A program made the position numbers and the translations under genes. Shown here one piece after another: positions 1 through 64,000 of a DNA stretch of 64,000 bases; position 1 is the stretch's first letter, and each line of letters opens with the position of its first letter. The notes under the pieces were generated by a model, which searched no databases, had not been told where the DNA came from, and saw only the letters and a program-made list of their open reading frames with translations. This DNA is from Methanolobus sp. ZRKC5 (GTDB lineage Archaea > Halobacteriota > Methanosarcinia > Methanosarcinales > Methanosarcinaceae), in contig NZ_CP151792.1 of the NCBI RefSeq assembly GCF_038446525.1, forward strand, positions 2,666,001 through 2,730,000, in the 5' to 3' direction.

Positions 1-993
1 CAATGCCATTCTGCCGTTAGTACCTTCCACCTGGTATCCTGTAAGTATTATCTTCGATTTTGGGTCCTTGTATAGCTTATTGATGTAATAGAGCACAGGT
101 CCGCCGTTGAGCATTCCGGCTGTAGTAACAACTACGGAAGATTCAAGGGCAATTCTGTTTCTTTTACGACCAGTCACCATGGTGGCATTGGAAAATGCTT
201 TTTTAAGATGGGTGGGGTTGCGTATGTATTCAGGATGTTTTGACATGATCTTGTATGCCTGTACTCCCATTCCATCAACATAGGCTCTGATTCCATAGGA
301 ATCCAGAAGCATCAATATTTCCTGCGTTCTTCCGATTGCAAAGGCTGGAATTATAACACTGCCTCCAATGTTGAGAGTGTCCTGTACGGAATCGATGAAT
401 TCCTTCTCAATTTCTTTTCGTGGGGAATGGTCATCTCCAAAATATGTGCTTTCAGTTATGAGTATGTCTGAATCAGGGAAGTCAATTGCACCGAGAACCA
501 GTCGGGTGTCGTCAGTATTGATATCTCCTGTATAGAACAGGCTTTTACCCTCTTTATCCCGGACATGGATCGCTGATGCACCGGGAATATGCCCTGCATT
601 CAGGAACTCAACATCGTATCCATGTGTGTGAAATTCAACTCCCGTATCCACTTGTTTTGTTTTATGGACAAACTTTGAGAGGTCAATAGAATCATATGCT
701 GGTATTTCTCCTTTCCTTTCCGCAATTCTCAATGTATCATTTGCCAGCATATGTGTGAGGTCAAAAGTAGGTGGTGTCATGTAGATATCAGGTTCAAGGT
801 CCATTAGGTTTGGAACCGCACCAGAGTGGTCTATGTGTGCATGGGATACAAGCACAGCCTCAGGACGTGACCCATTCACTGGGTACTTTATATGCTCTCC
901 CGGAGACACTCCGTAATCCATCATAAGTTTATCATCAACGAGGACTGCCGATCTTCCAACTTCCCTGCATGCACCTTTGAATTCCAGTTCCAT
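1..993 (-). CDS. beta-CASP metallo-beta-lactamase RNase (aCPSF2-like), partial at left edge
   Basis: The visible 331 codons are the N-terminal part of a zinc-dependent beta-CASP nuclease; the C-terminus lies outside the window. The metal-binding motif HAHIDH is at about residues 51-56 and a second metal-site segment, TGDINTDD, lies near residue 155. No KH domains precede the lactamase domain, so it fits the shorter archaeal CPSF-like family (aCPSF2) better than the KH-containing transcription terminator FttA/aCPSF1. The ATG at 991-993 is preceded by a GGAG-type ribosome site. It lies 16 bases downstream of topA on the same strand and is probably co-transcribed with it. Role in RNA 3' processing or turnover is known for the family and inferred here. 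Confidence 0.85.
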   Translation of the reverse strand, partial: MELEFKGACREVGRSAVLVDDKLMMDYGVSPGEHIKYPVNGSRPEAVLVSHAHIDHSGAVPNLMDLEPDIYMTPPTFDLTHMLANDTLRIAERKGEIPAYDSIDLSKFVHKTKQVDTGVEFHTHGYDVEFLNAGHIPGASAIHVRDKEGKSLFYTGDINTDDTRLVLGAIDFPDSDILITESTYFGDDHSPRKEIEKEFIDSVQDTLNIGGSVIIPAFAIGRTQEILMLLDSYGIRAYVDGMGVQAYKIMSKHPEYIRNPTHLKKAFSNATMVTGRKRNRIALESSVVVTTAGMLNGGPVLYYINKLYKDPKSKIILTGYQVEGTNGRMAL

Positions 994-1009
994 GTATACC
1001 TCACTCCTT

Positions 1010-3250
1010 TCAATCTATTTCAGACTGCCATTTCTTTAATTTCTTAACAGGTATACTTGTAACTTTTGCAAGTTCTATAGCATCAGCAGTGCACAGATCA
1101 TCCACGCTACAAATTCCAGCATCAGTAAGTTTTTCCGCGGTAACCTTCCCAATTCCGGATATATCGTTAATTGTCTTTGGGCGTTCCTTGTCCTTGTCAG
1201 TGCCTTGCTTTTGTTTTTCTTCTTCCTGTGTTTTTTGCCATTCAAGGAAGTTACAATGTGGACATCCAAGGTTCCATGGCCTTTTACCGGAGTTGATTAT
1301 GCGTATGTGGTACAGACCATGTTCCTCGCATAATTTATCTGTAACCACAATTTGTCCTGATCGTGGAAGGGGAAGTGCAAAATTACAGTCGGGGTACCCG
1401 TCACATCCTATAAAACGGGATCCTCTCTTTGATCTCATTATCATGAGGTTGGACTTACACTTAGAACAAACACCAATGATCTTATCCTCTCGAAGACCAG
1501 CACGCAATGATTCAGTGATATCTTCCTTGTTTCCTTCAAGGTCATTGAACATCAGCTCCAGCATTTCCCTGGATTCATTCAGTACATCATCTTCAGGTAT
1601 CTCACCTTCTGCTATCCTGTCCATATCAGCTTCAAGTTTGCTGGTCATATCTGGTTTAGAAATGGTGGGTGCGAACTTCTCAAGAGCATCAACAACAGCA
1701 ATTGCGGTCTTGGTAGGCTGTAAAGGATTTCCATGCACGTAGGCTCTTGAATAAAGTTTACTGATGATCTCGTGACGGGTTGCTTTGGTACCAAGTCCCA
1801 TCTCTTCCATGATTCTTATAAGTCTGCCCTGACCGTATCTTCCAGGAGGTTGTGTTTCTTTTGCCTCGACTTCTACTTCGTTCACATTGAGCTTATCGCC
1901 TTCACTAAGCTCTGGTAAAAGTCTGTCTTCAGGCGCATTGTAATGATAATACCATCTCCATCCGGAAACAACAAGTCTTGCACCGTTCGCCTTGAATTCC
2001 TCCTCCTTTATGTCAAACTTTGATCGGATGGTTTCCCATTTTGCCGGGTCGGCAAATGTTGCAAAGAAACGCCTGACAACAAGTTCGTAAAGTTTCCATT
2101 CCTGCTCGTTCATTTCAGATTTCTTGGCAAGGGATGCAGGAAAAATAGGGGGGTGGTCAGTTGTCTCTTTCTTGCCTTTTGTAGGTACAAGTTCTTTCTT
2201 CTCAAGTAATTTGAGTGCGTATTGCTTGAAAGCACCTGTCTTGAATATCTCTATCTGTGCCCTGAGGTCCAGACTTTCAGGGTATACAGTGTTATCGGTC
2301 CTGGGGTATGATATCCAACCGCTGGTGTAAAGTGTTTCAGCGATCCTCATTGCATTGGATGCTGTAAAACCGATGGAACTTGCGGCACCGATAAATTCGG
2401 TAGTGTTAAAAGGAGTCGGTTGCTTGTCTATTTTTTCGGAAGTTGTGACGTCAGTCACAACAGCATCGTCACCTATAGATATCTTTTCCAGTGCTGCGTC
2501 AACTTCTGCCTTGTCCCAGAAACGCTTTGTGCGGTGCTCTACCTTGAACTGTTCTCCCTTTTTACTCTCAAGCATTGCTGAGAGCTCCCAATAGGGTTGC
2601 GGGATAAAAGCATCCCTTTCCTTCTCACGTTCCACTATAAGTGAAAGAGTAGGTGACTGTACTCTTCCTACTGAAAGGAACATCTTCCCAAGACGTCCTG
2701 CAGAAAGGGATATGTAACGTGTAAGTGAAGCACCCCATACAAGGTCTATAACCTGTCTTGAGTGTCCTGCATCTGCCAGGTTGAAATCAACTTTTACAGG
2801 ATTTGAAAAAGCATCATCAATGGCCTTTGGAGTAATTGCACTGTAGTGAACACGTTCAAATTCGACATCAGGATTTACCTTCAGGATGATGTCAAGAGCT
2901 TCAACTCCAATGAGTTCTCCTTCCCTGTCATAGTCAGTTGCAATTGTTACTTTGGTGGCTGTTTTCCCTAGTTTTTTCAGCGCAGCTACTATCTTTACCT
3001 GTGTTGATGTAGTGATTACATCCGCAGTTATAAGCTCGCTTGCTTCTACTTTTTGCCAGTTGTTATAGGCTTTTGGAAAATCAAGTTTCACTATGTGTCC
3101 GCTAAGTCCCATGAATATTTTAGTTCCCGCTTCTGTTTCATATTCATAGGTGTCTACTCCGCTCACACGAACTTGTTTTGTCTTCCCTGGGGCCAGGATC
3201 GCTGCTATTCTTTTTGCTGCGATGTGTTTTTCTGCTATGATGAGATGCAT
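1010..3250 (-). CDS. topA: DNA topoisomerase I (type IA)
   Basis: This 746-residue protein has the full type IA layout. An N-terminal TOPRIM domain starts MHLIIAEKHIAAKRIA and carries the acidic TDYDREGE motif near residue 105. The catalytic tyrosine lies in SYPRTD near residue 315. A C-terminal zinc ribbon starts CSKCKSNL near residue 595, and a helix-hairpin-helix-like tail (ISGIGKVTAEKL) ends the protein. The enzyme relaxes negative supercoils by transient single-strand cleavage. It is probably the first gene of an operon with the beta-CASP nuclease downstream. The start codon is the first ATG of the frame and begins directly with TOPRIM, so I am confident in it. Confidence 0.95.
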   Translation of the reverse strand: MHLIIAEKHIAAKRIAAILAPGKTKQVRVSGVDTYEYETEAGTKIFMGLSGHIVKLDFPKAYNNWQKVEASELITADVITTSTQVKIVAALKKLGKTATKVTIATDYDREGELIGVEALDIILKVNPDVEFERVHYSAITPKAIDDAFSNPVKVDFNLADAGHSRQVIDLVWGASLTRYISLSAGRLGKMFLSVGRVQSPTLSLIVEREKERDAFIPQPYWELSAMLESKKGEQFKVEHRTKRFWDKAEVDAALEKISIGDDAVVTDVTTSEKIDKQPTPFNTTEFIGAASSIGFTASNAMRIAETLYTSGWISYPRTDNTVYPESLDLRAQIEIFKTGAFKQYALKLLEKKELVPTKGKKETTDHPPIFPASLAKKSEMNEQEWKLYELVVRRFFATFADPAKWETIRSKFDIKEEEFKANGARLVVSGWRWYYHYNAPEDRLLPELSEGDKLNVNEVEVEAKETQPPGRYGQGRLIRIMEEMGLGTKATRHEIISKLYSRAYVHGNPLQPTKTAIAVVDALEKFAPTISKPDMTSKLEADMDRIAEGEIPEDDVLNESREMLELMFNDLEGNKEDITESLRAGLREDKIIGVCSKCKSNLMIMRSKRGSRFIGCDGYPDCNFALPLPRSGQIVVTDKLCEEHGLYHIRIINSGKRPWNLGCPHCNFLEWQKTQEEEKQKQGTDKDKERPKTINDISGIGKVTAEKLTDAGICSVDDLCTADAIELAKVTSIPVKKLKKWQSEID

Positions 3251-3417
3251 AATTATCTCCGTGATCGATCAAATAAATGGATTATATGATAAACATAGTA
3301 TTGATTATAAGGATATGCATAAAAAAGTTTACTTTTACACAAACCCCATGCTTTAGTCTAACAAACATTCTTCTAAATATATCTATCGCAAACAATATTT
3401 TTGTGAGCAGAGTAGTA

Positions 3418-3448
3418 CAGCCTTAGATACATGTCATGCATAAGGCTG
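3418..3448. other. Hairpin in the topA-IS66 intergenic region
   Basis: The 296 bases between topA and the insertion sequence hold no gene that I can see. They contain one clear hairpin, with arms CAGCCTTA (3418-3425) and TAAGGCTG (3441-3448) and a 15-base loop. It is not followed by a T-run on either strand, so a terminator role is uncertain. Confidence 0.4.
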
Positions 3449-3546
3449 GAAATTCGTGTATGATCTTCTGTATTTCACAAAGAACAGTATTGATCATTCT
3501 CATTAATGTTACTCAATTTAATCAAATTTACAATTTTTGTTTAAAA

Positions 3547-5168
3547 GTAACTATTCAGCCTGACTGTTTTAATGATGCAAAAAACAATATACTATGGCTT
3601 CATTCTATGTGTTAAAAAATATTCAGTAAAATATCATAAAAAACGTCTATCAATCTGAGGGGATTTGTATAGACCGCGAAGAAATACTTGCAGTTTATGA
3701 AGCTGGTCCAGAAGCAGTAGTAGAACTTGTAACTCGATTACTTGGGATAATTGAACATCAATCTCTCCAAATTGCACAACTTGAAGAGCGTGTCAGGCAT
3801 TTGGAAGAAATGCTTGAAAAGAATAGTCGCAACAGTAGCAAACCACCTTCTACTGATTCTTATGCACGGAATAAACCAACCGTTAAAAGTCAAAGAAAAA
3901 AGACCAATAAGCATGTAGGTGGTCAAAACGGTCATCCTGGTACTACATTAAGAATAAATGATGATCCGGATGAAGTTATTGTTCATCCTGTTAATCAATG
4001 CGTCAATTGTGGGAGATCGTTAGCTTCTGTTCCCTCTAACTATGAAAGAAGACAGGTCTTTGACATTCCTCCTATAACTATCAATTGCATTGAACATCGT
4101 TGCGAGATTAAAACATGTCCCAAATGTTCTCATGTAAACAAAGCTCTTTTTCCAGATGGTGTAACTCAGCCGACTCAATACGGTCATCGAGTTAAGTCAT
4201 TTGCAGTTTATTTGCACACTTACCAATTACTTCCTTATCAGCGTGTTACCAAGTTGTTCTCTGATATTTTGGGATGCAAGATAAGTCCTGCTACTTTGGT
4301 GAACACGGAACGTAGTTGTTTTGAGAAGCTTGGAGCTTTTGAAAATACAGTGAAACATCTCCTGAAAGAATCTCCTGTCATCAATCTGGATGAAACAGGA
4401 ATGAGAATAAATGCAGTTCGTAATTGGCTTCATGTGGCAGGTACAGACAAACTGACCTATTATTTTGCACATCGCAAAAGGGGCTCAGAAGCAATGGATG
4501 CTATGGGCATATTACCAGGTTACACTGGTGTTGCAACACATGATTTTTGGAAACCGTACAACAAATATGAATGTCAACATTCATTATGTAATGCACATTT
4601 ATTACGAGAGTTAACTGGAGCTTCCGAAAACAGGGATCAACAGTGGCCAAAGATAATGAGTGATCTCTTGATATGCATTAAACATCATGTTGATAATGAT
4701 CTTTTAGATACTGAGCTAATTCAAAGGTTCAGTGAGGATTATGATCACATAACTTGTTTAGGAGTGAATGAAAATCCTCCTGATCCGGAATCAAATGTGC
4801 GGTCTAAAAAACGAGGACGTAAGAAGCAGACCACGGTAAAGAATTTGCTGGATAGGTTTATTGGCCATAAAGAGGATATCTTACGATTTATGTACGACCA
4901 AAACGTTCCGTTTGATAACAATCAGGCTGAAAGAGATATCAGAATGACGAAAGTACAGCAGAAGATATCAGGTACTTTCCGCAGTGAACAGGGTGCAAAA
5001 AATTTCTGCCGTATAAGAGGATACGTGTCTACTGTTAATAAGAATTCTGAATCTGTTATCGATGCAATTAGTGCAATATTTTATGGCAATTCATTTGTTC
5101 CAAAGTTGCAGAATTGATCGTGGATGAAGAAATCAGCTTGGTGGAAGTGAGCTAGGCTGAATAGTTAC
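3547..5168 (+). mobile_element. Complete IS66-family insertion sequence, single-ORF type
   Basis: The element is 1622 bp. Its ends are perfect 15-bp inverted repeats: GTAACTATTCAGCCT at 3547-3561 and the reverse complement at 5154-5168. Both ends are flanked by the same 8 bases, GTTTAAAA (3539-3546 and 5169-5176). An 8-bp target duplication is typical of IS66. The element carries only a TnpC-like transposase and no tnpA/tnpB, as in the ISBst12 subgroup. Intact ends, intact duplication and an unbroken transposase frame indicate a fairly recent insertion. It landed between genes and disrupts nothing recognisable. Confidence 0.92.
3663..5117 (+). CDS. IS66-family (ISBst12-like) transposase
   Basis: This is a DDE transposase with an N-terminal leucine-rich coiled-coil segment, a zinc-finger-like region (CVNCGRSL ... 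CPKCSHV), and the catalytic domain. Likely acidic residues are in NLDETGMR, THDFWKPY and NNQAERDIR. The frame is open well upstream of the first ATG at 3801: codons from 3669 read IDREEILAVYEAGPEAVVEL, which is the usual N-terminus of this family. No ATG, GTG or TTG exists in that stretch. A GAGGGG ribosome site at 3657-3662 points to ATT (3663) or ATA (3669) as the start. The annotated start is therefore an inference; translation from 3801 alone would lose the conserved N-terminus. Confidence 0.85.
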   Translation: MCIDREEILAVYEAGPEAVVELVTRLLGIIEHQSLQIAQLEERVRHLEEMLEKNSRNSSKPPSTDSYARNKPTVKSQRKKTNKHVGGQNGHPGTTLRINDDPDEVIVHPVNQCVNCGRSLASVPSNYERRQVFDIPPITINCIEHRCEIKTCPKCSHVNKALFPDGVTQPTQYGHRVKSFAVYLHTYQLLPYQRVTKLFSDILGCKISPATLVNTERSCFEKLGAFENTVKHLLKESPVINLDETGMRINAVRNWLHVAGTDKLTYYFAHRKRGSEAMDAMGILPGYTGVATHDFWKPYNKYECQHSLCNAHLLRELTGASENRDQQWPKIMSDLLICIKHHVDNDLLDTELIQRFSEDYDHITCLGVNENPPDPESNVRSKKRGRKKQTTVKNLLDRFIGHKEDILRFMYDQNVPFDNNQAERDIRMTKVQQKISGTFRSEQGAKNFCRIRGYVSTVNKNSESVIDAISAIFYGNSFVPKLQN

Positions 5169-5298
5169 GTTTAAAATTAAGATAGAATTTTGAGCAAATC
5201 AAAGTATGGGTTCTTTGCATTTGTCGCTAGAAGTATGTACTCTTGCAGGCTAATGTTTATTTAAAAAATCACGCTGCAATTTGATTATAAATGAAGCA

Positions 5299-5350
5299 AA
5301 AAAAATTGTTACATCCTTCCTGTTATTTAGTACATGTCAGGAGGATGTAA
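5299..5350 (-). terminator. Terminator hairpin after the ferritin-like gene
   Basis: The arms TTACATCCTTCCTG (5299-5312) and CAGGAGGATGTAA (5338-5350) pair almost completely. On the minus strand the hairpin is followed by a run of eight T (complement of 5289-5296). It sits just beyond the stop of the ferritin-like gene and probably ends the oxidative-stress operon. Confidence 0.7.
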
Positions 5351-5368
5351 ATTGTAATTCATTAAAGC

Positions 5369-5872
5369 TTATTGTTTCTGGATAAGTTCAATATCTTCGA
5401 GAACAGACTGAAGGTCGTCCTCGTGCTCGATCTCGTCGGTGAGGATCTGCAGTATTATTTCGTATGTGACAGGGTCCTTATCTTTTACTTTTGCAAGTAT
5501 GGAATTATAGACCTGAATTGCACATTGTTCACCTTTTATGTTCTGTTCCAGAATTCTCTTTACAAATGGATCTTCAGGTGATTCGTATCCGCAGTTACCT
5601 TTTTTCATCCATTCTTCAGGTGAGAGTACAGGTGTTCCTCCAAGCTGCATGATCCTGTTAGAAAGCATATCTGCATGTCTGAGCTCGTCAGTTGCATGTT
5701 CGATGAGTTCTGCAGCAGCAGCTTCTCTCATAGGGCCCTTAACGATCTTTGATCCTACCCAATACTGGTAGTATGCAAGCCATTCATCGGCCAATGCCTT
5801 GTTTAATGATTCTATCAGGTCTGCTATGTCCAGTCCCAAATTCTCTAAAATTTCCACGCCTTTTGTTCCCAT
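5369..5872 (-). CDS. Ferritin-like (Dps/bacterioferritin-type) diiron protein
   Basis: This 167-residue all-helical protein belongs to the ferritin-like superfamily. Acidic and His residues typical of a diiron site appear in ADEWLAYYQYW, HATDELRHADML, and TDEIEHEDDLQ. Such proteins store iron and use peroxide or oxygen to oxidise ferrous iron, which protects DNA. The ATG at 5872 is preceded by AAGGTGA at good spacing; a GTG three codons upstream is less likely. It is the last gene of a three-gene unit with the peroxiredoxin and Fur-like genes, which supports a stress role. Whether it forms a 12-mer like Dps or DpsL cannot be told from sequence alone. Confidence 0.85.
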   Translation of the reverse strand: MGTKGVEILENLGLDIADLIESLNKALADEWLAYYQYWVGSKIVKGPMREAAAAELIEHATDELRHADMLSNRIMQLGGTPVLSPEEWMKKGNCGYESPEDPFVKRILEQNIKGEQCAIQVYNSILAKVKDKDPVTYEIILQILTDEIEHEDDLQSVLEDIELIQKQ

Positions 5873-5907
5873 AATGGTCACCTTTTTCTATTAGTTAACT
5901 AATCTAT

Positions 5908-6582
5908 TTAAGACTGTTTCTTGAGGCACATGAACCAGTCCAGGCAGTACTTTCCTTCTTCTTCTGTCTCAACCCTTTCCTTTGCAGTTCCGCATGATCC
6001 TGGTGGTGGAATGATCACATCATCTCCTGGCTGCCAGTTTGCAGGGGTTGCGATATTTTCTGAATCGGATTTCTGCATTGCCAGAATCAGTCTCTTGATC
6101 TCATCCATGTTCCTACCATTGGAAAGTGGGTAGTACAGGATTGCCCTTACCTTTGCTTTTGGGTCCATCATAAATACTGCTCTTACTGCCTGGGTATCTG
6201 ACGCATTTGGCTGCACCATTCCGAATTTCTTTGCAACATCCATCTTAAGATCTTCAATAACCGGGAAATTAACTTCGATATTTTTCATTCCCTTGTACAC
6301 GATCTTTTCTTTGATGGTTCGCAACCATGCAATGTGTGCATAGATACTGTCAATGGAAAGTCCTATAAGTTCTGTATTTAATTCTCTGAATTCTTCCTGC
6401 ATCGTTGCAAAGGTCATGAATTCAGTTGTACACACTGGGGTAAAATCAGCAGGATGACTGAAAAGGATTACCCATTTTCCCTTGTAGTCTTTTGGAAAAT
6501 TGATTTCTCCCATTGTTGTTTTTGCTTTAAATGACGGTGCATCATCGCCTATAAGTGGCATTGTTACTATTTCTTCTTCCAT
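5908..6582 (-). CDS. Peroxiredoxin (AhpC/Prx6 type)
   Basis: This 224-residue thioredoxin-fold peroxidase has the peroxidatic cysteine in HPADFTPVCTTEF at about residues 43-55. A long C-terminal arm (QPGDDVIIPPPGS, then a Cys pair in GSCGTAKE and KYCLDWFMC) is typical of archaeal Prx6-like enzymes. It reduces hydrogen peroxide and alkyl peroxides in the cytoplasm. The ATG at 6582 follows a GGAG site inside the end of the upstream Fur-like gene, so the two are translated from one message. Confidence 0.93.
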   Translation of the reverse strand: MEEEIVTMPLIGDDAPSFKAKTTMGEINFPKDYKGKWVILFSHPADFTPVCTTEFMTFATMQEEFRELNTELIGLSIDSIYAHIAWLRTIKEKIVYKGMKNIEVNFPVIEDLKMDVAKKFGMVQPNASDTQAVRAVFMMDPKAKVRAILYYPLSNGRNMDEIKRLILAMQKSDSENIATPANWQPGDDVIIPPPGSCGTAKERVETEEEGKYCLDWFMCLKKQS

Positions 6583-6583
6583 A

Positions 6584-6979
6584 TTACTCCATCTCCATAC
6601 ATTTCTTGCATATTCCGTAAAAGTTAGTGTCTGCTGATTCTATTTTAAAGTCATCTATTTTTTCTGCTATCTTCATAGCGTAATCGCTAAGTTCTTCCGA
6701 TTCGTAGTCTGTTATTTCTCCGCACTCTATGCATATTGTGTGGTGGTGAGGTATCAGATTGGATTCAAACCTCGAAACTCCCTTAATGTTCACCTCCTTG
6801 ATCAGGCCCTTTTCAGCCAGAAACTTTAGGTTACTATAAACTGTGGCTTTGCTGATTCGCGTTAGTTTTTGCCTTACTCCCTCATAGACATCATCGACAG
6901 TGGGATGACCATCAAATTCTCTGAGAAAATCCAATATCTCGATTCGCTGGTTTGTGTACTTGATGTCTGCCTTTTTCAT
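6584..6979 (-). CDS. Fur-family metal-dependent repressor (PerR-like)
   Basis: The 131-residue protein has the Fur layout. An N-terminal winged helix (KYTNQRIEILDFL, with recognition helix around SKATVYSNLKFL) is followed by a metal-binding dimerisation domain with HHHTICIECGEI and a C-terminal CKKC pair for structural zinc. Position as first gene of a peroxiredoxin-ferritin operon suggests a PerR-type peroxide sensor rather than an iron-uptake regulator; this is inference from context. It probably represses its own operon through the palindrome at 7039-7054. Confidence 0.9.
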   Translation of the reverse strand: MKKADIKYTNQRIEILDFLREFDGHPTVDDVYEGVRQKLTRISKATVYSNLKFLAEKGLIKEVNIKGVSRFESNLIPHHHTICIECGEITDYESEELSDYAMKIAEKIDDFKIESADTNFYGICKKCMEME

Positions 6980-7038
6980 TTTGGTCCCACTTTTTTGTTT
7001 TTCCTGCTCTCACATAATCCATGTAAGAACATATCCTA

Positions 7039-7063
7039 AATAATAATTATTATTATTTAAACA
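7039..7063 (-). promoter_or_regulatory. Palindromic operator over the TATA region of the stress operon
   Basis: AATAATAATTATTATT at 7039-7054 is a perfect 16-base palindrome. On the minus strand it lies immediately downstream of a TATA-like TTTAAATA (7053-7060), about 60 bases before the Fur-like ATG. This resembles Fur/PerR boxes (AT-rich inverted repeats) and its position would block the transcription complex, so autorepression is likely. Confidence 0.55.
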
Positions 7064-7218
7064 TTATTCTTGTTTAGTATTGATACCTATTTAGAACTAT
7101 ATATTGTTTGTTCTGATTTTAAAATGAAAATCACGGGGATAAGAAAAAAGCAATCTATTAAGCAAGATACTTAATAGATAAGTTATCAAATAATCAGCAA
7201 GAATTCCGGAGACACAAA

Positions 7219-7992
7219 ATGACCAATACCAGGATAATTTCATGGAATGTTAATGGCATCAGGGCAGTTCACAAAAAAGGTTTTCTTGACTGGTTCAATG
7301 AAGAAAAACCTGATATACTTTGTATTCAGGAAACAAAAGCCCGCAGGGAACAACTTCCCTCCGAGATGCTTGAAATCGATGGCTATCATAATTATTTTGC
7401 TTCTGCCGAGAAAAAAGGTTATAGTGGAGTGGCACTCTACACTAAAAAAGAACCAATTAACATCAAATGTGGATTTGGTATCGAGAAATTTGATAGTGAG
7501 GGCCGCGTCCAGATTGCTGATTACGGTGAGTTCGTTCTCTTCAACATATATTTTCCTAATGGCAAAGCGTCTGCTGAAAGACTTGCATATAAAATGGAGT
7601 TCTATGATGCTTTTCTTGAATATGCCAACACGCTCAAATCCAGAGGTAAGAAACTCATAATATGTGGCGATGTTAATACTGCCCACAAGGAAATTGACCT
7701 GGCCCGTCCAAAAGACAACGAGAAGGTTTCAGGTTTCCTGCCTTCAGAGCGTGCCTGGATCGATAAACTCATGGACAAGGGTTATGTGGACACTCTGAGG
7801 ATGTATAATACTGAGCCAGATAATTATACCTGGTGGAGCATGCGGACAAGGGCAAGAGAAAGAAACGTTGGTTGGAGAATTGATTACTTCTTTGCAAGTG
7901 AAAATATCAAAGATCAGATAAAAGACGCATTCATTTTGCCTGATGTTATGGGTTCTGATCATTGTCCCATAGGTATTGACCTTGAGTTATAA
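7219..7992 (+). CDS. xthA: Exodeoxyribonuclease III / AP endonuclease
   Basis: This 257-residue enzyme of the endonuclease/exonuclease/phosphatase fold begins [16 protein letters not shown] and has the metal-binding Glu in CIQETKA, the catalytic ICGDVNTAH segment, and the C-terminal GSDHCPIG motif. It incises DNA at abasic sites in base-excision repair. A GGAG ribosome site precedes the ATG. It is a single transcription unit facing the LOG-like gene, with a shared hairpin between the two. Confidence 0.95.
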
Positions 7993-8010
7993 TATAAGAC
8001 TATAATTTGA

Positions 8011-8030
8011 TTTATTCCGGATCGAATAAA
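8011..8030. terminator. Bidirectional terminator between convergent genes
   Basis: TTTATTC (8011-8017) and GAATAAA (8024-8030) form a hairpin with a 6-base loop. It is followed by more A on the plus strand, which gives a T-run on the minus strand. It sits between the ends of xthA and the LOG-like gene. Confidence 0.5.
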
Positions 8031-8038
8031 AAAATTCC

Positions 8039-8488
8039 TTATTTGATGCTGTTAATTGCCATCATGACGGCATCTTTCGGACTTTTTGCTTTAACAGTGC
8101 CATCAATTTCCCATTTAGATTCAAGTGTGATCACAGTTTTCCCCATTTTAAGCGAGTGCGCTATCTCTGAGAGTGTGCCATATTCGCCTCCAACGGCTAT
8201 CAATACGTCCGCAGATCGTGCTATTATTACATTTCTGGCATGCCCCATATCAGTCACGATCGCAATGTCAATGTAAGCATTTGCACTTATACGACTCTCT
8301 CCGGGGAGAATGCCAATTGTAGTCCCACCTTCTCTTTTAGCACCAGATGCTGATGCTTCCATTACTCCGCCATGCCCGCCACAAAGCAGTATTGCATTGC
8401 TTTTTGCGATTTCAGCCCCTACTTCTTCTGCTGTAATTCTCAGAGCATCATCACATGAGCCGGCACCAATGACTCCTATTTGTATCAT
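8039..8488 (-). CDS. TIGR00725/LOG-like Rossmann-fold protein
   Basis: The 149-residue protein has the nucleotide-binding fold of the LOG/MoCo-carrier-like superfamily. Motifs are IGVIGAGSCDD at the N-terminus, LLCGGHGGVMEA near residue 35, GILPGE, and GGEYGTLSEIA near residue 100. LOG proteins hydrolyse nucleotide 5'-monophosphates; members of this short branch have no firm function. It is probably transcribed after the Tsr3-like gene, 35 bases upstream on the same strand. Confidence 0.75.
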   Translation of the reverse strand: MIQIGVIGAGSCDDALRITAEEVGAEIAKSNAILLCGGHGGVMEASASGAKREGGTTIGILPGESRISANAYIDIAIVTDMGHARNVIIARSADVLIAVGGEYGTLSEIAHSLKMGKTVITLESKWEIDGTVKAKSPKDAVMMAINSIK

Positions 8489-8523
8489 TTTTCGCTACAT
8501 CCTTTATTAAAACACTCACGAAT

Positions 8524-9069
8524 TTACATATATTCACTTTGTATCCTTAAGATATCCCTGCTATCCTTAGCTTCTGAGTATTCTTCCAGAGGTTCGTGGT
8601 TCAGCTCGAGAAAAGTGTGGCCCCAGTTGAACTTGGACATGACTTTCTCTGCCTGCTGTTTATTTCCAAGTATGTATAGTGCAGCGGCAAATGCTTCTAC
8701 GGATGTGAGTTTGAAAGGTCTTCCAAAATTCACGGGATTTGCAGCCACAAGGTATGGGAGTGCACGGTGTTCGAGTTTCATCCTTAGGAGTTGTGGGAAT
8801 ACCCTTTCAACTTCTTCCCATGAACAGTCAAGAACAGTTATACCTTTTTTAGTACTATCTCCGGGTGAAAGAGCTTTTTCAGCCATAGGGTCAAGTAATA
8901 TGGATCTTGAAGGTATCCTTTCTATTTTCTCAGAAAGGGTCACAAGCCCAAATTTTGCCATTTTCTTGCCGGTGCATTTTTTTGGGTCACATTGTTTTGC
9001 ATGATATAGAAATAGTTTAATGTCTTTTTCGTCATCAGGTGCCATATGAGTATGATGATGTCTGATCAT
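8524..9069 (-). CDS. DUF367 / Tsr3-like rRNA aminocarboxypropyltransferase
   Basis: This 181-residue protein matches the Tsr3 family. It starts with [19 protein letters not shown] and has the SAM-binding region around [13 protein letters not shown] and [18 protein letters not shown]. In eukaryotes and archaea, Tsr3 transfers an aminocarboxypropyl group from SAM to a hypermodified uridine of small-subunit rRNA. The His-rich start (MIRHHHTHM) could be trimmed to the inner ATG eight codons later. The family call is firm; the exact start is not. Confidence 0.85.
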
Positions 9070-9230
9070 ATATCAATAATTCGTTTATGCATGTCGAAAT
9101 TTCAAATAATATAGATATGTATTTATATTTATGAGTTGTATTAAGTCTTGAATATACTTATGTGGTACTAATTACTGGATCTTCAAATGAAAAGGGAATA
9201 ACTCATTGTAATCATCTATCGAGGTATTTT

Positions 9231-10025
9231 ATGACGGCAACAATTTTTACTATTGTTTCAGGGAAGGGTGGTGTTGGCACAACTACAGCTGCTATAAATC
9301 TCAGTGCTGCACTTGCAGGATTCGCAAAAAATACTCTATTAATAGACACTGACATTGGAATGCCCACGATTGGGCTGATGTTGGGAATCGAAGCTTCAAA
9401 AGCAAGTCTTCATGATGTTCTTGCAGGGACTGCGGAGTTAAAAGACGCAATATATGACGGGCCTAATAATCTACGTGTCTTACCAGGAAGCATTTCTCTT
9501 CATAGTTTTTTAAATTCAAATACTGATGTTATCAGTGAGATCGTAGATGATGTAAAAGAAAAGTATGATTACATTATCATTGATTCTCCAACCGGTATCA
9601 ACAAAAATTCAATTTTGTCCATATCACTTGCAGATGAAATCATTCAGGTAGTAAACCCTGACATCATCTCTCTTGCAGGCGCAATGAAAATAAAAACAAT
9701 TTCTGACAACATGGGAAAACAGTTCCGTGGAGTCATCATTAACAGGTCAGGCGTTACTCAAAATGAGTTAAGCAATGAAAGGATAGAAACGACCCTTGGC
9801 CTCAGGATACTGGAAACCATAGTTGAAGAGAATAGCGTAAAGAATTCTCTGGCTTTTAAAACACCAGTTGTTATGAAATACCCTGGTTCACCAGTGGCTG
9901 TCGGCTTCAATCGGCAGGCAGCTGAGATCGCAGGTATAAAATCTTCGGTCGAGGATATTTCAACAGAAGTTAAGGAAAAGAAAAAGAAGGGCAAGAGATT
10001 CTCATTGTCAAAAAACAAGAAATGA
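9231..10025 (+). CDS. MinD/ParA-type P-loop ATPase
   Basis: The 264-residue protein carries the deviant Walker A of the MinD/ParA family (SGKGGVGTTTAAINL, residues about 9-23) and DTDIGMPTIGLML. A lysine-rich C-terminal tail may bind membrane or acidic partners. I chose the ATG at 9231, with GAGGT just upstream, because the longer frame from 9162 has a non-homologous 23-residue leader. It heads a run with a secretion ATPase and two TadC-like proteins, so a CpaE/TadZ-like role in placing the pilus-assembly machine is a reasonable inference. A separate role in cell organisation cannot be excluded. Confidence 0.85.
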   Translation: MTATIFTIVSGKGGVGTTTAAINLSAALAGFAKNTLLIDTDIGMPTIGLMLGIEASKASLHDVLAGTAELKDAIYDGPNNLRVLPGSISLHSFLNSNTDVISEIVDDVKEKYDYIIIDSPTGINKNSILSISLADEIIQVVNPDIISLAGAMKIKTISDNMGKQFRGVIINRSGVTQNELSNERIETTLGLRILETIVEENSVKNSLAFKTPVVMKYPGSPVAVGFNRQAAEIAGIKSSVEDISTEVKEKKKKGKRFSLSKNKK

Positions 10026-10112
10026 GTTTTCGATTAAATTGAAGACAAAAATGCCTTAAAAAAATCAATTTGGAAGATAATAAAATGACCAGTAGTATTG
10101 GGGTTGGTAATA

Positions 10113-12209
10113 TTGAGTAATATTTCAGGTGACCAAACTGAAGACAAGGATGATACAAGCGGTCTTCCAATTGAGGCGATGAGGGTTGAATACTCTGAAT
10201 CTGCTTCTGAGAGAAAAGAAGCCTCTTCATTAAACTCTGAAGTCTCAGTTGAAGGCGCAGTTGAGGATATGGATCACGTATTTCCTGCGAAGCACCTCAT
10301 TGAAGAAAATGATGTGTCTATTGCAGAGGATGAAATAGAACATCAGGATATTGAAGACACAGATGATGAAGATGATCTTTTAGTGACTTTGATGTCTGCG
10401 GATGAGGATGACGTTATCGATGAACTTGCAGAACTGATTTTGCCGGATTCAGAGCCTGTGAGTATAGAGAGTTTAAAAAGCAAGCTTGAAGATTTTTATA
10501 TTCCTTCTTATGAAGATGATGTTCCATATGACAAGGATTCATTCTGGGAGAATATCATTTCAGAGATCTATAAAGAAGAACCTATAAATGATGAATTATT
10601 TTTGGACGAGGAAGAAACCGGTTCACTGCTGGATCGTGCCAGTAAACTATTTTCTCGTAACACTCTTGTAATGGAGCCTTATAATATCGTAGAACATGGG
10701 CCCATAGTAGATCTTACTATTCCTGCTGACAGTCCTTTCAAGGAAGTAGAGCTATACGAGGTTAATCCTTTGTATGGTTATATAAGGATTGCATACGACC
10801 CTGAATCTCATGAGTACCAATACCAGGCTATTGAGGCTGTTCTGACTGAAAAAGAGCAGGAACTTCTGGAAGCTATCAAACTGAAGTTCATTGAAACCCT
10901 TGATGTAAATCTAAAAGAGATCTCCCGTAAGAATGCAGAGGCATTTCTTAAAGAAAATGTTGTAAAATATTTGCAGGAATATCGTATAAATATCTCACCA
11001 CGAAAAAGAGAGCGAATAATGTATCATATTGTTCGTGATTTTGTAGGTTATGGTGAGATCGATGTACTGATGAGGGATCAATACCTGGAAGATATTTCCT
11101 GTGATGGTCCGAATACTCCTATCTATATTTATCACAAAGAGTACAATTCAATACCGTCAAACATAGAATTCCCTTCAGATGCGGTATTGGATTCTTTTGC
11201 TATCAGGATTGCCCAGATATGTGGCAGGCATATATCGATTGCAAGGCCAATACTTGATGCTACTATGCCTGATGGTTCACGTATCCAGATGACACTGGGC
11301 AGGGAGATCACTACCCGTGGTAGTACTTTTACCATAAGGCGATTCAAAGACAATCCGATAAGTCCTACAAATCTTGTTGATTTCCATACATTTTCAACTG
11401 CAATGATGGCTTATCTATGGCTGTCTGTAGAGTCTAATAAAAGTCTGATATTTGCCGGAGGAACGGCATCTGGTAAGACCACTGCAATGAATGCAGTTTC
11501 ACTTTTCATCCAGCCGGAAATGAAAATAGTTTCCATTGAGGATACAAGGGAGCTGAATCTCTCGCATCCAAACTGGATTCCCGGAGTTACCAGACAGGCA
11601 TTTTCCGGTGAGGACAAAGGTTCCATTGAAATGTATGAGCTTCTAAGGGCGTCTTTGAGGCAGAGGCCTGAATATATTATTGTGGGTGAGGTTCGAGGAG
11701 CTGAAGCATATGTGCTTTTCCAGGCAATGTCCACAGGTCACACTACATTCTCAACAATGCATGCTGATTCTGTACAATCTGTGGTACACAGGCTGGAGAA
11801 TCCTCCTATCAACGTGCCAAGGATTATGATACAGGCCCTTGATCTAGTGGCAATTCAGGTACAGGTTAAGGTTGGCGGTGAACGTGTAAGGCGTTGTAAA
11901 TCACTTACGGAGATCGTAGGTGTGGACCCCCGAACAGGTGAACTTCTTACAAATGATGTTTTCGTCTGGGATGCTGCAAGAGATATGTTCCAGTATTCTG
12001 GCAGATCATATGTAGTCGAAGGTGTAATGGAAAGCCGGGGTTGGACTGAAGAAAAGGTTCGTGATGAGTTAAAACAACGGCAAAACATCCTGGAATGGGC
12101 ACGTAATAAAAAGATTTCAAACTTCAAGGATTTTGCGAAGATAGTGGTAGCGTATAACCGTGAGCCGGAAATGATAATGAAAATCGTAAGGCAGGAATTG
12201 GATGGTTAA
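10113..12209 (+). CDS. Type II/IV secretion ATPase (TadA/GspE-archaeal FlaI family)
   Basis: This is a hexameric-type assembly ATPase of about 698 residues. The first 170 or so residues are very acidic and of low complexity (runs such as EIEHQDIEDTDDEDDLLV), which is unusual for the family. The core has Walker A in GGTASGKTTAMNA, the Asp box IEDTRELN, and Walker B plus His box in IIVGEVRGAEAYV and STGHTTFSTMHADS. There is no ATG: the start is TTG at 10113 or 10098, with a weak G-rich site. It overlaps the next gene by 8 bases. It powers assembly or secretion through the neighbouring membrane proteins. Confidence 0.9.
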   Translation: MSNISGDQTEDKDDTSGLPIEAMRVEYSESASERKEASSLNSEVSVEGAVEDMDHVFPAKHLIEENDVSIAEDEIEHQDIEDTDDEDDLLVTLMSADEDDVIDELAELILPDSEPVSIESLKSKLEDFYIPSYEDDVPYDKDSFWENIISEIYKEEPINDELFLDEEETGSLLDRASKLFSRNTLVMEPYNIVEHGPIVDLTIPADSPFKEVELYEVNPLYGYIRIAYDPESHEYQYQAIEAVLTEKEQELLEAIKLKFIETLDVNLKEISRKNAEAFLKENVVKYLQEYRINISPRKRERIMYHIVRDFVGYGEIDVLMRDQYLEDISCDGPNTPIYIYHKEYNSIPSNIEFPSDAVLDSFAIRIAQICGRHISIARPILDATMPDGSRIQMTLGREITTRGSTFTIRRFKDNPISPTNLVDFHTFSTAMMAYLWLSVESNKSLIFAGGTASGKTTAMNAVSLFIQPEMKIVSIEDTRELNLSHPNWIPGVTRQAFSGEDKGSIEMYELLRASLRQRPEYIIVGEVRGAEAYVLFQAMSTGHTTFSTMHADSVQSVVHRLENPPINVPRIMIQALDLVAIQVQVKVGGERVRRCKSLTEIVGVDPRTGELLTNDVFVWDAARDMFQYSGRSYVVEGVMESRGWTEEKVRDELKQRQNILEWARNKKISNFKDFAKIVVAYNREPEMIMKIVRQELDG

Positions 12210-13125
12210 TTTATATTCGGTTTTAGCTTACAATCTTTTCGGCAAATACTACGAAAAGAAAAGACTTGATTTCTTTGGCCTTCGCCATAGTCTCCTGCGA
12301 AACAGAATGGATATGGCTTATGATGTCTACATGTCCTGTGCATTATTGAGTTCTATAATTAGTGCATTCATATCTCTTATTGGTGTTTCTTTACTTTTGC
12401 TGGTATTTGGAGTTCCTGAAATAAAGGCTACAAGAATTATGTTTCCCGCATGGGTTGCACCATTTCTGCAATACAAGTCCATCGTACTTGGACTGGTATT
12501 TGGAGTTATTTTCACTGCTGTGGTGTTTATAATTGTTTACAAATTGTTCCAGATATATCCTTCTTTAATGGCAGGTGACCGCAAAAGAAGGATCGACAGC
12601 ATGCTTCCGTATGCTGTGAACTATATGTCAGCAATGTCGGGTGCAGGTGTACTTCCTGTTGATCTTTTCAGATCACTTGCAATTAATGATATCTATGGCG
12701 AGATGTCTGTTGAATGCCGCTATCTGGTACGTGACCTTGAGATCCTTGGTCATGATCTGGTTAGTGCGATGAAGAATCTTGCAGCCACAACTCCATCCAG
12801 TGCGTTGCAGGACTTTCTGCAGGGTGCAATTACGGTTGTGACTTCTGGAGGTCAATTGGAGTCATATTTCCGCATAAAGACTGATCAGTATATCATGGAA
12901 AACCGCCAGAGCCAGAAGGAATTCCTTGAGACACTGGGTCTTATGGGTGAAACCTATGTAACGGCTTTTGTTGCAGGTCCGCTTTTCCTTGTGGTGGTTA
13001 TATCCATCATGTCCATTATGGGAAATGCACAGATGATCTACCTTTATATCATAATTTACGCATTGATACCAATTGGCAGCATAATGTACGTTGTAGTTAT
13101 CAGTATGCTTACTCCGGAGGCATAA
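12202..13125 (+). CDS. TadC/FlaJ-like membrane platform protein 1 (T2SSF domain)
   Basis: The 307-residue integral membrane protein has about four to five hydrophobic segments (around residues 45-75, 95-120, 250-275, 280-305) and a central cytoplasmic T2SSF domain with MLPYAVNYMSAMSGAGVLP. This is the inner-membrane platform on which the secretion ATPase works. The ATG lies within the end of the ATPase gene. A second platform gene follows one base later, a pairing usual in archaeal Tad-like systems. Confidence 0.88.
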   Translation: MVNLYSVLAYNLFGKYYEKKRLDFFGLRHSLLRNRMDMAYDVYMSCALLSSIISAFISLIGVSLLLLVFGVPEIKATRIMFPAWVAPFLQYKSIVLGLVFGVIFTAVVFIIVYKLFQIYPSLMAGDRKRRIDSMLPYAVNYMSAMSGAGVLPVDLFRSLAINDIYGEMSVECRYLVRDLEILGHDLVSAMKNLAATTPSSALQDFLQGAITVVTSGGQLESYFRIKTDQYIMENRQSQKEFLETLGLMGETYVTAFVAGPLFLVVVISIMSIMGNAQMIYLYIIIYALIPIGSIMYVVVISMLTPEA

Positions 13126-13126
13126 A

Positions 13127-14116
13127 ATGAAAATACTTGATATTTTCCAACGGAAATTGGGTTCTAAAGAATTGCTTACAGAGGAAGAACTATCCATAAT
13201 TGAAGATGATCTGATAGACTTAAAGATGGAGGAAGCAACGAAAAATGTGCTTGTAAAAGACTTCTTCAAGGATCCTCTCAAAACACTTAGCATAAATCCT
13301 GAATATACGTTTGTCCTGAGTATCCCTCTGGCATTGGCATTTTTTGCAATTGGGATGGCCGCTACCTGGGGTACGCCAATAATAGATGACGTTATCATTT
13401 TCACAGTTCTCATAGCAATAACACCTCCTTCCATTGCTTTTCATAAAAAATACAAAAGGACCAGTACAATTGAGGAATACCTTCCCACTTTCCTGAGGGA
13501 TGTATCTGAAATGAGCAGGGCAGGATTAACTCTTCCAAATGCTGTCAATACTATTGCCAAGGGCGAATATGGTGCTCTGACCAAAGAAGTTCAGGGTATG
13601 GATTCTGCAATGTCCTGGGGTGTATCTTTCGAAGATTCACTGAGAAGTTTTGCAGTGAGGATATCAACTCCTATTATTGTAAGGTCAGTCTCCCTTATTA
13701 CACAGGCAAGCACGGCTGGAGGTCGTGTATCTTCTGTTCTTGAAGCTGCTGCCCGTGATGCAAGAGAAGTGAAAATGCTGGAGCGCGAAAGGCGCGGTAA
13801 CATGATGGTGTATGTGGTCATCACTTACATGTCATTCTTCGTTTTCATTTTTGTAATAGCCATGCTTACTGCTACATTCGTACCAACTATGGCAGAAGCG
13901 GGCAAGGCTGCATCCGCAGCCGGTGCAGGAAGCACGTTCGTTGGAGCTTTTGATCCGGCAGCGTACACTCGTCTGATGTTACATGCATCTGTCATTCAGG
14001 GATTCATGAGCGGACTGGTGGCAGGACAGATGGGAGAAGGTTCAGTGTCACTTGGTTTAAAACACTCTATTATATTGACACTGATTGCATGGTTTGTGTT
14101 TACTTTCCTGATCTGA
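13127..14116 (+). CDS. TadC/FlaJ-like membrane platform protein 2 (T2SSF domain)
   Basis: The 329-residue protein is the partner of the preceding platform protein. After a polar N-terminus of about 60 residues it has paired membrane segments, then the T2SSF domain (YLPTFLRDVSEMSRAGLTLP), then C-terminal membrane helices. GGAGG precedes the ATG, and only one base separates it from the upstream stop. It ends the four-gene run. No pilin, prepilin peptidase or minor pilin gene lies in the surrounding kilobases, so substrates must be encoded elsewhere. Confidence 0.88.
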   Translation: MKILDIFQRKLGSKELLTEEELSIIEDDLIDLKMEEATKNVLVKDFFKDPLKTLSINPEYTFVLSIPLALAFFAIGMAATWGTPIIDDVIIFTVLIAITPPSIAFHKKYKRTSTIEEYLPTFLRDVSEMSRAGLTLPNAVNTIAKGEYGALTKEVQGMDSAMSWGVSFEDSLRSFAVRISTPIIVRSVSLITQASTAGGRVSSVLEAAARDAREVKMLERERRGNMMVYVVITYMSFFVFIFVIAMLTATFVPTMAEAGKAASAAGAGSTFVGAFDPAAYTRLMLHASVIQGFMSGLVAGQMGEGSVSLGLKHSIILTLIAWFVFTFLI

Positions 14117-14131
14117 AAATAAGAACAGTAT

Positions 14132-14156
14132 GGCTTATTCGATTTTAGAATAAGCC
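14132..14156. terminator. Bidirectional hairpin between tadC-like and fumarase genes
   Basis: GGCTTATTC (14132-14140) and GAATAAGCC (14148-14156) are perfectly complementary with a 7-base loop. The hairpin overlaps the last codons of the convergent fumarase beta gene. It lies 16 bases after the second platform gene and is well placed to separate the two units. Confidence 0.55.
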
Positions 14157-14710
14157 GCCTTTGCTTTTTTACTAATTTCCAGGAACATGTCATTGTTGTG
14201 TGAGTCTATCCCAACAACGAGCGGTCCGAAATTATCTACATGTAGTTCCCACACAGCTTCCGGCATCCCTAAGTCCAGCCAATGGACCTTGATTACTTTT
14301 TCGATGCTAATGGCGGCCAATGCCGCACATCCGCCTGTGAAGGCAAGGTAAATTGCCTTGTTTTCCATGGCTTCTTTAACGTTGTCCATTCCGCCTTTTC
14401 CCACAAAGGCACGAACTTCATGTATATCGAGAAGTTTTGGTGTCATCTTTGACATTCGGGCACTTGTGGTGGGCCCTGCGGCAACGACTTCCCATTCATC
14501 GTCAGTTTCTTTCATAAGGGGGCCGCAGTGATAGATGACAGCACCTTCCAGGTCAAAAGGCAGTTCTTTCTTTTCCTCTGCCATTTCCAGGACTCTGGCA
14601 TGGGCTTCATCTCTGGCTGTGAATATGGTCCCGCTCAGATAAACTACATCACCGGCATTGAGCTTGCTGATATCTTCTTTTTTCAATGGTGTGGTAAGTT
14701 TGTATTCCAT
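14135..14710 (-). CDS. fumB: Fumarate hydratase, beta subunit (class I)
   Basis: The 191-residue protein is the C-terminal-type subunit of two-part class I fumarases and tartrate dehydratases. Typical segments are [20 protein letters not shown] and [16 protein letters not shown], plus the [17 protein letters not shown] region. With the alpha subunit it interconverts fumarate and malate. Its ATG overlaps the last base of the alpha gene stop (position 14710), so translation is coupled. Tartrate dehydratase is the main alternative. In a methanogen without other tartrate genes in sight, fumarase in the partial TCA pathway is more likely. Confidence 0.9.
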
Positions 14711-15549
14711 TATTCATCACCGCCAAGGGTGACTGAAGCATGACGATTGGCCCAGCACTGGATATTCACTGCCACCGGCAAAGATGCTGTATGACAATGA
14801 GCTTTTTTCATGTGTACTGCAAGTGCTGTTGTCTTTCCGCCAAGTCCCATTGGTCCGATACCAAGGGAGTTGATGTCCTCAAGTAGACTTCGCTCTTCTT
14901 CATTCATATTGTCAACATCCTCAAGCAGGGCTGATTTTGCAAGTCTTGCAGATTTGTCGAAGGAGCCGCCAATACCTACGCCAACTATTATAGGGGGACA
15001 TGGTTTGCCACCTGCGTTCAGCACTGTCTCAAGGACAAAATTGCGTATCCTGTCCTTTTCAGTTGGATTGAGCATTTTGATAGCACTCATGTTCTCAGAA
15101 CCTGCACCCTTCGGTGCAACAGTTATCTTGATGCTGCTTCCTTCAACCAGTTCGTATTTTATATCAGGGATGCCCATTCCGCTGTTATCTCCGCTATTTC
15201 CACGAGTTATCGGGTCTACAGCGTTCGGGCGCAGTGGGATAGATTCAGTTGCTTTCTTCGCACCTTCGAGTATGGCGTCTTCCAGACTGAAATCCAACAA
15301 GGCTTTGCGCCCAAGTTCTACAAAGAATATGAGTATGCCTGTGTCCTGACACATGGGAACTCCTCTGGTACTCGCTATCTCTATGTTCTTAAGGATAGCT
15401 TCAAGTTGCTCCTTTGCAACAGGGGATGTTTCTTCTGATGCAGCCTTCTGAAGCGAATCTACAACGTCCTGTGGCAGCACGGTCTCTGCCTCTCTTAAAA
15501 TATCAACAATGGCTGATACAACGGTATCACGTTCTATTGGATTTGACAA
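14710..15549 (-). CDS. fumA: Fumarate hydratase, alpha subunit (class I, 4Fe-4S)
   Basis: This 279-residue subunit carries the iron-sulfur cluster cysteines in [17 protein letters not shown] and KKAHCHTAS, with the substrate region [12 protein letters not shown]. The cluster binds fumarate directly. The start is a TTG at 15547-15549 with AAAGGTGATC just upstream; there is no better ATG. It is the first gene of the pair. Confidence 0.92.
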
Positions 15550-15859
15550 AAAAGATCACCTTTGGTGTTGTGCGGGAGAAGGGATTCTAACTCCTGCATG
15601 AGTATGTTTAAAGTATTCTATGATTTCGCGGTAATAGACCCTTTTATTATTTATTTTATTCCGATTGCTATTATGAATGAGATTGGGAGAAATAAGCATT
15701 TGGATTTTGTGAGCAAAAAATGTATGTAGGTATATGGGTCTCATTTCACCAAGAGGACAACAGGCTTTGATAGGGAGTTTTCGGGGAAGTAGGTGTTGTT
15801 ACGAATTTCACTTTTTTCTTCAGAGGAATATTACCGAATCATCCAATTTTTCAAAAAGT
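15550..15859. other. Gene-poor stretch upstream of fumarase
   Basis: I see no convincing gene in these 310 bases. Positions 15565-15605 read, on the minus strand, like a badly decayed 3' end of a tRNA (T-loop-like then TCTCCCGCA), but the T-stem does not pair. An AT-rich patch near 15640-15670 may hold the fumarase promoter. Confidence 0.35.
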
Positions 15860-16333
15860 CTATATTTTATCTCCGAGCTTTGAAATCACATTTTCAAGTT
15901 CAGCATATCTATTTTCGACTACTTCAACTAATTCTGTTTTTGCTTTTTGATAAGATTCATCACTCATTCCATCATCTGTGGATTCTAAATAATTATCTAG
16001 TGCTGAACGTAATTCAGTTGGCCCTAGATACTTATATCGCTCAATATTCTCCCAAAAAGTTGAATAATCTTTATACCCTTCACGCCCACGGTTTTGACTG
16101 TGTAGCTGCAATTTTACAAAAATATATGTATCGTCTTTTTTAGAATATAATGGAGCAACAAGTTTCTCCATTTCTTTATGAAATTGATTAATTTTATTAT
16201 TTTTTCCAGATTGGATGTCTCTCCGCAAAGGTAAAATAATCGCAACGATAACACCAATAGCAGTTAAGATAACACCAATGGCATTCAAATTTAATTGTCC
16301 ATTATTGTTTAAGAAGACATCTGCAATATTCAT
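15860..16333 (-). CDS. Membrane-anchored hypothetical protein
   Basis: I do not recognise a family. The 157-residue protein has one N-terminal membrane helix (about residues 18-37, GVILTAIGVIVAIILPL). A charged, mostly helical domain follows, rich in Lys, Glu and Tyr, with a possible coiled coil near the C-terminus (ELVEVVENRYAELENVISKL). A GAGGT ribosome site precedes the ATG. It lies alone between fumarase and a tRNA-Leu gene in a region that carries little else, which is common for accessory genes brought in at tRNA sites. Confidence 0.6.
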   Translation of the reverse strand: MNIADVFLNNNGQLNLNAIGVILTAIGVIVAIILPLRRDIQSGKNNKINQFHKEMEKLVAPLYSKKDDTYIFVKLQLHSQNRGREGYKDYSTFWENIERYKYLGPTELRSALDNYLESTDDGMSDESYQKAKTELVEVVENRYAELENVISKLGDKI

Positions 16334-16384
16334 ATTTTAACCTCATACCTCGAAGTCAATATGCACCTGGCTTAATTCCAAAAC

Positions 16385-16603
16385 CTACAAATAATCCACC
16401 AACCTCTCGATTTCCAATTTTGCCTGGCAATACGTTTCTCCACACATACCACCCATTAAGTTATTGGAATTATACTCCTTAACACTCCTCAATTCCAACC
16501 TCTTATAATCTTTTCTATTTCTGTCTAAAGTCTGAAACACTGCAATCCTAAGATTCTCTAAAGGATGGGTGGTAGTCACAAAAAAATCATGGAGATTTTG
16601 CAA
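16385..16603 (-). CDS. Doubtful small hypothetical ORF
   Basis: A 72-codon frame opens only with TTG and is continuous upstream for some 15 further codons without an ATG, so it may be the 3' remnant of a longer lost gene. The product (ending CQAKLEIERLVDYL) matches nothing I know. Coding status is uncertain. Confidence 0.25.
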   Translation of the reverse strand: MQNLHDFFVTTTHPLENLRIAVFQTLDRNRKDYKRLELRSVKEYNSNNLMGGMCGETYCQAKLEIERLVDYL

Positions 16604-16790
16604 TCGCTCTGCAAAAACTCTGTGTTGGCGGCAATGATGCTGCTTTTGCTAAAACTGTGTTTATTATTATTTGCATATTGATAGCAATCTAACTCATGTG
16701 AAAATAATCCAACTTGCAAAATGATGTCAGATTACGACAAAAACATGATCCTAGCAGAGTAAATCAGAAAAGGCTACATATTGAAAATGG

Positions 16791-16873
16791 TGCGAGAGGG
16801 GGGAATCGAACCCACGAATTCCTGCGAAAATGGATCTTGAGTCCATCGCCGTTGACCGCTTGGCTACTCTCGC
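16791..16873 (-). tRNA. tRNA-Leu (CAA)
   Basis: Read on the minus strand, the gene begins GCGAGAGTAGCC and ends CTCTCGC plus discriminator A, followed by an encoded CCA at 16788-16790. The seven acceptor pairs are perfect. The anticodon stem ATGGA/TCCAT encloses the loop CTCAAGA, giving anticodon CAA. The long variable arm and the 83-base length fit a class II leucine tRNA. The T-loop is TTCGATT. No intron is seen. Confidence 0.95.
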
Positions 16874-16928
16874 ACAGTGTATTTTGTGTGTTTATCTCTA
16901 AGTTTTAGCGGGATATATTGAGCCTACT

Positions 16929-16954
16929 GCCGTTGACCACTTGTTTACTCCGCA
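16929..16954 (-). repeat. Partial, degenerate copy of the tRNA-Leu 5' part
   Basis: GCCGTTGACCACTTGTTTAC and the six bases after it match the tRNA-Leu segment 16849-16874 except for three substitutions and one missing base. The copy lies 55 bases upstream of the tRNA gene and in the same orientation. It lacks the rest of the tRNA and cannot be functional. Such fragments arise from tandem duplication or from integration events at tRNA genes. Confidence 0.6.
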
Positions 16955-16981
16955 TTTGAGATATTAACGATACACCTATTG

Positions 16982-17123
16982 CTCTATTAATTATAAATCT
17001 AACTGTTGTTGGTAGTTTTTATTTGTTCTTCTTAGTATCTAATTAGTAACATATTTACTGAGAACAATTACATATCGATGATGTTAAATATGTTCTTGAC
17101 AATGAGTTGAGTAATTAATAGAG
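16982..17123. repeat. Inverted repeat pair in intergenic DNA
   Basis: CTCTATTAATTA (16982-16993) and TAATTAATAGAG (17112-17123) are perfect inverted repeats 118 bases apart. TACACCT-like words lie outside both arms. The enclosed DNA is AT-rich and non-coding. It could be a miniature transposable element or a pair of regulatory sites; AT-rich chance pairing is also possible. Confidence 0.3.
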
Positions 17124-17186
17124 TATTGCCAATACACCTTTGTGTCATTGGTTTAAGTGGTACTATTTGAATAGAATGCTGGGGGC

Positions 17187-17420
17187 ATTACTATTAGAAG
17201 GAGTAGGCTGGATATAACAATTGCTATCTTAAAGTTAGCTGCAGATGGGGCAAAAAAGACCCAAATAGTTTATGGAGCGAACCTGAATTCCACAATTGCA
17301 AATAAATATCTTATAAGACTGGAAGAAAAGGAACTCATCGAACAAAAAGGAAATATGTTCATTACAACCGACAAGGGTCGGTCGTATAGGGAAATGGCCA
17401 GCGAATTGGATATTCGCTGA
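17187..17420 (+). CDS. Small winged-helix DNA-binding protein (Sso10a-like), no canonical start
   Basis: The frame encodes about 77 residues with the archaeal pattern RRSRLDITIAILKLAADGAK, then KTQIVYGANLNSTIANKYL, an L-E-E-K-E-L-I wing and a final TTDKGRSYREMASEL. This is a winged-helix transcription factor of the Sso10a-like group, in which the third helix contacts DNA. An in-frame stop lies at 17172-17174, and no ATG, GTG or TTG precedes the conserved domain. ATT at 17187 follows a GGGGG run. The gene may use ATT, or it may be a pseudogene that has lost its start. Confidence 0.55.
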   Translation: MTIRRSRLDITIAILKLAADGAKKTQIVYGANLNSTIANKYLIRLEEKELIEQKGNMFITTDKGRSYREMASELDIR

Positions 17421-17456
17421 CCTTAGTTACTTAACATCACTTTGTTATTTGACTGA

Positions 17457-17774
17457 TTATGTCAGTCCAAGCAGTTGTGAATATTTTAGTAACACATTTG
17501 CTACGGCAAATGTGACATTGTTCACAAGGCCCACTGGCTCAATCACGATTTCATCATTTTCTTTTGCATCAAGAAATGTTCCCAGTGGATCATTGAAAGT
17601 AAGTACATTTTGAACTATCTTTTCGTTCGTTCCTATGATTATTGCTTCACCAATTTCCTCGTTATTATCAATTTCTCCAAAGATGGTAACGCATGCATCT
17701 TCAGTAACTGCTTTGATGCATACCTCTTCACCATCGTTTGTCATTATTAGAAGTTTGATAATTTCATTGCCCAA
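17457..17774 (-). CDS. Hypothetical protein
   Basis: No family is recognised. The 105-residue acidic product is predicted mostly beta-strand (alternating hydrophobic and charged residues such as DEIVIEPVGLVNNVTFAVAN), with no signal peptide and two cysteines. The ATG at 17774 lacks a strong ribosome site. It converges with the winged-helix gene and lies upstream of polC on the other strand. Confidence 0.4.
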   Translation of the reverse strand: MGNEIIKLLIMTNDGEEVCIKAVTEDACVTIFGEIDNNEEIGEAIIIGTNEKIVQNVLTFNDPLGTFLDAKENDEIVIEPVGLVNNVTFAVANVLLKYSQLLGLT

Positions 17775-17798
17775 AAGACTTTTAAGAAAAGATGATAC

Positions 17799-17888
17799 CT
17801 AGTCTGTATTCTCATTGTATTCATTGACCTTGAGGTTATGGTCACTGACTACATTTGTACTGGCTACTGGTATGAGCACAGTAAGCAC
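17799..17888 (-). other. Possible signal-peptide remnant
   Basis: A 29-codon frame opens with GTG and reads VLTVLIPVASTNVVSDHN, then ends at a TAG. The hydrophobic start ending in a small-residue motif resembles an exported protein's leader, but nothing recognisable follows. It may be the relic of a lost secreted protein or chance. Confidence 0.2.
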
Positions 17889-18062
17889 TAAACATCAATA
17901 TGATTATTTGTTTTTATCCACATCCTTCCTAAAGCTTATAATCTAGTTTAATTAATAGTAATTTGTACTTTAATATATTAATTTATGAAGCGCACACTTA
18001 ATGCAGGAAAACAATTTTTAATGACAAACGCATAAGTGCAAACTCATCGAGGGCTGTTATGA

Positions 18063-21000
18063 ATGGGTGAAATAGTAGTTAGCGATTCTATGAGGGATTA
18101 TTTTGAGGAGCTTGAATCAAAGCTTCATAGTGAGATCGATATTGCAAACAGTGCACGCTCAAAAGGGAGAGATCCCAAACCGAATGTTGAGATACCTCTT
18201 GCAAAAGACCTTGCAGACAGGGTGGAAAATCTCATTGGTGTGAAAGGTGTTGCAGAGGAGATACGCAAGTACGAAGAGACCATGTCTCGTGAAGAAGGTG
18301 CTCTTGCAATAGGTAAAGCTGTTGCTGAGGGTGCTGTGGGGGAATTTGAATCCAAGGAAGCTGCGATAGAGGCTTCCATACGCGTATCTGTTGCAATGCT
18401 CACAGAAGGTGTGGTTGCCGCACCGATAGAGGGAATAGACAAGGTAACTCTTGGCAAAAACGATGATGGAAGCGAATTCATCAGGATATTTTACTCAGGT
18501 CCCATACGTAGTGCAGGCGGTACGGCCCAGGCACTTTCCGTACTTGTGGGTGACTATGTACGCCGTGCAGTTGGCATTGATCGGTTCAAGCCGCGCAAGG
18601 AAGAAGTTGAAAGATATGTTGAGGAAATTCTGCTTTACAGACGAGTGGCAACCTTGCAGTATACTCCTTCCGAAGATGAGATCAGGTTAATTGTGGAAAA
18701 CTGCCCCATATGTATTGACGGGGAACCCACGGAAGCTGAAGAAGTTGAAGGTTACAGGAACCTTGACAGGATAGGTACCAACAGAGTACGTGGTGGTATG
18801 TGTCTTGTGCTTGCAGAAGGTCTGGCTCTGAAAGCTCCGAAGGTTCTCAAACACGTCAACAAGCTCGAGATGGATGGATGGGACTGGCTGAACACACTTA
18901 TAGCTGGAGCAAAGAGTGGCGATGATGACGATGATGACGGGTTTGTCGGCGTAAAACCAAAAGACAAATACCTGCGTGACCTGATAGCAGGGAGGCCGGT
19001 GTTCTCTCATCCAATGCGTCCAGGTGGTTTCAGGTTAAGGTACGGACGTTCAAGAAACACATCCTTTGCAGCCGCCGGCATAAGCCCTGCCAGCATGTAT
19101 ATAATGGACAGTTTTATCGTTTCAGGCACCCAGCTCAAGGTGGAGCGTCCCGGTAAAGCTGCCGGAATGGCGCCAGTAGATAGTATAGAAGGCCCCACTG
19201 TCAGACTCAGGTCTGGTGATGTCATCCGGGTGGATGATGAAGAACATGCAATTCAGATCCATCCTGAAGTGGAATGCATACTGGATATCGGTGAGATATT
19301 GATCAATTACGGTGATTTCCTTGAGAACAATCATCCTCTTGTGCCATCTTCATACTGTTTTGAATGGTGGATACAGGAGTTTGAGAAACAAGTTCCGACT
19401 GCATCATATTCCCGAAGTGAGCTTGAATTGCCTTCTCAGGAATTTTCACTGGAACTATGTGACAAATATGGTGTTCCTCTACATCCAGCATATACATATC
19501 TCTGGCATGATATCACAATTGATGAGTTCGCTACACTTGTCTCGTTCATATCAGAGAACGGTGTCCTTTCTGGTGACGGGACAAGTCTTGAACTTCCATT
19601 TGAAAAAAGTACTGAAAATGGCATAAAAATCCTTCTTGAGCATTTGCTTGTCCTGCACAGAATTCATGAGGGAAGGATCATCATTGATGAGCCTCTACCT
19701 TTTGTCAGATGTCTGGGTCTTGACAGAGGCCTGAATAAGAAATGGAGTACTGTTGAATCCACAGACACCATAGGATCAGTTAATGAAGTGAGTGGCCTGA
19801 TCGTACGTGCTCGTGCACCTGTGAGGATTGGTGCAAGGATGGGGCGTCCGGAAAAATCAAATAAGAGAAAGATGACTCCTGCTCCTCATGTATTGTTCCC
19901 GATAGGGGATTCTGCCGGAAATACCCGGAAAATGGAAGCGGCTGCAGGTTACATGTCTTCTATGAATGGGAAGGTCGGGCAGATTCGGGTTGAGATCGGT
20001 AATCGTGCATGTCCTGCATGTGGAAAGGATACGTTCTGGTATCGGTGTGATTGTGGCGAGTTCACAGTTCCTAAATTATCGTGTCCGCGTTGTGGCATAT
20101 CGGTGCAAAAAGAGAAATGTCCAAAATGTGGTTCAAAGACCACATGCGTGAAGATGCAGAATATCGATTTCAAAGAGGTCTACCAGAATGCTTTTGAAAA
20201 CATTGGTGAGAGGGATACTAATATCGAAGTAAAAGGTGTCAAGCGCATGATGTCCGGGACAATGACTCCGGAACCTCTCGAAAAAGGAATCCTGCGGGCG
20301 AAACATGACCTTTTTACTTTCAAGGATGGGACTGTCAGGTATGATATGTCCGACATTCCGCTTACACATATCCGTGCCGATGAACTTAGTATCACAGTTG
20401 AGAAACTGAAGAAACTTGGGTACAGAGAGGACATATATGGAAATCCTCTGGAAACGGATGATCAGGTAGTCTGCCTTAAAGTACAGGATCTTGTAGTTTC
20501 ATACGATTGTGGTGAATACCTCCTGCGTACTACCCATTACATAGATGACCTGCTTGTGAAATACTATCATGAGGAGCCTTATTACAAGGCAGAGACAATT
20601 GATGATCTTGTAGGTGTAATGCTCATGGGCCTTGCACCGCATACATCAGCAGGTGTCCTTGGAAGACTTGTAGGTTTTACCAAGGCATCAGTGGGTTACG
20701 CACATCCTTTCTTCCATGCGGCAAAAAGAAGAAACTGTGATGGTGATGAGGATTGTGTTATGTTGTTGATGGATGGTCTTATCAATTTCTCAAGAGATTA
20801 CCTGCCTGAAAAAAGAGGTGGGAAAATGGATGCACCACTTGTTCTTACAACACGTATAGATCCAAGTGAGGTTGACAAGGAAGCTCATAATATCGATGTT
20901 TGTGATCATTATCCTCTTGAGTTCTACGAGGCAAGCCTAAATTATACAAATCCCAAGGAACTGGAGGGACAAATAGACCTTATAAGCCGCAGGCTTGGAA

Positions 21001-21488
21001 CTCCTGAGCAATATGATCATTTTATGTTCACTCATCATACCAATGATATCGCATCAGGTCCTCTTCACAGTGCCTACAAGACCCTTGGGAGCATGGTGGA
21101 GAAGATGGATGCCCAGCTTGCATTGGCAGATAAGATACGTGCGGTGGATGCTTCTGATGTGGCTGAGAGGGTGCTTATATCCCACTTTCTGCCAGACATG
21201 TTCGGAAATCTCAGGGCATTCTCCCGTCAGAGTACAAGGTGCCTTAAATGTGCTGCAAAATTCCGCAGGCCGCCTCTTACAGGTGTTTGTCCAAAATGTG
21301 GTGGGAGTGTAATACTGACGGTTCATGAAGGGTCTGTAAAAAAATACCTAAAAGTCTCAAAGAAAGTAGCCCATGATTACAATGTTTCGAGCTATACAAA
21401 ACAAAGAATCGAGATAATTGGGTTGGATATGAAATCCCTTTTTGAGAATGATCGCTCGAAGCAGACAGGGCTAATGGAGTTCATGTAG
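18063..21488 (+). CDS. polC: DNA polymerase II (PolD) large subunit DP2
   Basis: This 1141-residue protein is the catalytic subunit of the euryarchaeal D-family replicative polymerase. Its two-double-psi-beta-barrel core includes [17 protein letters not shown] and the acidic [20 protein letters not shown] near residues 895-915, the catalytic aspartates. Zinc-binding clusters occur near residues 640-690 ([18 protein letters not shown]) and at the C-terminus (CLKCAAKF ... CPKCGG). Length is normal and I see no intein, although this gene often carries one in other archaea. A run of aspartates (DDDDDDG, about residue 290) is a local oddity. The small subunit is not in the window. Confidence 0.96.
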
Positions 21489-21531
21489 CCCGTCTACTAT
21501 TTTCTATTATCTTATTGTGCTTTTCCAATGT

Positions 21532-22767
21532 TTATTCTTTCATAGGCATTCCAATGGCATTTATCCCATGGATTAGCTCTGTGATTTGCTCTATTTCAAA
21601 TTCGAGAACCTCTTCTTTTGAATGGCCTATTGACATTTCACCGTCATATGTAAGCATTTCAGGTCCCCTGCGGACAAATCGTGAGATTCCGTCCCTGGAA
21701 AGCGCAGTTGTTGCTTCCGAATCATATACGAATGCTCTCCCTGGTATTATGACAGTTTCCTTGACATTTTTCAGGTCTAGTTTATTCAGGTCTTCAATGG
21801 TGATGAGGCAACCAATGTCTTTATCGACTGCAACAACATTGACGTCACTCCCAAGTTTTGTGAAGATTTCCTGAAGTCTTTGCTCAGAAGCCCTGCTGGA
21901 GAGTATCGTAGCGTCTTTTCTTAGCTCGGGAAGTTTGACAAGGGCTTCCTTTTCATTGCGTATGGCGTATGGGGAGCCGATGAGTGGGTCTTCGAGTGGT
22001 GTTCCTGTGATGCGTAGATTATGTTTTGAAGCAGCATCGCGGACGATTTGTGTGAATTCATCTATGCCGTGTGTTTCAATACCTTCCATGACCGGGGCAT
22101 TGTTAAGTATGAGCCCTTCTTCAGTCTTGTTGGCAAAGCGCATGAGTATCGCTCCTTTTGCTCCCATTTCCACAAGGTCAGTCAATGTTTTTTCGAGTAC
22201 TTCTCCGTCATTGACTCCGGGGATAAGGACAATTGCGGCATATACGTCACAATGCTGGCAGAGCTGGCGGAGCACTTTAAGTGCGGCTTCAGGTTCAGGG
22301 TCACGCATGTATTTCCTTCTAAGCTCCGGGTCAGTTGCAAATACGGTGAATGAAACTTCTGTTACTCCGTGTTCTATTAAGAATTCAGCTTCATCTCCTT
22401 TGCTGAATCCTTTACCGCTTGTATATCCCAGATGAATGGGTAATTCGAATTGTGCCAGATTGGCGATAAGTTCCATGAGATCGGGATAACAACTCACATC
22501 TCCGCCACCACTGATGGTTATCTTGTCGACATCCGCGGAGTTCATTTTAAGTTTCTGGTAAAGTTCCTGAAACACATATTGTCCTGGTTTGAAACCTGAA
22601 TAGGCTTCCCTTATACCTCTGGTGCAGTAGTCACAACCTTTTTTGAAGGGAAGGCAGTATTTGCATCCAAAAGGAGGATTTTCTTTTACTTTCTTAAAAT
22701 AACAATAGGTACAGAATCCTTTGCAATCGATTCCCGGATTGCCTCCTACGTCAGCGATGATTTCCAT
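21532..22767 (-). CDS. mmp10: Methanogenesis marker protein 10 (radical SAM, McrA arginine methyltransferase)
   Basis: The 411-residue protein has the radical SAM cluster motif CKGFCTYC near residues 16-23, extra cysteines in [15 protein letters not shown], and the [11 protein letters not shown] segment. This is the Mmp10 family, a cobalamin-dependent radical SAM enzyme that C-methylates a conserved arginine of McrA in other methanogens. The likely target is present in this McrA (residue about 285, in [14 protein letters not shown]). The gene is divergent from mcrB with 369 bases between them, which fits a dedicated modification role. Confidence 0.93.
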
Positions 22768-22781
22768 AGAACGGATTACTT

Positions 22782-22802
22782 ATTATATAGGTACTTAAAG
22801 GT
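22782..22802 (-). promoter_or_regulatory. mmp10 promoter, nearly leaderless
   Basis: On the minus strand, TTTAAGTA (22795-22802) and TATATAAT (22783-22790) lie 16 to 35 bases before the mmp10 ATG. With the usual archaeal spacing from TATA to start site, the message would begin at or within a few bases of the ATG. There is no clear ribosome site, which agrees with a leaderless transcript. Confidence 0.5.
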
Positions 22803-22976
22803 TTGTGGATGACCATTGTATGACTTCTTCCAGATATCATTTTGGTATTTGGTCTGAAATTATATCTTATCTTAAATATAATCTCCTTACATTTTTATTG
22901 GATACATACTCAATTATTTTCATTTACTCTTTTTACTTGCGTTTGATGATTGCGAAATTGTTCCAAAATGATGCAA

Positions 22977-22987
22977 AAGGTTTAAAC
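22977..22987 (+). promoter_or_regulatory. Putative mcr operon TATA box
   Basis: AAAGGTTTAAACG around 22977-22987 has a purine-rich BRE-like element followed by TTTAAA. It lies about 150 bases before mcrB. It would start a transcript near 23010, just before the folded leader. Confidence 0.5.
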
Positions 22988-23016
22988 GTCATTGTTGCTT
23001 AATAAATCCGAGAATT

Positions 23017-23101
23017 CCCAATGGAAGATTTCCGTACAGAAATTACTGTGTGGTACAGAGTAATTGACTTTCATTCGTTAATCTGTACGTTTCCAAATGG
23101 G
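23017..23101 (+). promoter_or_regulatory. Structured 5' leader of the mcr operon
   Basis: The leader folds into a long stem. CCCA and TGGAA (from 23017) and CGTACAGA (23033-23040) pair with TCTGTACG (23082-23089) and TTCCAAATGGG (23091-23101). Inside it, AATTACT (23041-23047) and AGTAATT (23059-23065) form a perfect 7-bp hairpin. The unpaired segment 23066-23081 lies between. The mcrB ribosome site AGGAGG follows 20 bases later. The structure may stabilise the abundant mcr message or regulate it. Confidence 0.55.
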
Positions 23102-23136
23102 CGATTTCTGAATAGAAACATAGGAGGAAAATATTC

Positions 23137-24441
23137 GTGTCTGACACAATAGACATTTACGACGACAGAGGTAAACTGTTGGAAAGTGGCGTTGATCTTT
23201 TAGCTATCGCGCCAACCAGAAACGCAGCGATTCAAAATATCATTAAAGACACCAAGAGGACTGTTGCAGTAAATCTCGCAGGTATCGAGAAATCACTGAA
23301 AACCGGTGCTATGGGTGGAGCAAAAAAGCAGATCCTTGGTAGGGAACTTGACTACGATATTGTAGGCAATTCCGGTGCAATCATGGACGCAGTAAAGAAA
23401 CTCGTAAGCGTAAGCGACGATGACGACACCAATGTAAAGGAACTTGGTGGCGGAAAGCAGCTGATCGTTCAGATCCCAACCGTAAGGACACAGATCGGTG
23501 CTGACTACGTATCCGGAAGTACCGTAACCGGTGCAGCAGTAGTTCAGACAATCATTGACATGTTCAACACTGACATGTTCGATGCACCAATAGTAAAGTC
23601 CGCTGTATGGGGAAGCTATCCACAGACAATGGACATGAAAGGCGCAAACATCGCATCCATTCTCAGTATCCCACAGAACAACGAAGGTCTTGGTTACTCA
23701 CTGAGAAACATCACAACAAACCACGTAGCAGCAATTACCGGCAAGAAGGCAATGAATGCAGCAGCACTCTCATCCATCTTCGAGCAGGTAGGTATGTACG
23801 AGATGGGTAACGCTGTAGGTCCTTTCGAGAGACACCAGTTACTTGGTCTTGCATATCAGGGTCTTAACGCAGGCAACTACGTTTACGACATCGTAAAAGA
23901 GAACGGTAAGAACGGTACAATCGGTACTGTTATTCAGTCCACAGTTGACAGAGCTCTTGAAGCAGGTGTCATCTCCGTAGACAAGACTGCACCATCCGGA
24001 TACAACTTCTACAAGGCAAACGACGTTTCCATGTGGAATGCATGTGCATCAGCAGGTCAGCTTGCAGCAACCATGGTAAACTGTGCAGCAGGCAGAGCAG
24101 CTCAGAACGTATCCTCAACCATCCTCTACTTCAACGATATGCTTGAGAAGGAAACAGGTCTTCCAGGCTGTGACATGGGTAGAGCACAGGGTACTGCAGT
24201 AGGATTCTCATTCTTCAGTCACTCCATCTATGGTGGCGGCGGACCGGGTATCTTCAACGGTAACCACGTTGTAACCAGACACTCAAGAGGTTTTGCAATT
24301 CCTTGTGTATGTGCAGCAGTCTCACTTGATGCAGGCACACAGATGTCAACAGTTGAGAAGACATCATCACTTGTCGGTAACGTATTTGGATCCATTCCAG
24401 AGTTCAAGGAACCAATCAAGGCAGTGGCAGGTGCGCTCTAA
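23137..24441 (+). CDS. mcrB: Methyl-coenzyme M reductase, beta subunit
   Basis: The 434-residue McrB starts at GTG, 9 bases after a strong AGGAGG. Family landmarks include [16 protein letters not shown] and [18 protein letters not shown], followed by [20 protein letters not shown], which lines the active-site channel. McrB pairs with McrA and McrG in the (alpha-beta-gamma)2 hexamer that holds two F430 cofactors and makes methane from methyl-coenzyme M and coenzyme B. The gene opens the operon in the usual order mcrBDCGA. Codon use is strongly biased, as expected for one of the most abundant proteins in a methanogen. Confidence 0.98.
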
Positions 24442-24491
24442 GACTAAATCTCCCTCCTTAAATATCACATTAAATGAAAAAGGTAGCAAAA

Positions 24492-24989
24492 ATGTCCGAA
24501 GCTTTCTCCGACGCAAATATTGTGCAGCTTGAAATATTTCCTTCAAGACTGTTGAAACCCGAAACAGCTCAATCATTACTCAGTGAGATGGCTGAAATCG
24601 AAGGCATCATAAGGCTGTTCATTCATGGCCCCCGACTTCCACAGACCGTTCCATACGGACCTGCCACAGGACTTCCTGTGAATCATTCCGGGAACACTGT
24701 TATCGAAGTTGCAGGTCAGGCGATAGAACTTGCTGTAAGCGTTGGTAGCATTCGAATGGAAGTTGTCGATGCTGATACAAAAGGGCGTGTAAGGGACATT
24801 TGTGAGCGAGTTCTTCCTGTATCATTTGAATTCCGGGAAGGTAATTTCATTCCAAGGAGACAGACTGTAAGCGATTATGCTAAACGTGGACCAGATGCTG
24901 ATCCTCTGATGACTGGAATGACAGATCCCAAAGGAAAACTGAAGAACCAGCCAGTATGTATCCTTAAACCTGAAATCAAAGACGAGTGA
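24492..24989 (+). CDS. mcrD: Methyl-coenzyme M reductase operon protein D
   Basis: This non-subunit protein of about 165 residues associates with Mcr in other methanogens and is proposed to help assembly or activation. It has the characteristic IEIFPSRLLKPETAQ-like opening and the GPRLPQTVPYGPATGLPVNH segment. I prefer the ATG at 24492 because AAAGGT lies just upstream; the ATG at 24474 adds six residues without a site. It sits 50 bases after mcrB. Confidence 0.93.
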   Translation: MSEAFSDANIVQLEIFPSRLLKPETAQSLLSEMAEIEGIIRLFIHGPRLPQTVPYGPATGLPVNHSGNTVIEVAGQAIELAVSVGSIRMEVVDADTKGRVRDICERVLPVSFEFREGNFIPRRQTVSDYAKRGPDADPLMTGMTDPKGKLKNQPVCILKPEIKDE

Positions 24990-24993
24990 TAGC

Positions 24994-25596
24994 ATGTTTG
25001 ATCGGGAAACGCAGGTTGTTGATTGCAGACACGGAATGGGTCTTGGCAGAGGAGGAGGTCTTGCACAGCGTGGCACTCTTTCCGAAACTGGCAGGCCTGA
25101 TGTGATTGCAGTTGCAATGAGTCCCGGTAGAAGACATATCACAAAACCCGTTTGTGAATTAACATACGGGATGCGTCGAGAGGAAATCCAGGTTAGTGTG
25201 CTTGTGCTGAACACCGGTTCAGGTGTTCCGGATACCAATATGGGTTCCGGCTCTTTTGGAATGAGTCCTGAAGAGATCGCACAGATAAACAGGCATAAAG
25301 TTGCTGTTATCCACACAGGGAACATAAGGGATCATGTAGTGAGGAAGGTAAAGAAAATACTTGAGGAAGCAAATATTCCTGCAGTAGTTGTTTGCCAGAC
25401 CCTTGTTGATTTTGAAGATTTCGCAAAGGCAGGAGTAAAGACAAAACTTGTGAAACCAAAGGATAGTGATATTTTAACAAAAGGAAGGGTAATGGAAATT
25501 GTGACAGGAGTGACACGAGGCGAATCATGCTCGAGAGAAAAACTGAACGAACTCGTGAAAGCCGTGAAAACCACAATGAGATCATTAGAGAATTAG
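24994..25596 (+). CDS. mcrC: Methyl-coenzyme M reductase operon protein C
   Basis: The 200-residue McrC has the family core CRHGMGLGRGGGLAQRGT near residue 12 and LNTGSGVPDTNMGSGSFG near residue 75. McrC has been found as part of the ATP-dependent Mcr-activation complex in hydrogenotrophic methanogens. The ATG at 24994 follows the mcrD stop by four bases, and GAGTGAT in the mcrD end can act as the ribosome site. Confidence 0.95.
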   Translation: MFDRETQVVDCRHGMGLGRGGGLAQRGTLSETGRPDVIAVAMSPGRRHITKPVCELTYGMRREEIQVSVLVLNTGSGVPDTNMGSGSFGMSPEEIAQINRHKVAVIHTGNIRDHVVRKVKKILEEANIPAVVVCQTLVDFEDFAKAGVKTKLVKPKDSDILTKGRVMEIVTGVTRGESCSREKLNELVKAVKTTMRSLEN

Positions 25597-25608
25597 GAGT
25601 GAATAATT

Positions 25609-26358
25609 ATGGCATATGAACCACAATATTATCCAGGAGCAACATCAGTTGCTGAAAATAGAAGAAAACACATGTCCGGCAAAGTGGAGAAACTTAGAGA
25701 TATCTCCGACGATGACCTGACACTTGTTCTCGGACACCGTGCACCAGGTAGTGACTACCCAAGCACTCACCCACCACTTGCAGAAATGGGCGAACCAGAA
25801 TGTTCAGTCAGAGAAATGGTAGAACCAACACCAGGCGCAAAAGCTGGTGACAGAATAAGGTATGTGCAGTTCGTTGACTCAATGTACAACGCACCATCAA
25901 CACCATACTTCAGATCCTACGCAGCAGCAATTAACTTCAGAGGTGTCGACCCAGGTACACTTTCCGGGCGTCAGGTCGTTGAAGCTCGTGAAAGAGACAT
26001 GGAAGAACTCGCAAAGTTCCAGATGGAAACTGAAATGACCTGCCCAGCACTCGCAAGTCTTAGAGGCGCAACAGTACACGGTCACTCACTCAGACTTCCA
26101 GAAGACGGTGTAATGTTTGACATGCTTGAAAGGTGCAGAAAAGAAGGCGATGTAATCACAATGCACAAGGACCAGGTAGGAAGACCAATCGATAAGAAGG
26201 TTGACCTCGGAAAACCAATGTCTGCAGAAGAAGCAGCAAAGAGAACAACCATATACCGTGTTGACAACGTTGCATTCAGAGACGACGCAGAAGTCATTGA
26301 ATGGGTACACAGGGTATTCGATAAGAGAACCATTTATGGTTTTAAGCCGGAAAACTGA
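25609..26358 (+). CDS. mcrG: Methyl-coenzyme M reductase, gamma subunit
   Basis: This 249-residue subunit starts [19 protein letters not shown], typical of McrG, after a clear AGGAGTGA site. [20 protein letters not shown] and the [15 protein letters not shown]-type segment ([14 protein letters not shown]) are conserved family blocks. It is part of the Mcr hexamer. Ten bases separate its stop from the mcrA start. Confidence 0.98.
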
Positions 26359-26368
26359 GGTGATGACA

Positions 26369-28087
26369 ATGGCAGATGACAGACAGAGAAAGTTTGCAAA
26401 ACACATGGAGATCAAGTACACAAAAGAACATGGTACTAACAAGATGAACGGTGGAGAGATCACCGACAAGACCGTAGAGTACCACAGACTTGGTGTCGAT
26501 CAGAACCCTAGAAAATTAGAAATGAGAAAAGCTGGTGAAGCCCTCGCAGCAAAGAGAGGACTTGTCGGTTACAATCCAATGATGCACTGTGGTGGTATCC
26601 CACTCGGTCAGAGAGCACTTACCCCATCATTCCTTTCAGGAACAGATGACATGGTTGAGTTGGATGATCTTCACTACGTCAACAATGCAGCAATGCAGCA
26701 GATGTGGGATGACATCAGAAGGACCGTAATTGTCGGTATGGACATGGCACACGAGACACTCGAGAAGAGGCTCGGTATCGAAGTCACACCAGAAACAATC
26801 AACCACTACCTTGAGACACTCAACCACGCACTTCCTGGTGGGGCAGTTGTTCAGGAACACATGGTCGAGACACACCCTGCACTTGTAGATGACTGTTACG
26901 TAAAGATGTTCACCGGTGACGATGAACTTGCAGACGAGATCGACAGCCAGTTCCTTATTGACATCAACAAGGAATTCCCTGCAGAGCAGGCAGAGCAGCT
27001 CAAAGCAGCTATCGGCAAGCACTCATTCCAGGCAGCACACATCCCAACTATTGTCAGCAGAACCACAGATGGTGGTCAGACAAGCAGGTGGATGGCTATG
27101 CAGGTCGGTATGTCATTCATTTCAGCATACAGCATGTGTGCTGGTGAAGCAGCAGTAGCTGACCTTTCATACGCAGCAAAGCACGCTGGTGTTATCCAGA
27201 TGGGTGAAATGCTCCCAGCAAGACGTGCACGTGCACCAAACGAGCCTGGAGGAATTCCATTTGGACACCTCGCAGATATCGTACAAACAAGCCGTGTAGA
27301 TGCAGAAGACCCAGCACACGTAGCTCTTGAAGTAGTCGGTGCAGGATGTATGCTTTACGACCAGATCTGGCTCGGTTCATACATGTCCGGTGGTGTAGGT
27401 TTCACTCAGTACGCAACAGCAGCATACTGTAACAACATCCTTGATGACAACCTCTACTACAACGTTGACTACATCAACGACAAGTACGACGGTGCAGCAA
27501 ACAAGGGTACAGACAACAAGGTAAAGGCAAACCTCGATGTAGTAAAGGACATCGCAACAGAGTCCACCATCTACGGTATCGAGAACTACGAGAAGTACCC
27601 AACAACCCTCGAAGACCACTTCGGTGGATCTCAGAGAGCAACAAGTCTTTCCGCAGCAGCTGGTTCCGCTGTTTCAATCGCAACAGGAAACGGAAACGCT
27701 GGTCTTTCCGGATGGTACCTCAGTATGTACCTCCACAAGGAAGCACTCGGAAGACTCGGTTTCTTCGGATTCGATCTGCAGGATCAGTGTGGTGCTACAA
27801 ACGTATTCTCGTACCAGTCCGACGAAGGTCTTGCTCTTGAACTGCGTGGACCAAACTATCCAAACTACGCAATGAACGTAGGTCACCAGGGTGGATATGC
27901 AGCAATCACTTCCGGTGCACACGCAGGACGTGGAGACGCATACGCAGTCAACCCACTTGTCAAGGTCTGTTTCGCAGACAAACTCCTACCATTTGACTTC
28001 ACACAGCCAAGGAAGGAGTTCGCAAAGGGCGCACTCAAAGAGTTCGAGCCTGCTGGTGAGAGATCACTCATTATTCCAGCAAAGTAA
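26369..28087 (+). CDS. mcrA: Methyl-coenzyme M reductase, alpha subunit
   Basis: The 572-residue McrA carries all the modification sites known in methanogens. These are the N-methylhistidine region ([11 protein letters not shown]), the methylarginine at about residue 285 ([14 protein letters not shown]), and the thioglycine at about 467, with didehydro-Asp and S-methyl-Cys candidates in GFDLQDQC. It contributes the nickel-ligating glutamine and most of the catalytic pocket. I chose ATG 26369 (MADDRQRKF), which GAGGTG precedes at good spacing; ATG 26363 is two codons upstream. From about codon 403 to the stop, the gene is repeated as a broken copy at 29707-30200. Confidence 0.98.
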
Positions 28088-28100
28088 TTTTAAAACAAGT

Positions 28101-28124
28101 GCAGGCTTAATGCCTGTTACTTAC
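28101..28124 (+). terminator. mcr operon terminator hairpin
   Basis: GCAGGC (28101-28106) and GCCTGT (28112-28117) pair around the loop TTAAT; a T-rich tract follows (28127-28133). The second copy after the broken mcrA keeps the same hairpin with a compensating base-pair change, so the structure seems to have been under selection. Confidence 0.65.
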
Positions 28125-28177
28125 TCTTTTTTTGAATCTGTTTTAGCATTTTAATCTTGTTTGGTTCTTCTTTACCT

Positions 28178-28248
28178 GGTAATGCTTAAATATTGCAAAA
28201 CCATTATATTTTACACTATCAATTATTAACTTTGATTTTGTTTTCCAA
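28178..28248 (+). promoter_or_regulatory. Promoter element, copy 1 (before the small ORF and radical SAM gene)
   Basis: GGTAATGCTTAAATATTGCA and the bases after it (to AACCATT, 28205), then an AT-rich tract to TTTTCCAA (28248), match the promoters at 30302 and 35668. CTTAAATA is a plausible TATA box. The match stops just where the other two copies continue into AGGAGTGAA and the hydantoinase start codon. This copy looks like a hydantoinase promoter now driving a different gene. Confidence 0.65.
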
Positions 28249-28326
28249 TAAATACGAGATACACACTGCTATTTATCACGCAAACTCAAAAGATAAAGCA
28301 CTTGTTCTTTTGGAATCAGCTCTGGT

Positions 28327-28524
28327 ATGGACTCAAACGAACTGGCAAACCTTACATTAGAGGCATTCAAAGAAGATTATGACCCTGAATCCGAAATCAA
28401 AATGTTCGATATGAGGGGAAAAAAGGTCTTGAAAAAGAAAGTTGCAAATAAAAATCCATTCGAAGACCTATCCGATCACTGGTTTATGGGGAGGATGACT
28501 TTTAGAAAACTACTAATAATTTGA
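28327..28524 (+). CDS. Small ORF upstream of radical SAM enzyme (candidate precursor peptide)
   Basis: The 65-residue product is highly charged, with an acidic first half (EAFKEDYDPESEIKMFD), a Lys-rich middle (GKKVLKKKVANK), and a C-terminal LSDHWFMGRMTFRKLLII. It has no cysteine and no signal peptide. I recognise no family. Its position 37 bases upstream of a SPASM-type radical SAM gene, behind a shared promoter, is the classical arrangement of a peptide substrate and its modifying enzyme. That role is inference. The ribosome site is weak, and the abrupt C-terminus could reflect a frameshift in a longer ancestor. Confidence 0.5.
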   Translation: MDSNELANLTLEAFKEDYDPESEIKMFDMRGKKVLKKKVANKNPFEDLSDHWFMGRMTFRKLLII

Positions 28525-28561
28525 AGAACCTTAAAGGGACTTAAAAAAAGGTGCTATAAAA

Positions 28562-29704
28562 ATGTCTTTTCACGTGATGTTGATTCCCACCCTTGGCTGT
28601 CCAGGAAACTGTAGTTATTGCTGGAGTTCCGAGGAAAAATCCCCTATAATGAGCATCGAGACCATAAAAGAAGTAGTTGAATGGCTCAAAAACTTCAGAG
28701 ATGATTCGGTTACCTTTACTTTCCATGGAGGGGAACCACTCCTGGCAGGCGCGGATTTCTACAAGGAGGCTTTACCAATCCTTGTTGAAGGAGTAAAGCC
28801 GAAGAAAGTGGCTTTTGCCATACAGACCAACCTCTGGAAGATGACAGACGAAATAGCTGAAATTTTTGCGGAATATAACATTCCTATCGGTTCAAGTCTC
28901 GACGGCCCGAAAAAACTTAATGATTTCCAGAGAGGGGAAGGATATTTCGAAAAAACCATGCGTGGCTACAGGATAGCAAAAGAACACGGACTTTCCGTGA
29001 GGTTCATCACCACTTTCACCTCCTATTCTGAAAAATATAGGGATGATATTTTCAATTTTTACTTGGAAAACGGCTGGATTCTCAAGTTCCACCCTGCTCT
29101 ACCCTCTTTACGCGGTGACGAACCAGAAAAATGGGCTCTTGACCCGGAAGAATACGGCAGACTCCTAATTTACCTCTTGGACAAATACTTGGAAAACATG
29201 GACCGGATTGAAGTCATGAACATCGACCACCTTTGTAAGGGCGTATTTGGAGGCAGAGGTGCTGTCTGTACCTTCGTGGACTGTATGGGAGATGTCTTAG
29301 CCGTAGGCCCTGATGGAGGCATATATCCCTGCTATCGCTTTGTAGGCATGCCAGAATACGTAATGGGTAATGTCCACGACCATCCAAGCATTGAAGAACT
29401 TGCAAAGTCTGATGCCTGGAAGCTCATGTTCGCTTACAAAGAGTACGTGGACCAGCACTGTAAGGACTGTGCCCATATAAAATACTGCAGAGGTGGCTGC
29501 CCTTACAATGCCATAACCCCCACAGAAGGGGAAATAAAGGGAGTCGACCCCCATTGTATCTCCTATAAGATGATATTGGACGAAATAACCGAGAGGGTCA
29601 ATAACGAGATGTTTGGGGGCTCAGGCATGGAAATGGACTTCTTCCAGAACCCGATGAAACCTTCAAAGCCAGGAATAATGTCCCTGATGCTTAAGAAAAC
29701 ATGA
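28562..29704 (+). CDS. Radical SAM enzyme with SPASM domain (putative peptide modifier)
   Basis: The 380-residue enzyme begins [19 protein letters not shown], with the CxxxCxxC motif for the SAM-binding 4Fe-4S cluster at residues about 14-21. [11 protein letters not shown] follows as the second family motif. The C-terminal half has the extra cysteines of a SPASM domain: [36 protein letters not shown] and DPHCISYK, enough for two auxiliary clusters. SPASM enzymes modify peptides or proteins. It may belong to the methanogen set called the Mhun_1560 family (TIGR04083), from memory and not tested here. AGGTG precedes the ATG. Its stop codon overlaps the ATGAG that begins the junction with the duplicated mcrA tail. 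Confidence 0.85.
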
Positions 29705-29706
29705 GT

Positions 29707-30200
29707 GGTATCGAGAAGTACCCAACAATCCTCGAAGATTACTTTGGTGGATCTCAGAGAGCAACAAGTCTTTCCGCAGCAGCAGGTTCCGCTGTTTCAA
29801 TCGCAACAGGAAACGGAAACGCTGGTCTTTCCGGATGGTATCTCTTAATGTACCTGCACAAGGAAGACTCGTTTTCTTCGGATTCGATCTGCAGGATCAG
29901 TGTGGTGCAACCAACGTTCTCTCATACCAGTCCGACGAAGGTATGGCTCTTGAACTGCGTGGACCAAACTATCCAAACTACGCAATGAACGTAGGTCACC
30001 AGGGTGGATACGCAGCTATCACCTCCGGCGCACATGCTGGACGTAGAGATGCATACGCAGTCAACCCACTCGTCAAGGTCTGTTTCGCAGACAAGCTCCT
30101 GCCATTTGACTTTACAAAGCGAAGGAAGGAGTTCGCAAAGGGCGCACTCAAAGAGTTCGAGCCTGCTGGTGAGAGATCACTTGTCATCCCGGCAAAATAA
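29707..30200 (+). pseudogene. Duplicated, frameshifted 3' fragment of mcrA
   Basis: The fragment matches mcrA from 27575 to the stop at well over 90 percent by eye. It has two deletions, each between short direct repeats. Nine bases are lost next to GAGAA near 29717. Ten bases are lost next to GGAAG near 29866, which shifts the frame just before the thioglycine site. Coding changes include LEDH to LEDY, NVFSY to NVLSY and AGRGD to AGRRD. A secondary frame from ATG 29835 reads the last 108 or so McrA residues, with GFDLQDQC intact, to the native stop. Full-length McrA cannot be made. Confidence 0.92.
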
Positions 30201-30213
30201 TTTTAAAACAAGT

Positions 30214-30241
30214 GTAGGCTTTATGCCTACTACTTTTTTTT
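30214..30241 (+). terminator. Terminator hairpin after the mcrA fragment
   Basis: GTAGGC (30214-30219) and GCCTAC (30225-30230) pair around TTTAT and are followed by a long T-run. Compared with the copy after mcrA, both strands of the stem changed (C-G to T-A), so pairing is kept. Confidence 0.65.
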
Positions 30242-30301
30242 TATTCAGTACATAATTTCGTTCTCATTTCTGTTTTAACTCCATTTATTGCCTGACCTAG
30301 C

Positions 30302-30370
30302 GGATAATGCTTAAATATTGCAAAACCATTCATTTTTGCACTGTTAATTATTAACTTTGATCTTTGTTTC
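30302..30370 (+). promoter_or_regulatory. Promoter element, copy 2 (before hydantoinase-like gene 1)
   Basis: GGATAATGCTTAAATATTGC and its continuation to ACCATT (30330) are nearly identical to copy 1, and the next 40 bases also align. The TATA-like CTTAAATA lies about 75 bases before the ATG. A clear AGGAGTGAA ribosome site stands next to the start codon. Confidence 0.65.
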
Positions 30371-30385
30371 TAGGAGTGAATCAAA

Positions 30386-32434
30386 ATGCAATACAGTCTG
30401 GGCATTGATGCCGGAGGAACCTTTACAGATGGGGTTATTATCCGTGATTCGGATGGTTTGATACTGGATGCTGCTAAAGTGCTGACTACATATCCAGATC
30501 CAATTGGTGGAATTAAAAAAGTAATTGATACTCTGAATCCGGATTATGTGAAAGATATAAAGCTGGTTTCTGTTTCAACAACTCTTTCGACCAATACTAT
30601 ACTAGAAGATACGGGTTTTCCAGTAGGTGTAATACTGGTTGGCGATTATGTCATTCCCAATGATGGTTTTCCTGCCCAGTACTATGTCAGACTTAGTGGT
30701 GGCCATACCAGTAATGGTGAAGAAGCCGCTCCTCTTGATGAAGAGGGAGTTAGAAATTTTGCTCTTGAAGTGAAGGACCATGTTGCAGCATTTTCAGTTT
30801 CTTCTTTTTTCAGCAATCGTAATTCAGACCATGAACTCCGTGTCAAACAGATAATTCGTGAGGTCACAGGAATGCCTGTTGTGTGCGGACATGAGCTTTC
30901 TCAGGAAGTGGGTGCCTATGACAGAGCCATTACTGCCTATCTTAATGCCCAGCTATTGCCCATTACTCACAAGTTTATTCAGTCTATTATGCAGGACATC
31001 AAGTCAAGGGGAATAGATGCTAATCTCCTCATGCTCAAATGTGACGGTTCTGTAGTGGGTATGGAAGAGGCACTTGAGCGACCAATTGAATCGATATTTT
31101 CCGGACCTGCAGCAAGTCTTGTAGGTGCTGCTTTTCTTACGAAATACCCGACATGTGCCATGGTGGACGTGGGAGGTACCAGCACAGATGTTGCTCTTAT
31201 CAGGGATGGTGTTCCGGAAATAAGTGCTCAGGGAGCCATTGTCGGTGGTTGGAAGACCATGGTAAAAGCTATAAGAATGGAAACCTCTGCCACAGGTGGC
31301 GACAGTCACATATGGGCTCAGGAACAAAAATTCTACTTAGGGCCCAGAAGGGTGATACCTCTTTGCCGTGCTGCTGTCTTGTACGCCGGTTTCCTCGACA
31401 GGCTCAAGGAATCTAAATCACCTTCCAGAAAACTTCTTTGCGAAAACATACAGGCAACAAAGTTCTTTGTGCGCACGGGCCTTAAACCTCTTGAACTCAC
31501 AAGGACTGAGGAAGAGATATATGATACTATTCAGGGAAACCCTCTTTCTTATGTAGATCTATTCCAGCGCCTGAAGAAACAGCCAAGTGTTCGTGCCCTT
31601 GACAGCCTCATACAGAAACGGCTGGTCCAGTCTATTGGTTTCACTCCTACAGATGCCCTGCATGTGCTTGGGGAGTTCAGTCTATGGGATGCAGAAGCAT
31701 CTATAATAGGGGCTGAACGACTTGCCAAGCAGTTAAGGACCAGCAAGGAAGAATTTTCAATAATGGTAAAACGGCAGGTTGCAAGGAACATGGCAAAAGA
31801 CCTTGTTTCATATCTGGTCACAGGTATACAGGACTCGGTTATTAACCAGATGCTTTCCGGGGATAACTTCACTCGTTTTAAAGTGGAAACTCCGGTGGTA
31901 TTGCTTGGTGGTCCTGTAGTTGCCTATAAAGAGGAGATGGAAAAGCTGCTTGATGCTAATATAGTTGTTCCGGAGCATGCTAATGTAGGAAATGCTGTTG
32001 GTTCTCTTGTGGGCAAAGGTATCAAGCGTGTTGAGATACTCATCAAACGGGATTTTGCTCCAATTACAGGGGCTGATGTTACGGATGAGGAGTTGAAAAA
32101 TGCCAAAGAGGTTATACAATACTTTGTTTTTTCACCAGGGGGAAGGGCCATATTCCCGCAGTATATGGATGCTTATGAATTTGCCCGTAACAGCGGTAAG
32201 AAAATAATAATGGATTATATGAAGGCAGCAGGTTACTCAAAAGATGAGGTAAACATTGAGGTGACTAAAAAGGACCTTATGACCAGAGAAGGCGAAGAAC
32301 CGGTTGAAAGTAAGGTAATTGTAGTTGGAATTGGCACATCCCGGTTGGTTGTGGAAAAAGACGTAATTCCCGATTATATGCGTAAAAAAGCCATAAGCAG
32401 CAGATCTGCTGAAAGTTCCTATTCAGGAAAATAA
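30386..32434 (+). CDS. Hydantoinase/oxoprolinase family protein, copy 1
   Basis: The 682-residue protein is HyuA-like, with an actin-type ATPase fold. The phosphate motifs are LGIDAGGTFTDGVI at residues 3-16 and AMVDVGGTSTDVALI near residue 260. Known relatives hydrolyse hydantoins or 5-oxoproline with ATP, or form part of acetone carboxylase. They usually need a HyuB-type partner, and none is encoded nearby. Function here is therefore open. The near-identical copy 2 at 35752 and a decayed third piece at 35586 show repeated local duplication. The promoter is shared with the radical SAM unit, hinting at common control. Confidence 0.85.
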   Translation: MQYSLGIDAGGTFTDGVIIRDSDGLILDAAKVLTTYPDPIGGIKKVIDTLNPDYVKDIKLVSVSTTLSTNTILEDTGFPVGVILVGDYVIPNDGFPAQYYVRLSGGHTSNGEEAAPLDEEGVRNFALEVKDHVAAFSVSSFFSNRNSDHELRVKQIIREVTGMPVVCGHELSQEVGAYDRAITAYLNAQLLPITHKFIQSIMQDIKSRGIDANLLMLKCDGSVVGMEEALERPIESIFSGPAASLVGAAFLTKYPTCAMVDVGGTSTDVALIRDGVPEISAQGAIVGGWKTMVKAIRMETSATGGDSHIWAQEQKFYLGPRRVIPLCRAAVLYAGFLDRLKESKSPSRKLLCENIQATKFFVRTGLKPLELTRTEEEIYDTIQGNPLSYVDLFQRLKKQPSVRALDSLIQKRLVQSIGFTPTDALHVLGEFSLWDAEASIIGAERLAKQLRTSKEEFSIMVKRQVARNMAKDLVSYLVTGIQDSVINQMLSGDNFTRFKVETPVVLLGGPVVAYKEEMEKLLDANIVVPEHANVGNAVGSLVGKGIKRVEILIKRDFAPITGADVTDEELKNAKEVIQYFVFSPGGRAIFPQYMDAYEFARNSGKKIIMDYMKAAGYSKDEVNIEVTKKDLMTREGEEPVESKVIVVGIGTSRLVVEKDVIPDYMRKKAISSRSAESSYSGK

Positions 32435-32436
32435 AA

Positions 32437-32465
32437 GGGAAGTTATCTTCCCAATTTTTTATTTT
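32437..32465. terminator. Bidirectional terminator between convergent genes
   Basis: GGGAAG (32437-32442) and CTTCCC (32447-32452) pair around TTAT and are followed by AATTTTTTATTTTT. The A-rich upstream side gives a T-tract on the other strand, so it can serve both the hydantoinase-like gene and aroA. Confidence 0.7.
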
Positions 32466-32467
32466 TA

Positions 32468-33745
32468 TTAGAAAGGAGTTATCTGTGCTCCAAGAGCCAT
32501 CATTTCCTCAAAGAAGTTAGGGAAAGATATCTCCACGGATTCCGCAGTATCTATTGTTGTATCTCCTGCAACCATTCCGGCAATTGTGAGTGCCATGACT
32601 ATTCTGTGGTCATGCCATCCATGTAGCTGCGCACCGTGCAACGTACCGCCCGTGATCATTAGTTGATCTGGTTCTTCTTTTACGGAGATCCCCATTTTTG
32701 TCAGTTCAAGTGCCATTGCATGAAGTCTGTCTGTTTCTTTGTAACGCACATGTTCTGCATTCTCTATTACTGTCATACCTTCAGCACATGCTGCAAGTAC
32801 AGCAATGGTGGGCACAAGATCAGGTGTTGCTCCTGCATCGAAAGTAGTTCCTTTGAGGCCGTTTCCTGTAACGTTTACTACTCCGTTCTTTTTGTCCCAT
32901 GAGATTTTTGCTCCCATACGTCCAAGGACATCGATTATATCTACATCTCCCTGTTTTGAGGGGAAGAGGTTCTTAACGGTCACGGTGGAACCTGTGATTG
33001 CTGCAGCAGCCAACAGATAGGAAGCTGACGAGAAGTCTCCCGGAACGGTATATTCTTTGAGATTATATCTCTGGTTTGCAGGTATTATGAACTTAATATT
33101 GTTGCTTTCCTCAATAAGAATCTCAGCACCTGCCTTTTCAATCAGCTCGATGGTGACATCAACATAAGGTCTTGATTTCATTTCCCCTTTTATGGAAAGG
33201 GTTGTGCTCTGGGTTGTTAAAGGACATGCGATGAGCAGTGCGGAAATGAATTGTGAACTTATTGAGCCGTCTATCATTGTTATGGCTCCCTTTAATCCAC
33301 CACGCACAACAAGAGGGGCGCATCCATTGCCACGAGTTGAATATGCTTCGACACTAAGTTTGTTCAATACGTCAAGCAGCGGTTGATTTGGCCTGTTTCT
33401 TATTGAGCTGTCACCTGTAAGCACCGTCACTCCATTGGTAAGTGCTGAAACTGCTGTCATGAACCTCAAAGTAGTTCCTGAGTTTGCGACATCTATGACA
33501 TCATTGGGGACAAAGGGCTTACTATTAACTCCGGTTACATGGAGTTTATCTTCTGTTTTTTCAATAGTTGCTCCTAATGCCTCACATGCACGTATTGTTG
33601 CAAGGGTATCAGCTGAGAGAAGGGGCCGATGAATCACACATTCATCCGACAGGGCGGCAATCGTGATTGCCCGGTGTGTATAACTTTTAGACGGTGGTGC
33701 AAATACTTCACCATTGATCTTTGAAGTGCTGACAGATACTTTCAT
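32468..33745 (-). CDS. aroA: 3-phosphoshikimate 1-carboxyvinyltransferase (EPSP synthase)
   Basis: The 425-residue enzyme joins shikimate-3-phosphate and phosphoenolpyruvate in aromatic amino acid synthesis. Family motifs are APPSKSYTHRAITIAAL at the N-terminus, the SGTTLRFMTAV segment near residue 90, GDSSIRNRPNQPLLD, and the C-terminal HDHRIVMALTIAG-type block (WHDHRIVMAL). It stands alone, between the two hydantoinase-like genes, and converges with the first. Confidence 0.96.
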   Translation of the reverse strand: MKVSVSTSKINGEVFAPPSKSYTHRAITIAALSDECVIHRPLLSADTLATIRACEALGATIEKTEDKLHVTGVNSKPFVPNDVIDVANSGTTLRFMTAVSALTNGVTVLTGDSSIRNRPNQPLLDVLNKLSVEAYSTRGNGCAPLVVRGGLKGAITMIDGSISSQFISALLIACPLTTQSTTLSIKGEMKSRPYVDVTIELIEKAGAEILIEESNNIKFIIPANQRYNLKEYTVPGDFSSASYLLAAAAITGSTVTVKNLFPSKQGDVDIIDVLGRMGAKISWDKKNGVVNVTGNGLKGTTFDAGATPDLVPTIAVLAACAEGMTVIENAEHVRYKETDRLHAMALELTKMGISVKEEPDQLMITGGTLHGAQLHGWHDHRIVMALTIAGMVAGDTTIDTAESVEISFPNFFEEMMALGAQITPF

Positions 33746-34058
33746 TTTATCCTCTTAGTCTACAAATTTGAATAAGTATGATGGTTTGATATTTTCAGAT
33801 GCCATTCCAAATATGCATCAAAAAGGAATATCACATTTTAGTTTCAACAAAACCAATATAAATATTTTCCTTATATTAAAATGCATGGACAAAATAGCCT
33901 TTCTTAGTGATATTCTTATCGATGAGCAGGAACAATTTTCATGTTTTGTGGAGTGTGCAAGTTCGTAAGGTTCATATCTGGCATAAGTCATAAATCCCGT
34001 ATCAACATTTAAATAAAAAAATAACACTTCACCTATTACATAAATGATGGTGCAAAGA
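33746..34058. other. Divergent promoter region, aroA and DUF488 gene
   Basis: These 313 bases are AT-rich and hold no gene that I can support. TATA-like tracts occur near 33858-33882 and at 34008-34016 (ATTTAAATA), the latter suitably placed for the DUF488 gene. Confidence 0.4.
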
Positions 34059-34493
34059 ATGAAGTGCTATACGGTAGGATATGGAAATCGTCAGGTCAAT
34101 GATTTTATTGGCATACTTATTGAGAATAAGGTTACTTATCTTGTGGATATACGAAGATACCCACAGTCTACGTTTAAGGACTACGACAAGGAATCACTGG
34201 AGTCGATTCTCCCAAAGAATGGAATCATGTATTCTCATTTTGAAGGTGTTGGGGGAATGCGTGATTCCACTTATGCTGAATATATGGAAACAGACTCTTT
34301 TAAAAGCAGCTTTGAAAAGCTCATGAACCTTATCAGGAAAGTAAATGAAGAGGGCGGCAGGGTGATATTAATGTGTGCGGAAAAAAGTCCGAACGGTTGT
34401 CACAGGCAATATCTTTCCATCAAGCTCGAAGAAAATGGTGTAGAGGTTATCCATCTCGTGGAAAGGGGACAGACAAGCCTCTTTAATTTCTAA
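34059..34493 (+). CDS. DUF488 family protein
   Basis: The 144-residue protein has the DUF488 signature: YTVGYGNRQVNDFI at the start, VTYLVDIRRYPQS, and the C-terminal ILMCAEKSPNGCHRQYLS. The conserved Cys, Arg and His positions suggest an enzyme, but the family function is not established. ATG 34059 fits the family start and has GGTG upstream; an ATG five codons earlier is possible. It converges with htpX. Confidence 0.85.
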   Translation: MKCYTVGYGNRQVNDFIGILIENKVTYLVDIRRYPQSTFKDYDKESLESILPKNGIMYSHFEGVGGMRDSTYAEYMETDSFKSSFEKLMNLIRKVNEEGGRVILMCAEKSPNGCHRQYLSIKLEENGVEVIHLVERGQTSLFNF

Positions 34494-34502
34494 TCCTTCA
34501 GA

Positions 34503-35360
34503 TTACATTGCACGAAGGCGTCTGATACGCTCTTCTGTTACAGGGTGTGTTCTGAACAGGTTCATAAGTGCGCTTCCTTTCAATGGGTTCACGATGAACA
34601 TGTGAGCGGTGGTCTGGGACGGCTGCACATCGCCTTTTCTCTGGCGATAATTTTTGCTGCCGTATTCAAGTTTCTCAAGTGCGCTTGCCAAAGCCCATGG
34701 TTTCTGTGATATACGTGCTCCTTCTTCATCGGCTGCAAACTCTCTTGACCTTGAGATTGCAAGCTGGATTACTGTTGCTGCCAGTGGAGCAACGATTGCA
34801 AGTGCCAGAAAACCAATTATATTGTTTGCACCGTTATCATCTCTTCCGCCAATTCCTCCAAATATGGCTGCCCATTTGACCCATGTTGCTATCATGGTGA
34901 TAACACCTGCAATGGTTGCAGCTACTGCGCTTATCAGTGTGTCACGATTCTTTACGTGTGCCATTTCATGTGCCAGTACACCTTCCAGCTCCTCAGCTGT
35001 TAGAAGGTCCAGTATTCCTGTAGTTGCAGCAACCGCAGCATGCTGTGGGTCTCTGCCTGTTGCAAATGCATTTGGCATAGAAGTATTCACAATGTATACT
35101 TTTGGCATTGGAAGACCTGCACGCAGGGCCAGTTTCTGAACAATTCCATGGAGTTGTGGAGCTTCAGCTGCAGTGGCTTCCTGTGCATGGTACATTTTCA
35201 GAACGATCTTGTCACTGTACCAGTAGCTTCCAAAGTTCATGATTATCGCAAATATAAATGCAATGATCATTCCTGACGTCCCACCTATTATACGGCCGAC
35301 AATGACCAGTAAACCGGTGAGGGATGCCAGCAATAATGTAGTTTTTATCATATTTCCCAT
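34503..35360 (-). CDS. htpX: HtpX-like membrane zinc metalloprotease (M48)
   Basis: The 285-residue protein has two N-terminal membrane helices (about residues 7-45), the zinc motif HEMAH near residue 133 ([14 protein letters not shown]), a second membrane pair near residues 145-210, and the third ligand region [11 protein letters not shown]. HtpX proteases degrade misfolded membrane proteins. The gene is monocistronic. Confidence 0.93.
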
Positions 35361-35585
35361 GATTTTCCTCTTAGATATGATATCATTTCTAAGTGCAAAC
35401 AGGTTGTTTGTTCTTCTATAAAAGTGTATCTGTAAATTAGTTTTCCAGTTATATAAACGACAAAACCTATAGCCTGCAAATCCAATTCAATTGCATTACT
35501 ATTATAATTATTGCTCTTATGTATGTGTATGGGGTTCGAATTGGCTTATATGGTTGGTGTTTGTAGAGAATCAAACAGTTCGTAC

Positions 35586-35655
35586 GTGATGAGCTTATTT
35601 TTGCTAGATATTATGCCAGACTTAGTGTTGGTCATACGATTAACGGCGAAGATTT
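35586..35655 (+). pseudogene. Decayed fragment of a third hydantoinase-like gene
   Basis: The frame reads DELIFARYYARLSVGHTING, which aligns with residues near 80-100 of both intact copies (DEGFPAKYYVRLSGGHTSNG in copy 2). Neither side continues the match. The piece lies directly upstream of copy 2 and its promoter, so it is probably left from an unequal duplication. Confidence 0.65.
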
Positions 35656-35667
35656 TCAGATTAAATT

Positions 35668-35745
35668 GGTAATGCTTAAATAGTGCAAAACCGTTTTTTA
35701 TCTGCACTTTATATATTAAAATTGATTATTTTTCCAAGGAGTGAA
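35668..35745 (+). promoter_or_regulatory. Promoter element, copy 3 (before hydantoinase-like gene 2)
   Basis: GGTAATGCTTAAATAGTGCA and its continuation (AAACCGTT to 35696) repeat the element seen at 28178 and 30302. The TATA-like word sits about 76 bases from the ATG, as in copy 2, and AAGGAGTGAA marks the ribosome site. Confidence 0.65.
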
Positions 35746-35751
35746 CTAAAA

Positions 35752-37788
35752 ATGCAATACAGTCTTGGCATTGATGCCGGAGGAACCTTTACAGACGGGG
35801 TTATTATCCGTGATTCGGATGGTGTGATACTGGATGCTGCTAAAATGCTTACTACCTATCCGGACCCTATAGGTGGAATTAAAAAAGTAATTGATTCTCT
35901 AAATCAGGATTATGTTGAAAATGTAAAACTGGTCTCAGTTTCAACCACTCTTTCTACCAATACCATACTGGAAGATACTGGTTTTCCAGTAGGTGTGATT
36001 CTGGTTGGTGATTATGTGATTCCTGATGAGGGTTTTCCTGCTAAATATTATGTTAGACTTAGTGGTGGTCATACAAGTAATGGTGAAGAAGCTGCTCCTC
36101 TTGACGAAGAGGGAGTTAAGCGATTTGCCCTTGAGGTAAAGGATCAGGTTGCAGCATTTTCTACGTCTGCATTTTTCAGCAACCGTAATTCGGAACATGA
36201 ACTCCGCGTCAAACAGATAATTCGCGAGACTACAGGGCTGCCTGTTGTATGCGGACATGAGCTTTCCCAGGAAGTTGGAGCCTATGACAGGGCTATTACC
36301 GCGTACCTTAATGCTCAGTTATTGCCAATCACACATAAGTTCATCCAATCCATTATGAAGGACATCAAGTCAAGGAATATTGATGCCAATCTTCTCATGC
36401 TCAAATGTGATGGTTCTGTAGTAGGTATGGAGGAAGCACTGGAGCGTCCCATCGAATCAATATTTTCCGGACCAGCGGCAAGTCTTGTAGGTGCTGGTTT
36501 CCTTACAAAATTCCCCACATGTGCAATGGTGGATGTGGGTGGAACCAGTACGGACGTTGCTCTCATCAGGGGTGGTGTCCCGGAAATTAGTGACCAAGGA
36601 GCTATTGTAGGTGGATGGAAGACCATGGTAAAGGCTATTAAAATGGAAACCTCTGCTACAGGTGGTGACAGCCATGTATGGGCCCAGGATCAAAAGTTCC
36701 ACGTAGGACCTAGAAGGGTGATTCCCCTTTGTCGTGCTGCAGTTGAGTATCCTGGTTTTCTTGAAAAACTTCAGACAACTAAATCTCCTTCCAGAACGCT
36801 TCTTTGCGAAAATATTCAGCCAACTAAATTCTTTGTACGCACAGATGTCCGTTCTATTGAACTTACAAAGATGGAAGAAGAGGTATATGATGTTATTCAG
36901 GGAATTCCTCTTTCTTATGTAGATATTTTCCAGCGCCTGAAGAAACAGCCAAATGTCCGTGCTATTGATGGCCTTATAAAGAAACGTTTGATACAATCTA
37001 TAGGTTTCACTCCAACTGATGCTCTGCATGTACTTGGAGATTTCAGGCAATGGGAAACGGAAGCATCCATAATAGGCGCTGAGAAACTTGGCAAACTGAC
37101 AAGGACTAAGAAGGAAGAACTCTGCAGCATGGTAAAAAGACAAGTTGCAAAGAACATGGCATATGATCTTATTTCTTACCTTATAAAAGGCATTCCGGAA
37201 TCAGTTGTTGAGGATATACTCTCCGGGGAGAATTTCACTCGTTTTAAGGTAGAGACTCCTGTTGTACTGCTTGGTGGTCCTGTTGTTGCGTATAAAGAGG
37301 AAATGGAACAACTGATAGATGCTGATATAGTTGTTCCGGAGCATGCTAATGTAGGTAATGCAGTAGGTTCTCTTGTGGGCAAAGGTATCAAGCGTGTTGA
37401 AATACTTATCAAGAGGGATTTTAATCCTGTAGTAGGGATAAACGTTGAAGATGTAGAAATGAAGGGTCCCAAAGAGGATATCCTCAATTACTTCGTGTTC
37501 TCACCAGAAGGCAGGTCCATATTCTACCAGTATATGGATGCTTATGAGTTTGCCAGGAACACCGGTGAAAAAATCATAATGAATTACATGAGGGCAGCAG
37601 GTTACTTAGAAGGAGAAGTAGATATAGAAGTAACTAAAAAGGATATTGTAGTCAGGGAAGGTGAGAAACCGGTTGAGTCTAAGATTATCGTGGTTGGGGT
37701 CGGTACATCCAATTTGGTCGTGGAAAAAAACATAATTCCTGATTATATGGGTAAAAAGGCTCTTAAACAGGGTATAAAAAGGTCTTAA
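35752..37788 (+). CDS. Hydantoinase/oxoprolinase family protein, copy 2
   Basis: The 678-residue paralogue of the gene at 30386 is nearly the same along its whole length, with both ATPase motifs intact (LGIDAGGTFTDGVI, AMVDVGGTSTDVALI). I placed the start at ATG 35752, which follows AAGGAGTGAA and matches copy 1; the longer open frame from 35683 runs back through the promoter. Differences cluster in the C-terminal third. Both copies look functional, so they may differ in substrate or simply raise dosage. No HyuB-like partner lies beside it. Confidence 0.85.
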   Translation: MQYSLGIDAGGTFTDGVIIRDSDGVILDAAKMLTTYPDPIGGIKKVIDSLNQDYVENVKLVSVSTTLSTNTILEDTGFPVGVILVGDYVIPDEGFPAKYYVRLSGGHTSNGEEAAPLDEEGVKRFALEVKDQVAAFSTSAFFSNRNSEHELRVKQIIRETTGLPVVCGHELSQEVGAYDRAITAYLNAQLLPITHKFIQSIMKDIKSRNIDANLLMLKCDGSVVGMEEALERPIESIFSGPAASLVGAGFLTKFPTCAMVDVGGTSTDVALIRGGVPEISDQGAIVGGWKTMVKAIKMETSATGGDSHVWAQDQKFHVGPRRVIPLCRAAVEYPGFLEKLQTTKSPSRTLLCENIQPTKFFVRTDVRSIELTKMEEEVYDVIQGIPLSYVDIFQRLKKQPNVRAIDGLIKKRLIQSIGFTPTDALHVLGDFRQWETEASIIGAEKLGKLTRTKKEELCSMVKRQVAKNMAYDLISYLIKGIPESVVEDILSGENFTRFKVETPVVLLGGPVVAYKEEMEQLIDADIVVPEHANVGNAVGSLVGKGIKRVEILIKRDFNPVVGINVEDVEMKGPKEDILNYFVFSPEGRSIFYQYMDAYEFARNTGEKIIMNYMRAAGYLEGEVDIEVTKKDIVVREGEKPVESKIIVVGVGTSNLVVEKNIIPDYMGKKALKQGIKRS

Positions 37789-37825
37789 GGACAGGCTTTG
37801 TAGAAGTCCTGCTTTGAACAATAAA

Positions 37826-37855
37826 TATAACCTTGGCATTATCTGTCAAGGTTAT
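37826..37855 (+). terminator. Hairpin after hydantoinase-like gene 2
   Basis: TATAACCTTG (37826-37835) and CAAGGTTATA (37846-37855) are perfect inverted repeats with a 10-base loop, 38 bases after the stop codon. The T-tract is weak, but the placement fits transcript end formation or protection. Confidence 0.55.
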
Positions 37856-37984
37856 AATATAATTAAATATTTGTGCATCACTAAAATAAGAATTAGGTGT
37901 TCTACAGAGTCTAAAAACGAAACTACCCATTCAGGGATACGTGAAATTTGAGCAGAATGTAAAAAAAGTCAAAACAAAAAAAAC

Positions 37985-38003
37985 ATGAATGCCAGGCATT
38001 CAT
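37985..38003. terminator. Palindrome at the end of the lipoprotein gene
   Basis: ATGAATGCC and GGCATTCAT flank one base (37985-38003). On the minus strand a T-rich tract (complement of 37963-37983) follows. It overlaps the last codon of the lipoprotein gene and probably ends its transcript. Confidence 0.5.
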
Positions 38004-38272
38004 ATTTCTTCGAGAACAATATCTTCTTCAAGATCGATTTCGTCAATAAGTGCTTCAAGCTCTGCCAGTTCAGCTTCAAGAGCCTGTATCTCGGTGTCTG
38101 TGATACCCACCATTTCTTCACTGAGTAGCTCGTCTGCAACACTTATTTCGGGTTCAGTATCATTAGTTACTGTCTCTTCTTCAGTAATACTTTTATCAGC
38201 ACACCCTGACATTACAACACCGCAGAGAAGGACAGCGATGATGACGATATTTCTTAGTTTTACCATTTTCAT
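38000..38272 (-). CDS. Small acidic lipoprotein
   Basis: The 90-residue protein has a signal peptide with lipobox VVMSGC (Cys near residue 24), so it is probably lipid-anchored outside the membrane. The mature part is strongly acidic (DEIDLEEDIVLEEI at the end) with a short heptad-like segment, IQALEAELAELEALIDEI. No family is recognised. GGAG precedes the ATG. It lies downstream of a larger acidic exported protein on the same strand, 36 bases away, and may act with it at the cell surface. Confidence 0.65.
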   Translation of the reverse strand: MKMVKLRNIVIIAVLLCGVVMSGCADKSITEEETVTNDTEPEISVADELLSEEMVGITDTEIQALEAELAELEALIDEIDLEEDIVLEEI

Positions 38273-38307
38273 TCAACTCCTATATCGTTTCTCATTCATT
38301 CCTACTC

Positions 38308-39765
38308 TCAGACAGTGTTTTCATTTTCATCCGATGAATCATCTTCATTGTCATCATCTGAAGAATCATCATCCTGTTCGTCATCTGGGGAATCATCATC
38401 TTCTTCGTTGTCTGATGAATCGTCATCGACTTCGTTGTCTGAAGAATCATCATCCTGTTCGTCATCTGAGTCATCGTCTACGTAGCGGCTTGCCCAGTCG
38501 CCGGATTCTCTTTCAACTTCATAGGTACCATCGCCTGCAAGTACTGCAGTACCTGTTCCTTCGGCAGTAAGTTCAATGTTGTCTCCACGAATCATTACTG
38601 TAAGACGGCTTCCTTCAATGAACACATCGCCTGTGACATTATGGTAGACAAATGCACGGTTGTTGTCTGTACTGTTGCCATTATCAATGTTGGATGACTC
38701 ATATTCATCTTCATCAATATCGATTGTTGCATTCCCTGCCATATCTTTTATGACAAGTGTTGCATTGGTCGATATGGTGCTAATAGAAAGATTGCCAGAA
38801 AGGACTGTAGTTCCATCACCTTCTGCAGTGAGCTCGCCACTTCCACTGAGTACTACTACTCCTTCTCTCTGCTCTTTAAGCTCTTTGAGCATGTTCCGGA
38901 GTAGGCCATTTGCGTCCTTGATATCTTTTCCTGCCTGCACAATATACCTGTTAGCCTCACGGACATTCTCACCGTTGCTGCCGTTTCCATTTCTATATGT
39001 ATTTCTTGCATGCTCCTGGTTTTCCTTCGCATCATCCATGAGCTCCTGGTACTTGGCGAGCATTTCTTCAAGTTCTTCTGCATCCTCTCCATTTTCTTTC
39101 ATGGTAGTGATCTCATTCTCAAGACGTAGTATAAGAGCATCAGATGCTTTTACAACTTCACTGATCTTGTTGTCGATGACCTTTCCTGAAGTAACTATGC
39201 GGTTCTTGCGGGAATCATTCCATATATTCCTGATGTTCTTTGCAGAATCTGCAAGTTCAGCTCTGGTGGTTGCAGCTTCTACATTGTCTCTTTCTTCTTC
39301 CAGTTCCTCGATGTATTCTTCGTTAACAAGGAATGAAAGCATATAATCGATAGAACTGGTCAGATATGTCTTGGTAGCTTCAATAGCTTCTTCAGAATTC
39401 AGGTTTGGATTCTTAGATTTTATACTGGCAAAATTGTTTTTTGCTTCAAGGTATCCATCTCTTGTGTCCTTAACTTCCTGAACTCTGTTTATTACTTTAT
39501 TTGCGGCCATTTTTCTTGTCGCATCAGGGGCATTTACCATATCATGATCTCTGTCATGGTCCTGAACACCCGAAGGTTCATTATCATCTTCTGTTTCATC
39601 AGATTGTTCATCAGAACTATCGTTGTCCTGAACTTTTTTCTCTGACATTCCATTATCGCTGCTCTGTCCATTATCAGACGCTGCAAGTGCTCCTGCCGAA
39701 AAGATGCTTAGCAGCATGAGTACTACAGTTAGGTATGCAAATATTCTCAATCCTTGTTTTTTCAT
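38308..39765 (-). CDS. Secreted acidic protein with Asp/Ser repeat tail
   Basis: The 485-residue protein starts MKKQGLRIFAYLTVVLMLLS, a clear signal peptide ending near AGALAAS. An acidic linker is followed by a long helical region (about residues 75-300, with coiled-coil segments). A beta-rich region follows (GSGELTAEGDGTTVLSGNLS) with several N-glycosylation sites. The C-terminal 60 residues are Asp/Ser-rich repeats. ATG 39765 follows GGAGGG at the right spacing. I recognise no family. Acidity and repeats suggest a surface or matrix protein that binds cations; this is inference. Confidence 0.65.
   Translation of the reverse strand: MKKQGLRIFAYLTVVLMLLSIFSAGALAASDNGQSSDNGMSEKKVQDNDSSDEQSDETEDDNEPSGVQDHDRDHDMVNAPDATRKMAANKVINRVQEVKDTRDGYLEAKNNFASIKSKNPNLNSEEAIEATKTYLTSSIDYMLSFLVNEEYIEELEEERDNVEAATTRAELADSAKNIRNIWNDSRKNRIVTSGKVIDNKISEVVKASDALILRLENEITTMKENGEDAEELEEMLAKYQELMDDAKENQEHARNTYRNGNGSNGENVREANRYIVQAGKDIKDANGLLRNMLKELKEQREGVVVLSGSGELTAEGDGTTVLSGNLSISTISTNATLVIKDMAGNATIDIDEDEYESSNIDNGNSTDNNRAFVYHNVTGDVFIEGSRLTVMIRGDNIELTAEGTGTAVLAGDGTYEVERESGDWASRYVDDDSDDEQDDDSSDNEVDDDSSDNEEDDDSPDDEQDDDSSDDDNEDDSSDENENTV
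38325..38480 (-). repeat. In-gene tandem repeat coding Asp/Ser/Glu-rich units
   Basis: Degenerate repeats of about 30-33 bases encode units such as DDDSSDNEE and DDDSPDDEQ. ATCATCATC-type words recur on the plus strand. Unit number may vary between strains through slippage. Confidence 0.6.
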
Positions 39766-39842
39766 TCGATAACCCTCCACTCCTCTTGTTGAATTTTTAT
39801 GTATTTTAGATGGTATTTTAAATGTTTATATATAATAAAAAG

Positions 39843-39863
39843 TTCCGGCTATATTAGCCGGAA
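39843..39863 (-). terminator. Terminator after the small Cys/Asp-rich gene
   Basis: TTCCGGCT (39843-39850) and AGCCGGAA (39856-39863) are perfectly complementary with a 5-base loop. On the minus strand, CTTTTTATTATA follows. It lies 25 bases past the stop codon of the small Cys/Asp-rich gene. Confidence 0.75.
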
Positions 39864-39887
39864 TTTCATAATTTATTCATTTACGGT

Positions 39888-40208
39888 TTAGATCTGGCAT
39901 GAACCATCTCTCTTTGGTCCATCTCCGTCACAGTCTCTGTCATTCTGGGAACCGCTACCATCACATTCTCTATCATAATTGCCTTCACAGTTGCTGCCAT
40001 CGCAATATCCGTTACTGACACCGGCTTCTCCAGTTGCAACATCGCCAGCATTGAAACCTGTTCTTGTCTGCGTTCTTAGTGCTTCATCAGGTACACCAGT
40101 ACAGTCCTGGTCTCTGTCCCTTTGCTGATCTGCTGCCATGGCAGTCACTGTAAATAAACTTACCAGCATAATTGCTACAGCAACTAATGTAAATGTTCTT
40201 ATTTTCAT
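39888..40208 (-). CDS. Small secreted Cys- and Asp-rich protein
   Basis: The 106-residue protein has a signal peptide (MKIRTFTLVAVAIMLVSLFT, cleavage near AMAAD). Its mature part is rich in Asp, Gly and Cys: QDCTG, YCDGSNCEGNYDRECDGSG and DRDCDGDGPKRDGSC. The regular DxDxDG-like spacing recalls calcium-binding loops, and six to eight cysteines could form disulfides. GGGAGAA precedes the ATG at 40208. No family is recognised. It stands just upstream of the other exported acidic proteins on the same strand, but has its own terminator. Confidence 0.6.
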   Translation of the reverse strand: MKIRTFTLVAVAIMLVSLFTVTAMAADQQRDRDQDCTGVPDEALRTQTRTGFNAGDVATGEAGVSNGYCDGSNCEGNYDRECDGSGSQNDRDCDGDGPKRDGSCQI

Positions 40209-40500
40209 AATCAATATTCTCCCGTTTTTTTTCTTTTATTTTGTAAGTGAAAGCCAAGCACAAATTTGGTGGTTGATATGCCCGGAAGCAATAACTTGGT
40301 GGTGTGCTTTAACTTACACTTGTAATTCTTAGATTCGCAGAGCCGGATATAATCATACTTTACTTTACGGGAACTTTACGTATGCTTCATTGTGTAAAAA
40401 AGCCTTAAAACAGTTTATTTTACTTGATAAAACTTTATCTTTCTTCAGATTCCTGCTCGAAGTAACTATTATATGTGTGTACTTGCTAAATATACATCCT
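40209..40500. other. Divergent intergenic region before the membrane regulator
   Basis: These 292 bases hold no gene. They separate the exported acidic proteins from the membrane-bound winged-helix protein and must contain promoters for both directions. I see no clear palindrome. Confidence 0.4.
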
Positions 40501-41316
40501 GTGATTTACAAAAAAATGATTCTGCTTTGCCTAATCGCAACCGTGATGCTTGCGGGTGTCCAGTTTTCAACTGCTGCAGAGATGGCAACCATTCATGGTG
40601 CGGTATATGAGTGGAACTCATTTGATCCTCTGGAAGATGTCATTGTCGAGGTGAACTCAACTCCTCCCCAATCAATGCTTGCAAAATATGGGATATATTC
40701 CTTTAATCTGGAACCTGGGGATTACCTTATATCAGCCAGTTTTTATGGTGGAAACAATCTGGTGGCATATACTGAAGAGGAAATAACCATCACCGGTGAT
40801 GGGGACTACGTGATGGATCTGCTCCTGCTTCCTGTATATTATGATGCACCATTTAATGGGACTGAGTTTTCTGAGCTTGATGAAATTGCTAATTTATCAG
40901 ATGCTAATGATAGAGAAACCAATCCATTTTCCCTGAGTATTATACTTATTCTTATTTTCATTGCTGTGTTATCTGTTGGGGGATATTATTTTGTAAAACA
41001 ACGCAGTGTAACCTCTATATCTGAGGATGACAGTCATCATATTTCTCATGATAATTTTGGTTCAATAATTCCCGACGATAAATGGCAGGAGTTACCTGAT
41101 GATCTAAGAGAGGTTATAGACCTCATTGCAAAGAATGAAGGTCGAATTACCCAGAAGGAATTGCGTACAAAGGTAAAACACTCTGAAGCCAAGGTCAGCC
41201 TTATGGTATCGGATCTTGAGAGCCGGGGTATTGTTAGAAAATTCAAGAAAGGTCGGGGTAACGTTATAATTCTTGAAAAAAGGGAAGATGCAGAAGATTC
41301 AAACCAAAATGTATAA
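40501..41316 (+). CDS. Membrane-bound winged-helix regulator with extracellular beta domain
   Basis: The product of about 271 residues begins with a signal/anchor helix (MILLCLIATVMLAG). An exterior domain of about 90 residues follows, resembling carboxypeptidase-regulatory or CNA-type repeats (IHGAVYEWNSFDPLEDVIVE, then YSFNLEPGDYLISA). A second membrane helix (SIILILIFIAVLSVGGYYFV) leads to a cytoplasmic winged helix (DLIAKNEGRITQKELRTKV ... VRKFKKGRGNVIIL). Similar one-component membrane regulators occur in methanogens. The start may be GTG 40501 or ATG 40516; neither has a good ribosome site. It may sense a surface signal and control the divergent genes; inference. Confidence 0.7.
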   Translation: MIYKKMILLCLIATVMLAGVQFSTAAEMATIHGAVYEWNSFDPLEDVIVEVNSTPPQSMLAKYGIYSFNLEPGDYLISASFYGGNNLVAYTEEEITITGDGDYVMDLLLLPVYYDAPFNGTEFSELDEIANLSDANDRETNPFSLSIILILIFIAVLSVGGYYFVKQRSVTSISEDDSHHISHDNFGSIIPDDKWQELPDDLREVIDLIAKNEGRITQKELRTKVKHSEAKVSLMVSDLESRGIVRKFKKGRGNVIILEKREDAEDSNQNV

Positions 41317-41383
41317 CTGCATTTAATGTGTATGAGGTTAAGCATTCAGAAATAATTCTATTTACATATTTACGAGGGTATAC

Positions 41384-41896
41384 ATGCGAGTTTCCATGGA
41401 CATTGAGTTAAAAGATATCCCCGGGCAGTTACTTCTTGCTTTACGACCGGTATCCGAGTTCAAAGGTAATTTGATATCGGTGGTCCACCATCATGAAAAA
41501 AGGACTCCCCGCGGTACTATTCCGGTTCATATCGTTTTTGAGACAAAACCGGATAATCTTAAAAGTATTATTACCAGCCTTGAAGATAGCGATATAGGTA
41601 TTGCACGTATTGATGAAAAGAGGTATTTTGAGCATGGTGCGGTAATTCTTATCGGACATATAGTGCACACTGATATTCAGGATACCATAGATAAAATCGA
41701 TAACACAGGCTATGCAGAAATTGTTGACCTCAACCTTTCTATGCCAAAGATAAAAATGCCATCATCAGCATCATTAAAAATAGATGCAGTAAGCAAAGAG
41801 CATCTTGCATCCGCTATTGAGCTTCTGAAGGAAATTGCAAAAAAGAAAGATCTTCTGGTCATTGAACCTATTAATAGTGAATTGGGGGCAATTTAA
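41384..41896 (+). CDS. ACT-domain amino-acid-binding protein
   Basis: The 170-residue protein begins with an ACT-like region (DIELKDIPGQLLLALRPVSE) followed by RTPRGTIPVHIVFE. It overlaps homoserine dehydrogenase by one base (stop and start share position 41896). In methanogens such a protein often precedes hom and is thought to give feedback control by threonine or another aspartate-family amino acid, since the dehydrogenase itself lacks an ACT domain. The regulatory role is inferred. Confidence 0.8.
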   Translation: MRVSMDIELKDIPGQLLLALRPVSEFKGNLISVVHHHEKRTPRGTIPVHIVFETKPDNLKSIITSLEDSDIGIARIDEKRYFEHGAVILIGHIVHTDIQDTIDKIDNTGYAEIVDLNLSMPKIKMPSSASLKIDAVSKEHLASAIELLKEIAKKKDLLVIEPINSELGAI

Positions 41897-42891
41897 TGAA
41901 AACAATTCGTGTTTCTATTATAGGCTTTGGTGCAGTGGGTCAGGGTGTTGCAAAGGTCATTCTTGATAAACAAGAGTATCTTGAAAGTATTGGAATTGAT
42001 TTTAAAGTTGTTGCGATCGCAGACTCAAGAGCAGCTGCTATTGATACAGATGGGGTAGACCTTGCTGCCGTTATCTCCAGAAAGAACACAGAAAGTACAG
42101 TTGGTGCTGAAAAGCTTACCGGACTTGAGATTATAGAGAGTATTGACCACGAGCTTGTTGTGGAAACAACTCCCACCAATATAGTAACTGGTGGTGTCGG
42201 TCTTGAGAACATGCTTATGGCGTTCAAACACAGAAGGAATCTGGTCACCTCAAACAAAGGTCCCCTTGCGATGCAATACGGCAAGCTTATGGAAGCTGCC
42301 AATGCCGTTGGTTCCAAATTCCTGTTCGAAGCGACTGTAGGTGGTGCAATGCCTGTATTGAATCTTGCAAGAGATGTGCTGGCAGGTAATAGGATCACCA
42401 ATGTTGAAGGTATATTCAACGGTACCTGTAATTACATCCTCACCCGTATGATGGAGGAGCATGCTCCGTATGAGCAGATGCTTGCAGAGGCGCAGGAGCT
42501 TGGGTATGCTGAAACCGATCCGACATATGATGTGGAGGGTATTGATACTGTCTGCAAAATGGTCATACTTGCAAATTGCATATTCGGAATGAATGCAACT
42601 CATGAGGATGTCACAGTCACAGGCATAACGAAGATTACACCTGAAGCACTGTTGCTGGCTCATAATGATGGTTATGTTATCAAACTAATAGGAGAGGTCA
42701 ACGACAGCAGGATAAATGTGGCTCCTAAACTGGTGCCAATAGATCACCCACTGGCAGTTGGTGGTTCTCTTAATGTTGCATCCGTGCAAACTGACCTTTC
42801 CGGCCCCATCACTGTAACAGGGCGTGGAGCAGGTTCCATTGAAACAGCGAGTGCGATTCTGAGTGACATGATATCCATTTACAGGGACTGA
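41896..42891 (+). CDS. hom: Homoserine dehydrogenase
   Basis: The 331-residue enzyme has an N-terminal NAD(P)-binding fold ([18 protein letters not shown]) and the catalytic region [17 protein letters not shown] ... [14 protein letters not shown], with [18 protein letters not shown]. It reduces aspartate semialdehyde to homoserine for threonine and methionine synthesis. There is no C-terminal ACT domain; the overlapping upstream gene probably supplies it. Confidence 0.95.
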
Positions 42892-42922
42892 AATTCGATA
42901 TTTCCGGGACGAGGATCATATA

Positions 42923-44614
42923 ATGACAAGTTTTAGAGAATTCTCTCAGATCTGCAAGGTCATCGAGAGCACTTCCGGTTCCCTAGATATGGCATCTCTG
43001 GTTGCTGAATTGCTTGAACAGGTCACTCCTGAGGAACTTCCGGTTGTCACTCATTTTGTGATGGGTGAGATCTTTCCTGCATGGAGCAGCGAAGAGATTG
43101 GTGTTGGTGCCGGTATTCTTTACAATGCTCTTGCAAAATCAGCAGGACTTGCGGTTTCTGATATAAAGGAACTTGTAAGGGAAACAGGTGATATCGGTAA
43201 AACTGCTTCAAGAGCTCTAAAAAAGGTATCCAGTGGCCAGGCTACCTTCTCTTCATTCATGGAGGAGTCCAATGATCTCTCTATTCTTGATGTATTTGAA
43301 AGATTCAAGGCTATTTCTAAAGCATCAGGAAAAGGTTCCCAGACATCTAAAATAAAAAATCTTCAGTATCTTTTTAATTCAACTTCACCGGAAGAGGTGA
43401 GCTATATTGCACGCCTTGCAGTGGAAGAACTAAGGATAGGAGTTGGCGAAGGCATAGTAAGGGATGCCATTTCCAAAGCCTTCGATGTTCCTGCAGAGGA
43501 AATTGAAAGGGCTTTCATGCTTAGCAATGACCTCGGACTTGTCGCGAGCACCGCCAGAGAAGGTGGAAGAGATGCAGTACTATCTCTTGGCCTTGAGCTC
43601 AATCGGCCCATACGCATGATGCTGGCTCAGATAACTCCAAGTCTTGATGCAGCTCTTTCAGATATAGGAACTGCTGCAGTAGAGTGGAAATTTGACGGGG
43701 CAAGGGTGCAGATACACAAAGAAGGTGATAATATCACTCTTTTCTCCCGCCGCCTTGAGAATATAACAGATTCTCTTCCTGATATCGTAGAAGCAGTAAG
43801 GGAGAATGTAAGTGCTGAGTCTGCAATACTTGACGGTGAAGCCGTGGCCATCGATGAAAATGGAAGACCAAAGGCATTCCAGGAAATACTGAAACGTTTC
43901 AGAAGAAAACATGATGTTCAGGCTACAGCACGTGAGATTCCTCTCATACTCAATCTTTTTGATATTATGTATCTAAATGGTGAGGGTCTGCTTGACCTTC
44001 CGCTCGTACAGAGAAGGGAGAATCTTAAGGGTTGTGTCAAAAATGGGGCTAAGATCAACGTCGATACCCAGTATCTGACCGATGATTCTGAAAAAATTGT
44101 GGAAATATACAATGCTGCTCTTAAAGCAGGTCATGAAGGCGTGATGATAAAGAACCCGGAGTCACCTTATTCTCCGGGAAAACGCGGTAAGAACTGGCTC
44201 AAGAAAAAGCCTGTCATGGAGACTCTGGATCTTGTTGTAATAGGCGCAGAATGGGGATACGGTCGGCGTACCAGTTTCCTTGGGTCCTACGCACTTGCAT
44301 GTCATGATCCTGACACAGGACGTTTCCTGCCTGTTGGGCGTGTTGCGACTGGTTTTTCAGATGAACAACTTGCCGAACTCACGGAAATATTCTCTGAACT
44401 TATTATAGTGGAGTCTGGAACAGAGGTCGAAATTAAGCCTGAGATAATCTTTGAGGTTGCATTTGAAGAGATCCAGAAAAGTGTCAATTATGAATCTGGT
44501 TATGCACTTCGTTTCCCGAGACTGGTAAATGTAAGGTCTGACAAATCTGTTGAAGATGTTGAGACCATTGGTCGTCTTGAAGAAATGTACCTAATGCAGC
44601 GTGAAAGGAATTAA
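42923..44614 (+). CDS. lig: ATP-dependent DNA ligase
   Basis: The 563-residue protein has the archaeal/eukaryotic ligase layout. A helical DNA-binding domain (residues 1-215) comes first. The nucleotidyltransferase domain has the active lysine in [15 protein letters not shown] near residue 255, then [14 protein letters not shown] and [16 protein letters not shown]. The OB-fold starts at about residue 430. It seals nicks in replication and repair. It lies 31 bases after hom and may share its transcript. Confidence 0.96.
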
Positions 44615-44660
44615 TTTACCATCAAAAGTGTTATTAGGAAATAGTAATTCTTCTAAGAAT

Positions 44661-45026
44661 ATGAGAGCAAGAAGTCTAATTTTCCTGATAATGCTAATAT
44701 CTGTATTATCATTATCCTTTTCAGGTTGTGTTGATGAGCAATCTTCAGAGTCACAATCTGTTGAGGCAGATGCGATTATATATATCAATGAATATGAATT
44801 CCATCCTTACTCAAGCATGATCTCACCAGGCGATACTGTCAGGTGGATAAATAATGATTCAGTGGCCTTTATCATAAAAGGAAATCTTGTAGGGGGGGAC
44901 AGTTTCCAGTCTCCGACACTCAGGAAAAATGATACTTTCACCTACACGTTTGAAGATGTGGGCACTTATAAATATGAACTTGTTACCCATCCATGGACAA
45001 AAGGCGGACTCATTGTCGTTGAATGA
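44661..45026 (+). CDS. Cupredoxin-like lipoprotein lacking the full copper site
   Basis: The product of about 121 residues has a lipoprotein signal (LSLSFSGC) and one cupredoxin-fold domain (INEYEFHPYSSMISPGDTVRWINND). In plastocyanin-like proteins a Cys precedes the second His and a Met follows it. Here the segment reads YKYELVTHPWTKGG, so both Cys and Met are missing. A blue copper centre is therefore unlikely, though His residues remain. I chose ATG 44661 because the longer frame overlaps the ligase gene and adds a non-signal leader. Confidence 0.7.
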   Translation: MRARSLIFLIMLISVLSLSFSGCVDEQSSESQSVEADAIIYINEYEFHPYSSMISPGDTVRWINNDSVAFIIKGNLVGGDSFQSPTLRKNDTFTYTFEDVGTYKYELVTHPWTKGGLIVVE

Positions 45027-45036
45027 ATCTTTTAAA

Positions 45037-45058
45037 GCAGGACATATTTAGGTCCTGC
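45037..45058 (+). terminator. Terminator after the cupredoxin-like gene
   Basis: GCAGGAC (45037-45043) and GTCCTGC (45052-45058) pair with an 8-base loop, 11 bases after the stop codon. An AT-rich tract follows, with a T7 run about 20 bases on. Confidence 0.6.
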
Positions 45059-45199
45059 ATTTAATCATTCTGATGATTTTTTTCTGTCCAAGGACATCAT
45101 TTCTCTGTCAATATCAGGATGTTTGCGAAATATTCTATATGTATGATTCCTGATTCTATGCTTTTATAGTTTGAGACATAATCACCATACACAGGTCGT

Positions 45200-46402
45200 A
45201 TGATGAATTCAGATGCTCCGGTACTTCAAAAAGATGAACAGAAATTAGATCCTGCACTTTATGTGCTCTCTCTTTCCAAGTTATTCAAGGATCTGGGTAC
45301 CGGGATGCTTGCATTCCTGCTTCCTTTGTACATAGTTGGCCTGGATAGTAATATTTTCTCTGACACACCGATAGTTGTCAGGGCAGGCATCATTGCTACT
45401 GTTTTTGGACTGTCAAATGCTATTTCACAGCCATTTCTTGGCCGCTTGTCAGATTCTCTTAACAGAAGAAAGCCTTTTGTTGTTCTTGGAATGGCAGGAT
45501 TTACTCTGATATCTTTCATTTATGCCAACACCAATAGTTTTGATCAGCTGGTGCTGCTTCGCATTGTACAGGGAATCACTGTAGGTGCAACTGTGCCTGC
45601 TATTGTTGCAATGGTCACTCACATGTCAACAAGCAGCACAAGAGGCGTTGCAATCGGTATATATTCCACTGTCAGGGGTTTTGGTTTTGGCACCGGCTCC
45701 ATCATAGGTGGTATACTTGCCAGTTATTACGGTTTTGTCACAGCATTCTATGTGTGTGCGTTACTGGGTCTTGTAAGCTTGATATTAATATCATTTTTTG
45801 TATCGGAGACTCATGATGTTACAGCTCAAAAGAAAAATATATCGGAGCCGAAGCAAGGATTTCAGTTTGCAATCCTTTCAATTGCAATGTTCATGATGAT
45901 GGCAGGGATAATGATTATATTTGCTTTCCTGCCCGAATATGAAACACGGCTCAATACCGGTCCGATATCTCTCAGTATTGCGGTTTCTGCTTATGTTATT
46001 GTGAGGGTGATATTCCAGACTCCTATGGGATTTATATCAGATCGTATAGGAAGAAAACGGATAATTGCACTGGGTCTGCTACTCAATATTCCAATCGTAA
46101 TTGGTCTTGGTCATGTTGACAACGTCACCCAGCTAATAGTACTGCGTGCAGTCCAGGGTATATCCATGGCTGCAGTGGAAACACCAGTAATGGCTCTTGC
46201 AGTTGAACTTGCGGGAGTGTCGGTTAGTTCCAAAGTAAGTTCTATAACAGCTTCCCAGGCAGCCGGAATGGCACTTGGCCCTATTATGGGTGGGCTTCTT
46301 GCAGGTTATATTTCATTTGAACTGCCTTTTTATATCTGTGCAGCTATGTTGCTGTTTTCATTGCTGCTTGTACTTGTGGCGTTAAAGAACCAGTATACGT
46401 AA
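45200..46402 (+). CDS. Major facilitator superfamily transporter
   Basis: The 400-residue membrane protein has twelve predicted helices. The MFS motif A appears as GRLSDSLNRRKPF near residue 80 and again in the second half as GFISDRIGRKRI near residue 280. It is probably a proton-coupled exporter of the drug/sugar efflux type, but the substrate cannot be read from sequence. The gene is monocistronic; ATG 45200 or the next codon may start it. Confidence 0.85.
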   Translation: MMNSDAPVLQKDEQKLDPALYVLSLSKLFKDLGTGMLAFLLPLYIVGLDSNIFSDTPIVVRAGIIATVFGLSNAISQPFLGRLSDSLNRRKPFVVLGMAGFTLISFIYANTNSFDQLVLLRIVQGITVGATVPAIVAMVTHMSTSSTRGVAIGIYSTVRGFGFGTGSIIGGILASYYGFVTAFYVCALLGLVSLILISFFVSETHDVTAQKKNISEPKQGFQFAILSIAMFMMMAGIMIIFAFLPEYETRLNTGPISLSIAVSAYVIVRVIFQTPMGFISDRIGRKRIIALGLLLNIPIVIGLGHVDNVTQLIVLRAVQGISMAAVETPVMALAVELAGVSVSSKVSSITASQAAGMALGPIMGGLLAGYISFELPFYICAAMLLFSLLLVLVALKNQYT

Positions 46403-46421
46403 AAAAGAATTACAGAATCGA

Positions 46422-47228
46422 TCATACATAAGCAACTTCAAAACTTCGGAACGATCTTTCTATTTTTTTCCTGTCAGTTATGTCGTAAAAAATAATGACA
46501 GTACCGATGACCTCGTTTCTCTTATTTGTAATTGGGGAGCCTATTATGTCAAGTGGTATGTGGGTGTTATCTTTTGATATCAGTATTGTGTTGTCATCAA
46601 GACCAAAGAATGCACCCTCTCGAATAACTTTTTTTGTTGGATCCTCTGCACACTTATTATCTTCACAAACGACCTTGAGTATTTTACTTATTTTCTGTCC
46701 TAGGGCTTCTTCTTGCTTATATCCGGTGAGTGCTTGTGCCAGAGGGTTCATGTATTTAATTGTTCCATTGTTATCAGTGGATATGAGCGCATCACCGAAA
46801 TTATTGTGCAGTGAAGTAATCCATTTTTCATGATCGAAAAGTTTTTCCTTCTCTTTTTCATTTTTATATAATGCAATTTCAATATTGGTTCGAAGCTCCC
46901 TTTCGTCAAAGGGTTTTAAAATGTGGCCGAAAGGTTCTGTGAGTTTTGCTCTTTGCAGTGTTCTCTCGTCCGAATAGGCGGTAAGATAGATAACCGGTAT
47001 ATCTGAATTTTTACGTATGGCCTTTGCAGCATCTATACCATCTATCTTTCCTTTAAGGACTATATCCATCAATATCAGATCAGGATTGAATCTGTTAACG
47101 AATTCAATGGCATCTTCACCACTGGCCGCCATACATGGGACAGAGTATCCAAAATGTTCCAAACTACATTTGATATCAAGGGCTACTACTTTCTCGTCTT
47201 CGACTATCATTATCTTTTCATTAGTCAT
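46422..47228 (-). CDS. Response regulator with PAS output domain
   Basis: The 268-residue protein has a receiver domain at residues 1-125 with acidic pocket (VEDEKV), phospho-acceptor Asp in PDLILMDIVLKG, Thr/Ser in VIYLTAYSDE and Lys in LKPFDE. A PAS domain (residues about 140-260) follows and there is no DNA-binding domain. Its ATG overlaps the stop of the histidine kinase gene, so the two form a cognate pair. Output is probably through protein contacts rather than promoter binding. Confidence 0.88.
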   Translation of the reverse strand: MTNEKIMIVEDEKVVALDIKCSLEHFGYSVPCMAASGEDAIEFVNRFNPDLILMDIVLKGKIDGIDAAKAIRKNSDIPVIYLTAYSDERTLQRAKLTEPFGHILKPFDERELRTNIEIALYKNEKEKEKLFDHEKWITSLHNNFGDALISTDNNGTIKYMNPLAQALTGYKQEEALGQKISKILKVVCEDNKCAEDPTKKVIREGAFFGLDDNTILISKDNTHIPLDIIGSPITNKRNEVIGTVIIFYDITDRKKIERSFRSFEVAYV

Positions 47229-49270
47229 TAGTAGTCCCTTCTTTTATAGGATAGTTCTTTGAATGTGATTCTAAATTCTGTGCCGTGCCCTCTAATGAGT
47301 TCTATGGTTCCTTCAATTTGTTCAACCAATGAAACAACAAGTTGCATCCCCAATGATTCCGTTTTCATGAAATCTATGTCTTCCGGGAATCCGATTCCGT
47401 CATCCCTGATAACGAGCATGTAAAGGCCATCTTGCTCAGGGATCATTTCTATTAGAATTTTCCCCCTTTGACCCGTAAATGCGTGTTTCAAGGCATTTGA
47501 AATGATCTCATTTATGATAAGGCCCAGTGGAATGGCTGTATCAATTCCTTGTGTTATGTTTTTAATCTTTATATCAATTTTGATATCTGCAGGATCACAG
47601 CCATATGAACTTAGCAAGTATTTAGTGAGGGTGTCGACATAAGTTTCGAATTCTATATTCTCAATGTTATGCGACTGGTACAATTTTTCGTGGGCAATTG
47701 CCATTGATTTGGCACGTATTTGACTTTTTCTGAAAGCCTCTATGGTATTTTTGTCAGTGAATTTTCTTGATTGGAGTCTTAGCAGACTTGATATGATCTG
47801 GAGGTTGTTCTTTACCCGGTGATGTATCTCTTTTAAGAGCAGATCTTTTTTGCGCATCTCCTCTGCCTGCTTGATCTCAGTTATGTCCTTAACAACAGCC
47901 ATAACCTCGTCTTCACCACTGGCTACCACTCTTACTTCGAAATCCCGCATATCGCCCTTAACAGGCATTGCGTATTGCATTGTCTGAATCTTGTTTGTAA
48001 GAAGGGCTTGTTCTATGACCTTAAGTTCCATTTCTGCAATGTGGGCGGGAAAAACATCATCAATTTTGATATTGAGCTCAGTTTCAGGAGATTCGTAAAT
48101 ACAGTTATCCGTGGAGAGTTTGTAATTGCAAATGGTTCCATCTTTTTTGATCTGGAACATCATGTCAGGCATTGCCTGCAAAATAGCATTAATAGTAGTA
48201 TCTCTTTTTATAATTAAATTCTGTGAGCTTTCAAGTGATTCAAGCATCCTGTTTATTGATTTTCCAAGGTCGGAAATTTCATCAGTTCCTTCATGGCATA
48301 CTCTCTTAGAGAAATCTCCCAGATTGCTGATGTCTCTCACTTCATTCTGAAGCTTCTTGAGGCGTGATATGTGTGATCTTTTAAGCAGGGTTGTTACGGA
48401 AACACCAAAAATGATGCCGGTAAGGAGCAAAACCACGAGGGAGTAGTTCATAGTATTGACGCCTTGGTTATGTATATCCCGGGGAATTCTTATTTCCAGG
48501 GAAAACGCATCGTTTCCGTAGATGTCATTGAAAGGTGCATATGAAGAAATGTAGCCATTATCAGTGAGAAGGCTGATATTTGCATTTTCATCCTTCGTAC
48601 CTTTTGCAGAGTTTATATCATTGTTATTATCTGTGGAATCCTGGATGTTTTTGATATACAGTTCCAGATTCATTATTTCATTTAATCTTTTGATCTCAGC
48701 ATTATCAAGGACTGTTCCCATGATCACAGTTCCTGAGATGGGACCACTTTTATCGCTTCTAATAACTGGCTGAGAAGTTATTATTACCGGCTTGCCTTCA
48801 AAGACCAGATATCCTGTCTTCCTGATGTTTTTATTCTCATGCTCCAGAAGATAGCTTTTCTGTTCAAGATGCTCTTCAAGCTTTCTTATGGTCTGGTCAT
48901 TGTTTTCTTTTAATGAAAGTACTTTTTTATAGGTCATAATCCCGGAATCATTATAGAAGAACATAAAATCCAGTCTCTGATTCAGAAAAGTATCGTTCAT
49001 CAGGTAGTTTCCAATATACTCACTGTTATTGTCTTGAACGAATTGGTACGTCTCATTCCACACGGACCAATAAGCAGCTTTATTTTCAAGCTCCAGACTT
49101 TCAAATAATAATGTGTTTTTCAGATAAATGGTATTTTCTCTGGCATCTTGTTCTTCCAATTTATCAAAGCTATCTATGATTATAAAATGTGAGCTAAGGT
49201 ATATGATCAAAATCATCCCAATTAGGGTTGCACCAATGATGCCCAATGTCTTTTCGTGCAATGTTGCCAT
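47228..49270 (-). CDS. Membrane sensor histidine kinase (CHASE4-HAMP-PAS-HisKA_2)
   Basis: The 680-residue protein has an N-terminal membrane helix (about residues 9-30), a CHASE4-like exterior domain to about residue 270, and a second helix (YSLVVLLLTGIIFGVSV). A HAMP linker and a PAS domain follow. The phospho-acceptor helix is of the HisKA_2 type (EIHHRVKNNLQIISSLLRL), and the ATPase domain has the N box NEIISNALKHAF and G box RDDGIGF. The sensed signal is unknown. It is the first gene of the two-component pair. Confidence 0.9.
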   Translation of the reverse strand: MATLHEKTLGIIGATLIGMILIIYLSSHFIIIDSFDKLEEQDARENTIYLKNTLLFESLELENKAAYWSVWNETYQFVQDNNSEYIGNYLMNDTFLNQRLDFMFFYNDSGIMTYKKVLSLKENNDQTIRKLEEHLEQKSYLLEHENKNIRKTGYLVFEGKPVIITSQPVIRSDKSGPISGTVIMGTVLDNAEIKRLNEIMNLELYIKNIQDSTDNNNDINSAKGTKDENANISLLTDNGYISSYAPFNDIYGNDAFSLEIRIPRDIHNQGVNTMNYSLVVLLLTGIIFGVSVTTLLKRSHISRLKKLQNEVRDISNLGDFSKRVCHEGTDEISDLGKSINRMLESLESSQNLIIKRDTTINAILQAMPDMMFQIKKDGTICNYKLSTDNCIYESPETELNIKIDDVFPAHIAEMELKVIEQALLTNKIQTMQYAMPVKGDMRDFEVRVVASGEDEVMAVVKDITEIKQAEEMRKKDLLLKEIHHRVKNNLQIISSLLRLQSRKFTDKNTIEAFRKSQIRAKSMAIAHEKLYQSHNIENIEFETYVDTLTKYLLSSYGCDPADIKIDIKIKNITQGIDTAIPLGLIINEIISNALKHAFTGQRGKILIEMIPEQDGLYMLVIRDDGIGFPEDIDFMKTESLGMQLVVSLVEQIEGTIELIRGHGTEFRITFKELSYKRRDY

Positions 49271-49527
49271 TTATTCGCCTTACAATAAATATGATATGTA
49301 TGATTATTTTAATTTATTATGACTCCCTTATAATTTATATGCATATATTTGTTTCTAAATGATGTGCACATTTGAGAAACAGTGTACTTTCAATCAGATA
49401 CAGTGGTCTTAAAAAAAGAAAAATCTTCAGGTGAGTGCACACTTTTACAAAATGCAATGTGTATAATGTGACATAAAAAAGAAAATAATTTATGAGAACA
49501 ATATTGTTCTCATACAATTTTTTATGA

Positions 49528-50838
49528 TCAGCCAATGACACTCATATCCGAAACCCTTATTGAAGGAGTAATAGTGCCACCCACTTTCCTTACATCGTTG
49601 CCAGCACCATTGATGTTCTTAAGCATATCAAATATGTTGCCTGATATCATTAGTGATTTGATAGGCTTGTCCAGCTTTCCATCTTTAATTGTAAAAGCAT
49701 TCCTTGCTTCCACAGAGAAATCCCCGGATATTCCGTTTGCTGTATGCGCTCCGATTACTGTATTTACGTAAACACCAGTGTCAGTGTCAGCTATAATATC
49801 GCATTTGGGGAAATCAATGATGAAATTTCTGGTTCCTACGGAAGGCGTTGAAAGATATGAATTCCTGGATGCATTACCGGTACTTTCCACGTCATCTTTG
49901 CCTGCTGTGTAAGTGTCATAAAGATATGACATGAATGTCCCGTTTTCAATAACAGTGTTCTTTTGTGATGCAACTCCCTCATCGTCTGCGATCCCAGTTT
50001 CTATGCCGCCTTCAAGCAAACCGTCATCATATATTGAAAGTTTCTCATTTGCTATTATATCGCCTTTCTTTCCAATGAGGTTTGAACGTCCTTTCTGTAC
50101 ATTATCTGCATCAATTGATGGCATGAATGTATTTTCAATAAGGTCTGAGAATGCAAAAGGATGAATCACGACTTCTGTCTTGTGGGGCTCGATGGATATT
50201 GTATTCTGTGACATCTTTGCAAGTTCAGCTGCATTTTTCCCAATGGAAGTAAAATCAATATCATTCTTTCGGGATATTGCAAAATCATAGGCTGTGGATG
50301 TTTCTCCTGAATTTGTGATAACATCGACGAATCCGGAAACTCCGGTTCCTTCCTCTGATATTTCTACCCCATTTGTGTTCAGTATAAGATTTTTTCCATG
50401 ACTGCGACCAAAACTGCCTGAAGTAACTATAATTCCAGGTGTGTTCTTTGCACTTTCTATCATTTCCATAGTGTGAACAATGCATTCGTCAAGTTCCATT
50501 TTTTGGAGTTGCTTGTCCATTGTTCCAGAGACAGTTGGGTATTTCTGATTCGATGGTAATGATTTCCAGTCCGGGTCGCTGTCCTGTATATTTGCAGAAC
50601 TGACTGCATTCTTTGCCGTTTTATCAATAAGGCTCATTATGTTGGTGCTTGAAAATCCGATGGCACCATCTATAACTGCGCGTATACCGATTCCAGTTGT
50701 GATACTTTCTTTTGCGCCCTCGATTAGATCCTTCTGTATGTTCACAGAAGTTTTCTGACTTTCCATAATATATACTTCAGCTTCTTTTGCACCATATTTT
50801 ATTGCTGCCTTAAGGGCCTTTTCAGCAAGTTCGTACAT
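49528..50838 (-). CDS. TldE/PmbA-like protein
   Basis: The protein of about 436 residues is the non-catalytic partner of TldD in the TldD/TldE protease heterodimer. It has the family fold (SINIQKDLIEGAKESITTG-like start; VNTVIGAHTANGISGDFSV near the C-terminus) but no HExxxH motif. GGAGGTG overlaps the end of tldD, and the ATG at 50838 follows its stop by one base, so the two are translated together. The pair degrades unfolded peptides or matures modified peptides such as microcins in bacteria. Confidence 0.9.
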   Translation of the reverse strand: MYELAEKALKAAIKYGAKEAEVYIMESQKTSVNIQKDLIEGAKESITTGIGIRAVIDGAIGFSSTNIMSLIDKTAKNAVSSANIQDSDPDWKSLPSNQKYPTVSGTMDKQLQKMELDECIVHTMEMIESAKNTPGIIVTSGSFGRSHGKNLILNTNGVEISEEGTGVSGFVDVITNSGETSTAYDFAISRKNDIDFTSIGKNAAELAKMSQNTISIEPHKTEVVIHPFAFSDLIENTFMPSIDADNVQKGRSNLIGKKGDIIANEKLSIYDDGLLEGGIETGIADDEGVASQKNTVIENGTFMSYLYDTYTAGKDDVESTGNASRNSYLSTPSVGTRNFIIDFPKCDIIADTDTGVYVNTVIGAHTANGISGDFSVEARNAFTIKDGKLDKPIKSLMISGNIFDMLKNINGAGNDVRKVGGTITPSIRVSDMSVIG

Positions 50839-50839
50839 A

Positions 50840-52174
50840 TCATGCACCTCCAACCATTGCCTTGGATATCATCAGATGTGGAGATCCATCGGTAACAGGC
50901 ACAAGCTGACCACCTTTCCCACATCTTCCTGAATTCATTTTCAGATCATTACCAACCATTTTCACATTATTCAATATTTCAAGGATCTTTCCGGAAAGTG
51001 AAACGTCCCTTATGAGTGTTGTGAGTTTTCCGTCTTCAACAAGGTATCCTTTTTCAGCATTGAACTGGAAAACACCTTCACCGGTGTTGACCTGTCCTCC
51101 TCCTGAACCGATGAGGTACATTCCGTTACCCATTTCCTCAAGCATTTCTTCAAACTCTGAATTCCCATTATCGATATAAGTATTGCTCATACGGATAATT
51201 GGCCTGGAATGTCCCTGTGCACGACAGTGTCCGGGTGTTCCTCCAAGTTTGGCTGCAGTTTCCCTTGAATGCAGGTATGATTTAAGCGTACCATTCTCTA
51301 TAAGGGTTGTTTTTTCAGACTGTGAGCCTTCATCGTCAAAGGGGAAATAACCGTATTCATGTAATGTGGGGTCATCAATAATTGTAACGAGGGGAGATGC
51401 AATATTCTCTCCTATGCGGTTTTCCAGAACAGAACTTCCTTCAAGTACAAGATCTGCTTCAGACGCATGCCCTACTGCCTCATGGGCAAAAACACCTGCA
51501 AGTTCCGGGTCAAGGATAACTGGCATATTCCCTCCTTTGGCGGGTTTTGCATCCAGTAACTGTAAAGCACTTTTTGCTGCTGCTTCTGCAAGTTCAGCTG
51601 CGTTATATTTGTCGAATATCTCATAACCCGTAACACCAAAACGGCTCTCTCTTCCTGCCTGATATATCCCGTTCTTCGATGCTACGGCGCTTATGGCAAA
51701 ACCAGTTCGTATAACGTCATATTCTCCTTCTATTCCTGTGGAGTCCGTATACATTATTTTATAGGATGATTCACTGTACACTGCACTGGTGCTGCTAATA
51801 CCATCCATTTTTGCATGCTTGCCGAATTCCGTCAGGTTTTGTACCTTTTCTTCAAGGGAAACGTCAAGTGGATTCTTTTTTACTTTAGGGAGGTTGGTAA
51901 CAACGGGGTTTGCTATTTCCTTGATATGAACTTTTTCTTTAGATGATTTCTCATCCATGCTCGCAGCAAGTTCAGACGCTGAACGTATTGCTTTTTCAAT
52001 ATCGAAATCCCCATCAGCGGATGTGAATCCCCAGGAACCTCCTTTCAAGGCACGTACTGCCGCACCTTTTGTAAAATTGACAGATATCTGTTCTATCTTA
52101 TCGTTATCAAGCACAATGGAAGTGGTTGTCCCTTCTATGATCCTGGTATCAAAAAAGTCTACGCTATGCATCAT
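50840..52174 (-). CDS. tldD: TldD-like zinc metalloprotease
   Basis: The 444-residue protein has the zinc motif HEAVGHASEADL (HExxxH) near residue 240 and the C-terminal GRCGKGGQLVPVTDGSPHL block. AGGAGG precedes ATG 52174; the next codon is also ATG. TldD forms the active heterodimer with TldE, encoded immediately downstream. Because bacterial TldD/E can act on modified peptides, a link with the radical SAM unit at 28 kb is conceivable but not supported by position. Confidence 0.92.
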   Translation of the reverse strand: MMHSVDFFDTRIIEGTTTSIVLDNDKIEQISVNFTKGAAVRALKGGSWGFTSADGDFDIEKAIRSASELAASMDEKSSKEKVHIKEIANPVVTNLPKVKKNPLDVSLEEKVQNLTEFGKHAKMDGISSTSAVYSESSYKIMYTDSTGIEGEYDVIRTGFAISAVASKNGIYQAGRESRFGVTGYEIFDKYNAAELAEAAAKSALQLLDAKPAKGGNMPVILDPELAGVFAHEAVGHASEADLVLEGSSVLENRIGENIASPLVTIIDDPTLHEYGYFPFDDEGSQSEKTTLIENGTLKSYLHSRETAAKLGGTPGHCRAQGHSRPIIRMSNTYIDNGNSEFEEMLEEMGNGMYLIGSGGGQVNTGEGVFQFNAEKGYLVEDGKLTTLIRDVSLSGKILEILNNVKMVGNDLKMNSGRCGKGGQLVPVTDGSPHLMISKAMVGGA

Positions 52175-52232
52175 TTTACTCCTCCTTGTATAAATAAAAT
52201 ACAAGTTTAATAAATAAATTAATAAATAAAAG

Positions 52233-52252
52233 GTCCCTGTTTATGCAGGGAC
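52233..52252 (-). terminator. Terminator of lonB
   Basis: GTCCCTG (52233-52239) and CAGGGAC (52246-52252) pair perfectly; the lonB stop codon lies in the loop. On the minus strand, CTTTTATTTATTAATTT follows. Confidence 0.75.
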
Positions 52253-54145
52253 TATATCTGGCATTTCTGCGCTGGTTTTGAGGCTGCTAAGGCTCTTTAG
52301 CTTCTCAACGATCTTGTCTTTATCAGGCCCGTCAACAAGACTATGTTCAATAACTTCAATAATATTAGTTACCGGAACTATTTTTATCTTATCTTTATAT
52401 GCTTCTTCTATCAGCACATCAGCCTCATTGGATTTTGGAATAATTACTTTCTTTATTCCTGCTCTGGCTGCAGCTTCTATCTTATAGGTTGCTCCTCCGA
52501 TTGGAAGTACATCCCCTCTTACGGACAATGAACCTGTCATTGCTACAGATTGGTCGATAGGGATATTTTCAAGAGCAGATATAACTGCAGTCGCTATAGA
52601 TATGGACGCACTGTCTCCTTCTACACCTTCATACGTTCCGATGAACTGGATGTGGATGTCATGGTTGGGTATGCCCTTACCTGTAACGTTCTTGATAACA
52701 GCAGATACGTTTTGAACCGCTTCCTTTGCTATATCCTTAAGCATACCGGTGGCAATTACTTTGCCTTCTGAGTTGGAAAGTGATGGAGTCACTCCTGCCA
52801 TGATAGGCAAAACGATACCTGAATCTCCTCCCATTACTGCAAGACCGTTAACTCTTCCAACAGCACTACCCATTTTCTTGAACAGCTGGTAATCATTCTT
52901 ACGTTCAAGATAATTGTCAGCAAGTTGCTGTTCTATGGACCTTGCCATCTTCTTTGCTGCAAGCACATGTTTTGCAGTGGTTATTGCTGCATCTTCGGAA
53001 TGTGCAATATCACCTGCAACTCTCACCAGACCACCAAGGTCACGAAGTTTCAGTGTGAGGTGCCCTTTTCTTCCTGCTCTTCTCTGGGCTTCACGGATGA
53101 CCTCGTCCACAGCTTCTTTGTCAAATGGTGGAAGGTGTCCGTCTCTCAAAATTTCCTGCGCTACGAATCTAACCAGACTCTTACGATTTTCAGGGGTATC
53201 CTCCATAGAATCCCTCATGAACAGCTCGTATCCATAACCCTTTATACGGGATCTGAGTGCAGGATGCATCTTTTCCATCGCATCAAGGTTACCTGCAGCT
53301 ACCATAATGAAGTCACAAGGCACAGGCTCTGTCTTAACCAGTGCACCGGAACTCCTTTCTGATTGCCCGGTGATTGGATATTCCCTTTCCTGAAGTGCTG
53401 TGAGCATGCTCTGCTGAGATTCAAGGTTTAAAGTGTTGATCTCATCTATGAAGAGTACACCTTTGTGTGATTTGTGAATGTCACCGCTCTCTACTCTGTC
53501 ATGTGCCGGGGTCTCAAGTCCGCCTGACTGGAACGGATCATGCCTGACATCACCAAGAAGTGCACCTGCGTGGGTGCCTGTTGCATCAAGGAAAGGTGCG
53601 TGCTCCTTCTGGTAGTTTGAAACTATCAGTTTCGGAATCATCATTTCCTCTTTAGGCATGAACTGACGTGTCAGGAGCAATATCATAATTGCAGCTATGA
53701 TACCCCACAAGAGCTGGCCTACATAAAATGAATATATTATGATACCAAAAACCAATATCATCATCAACATATTGCGTGACTGGGCCTTTTTCTGGGCTTC
53801 CAGTTTATGGGCCATAACAATTTCCCTGCCCTTGCCGGCAGGAACTGAACGTATCTTTGGATTATTATTATCCTCCGGGTTAGGATACGCCATTATGTCC
53901 TGTAACTCTTCCTTTGGAAGAAGTTCAGCCATTGCTTTCGCAAGTAAGGATTTCCCTGTACCTGGGCTGCCTATCATCATGACATGGCGTCTCTGGCTTG
54001 CCGCTTTTTTCACCACTTCCACAGCATGTTCCTGTCCGATAATCTGATCTATCAAAAGCTCGGGAACATCTATGGAGTCTGTGGTTTCGAAATTGTCCGC
54101 GTATAATTCTATCTCTTCGCTAGAAGTGGTAATCTCTTTTTCCAT
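52241..54145 (-). CDS. lonB: Archaeal membrane-bound Lon protease (LonB)
   Basis: The 634-residue protein has an AAA+ domain with Walker A MIGSPGTGKSLLAKA near residue 58 and Walker B GVLFIDEINTLNLE. Two membrane helices are inserted between them (about residues 127-160), the mark of the archaeal type. The C-terminal protease domain has catalytic Ser in EGDSASISIATAV and Lys in GGATYKIEAAARAGIKKVII. It is the main ATP-dependent membrane protease of euryarchaea. Confidence 0.96.
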   Translation of the reverse strand: MEKEITTSSEEIELYADNFETTDSIDVPELLIDQIIGQEHAVEVVKKAASQRRHVMMIGSPGTGKSLLAKAMAELLPKEELQDIMAYPNPEDNNNPKIRSVPAGKGREIVMAHKLEAQKKAQSRNMLMMILVFGIIIYSFYVGQLLWGIIAAIMILLLTRQFMPKEEMMIPKLIVSNYQKEHAPFLDATGTHAGALLGDVRHDPFQSGGLETPAHDRVESGDIHKSHKGVLFIDEINTLNLESQQSMLTALQEREYPITGQSERSSGALVKTEPVPCDFIMVAAGNLDAMEKMHPALRSRIKGYGYELFMRDSMEDTPENRKSLVRFVAQEILRDGHLPPFDKEAVDEVIREAQRRAGRKGHLTLKLRDLGGLVRVAGDIAHSEDAAITTAKHVLAAKKMARSIEQQLADNYLERKNDYQLFKKMGSAVGRVNGLAVMGGDSGIVLPIMAGVTPSLSNSEGKVIATGMLKDIAKEAVQNVSAVIKNVTGKGIPNHDIHIQFIGTYEGVEGDSASISIATAVISALENIPIDQSVAMTGSLSVRGDVLPIGGATYKIEAAARAGIKKVIIPKSNEADVLIEEAYKDKIKIVPVTNIIEVIEHSLVDGPDKDKIVEKLKSLSSLKTSAEMPDIVPA

Positions 54146-54322
54146 AGTCTTCTCACAAGGTTTGTGGTTTGTTCACAGTTGTACGTACAAAATATATACT
54201 TGACGGTTTTTATAATTATGTAACTCAAATTTATTATATTTAACTTGTGAGTAAAGTTAATATGATTAAAGTGACATCAGAATATAAGAAACTATGCATT
54301 TCTTAATCGTGGATATGGTAAA

Positions 54323-54769
54323 ATGAAGCTGACTGTCTTTCTGGTCTTTGCGCTGATCATTTCTGTTTTGTCATTCTCAGCCAGCAATAATATAATTTCA
54401 AATGGTGAGGAGTACATAAGGTTCAATCAGGTCTCCATGGAATTTCAAGGAACAGATTCGGTTATTTCGATCTCTTATAGTCTTGATATGTTTTCCAGCA
54501 CGTATATTTTCCTGCTGGGGGCACACAACCTTGGGCCTGCTATTGATGATCTTTTCTTTGATTTTGGGGACATGGAAGTGCTTGAGATCGGTAAGGACAA
54601 AGCTGTCATCTTAGCAACTAACGTATCCAGAAAAAATGATGAATTCTACTTGCATGACTCGCATGAATTGGGTAGAATTGTGGGTGTCCTGACAATTATT
54701 TATCCTGATGGTTCAACACGAACTATTTCTGATGCCAGTGCTACGCCTGACACTTTTTACAACGAGTGA
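54323..54769 (+). CDS. Secreted hypothetical protein
   Basis: The 148-residue product has a signal peptide (MKLTVFLVFALIISVLSFS) and a beta-rich mature domain (VSMEFQGTDSVISISYSLDM). No family is recognised and there are no cysteines. It stands alone, downstream of the divergent lonB promoter region. Conserved-looking length and a good signal peptide make it a likely gene. Confidence 0.6.
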   Translation: MKLTVFLVFALIISVLSFSASNNIISNGEEYIRFNQVSMEFQGTDSVISISYSLDMFSSTYIFLLGAHNLGPAIDDLFFDFGDMEVLEIGKDKAVILATNVSRKNDEFYLHDSHELGRIVGVLTIIYPDGSTRTISDASATPDTFYNE

Positions 54770-55253
54770 AATATTCGTGGGATATATCAAGATCCATAAA
54801 GAATTGTGTATTGCGATAGGTCTTTCGGATGATTAATCTCATAGCTTAAATGATTATTTCATGTATTACTGCAAGAACTTGCGCAAGGAATTTGTTGCCG
54901 TTATTAGTCTGGACCGTTAGTCCATCAGTCAACTACTTGTTGATGGGGAGACATTGGGCAGACGTGTGCTGTATTTTTATGTGCGGCTTGTGGCATTAGA
55001 TTATAGTAAAAAGTAAGCCATCTATTTTGTCCTTTCTTTGCAGATGAGTCTGCAATTAGGGAGTGAATAGTCTCTGAGAATTATTGGAATCTCTGTTCTT
55101 TATATGGAAATGACCATGTTGCATCTGTTTACCCAAAAGGTTTATTAGCTATTATGCATTATGAGAGGTGCTGACAAGCGCCAAGGCATGCGGTAATAGC
55201 ACTAAGTGTTGTTAAGCTGTAAGGCGTTTACAGATATTCGCTAACTGTTCAAT
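54770..55253. other. Long intergenic region before the tRNA cluster
   Basis: I see no protein gene in these 484 bases. CCATCA and TGATGG at 54919-54944 form a small hairpin. AAAAGGTTTATTAGC near 55134-55148 is a BRE/TATA-like signal for the tRNA cluster. The leader that follows has a short stem, GGTGCT paired with AGCGCC near 55170-55185. A small RNA here cannot be ruled out. Confidence 0.35.
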
Positions 55254-55327
55254 GGGCTCGTGGTCTAGCTGGTTATGACGTCGCCTTGACATGGCGGAGG
55301 TCCGGAGTTCGACTCTCCGCGGGCCCA
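55254..55327 (+). tRNA. tRNA-Val (GAC)
   Basis: GGGCTCG pairs with CGGGCCC, followed by discriminator A and an encoded CCA (55328-55330). The anticodon loop TTGACAT gives GAC. The T-arm GGAGTTCGACTCTCC is perfect. It is first in a cluster of three. Confidence 0.95.
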
Positions 55328-55383
55328 CCACAAACAGTTAAGTTTAAATCTAAAAGCAGCATTTAGATGCTTCGGGTCATTAT

Positions 55384-55457
55384 GCCCAGGTAGCTCAGTT
55401 TGGGAGAGCGCTGCCCTGAAGAGGCAGTTGTCCCCGGTTCGAGTCCGGGTCTGGGCA
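55384..55457 (+). tRNA. tRNA-Phe (GAA)
   Basis: GCCCAGG pairs with TCTGGGC (with a G-T end pair), discriminator A. The anticodon stem CTGCC/GGCAG encloses CTGAAGA, giving GAA. The T-arm is CCGGTTCGAGTCCGG. CCA is not encoded. Confidence 0.95.
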
Positions 55458-55469
55458 TCTAAGCGAAGC

Positions 55470-55541
55470 ACACCAGTAGTGTAGCGGTTATCACCGGGCG
55501 TTGCCAACGCTCGAACCCGGGTTCGAATCCCGGCTGGTGTA
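55470..55541 (+). tRNA. tRNA-Gly (GCC)
   Basis: ACACCAG pairs with CTGGTGT, discriminator A. The loop TTGCCAA gives anticodon GCC. The T-arm is CCGGGTTCGAATCCCGG. The first base pair is A-T, where most glycine tRNAs have G-C. CCA is not encoded. Only 12 bases separate it from tRNA-Phe. Confidence 0.93.
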
Positions 55542-55685
55542 CTTATCTTTTTACAAGTACATTTTTAAGAAGTATTATTTTGTTATTTAGCTATTGTTTT
55601 CTTATTTTAGCCGTGATAAAAGCATTCTATCAGAGTGTTTGTGATTTTGAATTGATGTTGTCAGTAGTCCGTCTGAGGCTCCATC

Positions 55686-55800
55686 ATTATTCCAATATCC
55701 TGAAAAAAAGTCTTATTGCCAATACAGAGATTGGTTTTTCAAAAAACATGATCTAGAAATGTGACGACATTGAGCAATGAAAGCCTGCTTTCACAGATGT
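55686..55800 (+). pseudogene. Decayed fragment of the winged-helix gene at 56156
   Basis: Positions 55686-55800 align without gaps to 56346-56460 of the downstream regulator gene at roughly 80 percent identity. In the matching frame there are in-frame stops (a TAG at 55754-55756, where the intact gene has AAA). No other part of the gene is present here. It is a relic of a local duplication. Confidence 0.75.
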
Positions 55801-55815
55801 CCACAATAATGTCCG

Positions 55816-56022
55816 CTACCTGCTTTGCATTTCTATTGGGAAGTCTTCTGCCGTAAGAAGTTTTCCTGCCTCACCTACAGTTACTTCAACATCTCCTGAT
55901 TTACATGTGGTATCTGCACCAGCAGGGAATGCTGCAAGCAGATCTTCAGGTGTGTTTATAGGGAATGTTGCATTTGCGAGTACGCCAACGATCTGGGAAT
56001 GGATTTCTTCTTTTACACTCAT
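55816..56022 (-). CDS. MTH865-like small protein
   Basis: The 68-residue protein begins [20 protein letters not shown] and contains [18 protein letters not shown] and [22 protein letters not shown]. This is the pattern of the MTH865-like family, a small EF-hand-like helical fold found in methanogens with unknown function. I used ATG 56022, which has GGAG upstream and fits the family; earlier codons in frame look non-coding. It lies between a pseudogene fragment and the intact regulator gene. Confidence 0.8.
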
Positions 56023-56155
56023 ATTTTTAAACTCCTTTATGTCGTTTTTATGGTTGAATGTCCTTTGAAGACATTGAACCACATAGAACAATGGTTAGTT
56101 ATTGATGTATACTGAATAGGCACTGCACTATACTCACTACGCTTGAGTAACTCCC

Positions 56156-56965
56156 ATGACCATTAAAGTCTTATTAGAAACCATTATAAAGCATGCACAT
56201 AAATTCTCTGTCATGAGTGAAAAATCCGATTCTGAGATTGACGATGTCAAAGTAAAGCTCGATGAAATTCACAGGGATATCAGGACATTTATCGAAGATT
56301 CCAATAGGCAGCACCTTGAATCTATTCTGGCCTTTGTCAGAAGTGATTATTCCAATGTCCTGGAAAAACACCTTATTGCCGATACAGAGATTGGGCTTTC
56401 AAAGAACATGGTCAAAAAATGTGACCGCCTTGATCAATGCAGGCCTGTTTTCACAAATCTGCTAAAGAAAAATGCCTCACTCATCAAGGAGCCTTCGGTA
56501 GATAGTGATCTTATTGATAACAAACGCATTGAACTCAAAACTTTAAGGGAAGGTATGCCTTACAAAAAATGTGATGTCTGTTTCTCAGAAGTATCAGACC
56601 TTTTTGAAAAACAAGCAAATCTTATGCAATCCTTGAGGATATATGATACAAAGAATGACAGTAAACAGGACATATCCCAGATTCCCTCACAATCAGTGAT
56701 CTACGATGTGCTTGACCCTCTCTGCCACCCCAAGAGGTTTGAAATATTAAAAGCAGTCTCTGCTCAGTCAATGAGCTTTTCTTTCCTTTCCAAGCTTACA
56801 GGTCTTCGTGGAGGAAACCTTTTGTTCCACCTGCAGAAGCTCTCAGATACCGGAATGATAATCCAGCAACACGAGAGGGGCGATTATATGATAACAGGCA
56901 AAGGTTTCAAAGTAATGGAAAGTATCAGTGAGATGTATTCTTTACTTATTCCAGAAGTGAATTGA
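56156..56965 (+). CDS. Winged-helix transcription regulator with helical N-terminal domain
   Basis: The 269-residue protein has a helical N-terminal two-thirds, including a CDVC pair near residue 139. A C-terminal winged helix (about residues 180-265) reads CHPKRFEILKAVSAQSMSF and GLRGGNLLFHLQKLSDTGMI. This ArsR-like layout is common in methylotrophic Methanosarcinaceae, where relatives control methyltransferase genes, but no such target is adjacent. The CxxC could bind metal. A broken copy of its middle lies at 55686. Confidence 0.75.
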   Translation: MTIKVLLETIIKHAHKFSVMSEKSDSEIDDVKVKLDEIHRDIRTFIEDSNRQHLESILAFVRSDYSNVLEKHLIADTEIGLSKNMVKKCDRLDQCRPVFTNLLKKNASLIKEPSVDSDLIDNKRIELKTLREGMPYKKCDVCFSEVSDLFEKQANLMQSLRIYDTKNDSKQDISQIPSQSVIYDVLDPLCHPKRFEILKAVSAQSMSFSFLSKLTGLRGGNLLFHLQKLSDTGMIIQQHERGDYMITGKGFKVMESISEMYSLLIPEVN

Positions 56966-57127
56966 GCTAATGCAAACCAAATGGTATATACTATTATAAT
57001 TTATAACCATAAATAAAATATGTTTGAAAATTAAGTAGTTATGATCGAGAAATGGATTTTCAGCATTTTATTGCACTCACTTGCTGATTGAAAATCCAGA
57101 ATTTTGATCAACAGTTTTTTTACTTGT

Positions 57128-57472
57128 TTATTTTCCACCAGTTCTAACATTCTCTAAGAATGCCTCCCCTCTGATCGTTAGCTCATAGATGATCTTATCA
57201 GGTGAATCGGTCTTAGCAATGTAGAATGAATCTTCCAGCATATCGAGATTAAATCTTGCCTGCATATCATTTAGATGATATGTGTCTTTTATTTGCTCAA
57301 GACTTTTTTGACCATCCTTCATAAATTCGATTATTTTCCTGCGTGTAGGGTTTTGAAGGGTTTTCAAAGCAACTGCATGGTCTTCCGAAGGGTTTCGTTT
57401 TTTGCCTGCTTCATTCATTTGTTTGATAAGTTTCTGTTTTTTTATGGCGTGTTCATCTAGATTCATACTCAT
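57128..57472 (-). CDS. ArsR-type winged-helix protein
   Basis: The 114-residue protein has a basic N-terminus and a winged helix (ALKTLQNPTRRKIIEFMKDG, then NDMQARFNLDMLEDSFYI and TIRGEAFLENV). It lacks the cysteine metal sites of classic ArsR. It is probably a small transcription repressor of unknown signal. It is monocistronic and lies near the truncated flavoprotein gene. Confidence 0.75.
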   Translation of the reverse strand: MSMNLDEHAIKKQKLIKQMNEAGKKRNPSEDHAVALKTLQNPTRRKIIEFMKDGQKSLEQIKDTYHLNDMQARFNLDMLEDSFYIAKTDSPDKIIYELTIRGEAFLENVRTGGK

Positions 57473-57552
57473 AATTCCTCATGAACATTTATATACTATT
57501 TCTTTTGTCACTTACTTTTTACATAAAAATATATGCTGAAGCCGTTTCTAAT

Positions 57553-58107
57553 TTATTCTTTTGACTTCAGGTATTCTGCAATTTTCTGACCCAGTTCTTT
57601 TGCAGCAGCGACAGCTTCAGGCTGTTCTTCAAATCTATTTATTCCTGCGGACGCTTTAGTCGCATCCGGACCGAACATCATCTTGATGCCGCTCATATCG
57701 CATTCGTCTGCAAATTTGCATCTCACGCAGGGGTTATTGCCAAGGACCCTAACAGAACCTATTGACTCCATCCCTTCCTCCATCATGTAATATGAGATAG
57801 CATTGAGGCCGTTATCACATGCAGGTGGCAACATAAAAGAGTCCTTCGGAACTGCACATGTGACCATGGCTCCGCCTGTTTTTCCCTTCATGAATCCATG
57901 TAAGTGGCGAAGTGGGTAGAGCCTTTCCATTAATGCTTTTGTACGTGAGTCAAGGGTGGAATATGGTGTAAAACCTGCAATAATAAGAGCATCTGCTTCT
58001 TTGGCTTTTTCTGCCAGGGCAATACCCTCGTCTTTTATTACGCAGACATTTGTCTTTACACATCCCAGACAGGCCTTGCAGGGAGCAACGGTATAGGAAC
58101 TATACAA
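57553..58107 (-). pseudogene. Flavodoxin-like FMN reductase/iron-sulfur flavoprotein, 5'-truncated
   Basis: The frame matches the flavodoxin-like NADPH-dependent FMN reductase or iron-sulfur flavoprotein family from the motif VAPCKACLGCVKTNVCVIKD onward, then ADALIIAGFTPYSTLDSRTKAL. A second Cys set, NPCVRCKFADECD, may bind a cluster. Family members start about 45 residues earlier with the FMN phosphate loop (G-S-P-R-type); here that part is absent. Upstream codons reach a TGA at 58140 region without ATG, and only TTG 58107 could start it. Without the phosphate loop it should not bind FMN normally, so I call it a likely pseudogene. Confidence 0.65.
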
Positions 58108-58209
58108 TTCATCAGATTCCTTTATCTGTAAGTTCTTTCATATTTTTCAGTGTCTACTAAACACAAACTTGCAATTATTTCTGTTCTGATCAATAACGGG
58201 AGTGAAAAT

Positions 58210-58434
58210 ATGGATATAAAAGAACTATTCCTTCAGGAGAACGTTGGGGGCTTGGACCTCATGTTCAGAGCACTTTTCGGGTCGATAGCAATAACTGTTC
58301 TGGCACTGGATCTTGTAGGTCCGGGCATCTGGAGCTGGGTGCTTGCTATTATTGCTTTTGCAGGATTGTATACTTCTATTATGCGTCACTGCACGCCATA
58401 TTATTTTATAGGTTTCAGCACTGCTAAGAAATGA
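58210..58434 (+). CDS. DUF2892-like small membrane protein
   Basis: The 74-residue protein begins MDIKELFLQENVGGLDLMFR and has two membrane helices (ALFGSIAITVLALDLVG and WVLAIIAFAGLYTSIM), then CTPYYFIGFSTAKK. This is the YgaP-type inner-membrane domain (DUF2892). GGAGTGA lies 5 bases before ATG 58210, so I reject the longer frame from 58150. Confidence 0.8.
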   Translation: MDIKELFLQENVGGLDLMFRALFGSIAITVLALDLVGPGIWSWVLAIIAFAGLYTSIMRHCTPYYFIGFSTAKK

Positions 58435-58528
58435 TTGGCATTAAAGCAAAAGCGTATATATCGTTCCAGACAAAAATAAGTCGTTGCCTTTTATTCAGAT
58501 CTTGAAAAGGTAAGTGGAGTTTATCTAA

Positions 58529-59944
58529 ATGTCGGCTGCAATGATTGGAATGAGCTTTCTTGTACTTGGTGTCATCCTGCTTCTTGGGAAATGGATAAGG
58601 GTTATGTCACATCCCATCCAAAAGCTCTTCATACCCAGTTCTCTTATCGGGGGATTCCTGGCTTTATTTCTTGGACCTGAGGTCCTGGGTTATTTGATTT
58701 CATGGATCGGAGATAGCGGTACATTCCTCTCAGGAGGGATATTTCCAGAAGAGATGCTTGATGCGTGGACCACTTTGCCCGGGATTTTCATAAATATCAT
58801 ATTTGCAACGCTTTTTCTTGGAAAAAAACTACCTGCTATCAAAGATATATGGCTCTTGGCAGGACCACAAATTGCCCACGGACAGACCATAGCATGGGGT
58901 CAGTATGTGTTTGGCATATTGGCTGCGATGCTGATACTGAGTCCTTTTTTTGGAATGGACCCGATGGCAGGTGCCCTTATAGAAATATCATTTGAAGGCG
59001 GACATGGCACAGCAGCCGGGATGGCCGCAACTTTTGAAGAACTTGGATTTTCAGATGCAACAGACCTTGCACTTGGCCTTGCAACTATGGGCATCCTCTT
59101 TGGTGTCATTCTTGGAATCGTACTTTTGAACTATGGTGTAAGGTCAGGAAAAACAAGTGTGTTGAAAGACCAATCCCATATATCCCTTAATGAAACCTAT
59201 CAGAAAGGTATCATCGATTTTGACTCAAGGGAATCTGCAGGGAAGATAACCACAAGACCAGAATCTATTGAACCTCTTTCACTTCATTTTGCCTATGTGG
59301 GCGTTGCTATTGGAATCGGGTATTTGATTCTTCAGGCACTAATATGGATAGAGGCCATCACATGGGGCCAGGCAACGGGAATATATTTGCTTGCCCATGT
59401 ACCTCTTTTTCCTCTGGCGATGATAGGGGGCATCGTACTGCAGATTTTCCTTGATAAGTTTGACTCGTACCATACTCTGGACAGAGATCTTATGATGAGA
59501 ATACAGGGATTATCTCTTGACATTCTGATAACCAGTGCAATAGCCACACTGTCACTGACGGTTATTGGAAATAATCTGATACCTTTCCTCATACTTGCCA
59601 CAGTTGGAATTGGATGGAACTTGATAGCGTTCTTATACCTTGGACCAAAAATGATGCCTTCATACTGGTTCGAAAGGAGTATAGGTAATTTCGGTCAGTC
59701 CATGGGAATGACAGCCAGCGGCCTGTTGCTCATGAGAATCGCTGATCCTGCATCAAGTTCTCCTGCCCTTGAGGGATTTGGTTATAAACAACTGTTATTT
59801 GAACCCATCGTGGGCGGCGGGATATTTACAGCTGCCTCTGTACCTCTGATATTCTATTTTGGCCCGATGCCGATGCTTATTCTGACCTCGTTTCTCATGT
59901 TATTCTGGGCAGGGATAGGGGTCTTCTACTTTGGCCGAAAATAG
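58529..59944 (+). CDS. Sodium/glutamate symporter (GltS-like)
   Basis: The 471-residue membrane protein has ten or more helices in two inverted halves. The first half has GALIEISFEGGHGTAAGMA, where a GGHGT-type hairpin motif lines the transport path. The second half has the matching FLYLGPKMMPSYWFERSIGNFGQS. GltS carriers take up glutamate with sodium. A long soluble insert of about 55 residues sits between the halves (near residues 200-250). Substrate is inferred from the family. Confidence 0.85.
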   Translation: MSAAMIGMSFLVLGVILLLGKWIRVMSHPIQKLFIPSSLIGGFLALFLGPEVLGYLISWIGDSGTFLSGGIFPEEMLDAWTTLPGIFINIIFATLFLGKKLPAIKDIWLLAGPQIAHGQTIAWGQYVFGILAAMLILSPFFGMDPMAGALIEISFEGGHGTAAGMAATFEELGFSDATDLALGLATMGILFGVILGIVLLNYGVRSGKTSVLKDQSHISLNETYQKGIIDFDSRESAGKITTRPESIEPLSLHFAYVGVAIGIGYLILQALIWIEAITWGQATGIYLLAHVPLFPLAMIGGIVLQIFLDKFDSYHTLDRDLMMRIQGLSLDILITSAIATLSLTVIGNNLIPFLILATVGIGWNLIAFLYLGPKMMPSYWFERSIGNFGQSMGMTASGLLLMRIADPASSSPALEGFGYKQLLFEPIVGGGIFTAASVPLIFYFGPMPMLILTSFLMLFWAGIGVFYFGRK

Positions 59945-60072
59945 GATCGGGAAATAACCAAGTATTCAAAATTCAACTAAAAAGGTGAATTTATCATTTA
60001 GGTATGTGAAGGCAGAAATGGGTGAGTATAAAGCAAACATTCTGACTTTAAATTCGTGGTGAAAACTCTTAT

Positions 60073-61854
60073 ATGGCTCATAAGCGAATAATTCATGGGG
60101 ATATAATGGGGAATAATGCAATTCGATCAGCTAACGATATAGAGTTTACACCAGATGATAATGTTTTTCCATCTCCTGTTGACTGGAGGGACGTTTTCAT
60201 TTATTTTTTACTTGTAGACCGATTTGACAATAATGAGGATGGTAATGAGCTATATGATTCATCTATAAAGTCCCAGGAACTTGATATTACTCAAGGCAAG
60301 GTATTCCGGGGAGGCAACATAAAAGGTATTAGCAGACGATTGGATTACATCAAAGGTCTGGGTGCCAATGCTATATGGCTCAGTCCTATATTCCGAAACC
60401 GGCAGGAAATGGATGATAGTTACCATGGTTATGGTATACAGGATTTTCTCAGGGTTGACGAGAGATTTGGAAGCATGGCAGATCTTCAGGAGCTTGTAAA
60501 AGAGGCCCATTGTCGCGATATGTATGTAATTCTGGATATCATAATAAATCACACAGGCGATAACTGGGCGTATCCTGAAGATCATCCGTATTATTACTGG
60601 CAAGATGCTCCAGATCCCTTCAAGTTCGGGTACTGGAGATATTCCGGACAAAAAGCAGATACAAAGTCTTTTTTGGGTGAGAATGATGCTGTATGGCCGC
60701 GGGAATTACAGGACCCGGAATGCTACAAAAGAAGAGGTCAGATACAGGATTGGAACAATCATGATCAGGCTATAAATGGTGATTTCTTCACGCTGAAAGA
60801 ACTTGATGTTCGTAAGCCTGAGGTTCTTGATACTCTTATAAAGGTCTATAAATACTGGATAAAAAAGACAGATGTTGACGGATTCAGAATTGATACGGTG
60901 AAACATCTGGAATCCAGTTCAACAGCTATTTTCTGTAATTCAATAAAAGAATATGCCAAATCCATCGGCAAACATAATTTCTTCATCTTCGGTGAGATAG
61001 TGGGGGATGATTCCACAATACAGAATTACATAGGACGAAACAGTCGTATACCCGGGACTAACGAGCGTTTTCCTTCCCTGGATGCAGCACTGGATTTTCC
61101 TCTTTATTTCGTGCTTGAAGAAGTTATTAAAGGCTTTAGTGATCCGGGTATTCTTCGGAACAGGTATGAGGCTTTCAAAAACCTCTATACGGACCATGGT
61201 GAAGCAGGCAGATATTTTGTGACATTTGTAGATAATCATGACCAGATGAGTAGGCCCTATAGGCGCTTTATGCATGGAAATAATTTCCATCGACAGGCAG
61301 TTCTTGCAATGTCTTATCTCCTCACTAGCCAGGGCATTCCATGCATTTATTATGGAACCGAACAGGGTTTTAGTGGTGGTGGTGACGACGATGCTTGTGT
61401 AAGGGAGTGCATGTTTGGAGGTAAATGGGGAGCATTTGGCACAACAGGATATCATTTCTTTGATAACTGGCATCCTATCTATGCTGGCATCTCGGAAGTT
61501 GCCAAGACCAGAAAAGCGGAGTCTGCACTGCGCTACGGCAGGCAGTATTTCAGAGAAACATCGGGTAATGGAACTACTTTTACTCTTCCATGTAGTGGTA
61601 AATGCACTCTTGCATATTCACGAATACTTGATACAACTGAGATACTAGTAGCTCTAAACCTGGACTCTGAACCACGGGAAGATTACATTGTCGTAGATGG
61701 AAACATCAACAATGTTGGTCAGAGAATGATCGATCTTCTTGACCTGGAAAAAGAGTTGAGGATTTCGATATTCCCTCATTTTAGATCATTAAAGTATTCA
61801 AACTCAATTATATCCTCTCATTTTTTATCATTTTGTTTAATTTCTCTTCATTAA
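60073..61854 (+). CDS. GH13 alpha-amylase family glycosidase, C-terminus replaced by IS sequence
   Basis: The 593-residue frame encodes a complete (beta/alpha)8 GH13 domain. Conserved region I is ILDIIINHTGDN, region II VDGFRIDTVKHL (nucleophile Asp), region III FIFGEIVGD (acid/base Glu), and region IV TFVDNHDQ. The true gene is cut at 61757 by an IS5-family element. The last 32 residues of the present frame (from about residue 562) are read from the IS end. The original 28-codon tail is at 62905-62990. Joining the two at the AGTT duplication restores ...DLEKELFVEHSGSKK. The catalytic domain is intact, so activity may remain. The start may also be ATG 60106. Confidence 0.88.
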   Translation: MAHKRIIHGDIMGNNAIRSANDIEFTPDDNVFPSPVDWRDVFIYFLLVDRFDNNEDGNELYDSSIKSQELDITQGKVFRGGNIKGISRRLDYIKGLGANAIWLSPIFRNRQEMDDSYHGYGIQDFLRVDERFGSMADLQELVKEAHCRDMYVILDIIINHTGDNWAYPEDHPYYYWQDAPDPFKFGYWRYSGQKADTKSFLGENDAVWPRELQDPECYKRRGQIQDWNNHDQAINGDFFTLKELDVRKPEVLDTLIKVYKYWIKKTDVDGFRIDTVKHLESSSTAIFCNSIKEYAKSIGKHNFFIFGEIVGDDSTIQNYIGRNSRIPGTNERFPSLDAALDFPLYFVLEEVIKGFSDPGILRNRYEAFKNLYTDHGEAGRYFVTFVDNHDQMSRPYRRFMHGNNFHRQAVLAMSYLLTSQGIPCIYYGTEQGFSGGGDDDACVRECMFGGKWGAFGTTGYHFFDNWHPIYAGISEVAKTRKAESALRYGRQYFRETSGNGTTFTLPCSGKCTLAYSRILDTTEILVALNLDSEPREDYIVVDGNINNVGQRMIDLLDLEKELRISIFPHFRSLKYSNSIISSHFLSFCLISLH

Positions 61855-62904
61855 TCCTTATTTTTAGTATAGCTCCCGCTATCCTAAATTACTCCTTTGG
61901 TTTTTAGTGTCCTCAATTGATGCAGATTAAAACAAAAAGCTGTCATCAACATTTTTGCATTCACTCTTTCTACAGTTGTAACAAGAACCTTTCTGGTTTT
62001 AAATATTTCTTTTGTCACTGCATACACTCTTTCGCAAGGGACTCTTTTCACACTTATTCTTTCATTTCTGAGGATATCCATTATTCCTAAAGGATGTCCT
62101 CTTACAGCTCGTTGCATTGTTGCTGCAAAACCTTTTGCTATTGCTCCAAAATATCCTTTATCTCTATACACCACTTCACCCTTTTCAGACAGATCAACCT
62201 GTGAATCGTGAAGTGATGCAGTTGTTGTCTCAAATCTTCTGATTAGTTCATAATCCTTATCAATAATTGTATGAAGTTTGTATCCAAAGTGAGATTTACC
62301 ATTTTTCTTAGTCCAGGTTCCATCTTTGCTTCTTCTTGTTTTCGCATCTTTTCCTCTGAGTACATCTGCTTTTGCATGTCCTGGATCTGAGTGAATAAAA
62401 GTTGCATCCTGGATCATTCCTTTTTTAATCTTCAAACCAAGAGCATCAAGCTGATTCTGCATTTCATCCCACACCGCTTTTTCTTTACCATTGTCGATAA
62501 TTCTCTTCCTGAATGACCAGACAGTTGTACTGTCTGGTACATATTCAGGAAATCCCAGGAATTTCCTAAAGGATATCCTGTCAATACACTGCTTTTCAAG
62601 CTCAGCATCAGAAAGACCATGCCATTGTTGCAGAACAAGCATCTTGAACATTACAATAACATCAGCTTCAGGCCGTCCGCCTGAAGCTGTTCTGTTTATG
62701 TACATTGACTCCAGAATAGGGCGAAAAGGCTTCCAATCTACTAAATATTCAATTTCAGCAAGCTTATCTCCGACAGATTGGAGACGCTTATATTCTTCAT
62801 TTAAGGCAAAATCAGTAAAAGAATCCATAATAGTAAATTTGCTTTGCTATTATTTAAATTTTATTGAATTGTATGAGTATTGATGGTAGTTTATCGAAAT
62901 CCTC
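61758..62904 (-). mobile_element. Complete IS5-family insertion sequence
   Basis: The element is 1147 bp, bounded by perfect 13-bp inverted repeats: GAGGATTTCGATA at 61758-61770 and its complement at 62892-62904. AGTT is duplicated on both sides (61754-61757 and 62905-62908). It carries one transposase gene on the minus strand and lies within the GH13 gene. Removing the element and one AGTT gives a continuous reading frame, which proves the borders. Confidence 0.93.
61884..62828 (-). CDS. IS5-family transposase
   Basis: The 314-residue transposase has the N-terminal IS5 helical domain (VIVMFKMLVLQQWHGLSDAELE) and the DDE domain. Likely acidic residues lie in MIQDATFIHSDPGH, VYRDKGYFG and, for the last Glu, in the YAVTKEIFKTRK region. 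The CERVYAVTK context is common to IS5 elements of methanogens. The frame is unbroken, so the element may still move. Confidence 0.93.
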   Translation of the reverse strand: MDSFTDFALNEEYKRLQSVGDKLAEIEYLVDWKPFRPILESMYINRTASGGRPEADVIVMFKMLVLQQWHGLSDAELEKQCIDRISFRKFLGFPEYVPDSTTVWSFRKRIIDNGKEKAVWDEMQNQLDALGLKIKKGMIQDATFIHSDPGHAKADVLRGKDAKTRRSKDGTWTKKNGKSHFGYKLHTIIDKDYELIRRFETTTASLHDSQVDLSEKGEVVYRDKGYFGAIAKGFAATMQRAVRGHPLGIMDILRNERISVKRVPCERVYAVTKEIFKTRKVLVTTVERVNAKMLMTAFCFNLHQLRTLKTKGVI

Positions 62905-62990
62905 AGTTGTTTGTAGAACATTCAGGCTCAAAAAAGATCGTAAAAGTTCCACTTGATGCCCACGGAATCTCTATTCTAAAAAAGGAATGA
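62905..62990 (+). pseudogene. Displaced 3' end of the GH13 gene
   Basis: Starting in the second AGTT copy, the frame reads LFVEHSGSKKIVKVPLDAHG, then ISILKKE and a TGA at 62988-62990. This is a typical C-terminal beta-domain end of a GH13 enzyme and continues the frame broken at 61757. Confidence 0.88.
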
Positions 62991-63291
62991 TAAGAGTCCT
63001 GTTCATTTCTTTTACTTCGTTTTCAGGCATCTGTTGAATTTCCATCATTTGGGACATACACTATTCTGCCATCAGCCAGTCTATAAGCTGTGCCCAGTGC
63101 TTCTCCCGTTCCGCCACCAATCTTCTGTGTGTCGAGAATAATCGATTAGCGTTTTTTCCTTGCAAATTCTGAGGCTAACTCTCCAATAAGTATCATGGAG
63201 TAAACTGCTAGTAGTATCAATGTGATAACTATCGGGTACAATAGTCTATATCAAAAAGTAAATGAAATCAATAATTGATAAAAAAGAATAT
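62991..63291 (-). other. Intergenic region with gene remnants
   Basis: On the minus strand, about 63146-63240 reads a membrane segment, YPIVITLILLAVYSMILIGE then LASEFARKKR and a stop. In the same frame after that stop, IILDTQKIGGGTGEALGTAY and RLADGRIVYVPNDG follow, ending at 63027. This looks like the decayed end of a membrane protein gene. No intact gene is present. Confidence 0.35.
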
Positions 63292-63314
63292 GTACCTGCA
63301 GAAAAAGCAGGTAC
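63292..63314 (-). terminator. Terminator after the CARDB-type gene
   Basis: GTACCTGC (63292-63299) and GCAGGTAC (63307-63314) are perfectly complementary. The hairpin lies 21 bases past the stop codon of the minus-strand surface-protein gene. Confidence 0.65.
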
Positions 63315-63334
63315 TTTTTGATTCAAGTTTATTT

Positions 63335-64000
63335 TCAGTTCTTTCTTTCATTCCTGCGTATCAGCAGAGCAACACCCAGCATTGCCATTACTGATGCGAT
63401 GATACCTGGTGCCGGAATGGAGCTCTTTTCAACTTCCAGGATTGTTGTAGAGCTGCCAACCTGTATTTCATAGGTACCTGCTTCTTCCTGTGAAACACTG
63501 AAAGTAACACTGGTCTCTTCTCCTTTATCCAATGATATACTCTTCGAGTCTGCAACGGTTCCGTTAATGAGCAGATTCACATCAGTATCACCTGCTGTGG
63601 TGCCTGTGTTCATAACATCAACTGTAACTGTGGCCTCTTCTCCGGTCTTCACCAGAAGAGGTGTGACCTGCAAATTGGAGTATGAGAACTTTGCTGTCAA
63701 TTCAAGAACCTCAAGGTTTAGTTCAGCCTCAAGGTACTCATCTGATGAAGAGGTCAGCTTATGCATTCCTGTTTCCTTTACAGTGTATGTAAGCATGCCA
63801 TCAGAATCTGTGCTGCCTATGAGCTTATTGTCGTAGTAGATCTGTACATCTTCAACAGGGTCACCGCCTATAGCCGTGATCACTGAGATAGTTACTGTAT
63901 TTTGCTCAACGACTGTTTCTGGAGGTACTTCTATAACCAGTTTCCTGCTTGCATCCTCAGGTGATATTACTTCGACTTTTTTACTTGCAGACACAAATCC
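63335..64000 (-). CDS. Secreted CARDB-like surface protein with C-terminal anchor, partial at right edge
   Basis: The visible 221 or so codons are the C-terminal part; the frame stays open past position 64000, and the GTG at 63994 is not a convincing start. Two beta-sandwich segments are visible: an Ig-like unit (VEDVQIYYDNKLIGSTDSDG) and a CARDB-like unit (TGEEATVTVDVMNTGTTAGD). The end, SSIPAPGIIASVMAMLGVAL then LIRRNERKN, is a Pro/Gly motif, one membrane helix and a basic tail. This resembles archaeosortase-type (PGF-CTERM-like) signals. It is probably a cell-surface protein. Confidence 0.8.
   Translation of the reverse strand, partial: GFVSASKKVEVISPEDASRKLVIEVPPETVVEQNTVTISVITAIGGDPVEDVQIYYDNKLIGSTDSDGMLTYTVKETGMHKLTSSSDEYLEAELNLEVLELTAKFSYSNLQVTPLLVKTGEEATVTVDVMNTGTTAGDTDVNLLINGTVADSKSISLDKGEETSVTFSVSQEEAGTYEIQVGSSTTILEVEKSSIPAPGIIASVMAMLGVALLIRRNERKN

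Follow-up and report, generated by a model that had tools for sequence, protein, structure and literature searches.

The radical SAM/SPASM enzyme encoded downstream of mcrA in Methanolobus sp. ZRKC5 very probably acts on McrA, the alpha subunit of methyl-coenzyme M reductase (MCR), and not on a small peptide, as suggested by its recurrent linkage to mcrA and to genes for known McrA modifiers; somewhat less firmly, we consider this enzyme to be the probable McrA didehydroaspartate synthase. MCR makes nearly all biological methane. Didehydroaspartate in MCR was reported in 2016, and in the papers on MCR modifications that we consulted, no enzyme is named for its formation.

The window analyzed here, 64,000 nucleotides of contig NZ_CP151792.1, contains mcrB, mcrD, mcrC, and mcrG (ORFs at 23137-26358, plus strand), of which mcrC and mcrD were recognized by TIGR03264 and TIGR03260, whereas mcrB and mcrG were assigned from their position and from homology. 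These genes are followed by the proposed substrate gene, mcrA (26369-28087, plus strand; TIGR03256, 1001 bits), the product of which is 72% identical to the McrA of Methermicoccus. Codon 27782-27784 (plus strand) of mcrA specifies the aspartate of the GFDLQDQC motif, by alignment the equivalent of Asp470 of M. acetivorans McrA. Beside the operon, on the minus strand, lies mmp10 (21532-22767; TIGR03278, 614 bits), which encodes a known McrA modifier, the radical SAM arginine C-methyltransferase.

The gene at 28562-29704 (plus strand), with the ribosome-binding site (RBS) AAAGGTG ahead of its ATG, encodes a protein of 380 amino acids that matches the NCBIfam profile TIGR04083 with 696.8 bits (curated cut-off, 300 bits) over profile positions 1-376 of 376 and is, thus, a member of this family. 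The database label of TIGR04083 is that of a peptide-modifying radical SAM enzyme, a hypothetical equivalog; no paper among those searched mentions the family. The Pfam matches of the protein are Radical_SAM and SPASM. The SAM-cluster motif is C13xxxC17xxC20, and eight more cysteines (C236, C241, C257, C300, C303, C309, C313, and C332) form a set that matches two auxiliary [4Fe-4S] clusters; in an alignment of 36 TIGR04083 orthologs, 11 of the 11 cluster cysteines are invariant. By the CxxxCxxC motif together with the SPASM cysteines, the protein belongs to the radical SAM/SPASM enzymes.

Small peptides encoded upstream are frequent substrates of SPASM enzymes. An earlier note on this DNA had read the 65-codon ORF at 28327-28524 (plus strand, ATG start), directly upstream of the SPASM enzyme gene, as the precursor in a RiPP-like pair. 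Both the ORF and the gene are present where that note placed them, and the ORF is, as it said, lysine-rich and free of cysteine. However, the length of the ORF is within chance expectation: in dinucleotide shuffles of the 474-nt spacer, a frame of 65 codons or more appeared in 13% of the cases when all six frames and any start were allowed, in 6% on the plus strand alone, and in 2% on the plus strand with ATG. No RBS is apparent before the ATG of the ORF, where the sequence is TCAGCTCTGGTATG. A tblastn search with the 65-amino acid sequence against 27 loci produced no coding homolog, and comparison with NCBIfam and Pfam produced no family match above any cut-off.

The upstream regions of orthologs were compared, namely those of the nine further carriers in the genus and of about 50 additional orthologs from Methanosarcina, Methanomethylovorans, ANME-2, Methanothrix, and others. 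No homolog of the ORF was found adjoining these approximately 60 orthologous genes, and wherever the DNA could be aligned, the closest relatives included, the frame is broken by single-nucleotide indels or stop codons (L044, L013, L006, and L052). Both outcomes that the earlier note had named as refuting its reading, a lack of conservation beside homologous radical SAM genes and frameshifted versions in close strains, were thus observed. The likeness among the upstream regions is confined to the last ~100 bases and is centered on GAAAACTAYTAATANTTTGAAGAA. Within 700 nt of about 50 orthologs, no conserved small ORF was found except for readings of mcrA, which are out of frame with that gene, and a divergent gene restricted to Methanosarcina. 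CteB, ChlB, and PapB, which are radical SAM/SPASM maturases of RiPPs, belong to the same superfamily as TIGR04083 by sequence and fold; unlike the case of these maturases, no precursor gene is conserved near the TIGR04083 orthologs examined. The reading of the ORF as a substrate peptide is already refuted by this lack of coding conservation, and the probability that we would assign to it is negligible. We judge the ORF to be a chance reading frame and not a gene. The divergent gene, of the RLRARNGQIIAVSQGYKSKEGC type, lies on the minus strand in several Methanosarcina (L050-L055) and was not seen outside this genus; it resembles DUF1508.

A further point against the ORF being a precursor gene is that its end, namely its last 20 nucleotides, overlaps a promoter-like element. 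This conserved non-coding element, GAAAACTAYTAATANTTTGAAGAA (28505-28528, plus strand), lies ~50-57 nt before the ATG of the radical SAM gene and occurs, at zero mismatches, only once in the genome. The search matched 50 distinct upstream regions, and in 49 of these the element is located 43-65 nt ahead of the start codon, where an archaeal BRE/TATA promoter would be positioned. The possibility that the conserved stretch encodes a short peptide, with the recurring reading KT[IT]N[TSN]LK, was considered and rejected: single-nucleotide indels in L048 and L068 and a 9-nt insertion in L030 rule out a coding role, and the reading is also broken by an in-frame TAG. An Rfam search returned no match. 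Given its position, the element is probably a BRE/TATA-type promoter of the radical SAM gene with an operator-like core, so that the gene would be transcribed from a promoter of its own that begins shortly before the chance ORF stops. The core is palindromic (AAACTATTAATAGTTT in L022), and the element is retained across Methanosarcina, Methanolobus, ANME-2, and Methanothrix (window 28505-28528; L022, L043-L079). Such wide conservation is unusual for a plain archaeal promoter, and a dedicated regulator may bind this element.

Downstream of mcrA, a terminator-like hairpin, GCAGGCTTAATGCCTG, with a T-rich tract (28101-28133, plus strand) is recognizable in the sequence. A terminator scan of the plus strand lists only a copy of this hairpin, at 30214-30230; at 28101-28133, the T-run starts later. 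The hairpin at 28101-28133 is the probable boundary between the mcr operon and the radical SAM gene, which therefore probably has a transcript separate from that of the operon.

The alternative substrate named in the earlier note, McrA itself, is strongly supported by the genomic context of TIGR04083, namely its recurrence behind mcrA, mostly on the same strand, in members of five families and its adjacency to known McrA modifiers. We identified TIGR04083 in 151 of the 238 genomes of the class and in 167 of the 391 genomes sampled over the phylum. Among the 144 genomes in which both TIGR04083 and mcrA could be positioned, the two genes lie within 10 kb of each other in 25, compared to approximately one expected by chance for genomes of 2-5 Mb; these counts come from genomes that are not independent observations. 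TIGR04083 is downstream of mcrA in all 27 cases within 20 kb and on the same strand in 25 of these. The linked pairs span seven genera in five families, with differing spacing and orientation, and include 10 of the 10 carriers in the genus of the window, ANME-2d, Methanotrichaceae, and two families of Methanomicrobia. Recurrent linkage to the mcr operon, our criterion for the McrA-modifying class, is thus observed for TIGR04083. Mapped on a tree built from the McrA sequences of 71 genomes, the occurrence of TIGR04083 changes at least seven to eight times; therefore, the gene was gained or lost repeatedly. One genome (G117) shows a weak TIGR04083 match (E 5e-62) that was not counted as being over the cut-off, and its McrA is nearly equal to that of a carrier (G036); this is possibly a recently broken copy, in which case the modification is predicted to be lost.

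The company of TIGR04083 includes two other radical SAM enzymes. Like TIGR04083, Mmp10/MamA (TIGR03278) is encoded beside mcr; in the window, the operon lies between the two, and in several Methanotrichaceae they directly adjoin, Mmp10 being the immediate upstream neighbor of TIGR04083 in the Methanothrix-type loci L075, L077, and L078. In another member of this family (L190, G198), three radical SAM enzymes are encoded in a row, in the order mcr, MgmA, Mmp10, TIGR04083. MgmA (TIGR04014; 646 bits in L190) is the McrA glutamine C-methyltransferase, a radical SAM enzyme responsible for a variable McrA modification (PMC11796369). Mmp10 is a cobalamin-dependent methylase that is nearly universal in methanogens, and MgmA is a methylase of the B12 type that differs from TIGR04083 in domain architecture and product, whereas TIGR04083 is patchily distributed and contains a SPASM domain and no Pfam match to a cobalamin-binding domain. 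Neither TIGR03278 nor TIGR04014 is among the best 25 NCBIfam matches of the enzyme, and we rejected the possibility that it is a cobalamin-dependent methylase of the Mmp10/MgmA type. In two ANME-2d loci (L187:10142-12295 in G084 and L188:7837-9993 in G086), a radical SAM protein of 718 amino acids is encoded between mcrA and TIGR04083. This protein is most similar to C-methyltransferases of the B12 type, with matches to TIGR04479 and TIGR03975 below the cut-off, and is a candidate source of the 3(S)-methylhistidine of McrG, a modification found so far on ANME-2d McrG only (PMC12413448).

The linkage is not universal. In the Methanosarcina genomes in which it was located, the TIGR04083 gene is not near mcr, and it is also unlinked in many Methanomicrobia. 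Such a distribution, together with the conserved promoter-like element of its own, would be compatible with an enzyme that is co-regulated near mcr and modifies an MCR assembly or maturation protein, such as McrC, McrD, or an activation factor, or else an unlinked protein. We regard this as distinctly improbable because the presence and absence of TIGR04083 track the known data on didehydroaspartate, as described below, and several carriers, L186-L188 among them, showed no mcrC in their mcr operons.

Assuming that McrA is the substrate, the modification was sought by co-occurrence and elimination. Didehydroaspartate, which in M. acetivorans McrA is located at Asp470 (PMC7058361), has been mapped in M. 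marburgensis, M. barkeri, M. acetivorans, ANME-2c, and ANME-2d and has been excluded in M. wolfeii, M. kandleri, Methanotorris, Methanothermococcus, Methermicoccus, ANME-1, and Ca. Ethanoperedens. We tied genomes to the mapped enzymes by comparing McrA with PDB sequences. TIGR04083 is present in G152 and G156, in which McrA is identical to 8gf5 (M. acetivorans) and 1e6y (M. barkeri), respectively, and in G041 and G042, in which McrA is close to 9qm5 (ANME-2c) and 9qqt/9qr1 (ANME-2d), respectively; all four of these reference enzymes contain didehydroaspartate. In G039, with a McrA identical to 7b1s (Ca. Ethanoperedens), from which the modification is absent, only a weak radical SAM match was detected, and this genome is not among the TIGR04083 carriers. 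The gene distribution thus agrees with the modification maps in all five of the mapped cases for which a genome could be compared (G152, G156, G041, G042, and G039). In M. acetivorans McrA, only two modifications, N1-methyl-His and didehydro-Asp, are without an assigned enzyme; the atomic-resolution structures of ANME-2 MCR list seven modifications. N1-methyl-His occurs also in Ca. Ethanoperedens, which lacks TIGR04083, and 6-hydroxy-Trp is missing from Methanosarcina, which carries TIGR04083. Because these two modifications fail the distribution test, didehydro-Asp remains.

Linkage to mcr and the company of Mmp10 and MgmA indicate a relationship to MCR in general, and M. marburgensis, too, has didehydroaspartate; hence TIGR04083 might modify McrA or another MCR subunit at a residue other than Asp470 or in a way not yet described. 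This appears unlikely, given that, of the seven ANME-2 modifications, didehydro-Asp alone occurs in Methanosarcina as well, is missing in Ca. Ethanoperedens, and has no assigned enzyme. With the M. marburgensis McrA (PDB 1hbm) as a probe, no Methanothermobacter genome was found in the phylum searched, where the highest McrA identity was 70%; if M. marburgensis makes didehydroaspartate without TIGR04083, this species must use another enzyme for the purpose. The aspartate of the G-[FY]-D-L-Q-D-Q-C motif is invariant in every McrA aligned, in carriers and non-carriers alike, and McrA sequences, therefore, cannot confirm the modification site. Within the genus, a single McrA column, Y/F at position 526, tracks the presence of TIGR04083, a pattern explicable by common descent.

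The chemistry that didehydroaspartate synthesis would require has a parallel in the anaerobic sulfatase-maturating enzymes (anSMEs). The AlphaFold model of the TIGR04083 enzyme (pLDDT 82) has its best PDB match in anSMEcpe, which is the closest solved relative by both sequence and fold (PDB 4k36-4k39; TM-score about 0.75-0.8, 24% identity, E 5e-29 for 4k37). Both proteins combine a radical SAM core with a SPASM domain and share the same pattern of 3 + 8 cysteines. The enzyme anSMEcpe performs a two-electron oxidation of Cys or Ser, with the SPASM clusters assisting, and we propose that both enzymes oxidize a protein residue by two electrons. This affinity to the closest characterized family could mean that the TIGR04083 enzyme is itself an anSME that makes formylglycine. 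We consider such a function highly improbable: the score of the enzyme against TIGR03942, the anSME family, is 188.6 bits, far under the cut-off of 349.45 bits; the catalytic base of anSME, Asp277, is replaced by Tyr258, which is invariant in the 36 orthologs; and the neighbors and distribution of TIGR04083, which is linked to mcr in the loci examined, point to McrA rather than to sulfatases. Membership in the anSME family was accordingly rejected. With all 11 cysteines retained but Asp277 replaced by Tyr258, the enzyme may be a dehydrogenase that follows the anSME mode of action but does not belong to that family.

The substrate, the residue, and the chemistry of the TIGR04083 enzyme are our inference, and the mechanism is proposed by analogy with the anSMEs. 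If McrA is modified before assembly, as we assume, the CxxxCxxC cluster would cleave SAM to yield the 5'-deoxyadenosyl radical, which would take one hydrogen from the alpha or beta carbon of the residue specified by codon 27782-27784, the aspartate of G-[FY]-D-L-Q-D-Q-C. Transfer of an electron to an auxiliary cluster and deprotonation would then generate the double bond, so that the aspartate would be dehydrogenated to didehydroaspartate. TIGR04083 would be, with the same probability that we attach to its role as the synthase, a SPASM dehydrogenase that desaturates an aspartate of McrA and the first McrA modifier that is neither a methylase nor a thioamidating system.

The site of the gene in the genus of the window is variable. 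In most of the non-carriers, mcrA is followed by a hydantoinase-like gene and then aroA, which represents the empty site (L199, L200, L204, and others); in the carriers, TIGR04083 lies between mcrA and the hydantoinase-like gene. In the window, the right side of the insertion site is a gene for a hydantoinase/oxoprolinase-like protein (30386-32434, plus strand; PF01968, PF05378). Ahead of it, a decayed duplicate of the 3' end of mcrA and its downstream flank (29712-30369, plus strand) is 86% identical to 27589-28243 and carries a 10-nt deletion in its coding part. The radical SAM cassette is, thus, flanked by a direct repeat of ~655 nt that consists of the 3' region of mcrA and the decayed copy, the arrangement to be expected after integration by a single crossover. 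Elsewhere in the genus, carriers with a closely following hydantoinase-like gene, such as L220, show no sign of the repeat in the spacing. The window contains a second hydantoinase/oxoprolinase-like gene (35683-37788) that is 81% identical in DNA to the one at 30386-32434; aroA, a small gene, and htpX lie between the two, and one such gene follows mcrA in most of the genus.

In M. acetivorans, a genetically tractable organism, the TIGR04083 gene at about 4,090,849-4,091,973 of the G152 contig is a named candidate for didehydroaspartate synthesis. If TIGR04083 is the McrA didehydroaspartate synthase, the patchy occurrence of this modification, even among close relatives, would be accounted for. 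The desaturation of a residue would join the known reactions of SPASM enzymes on full-size proteins, in this case, a housekeeping enzyme. The identification would also bear on the expression of methanotrophic MCRs with their native modifications.
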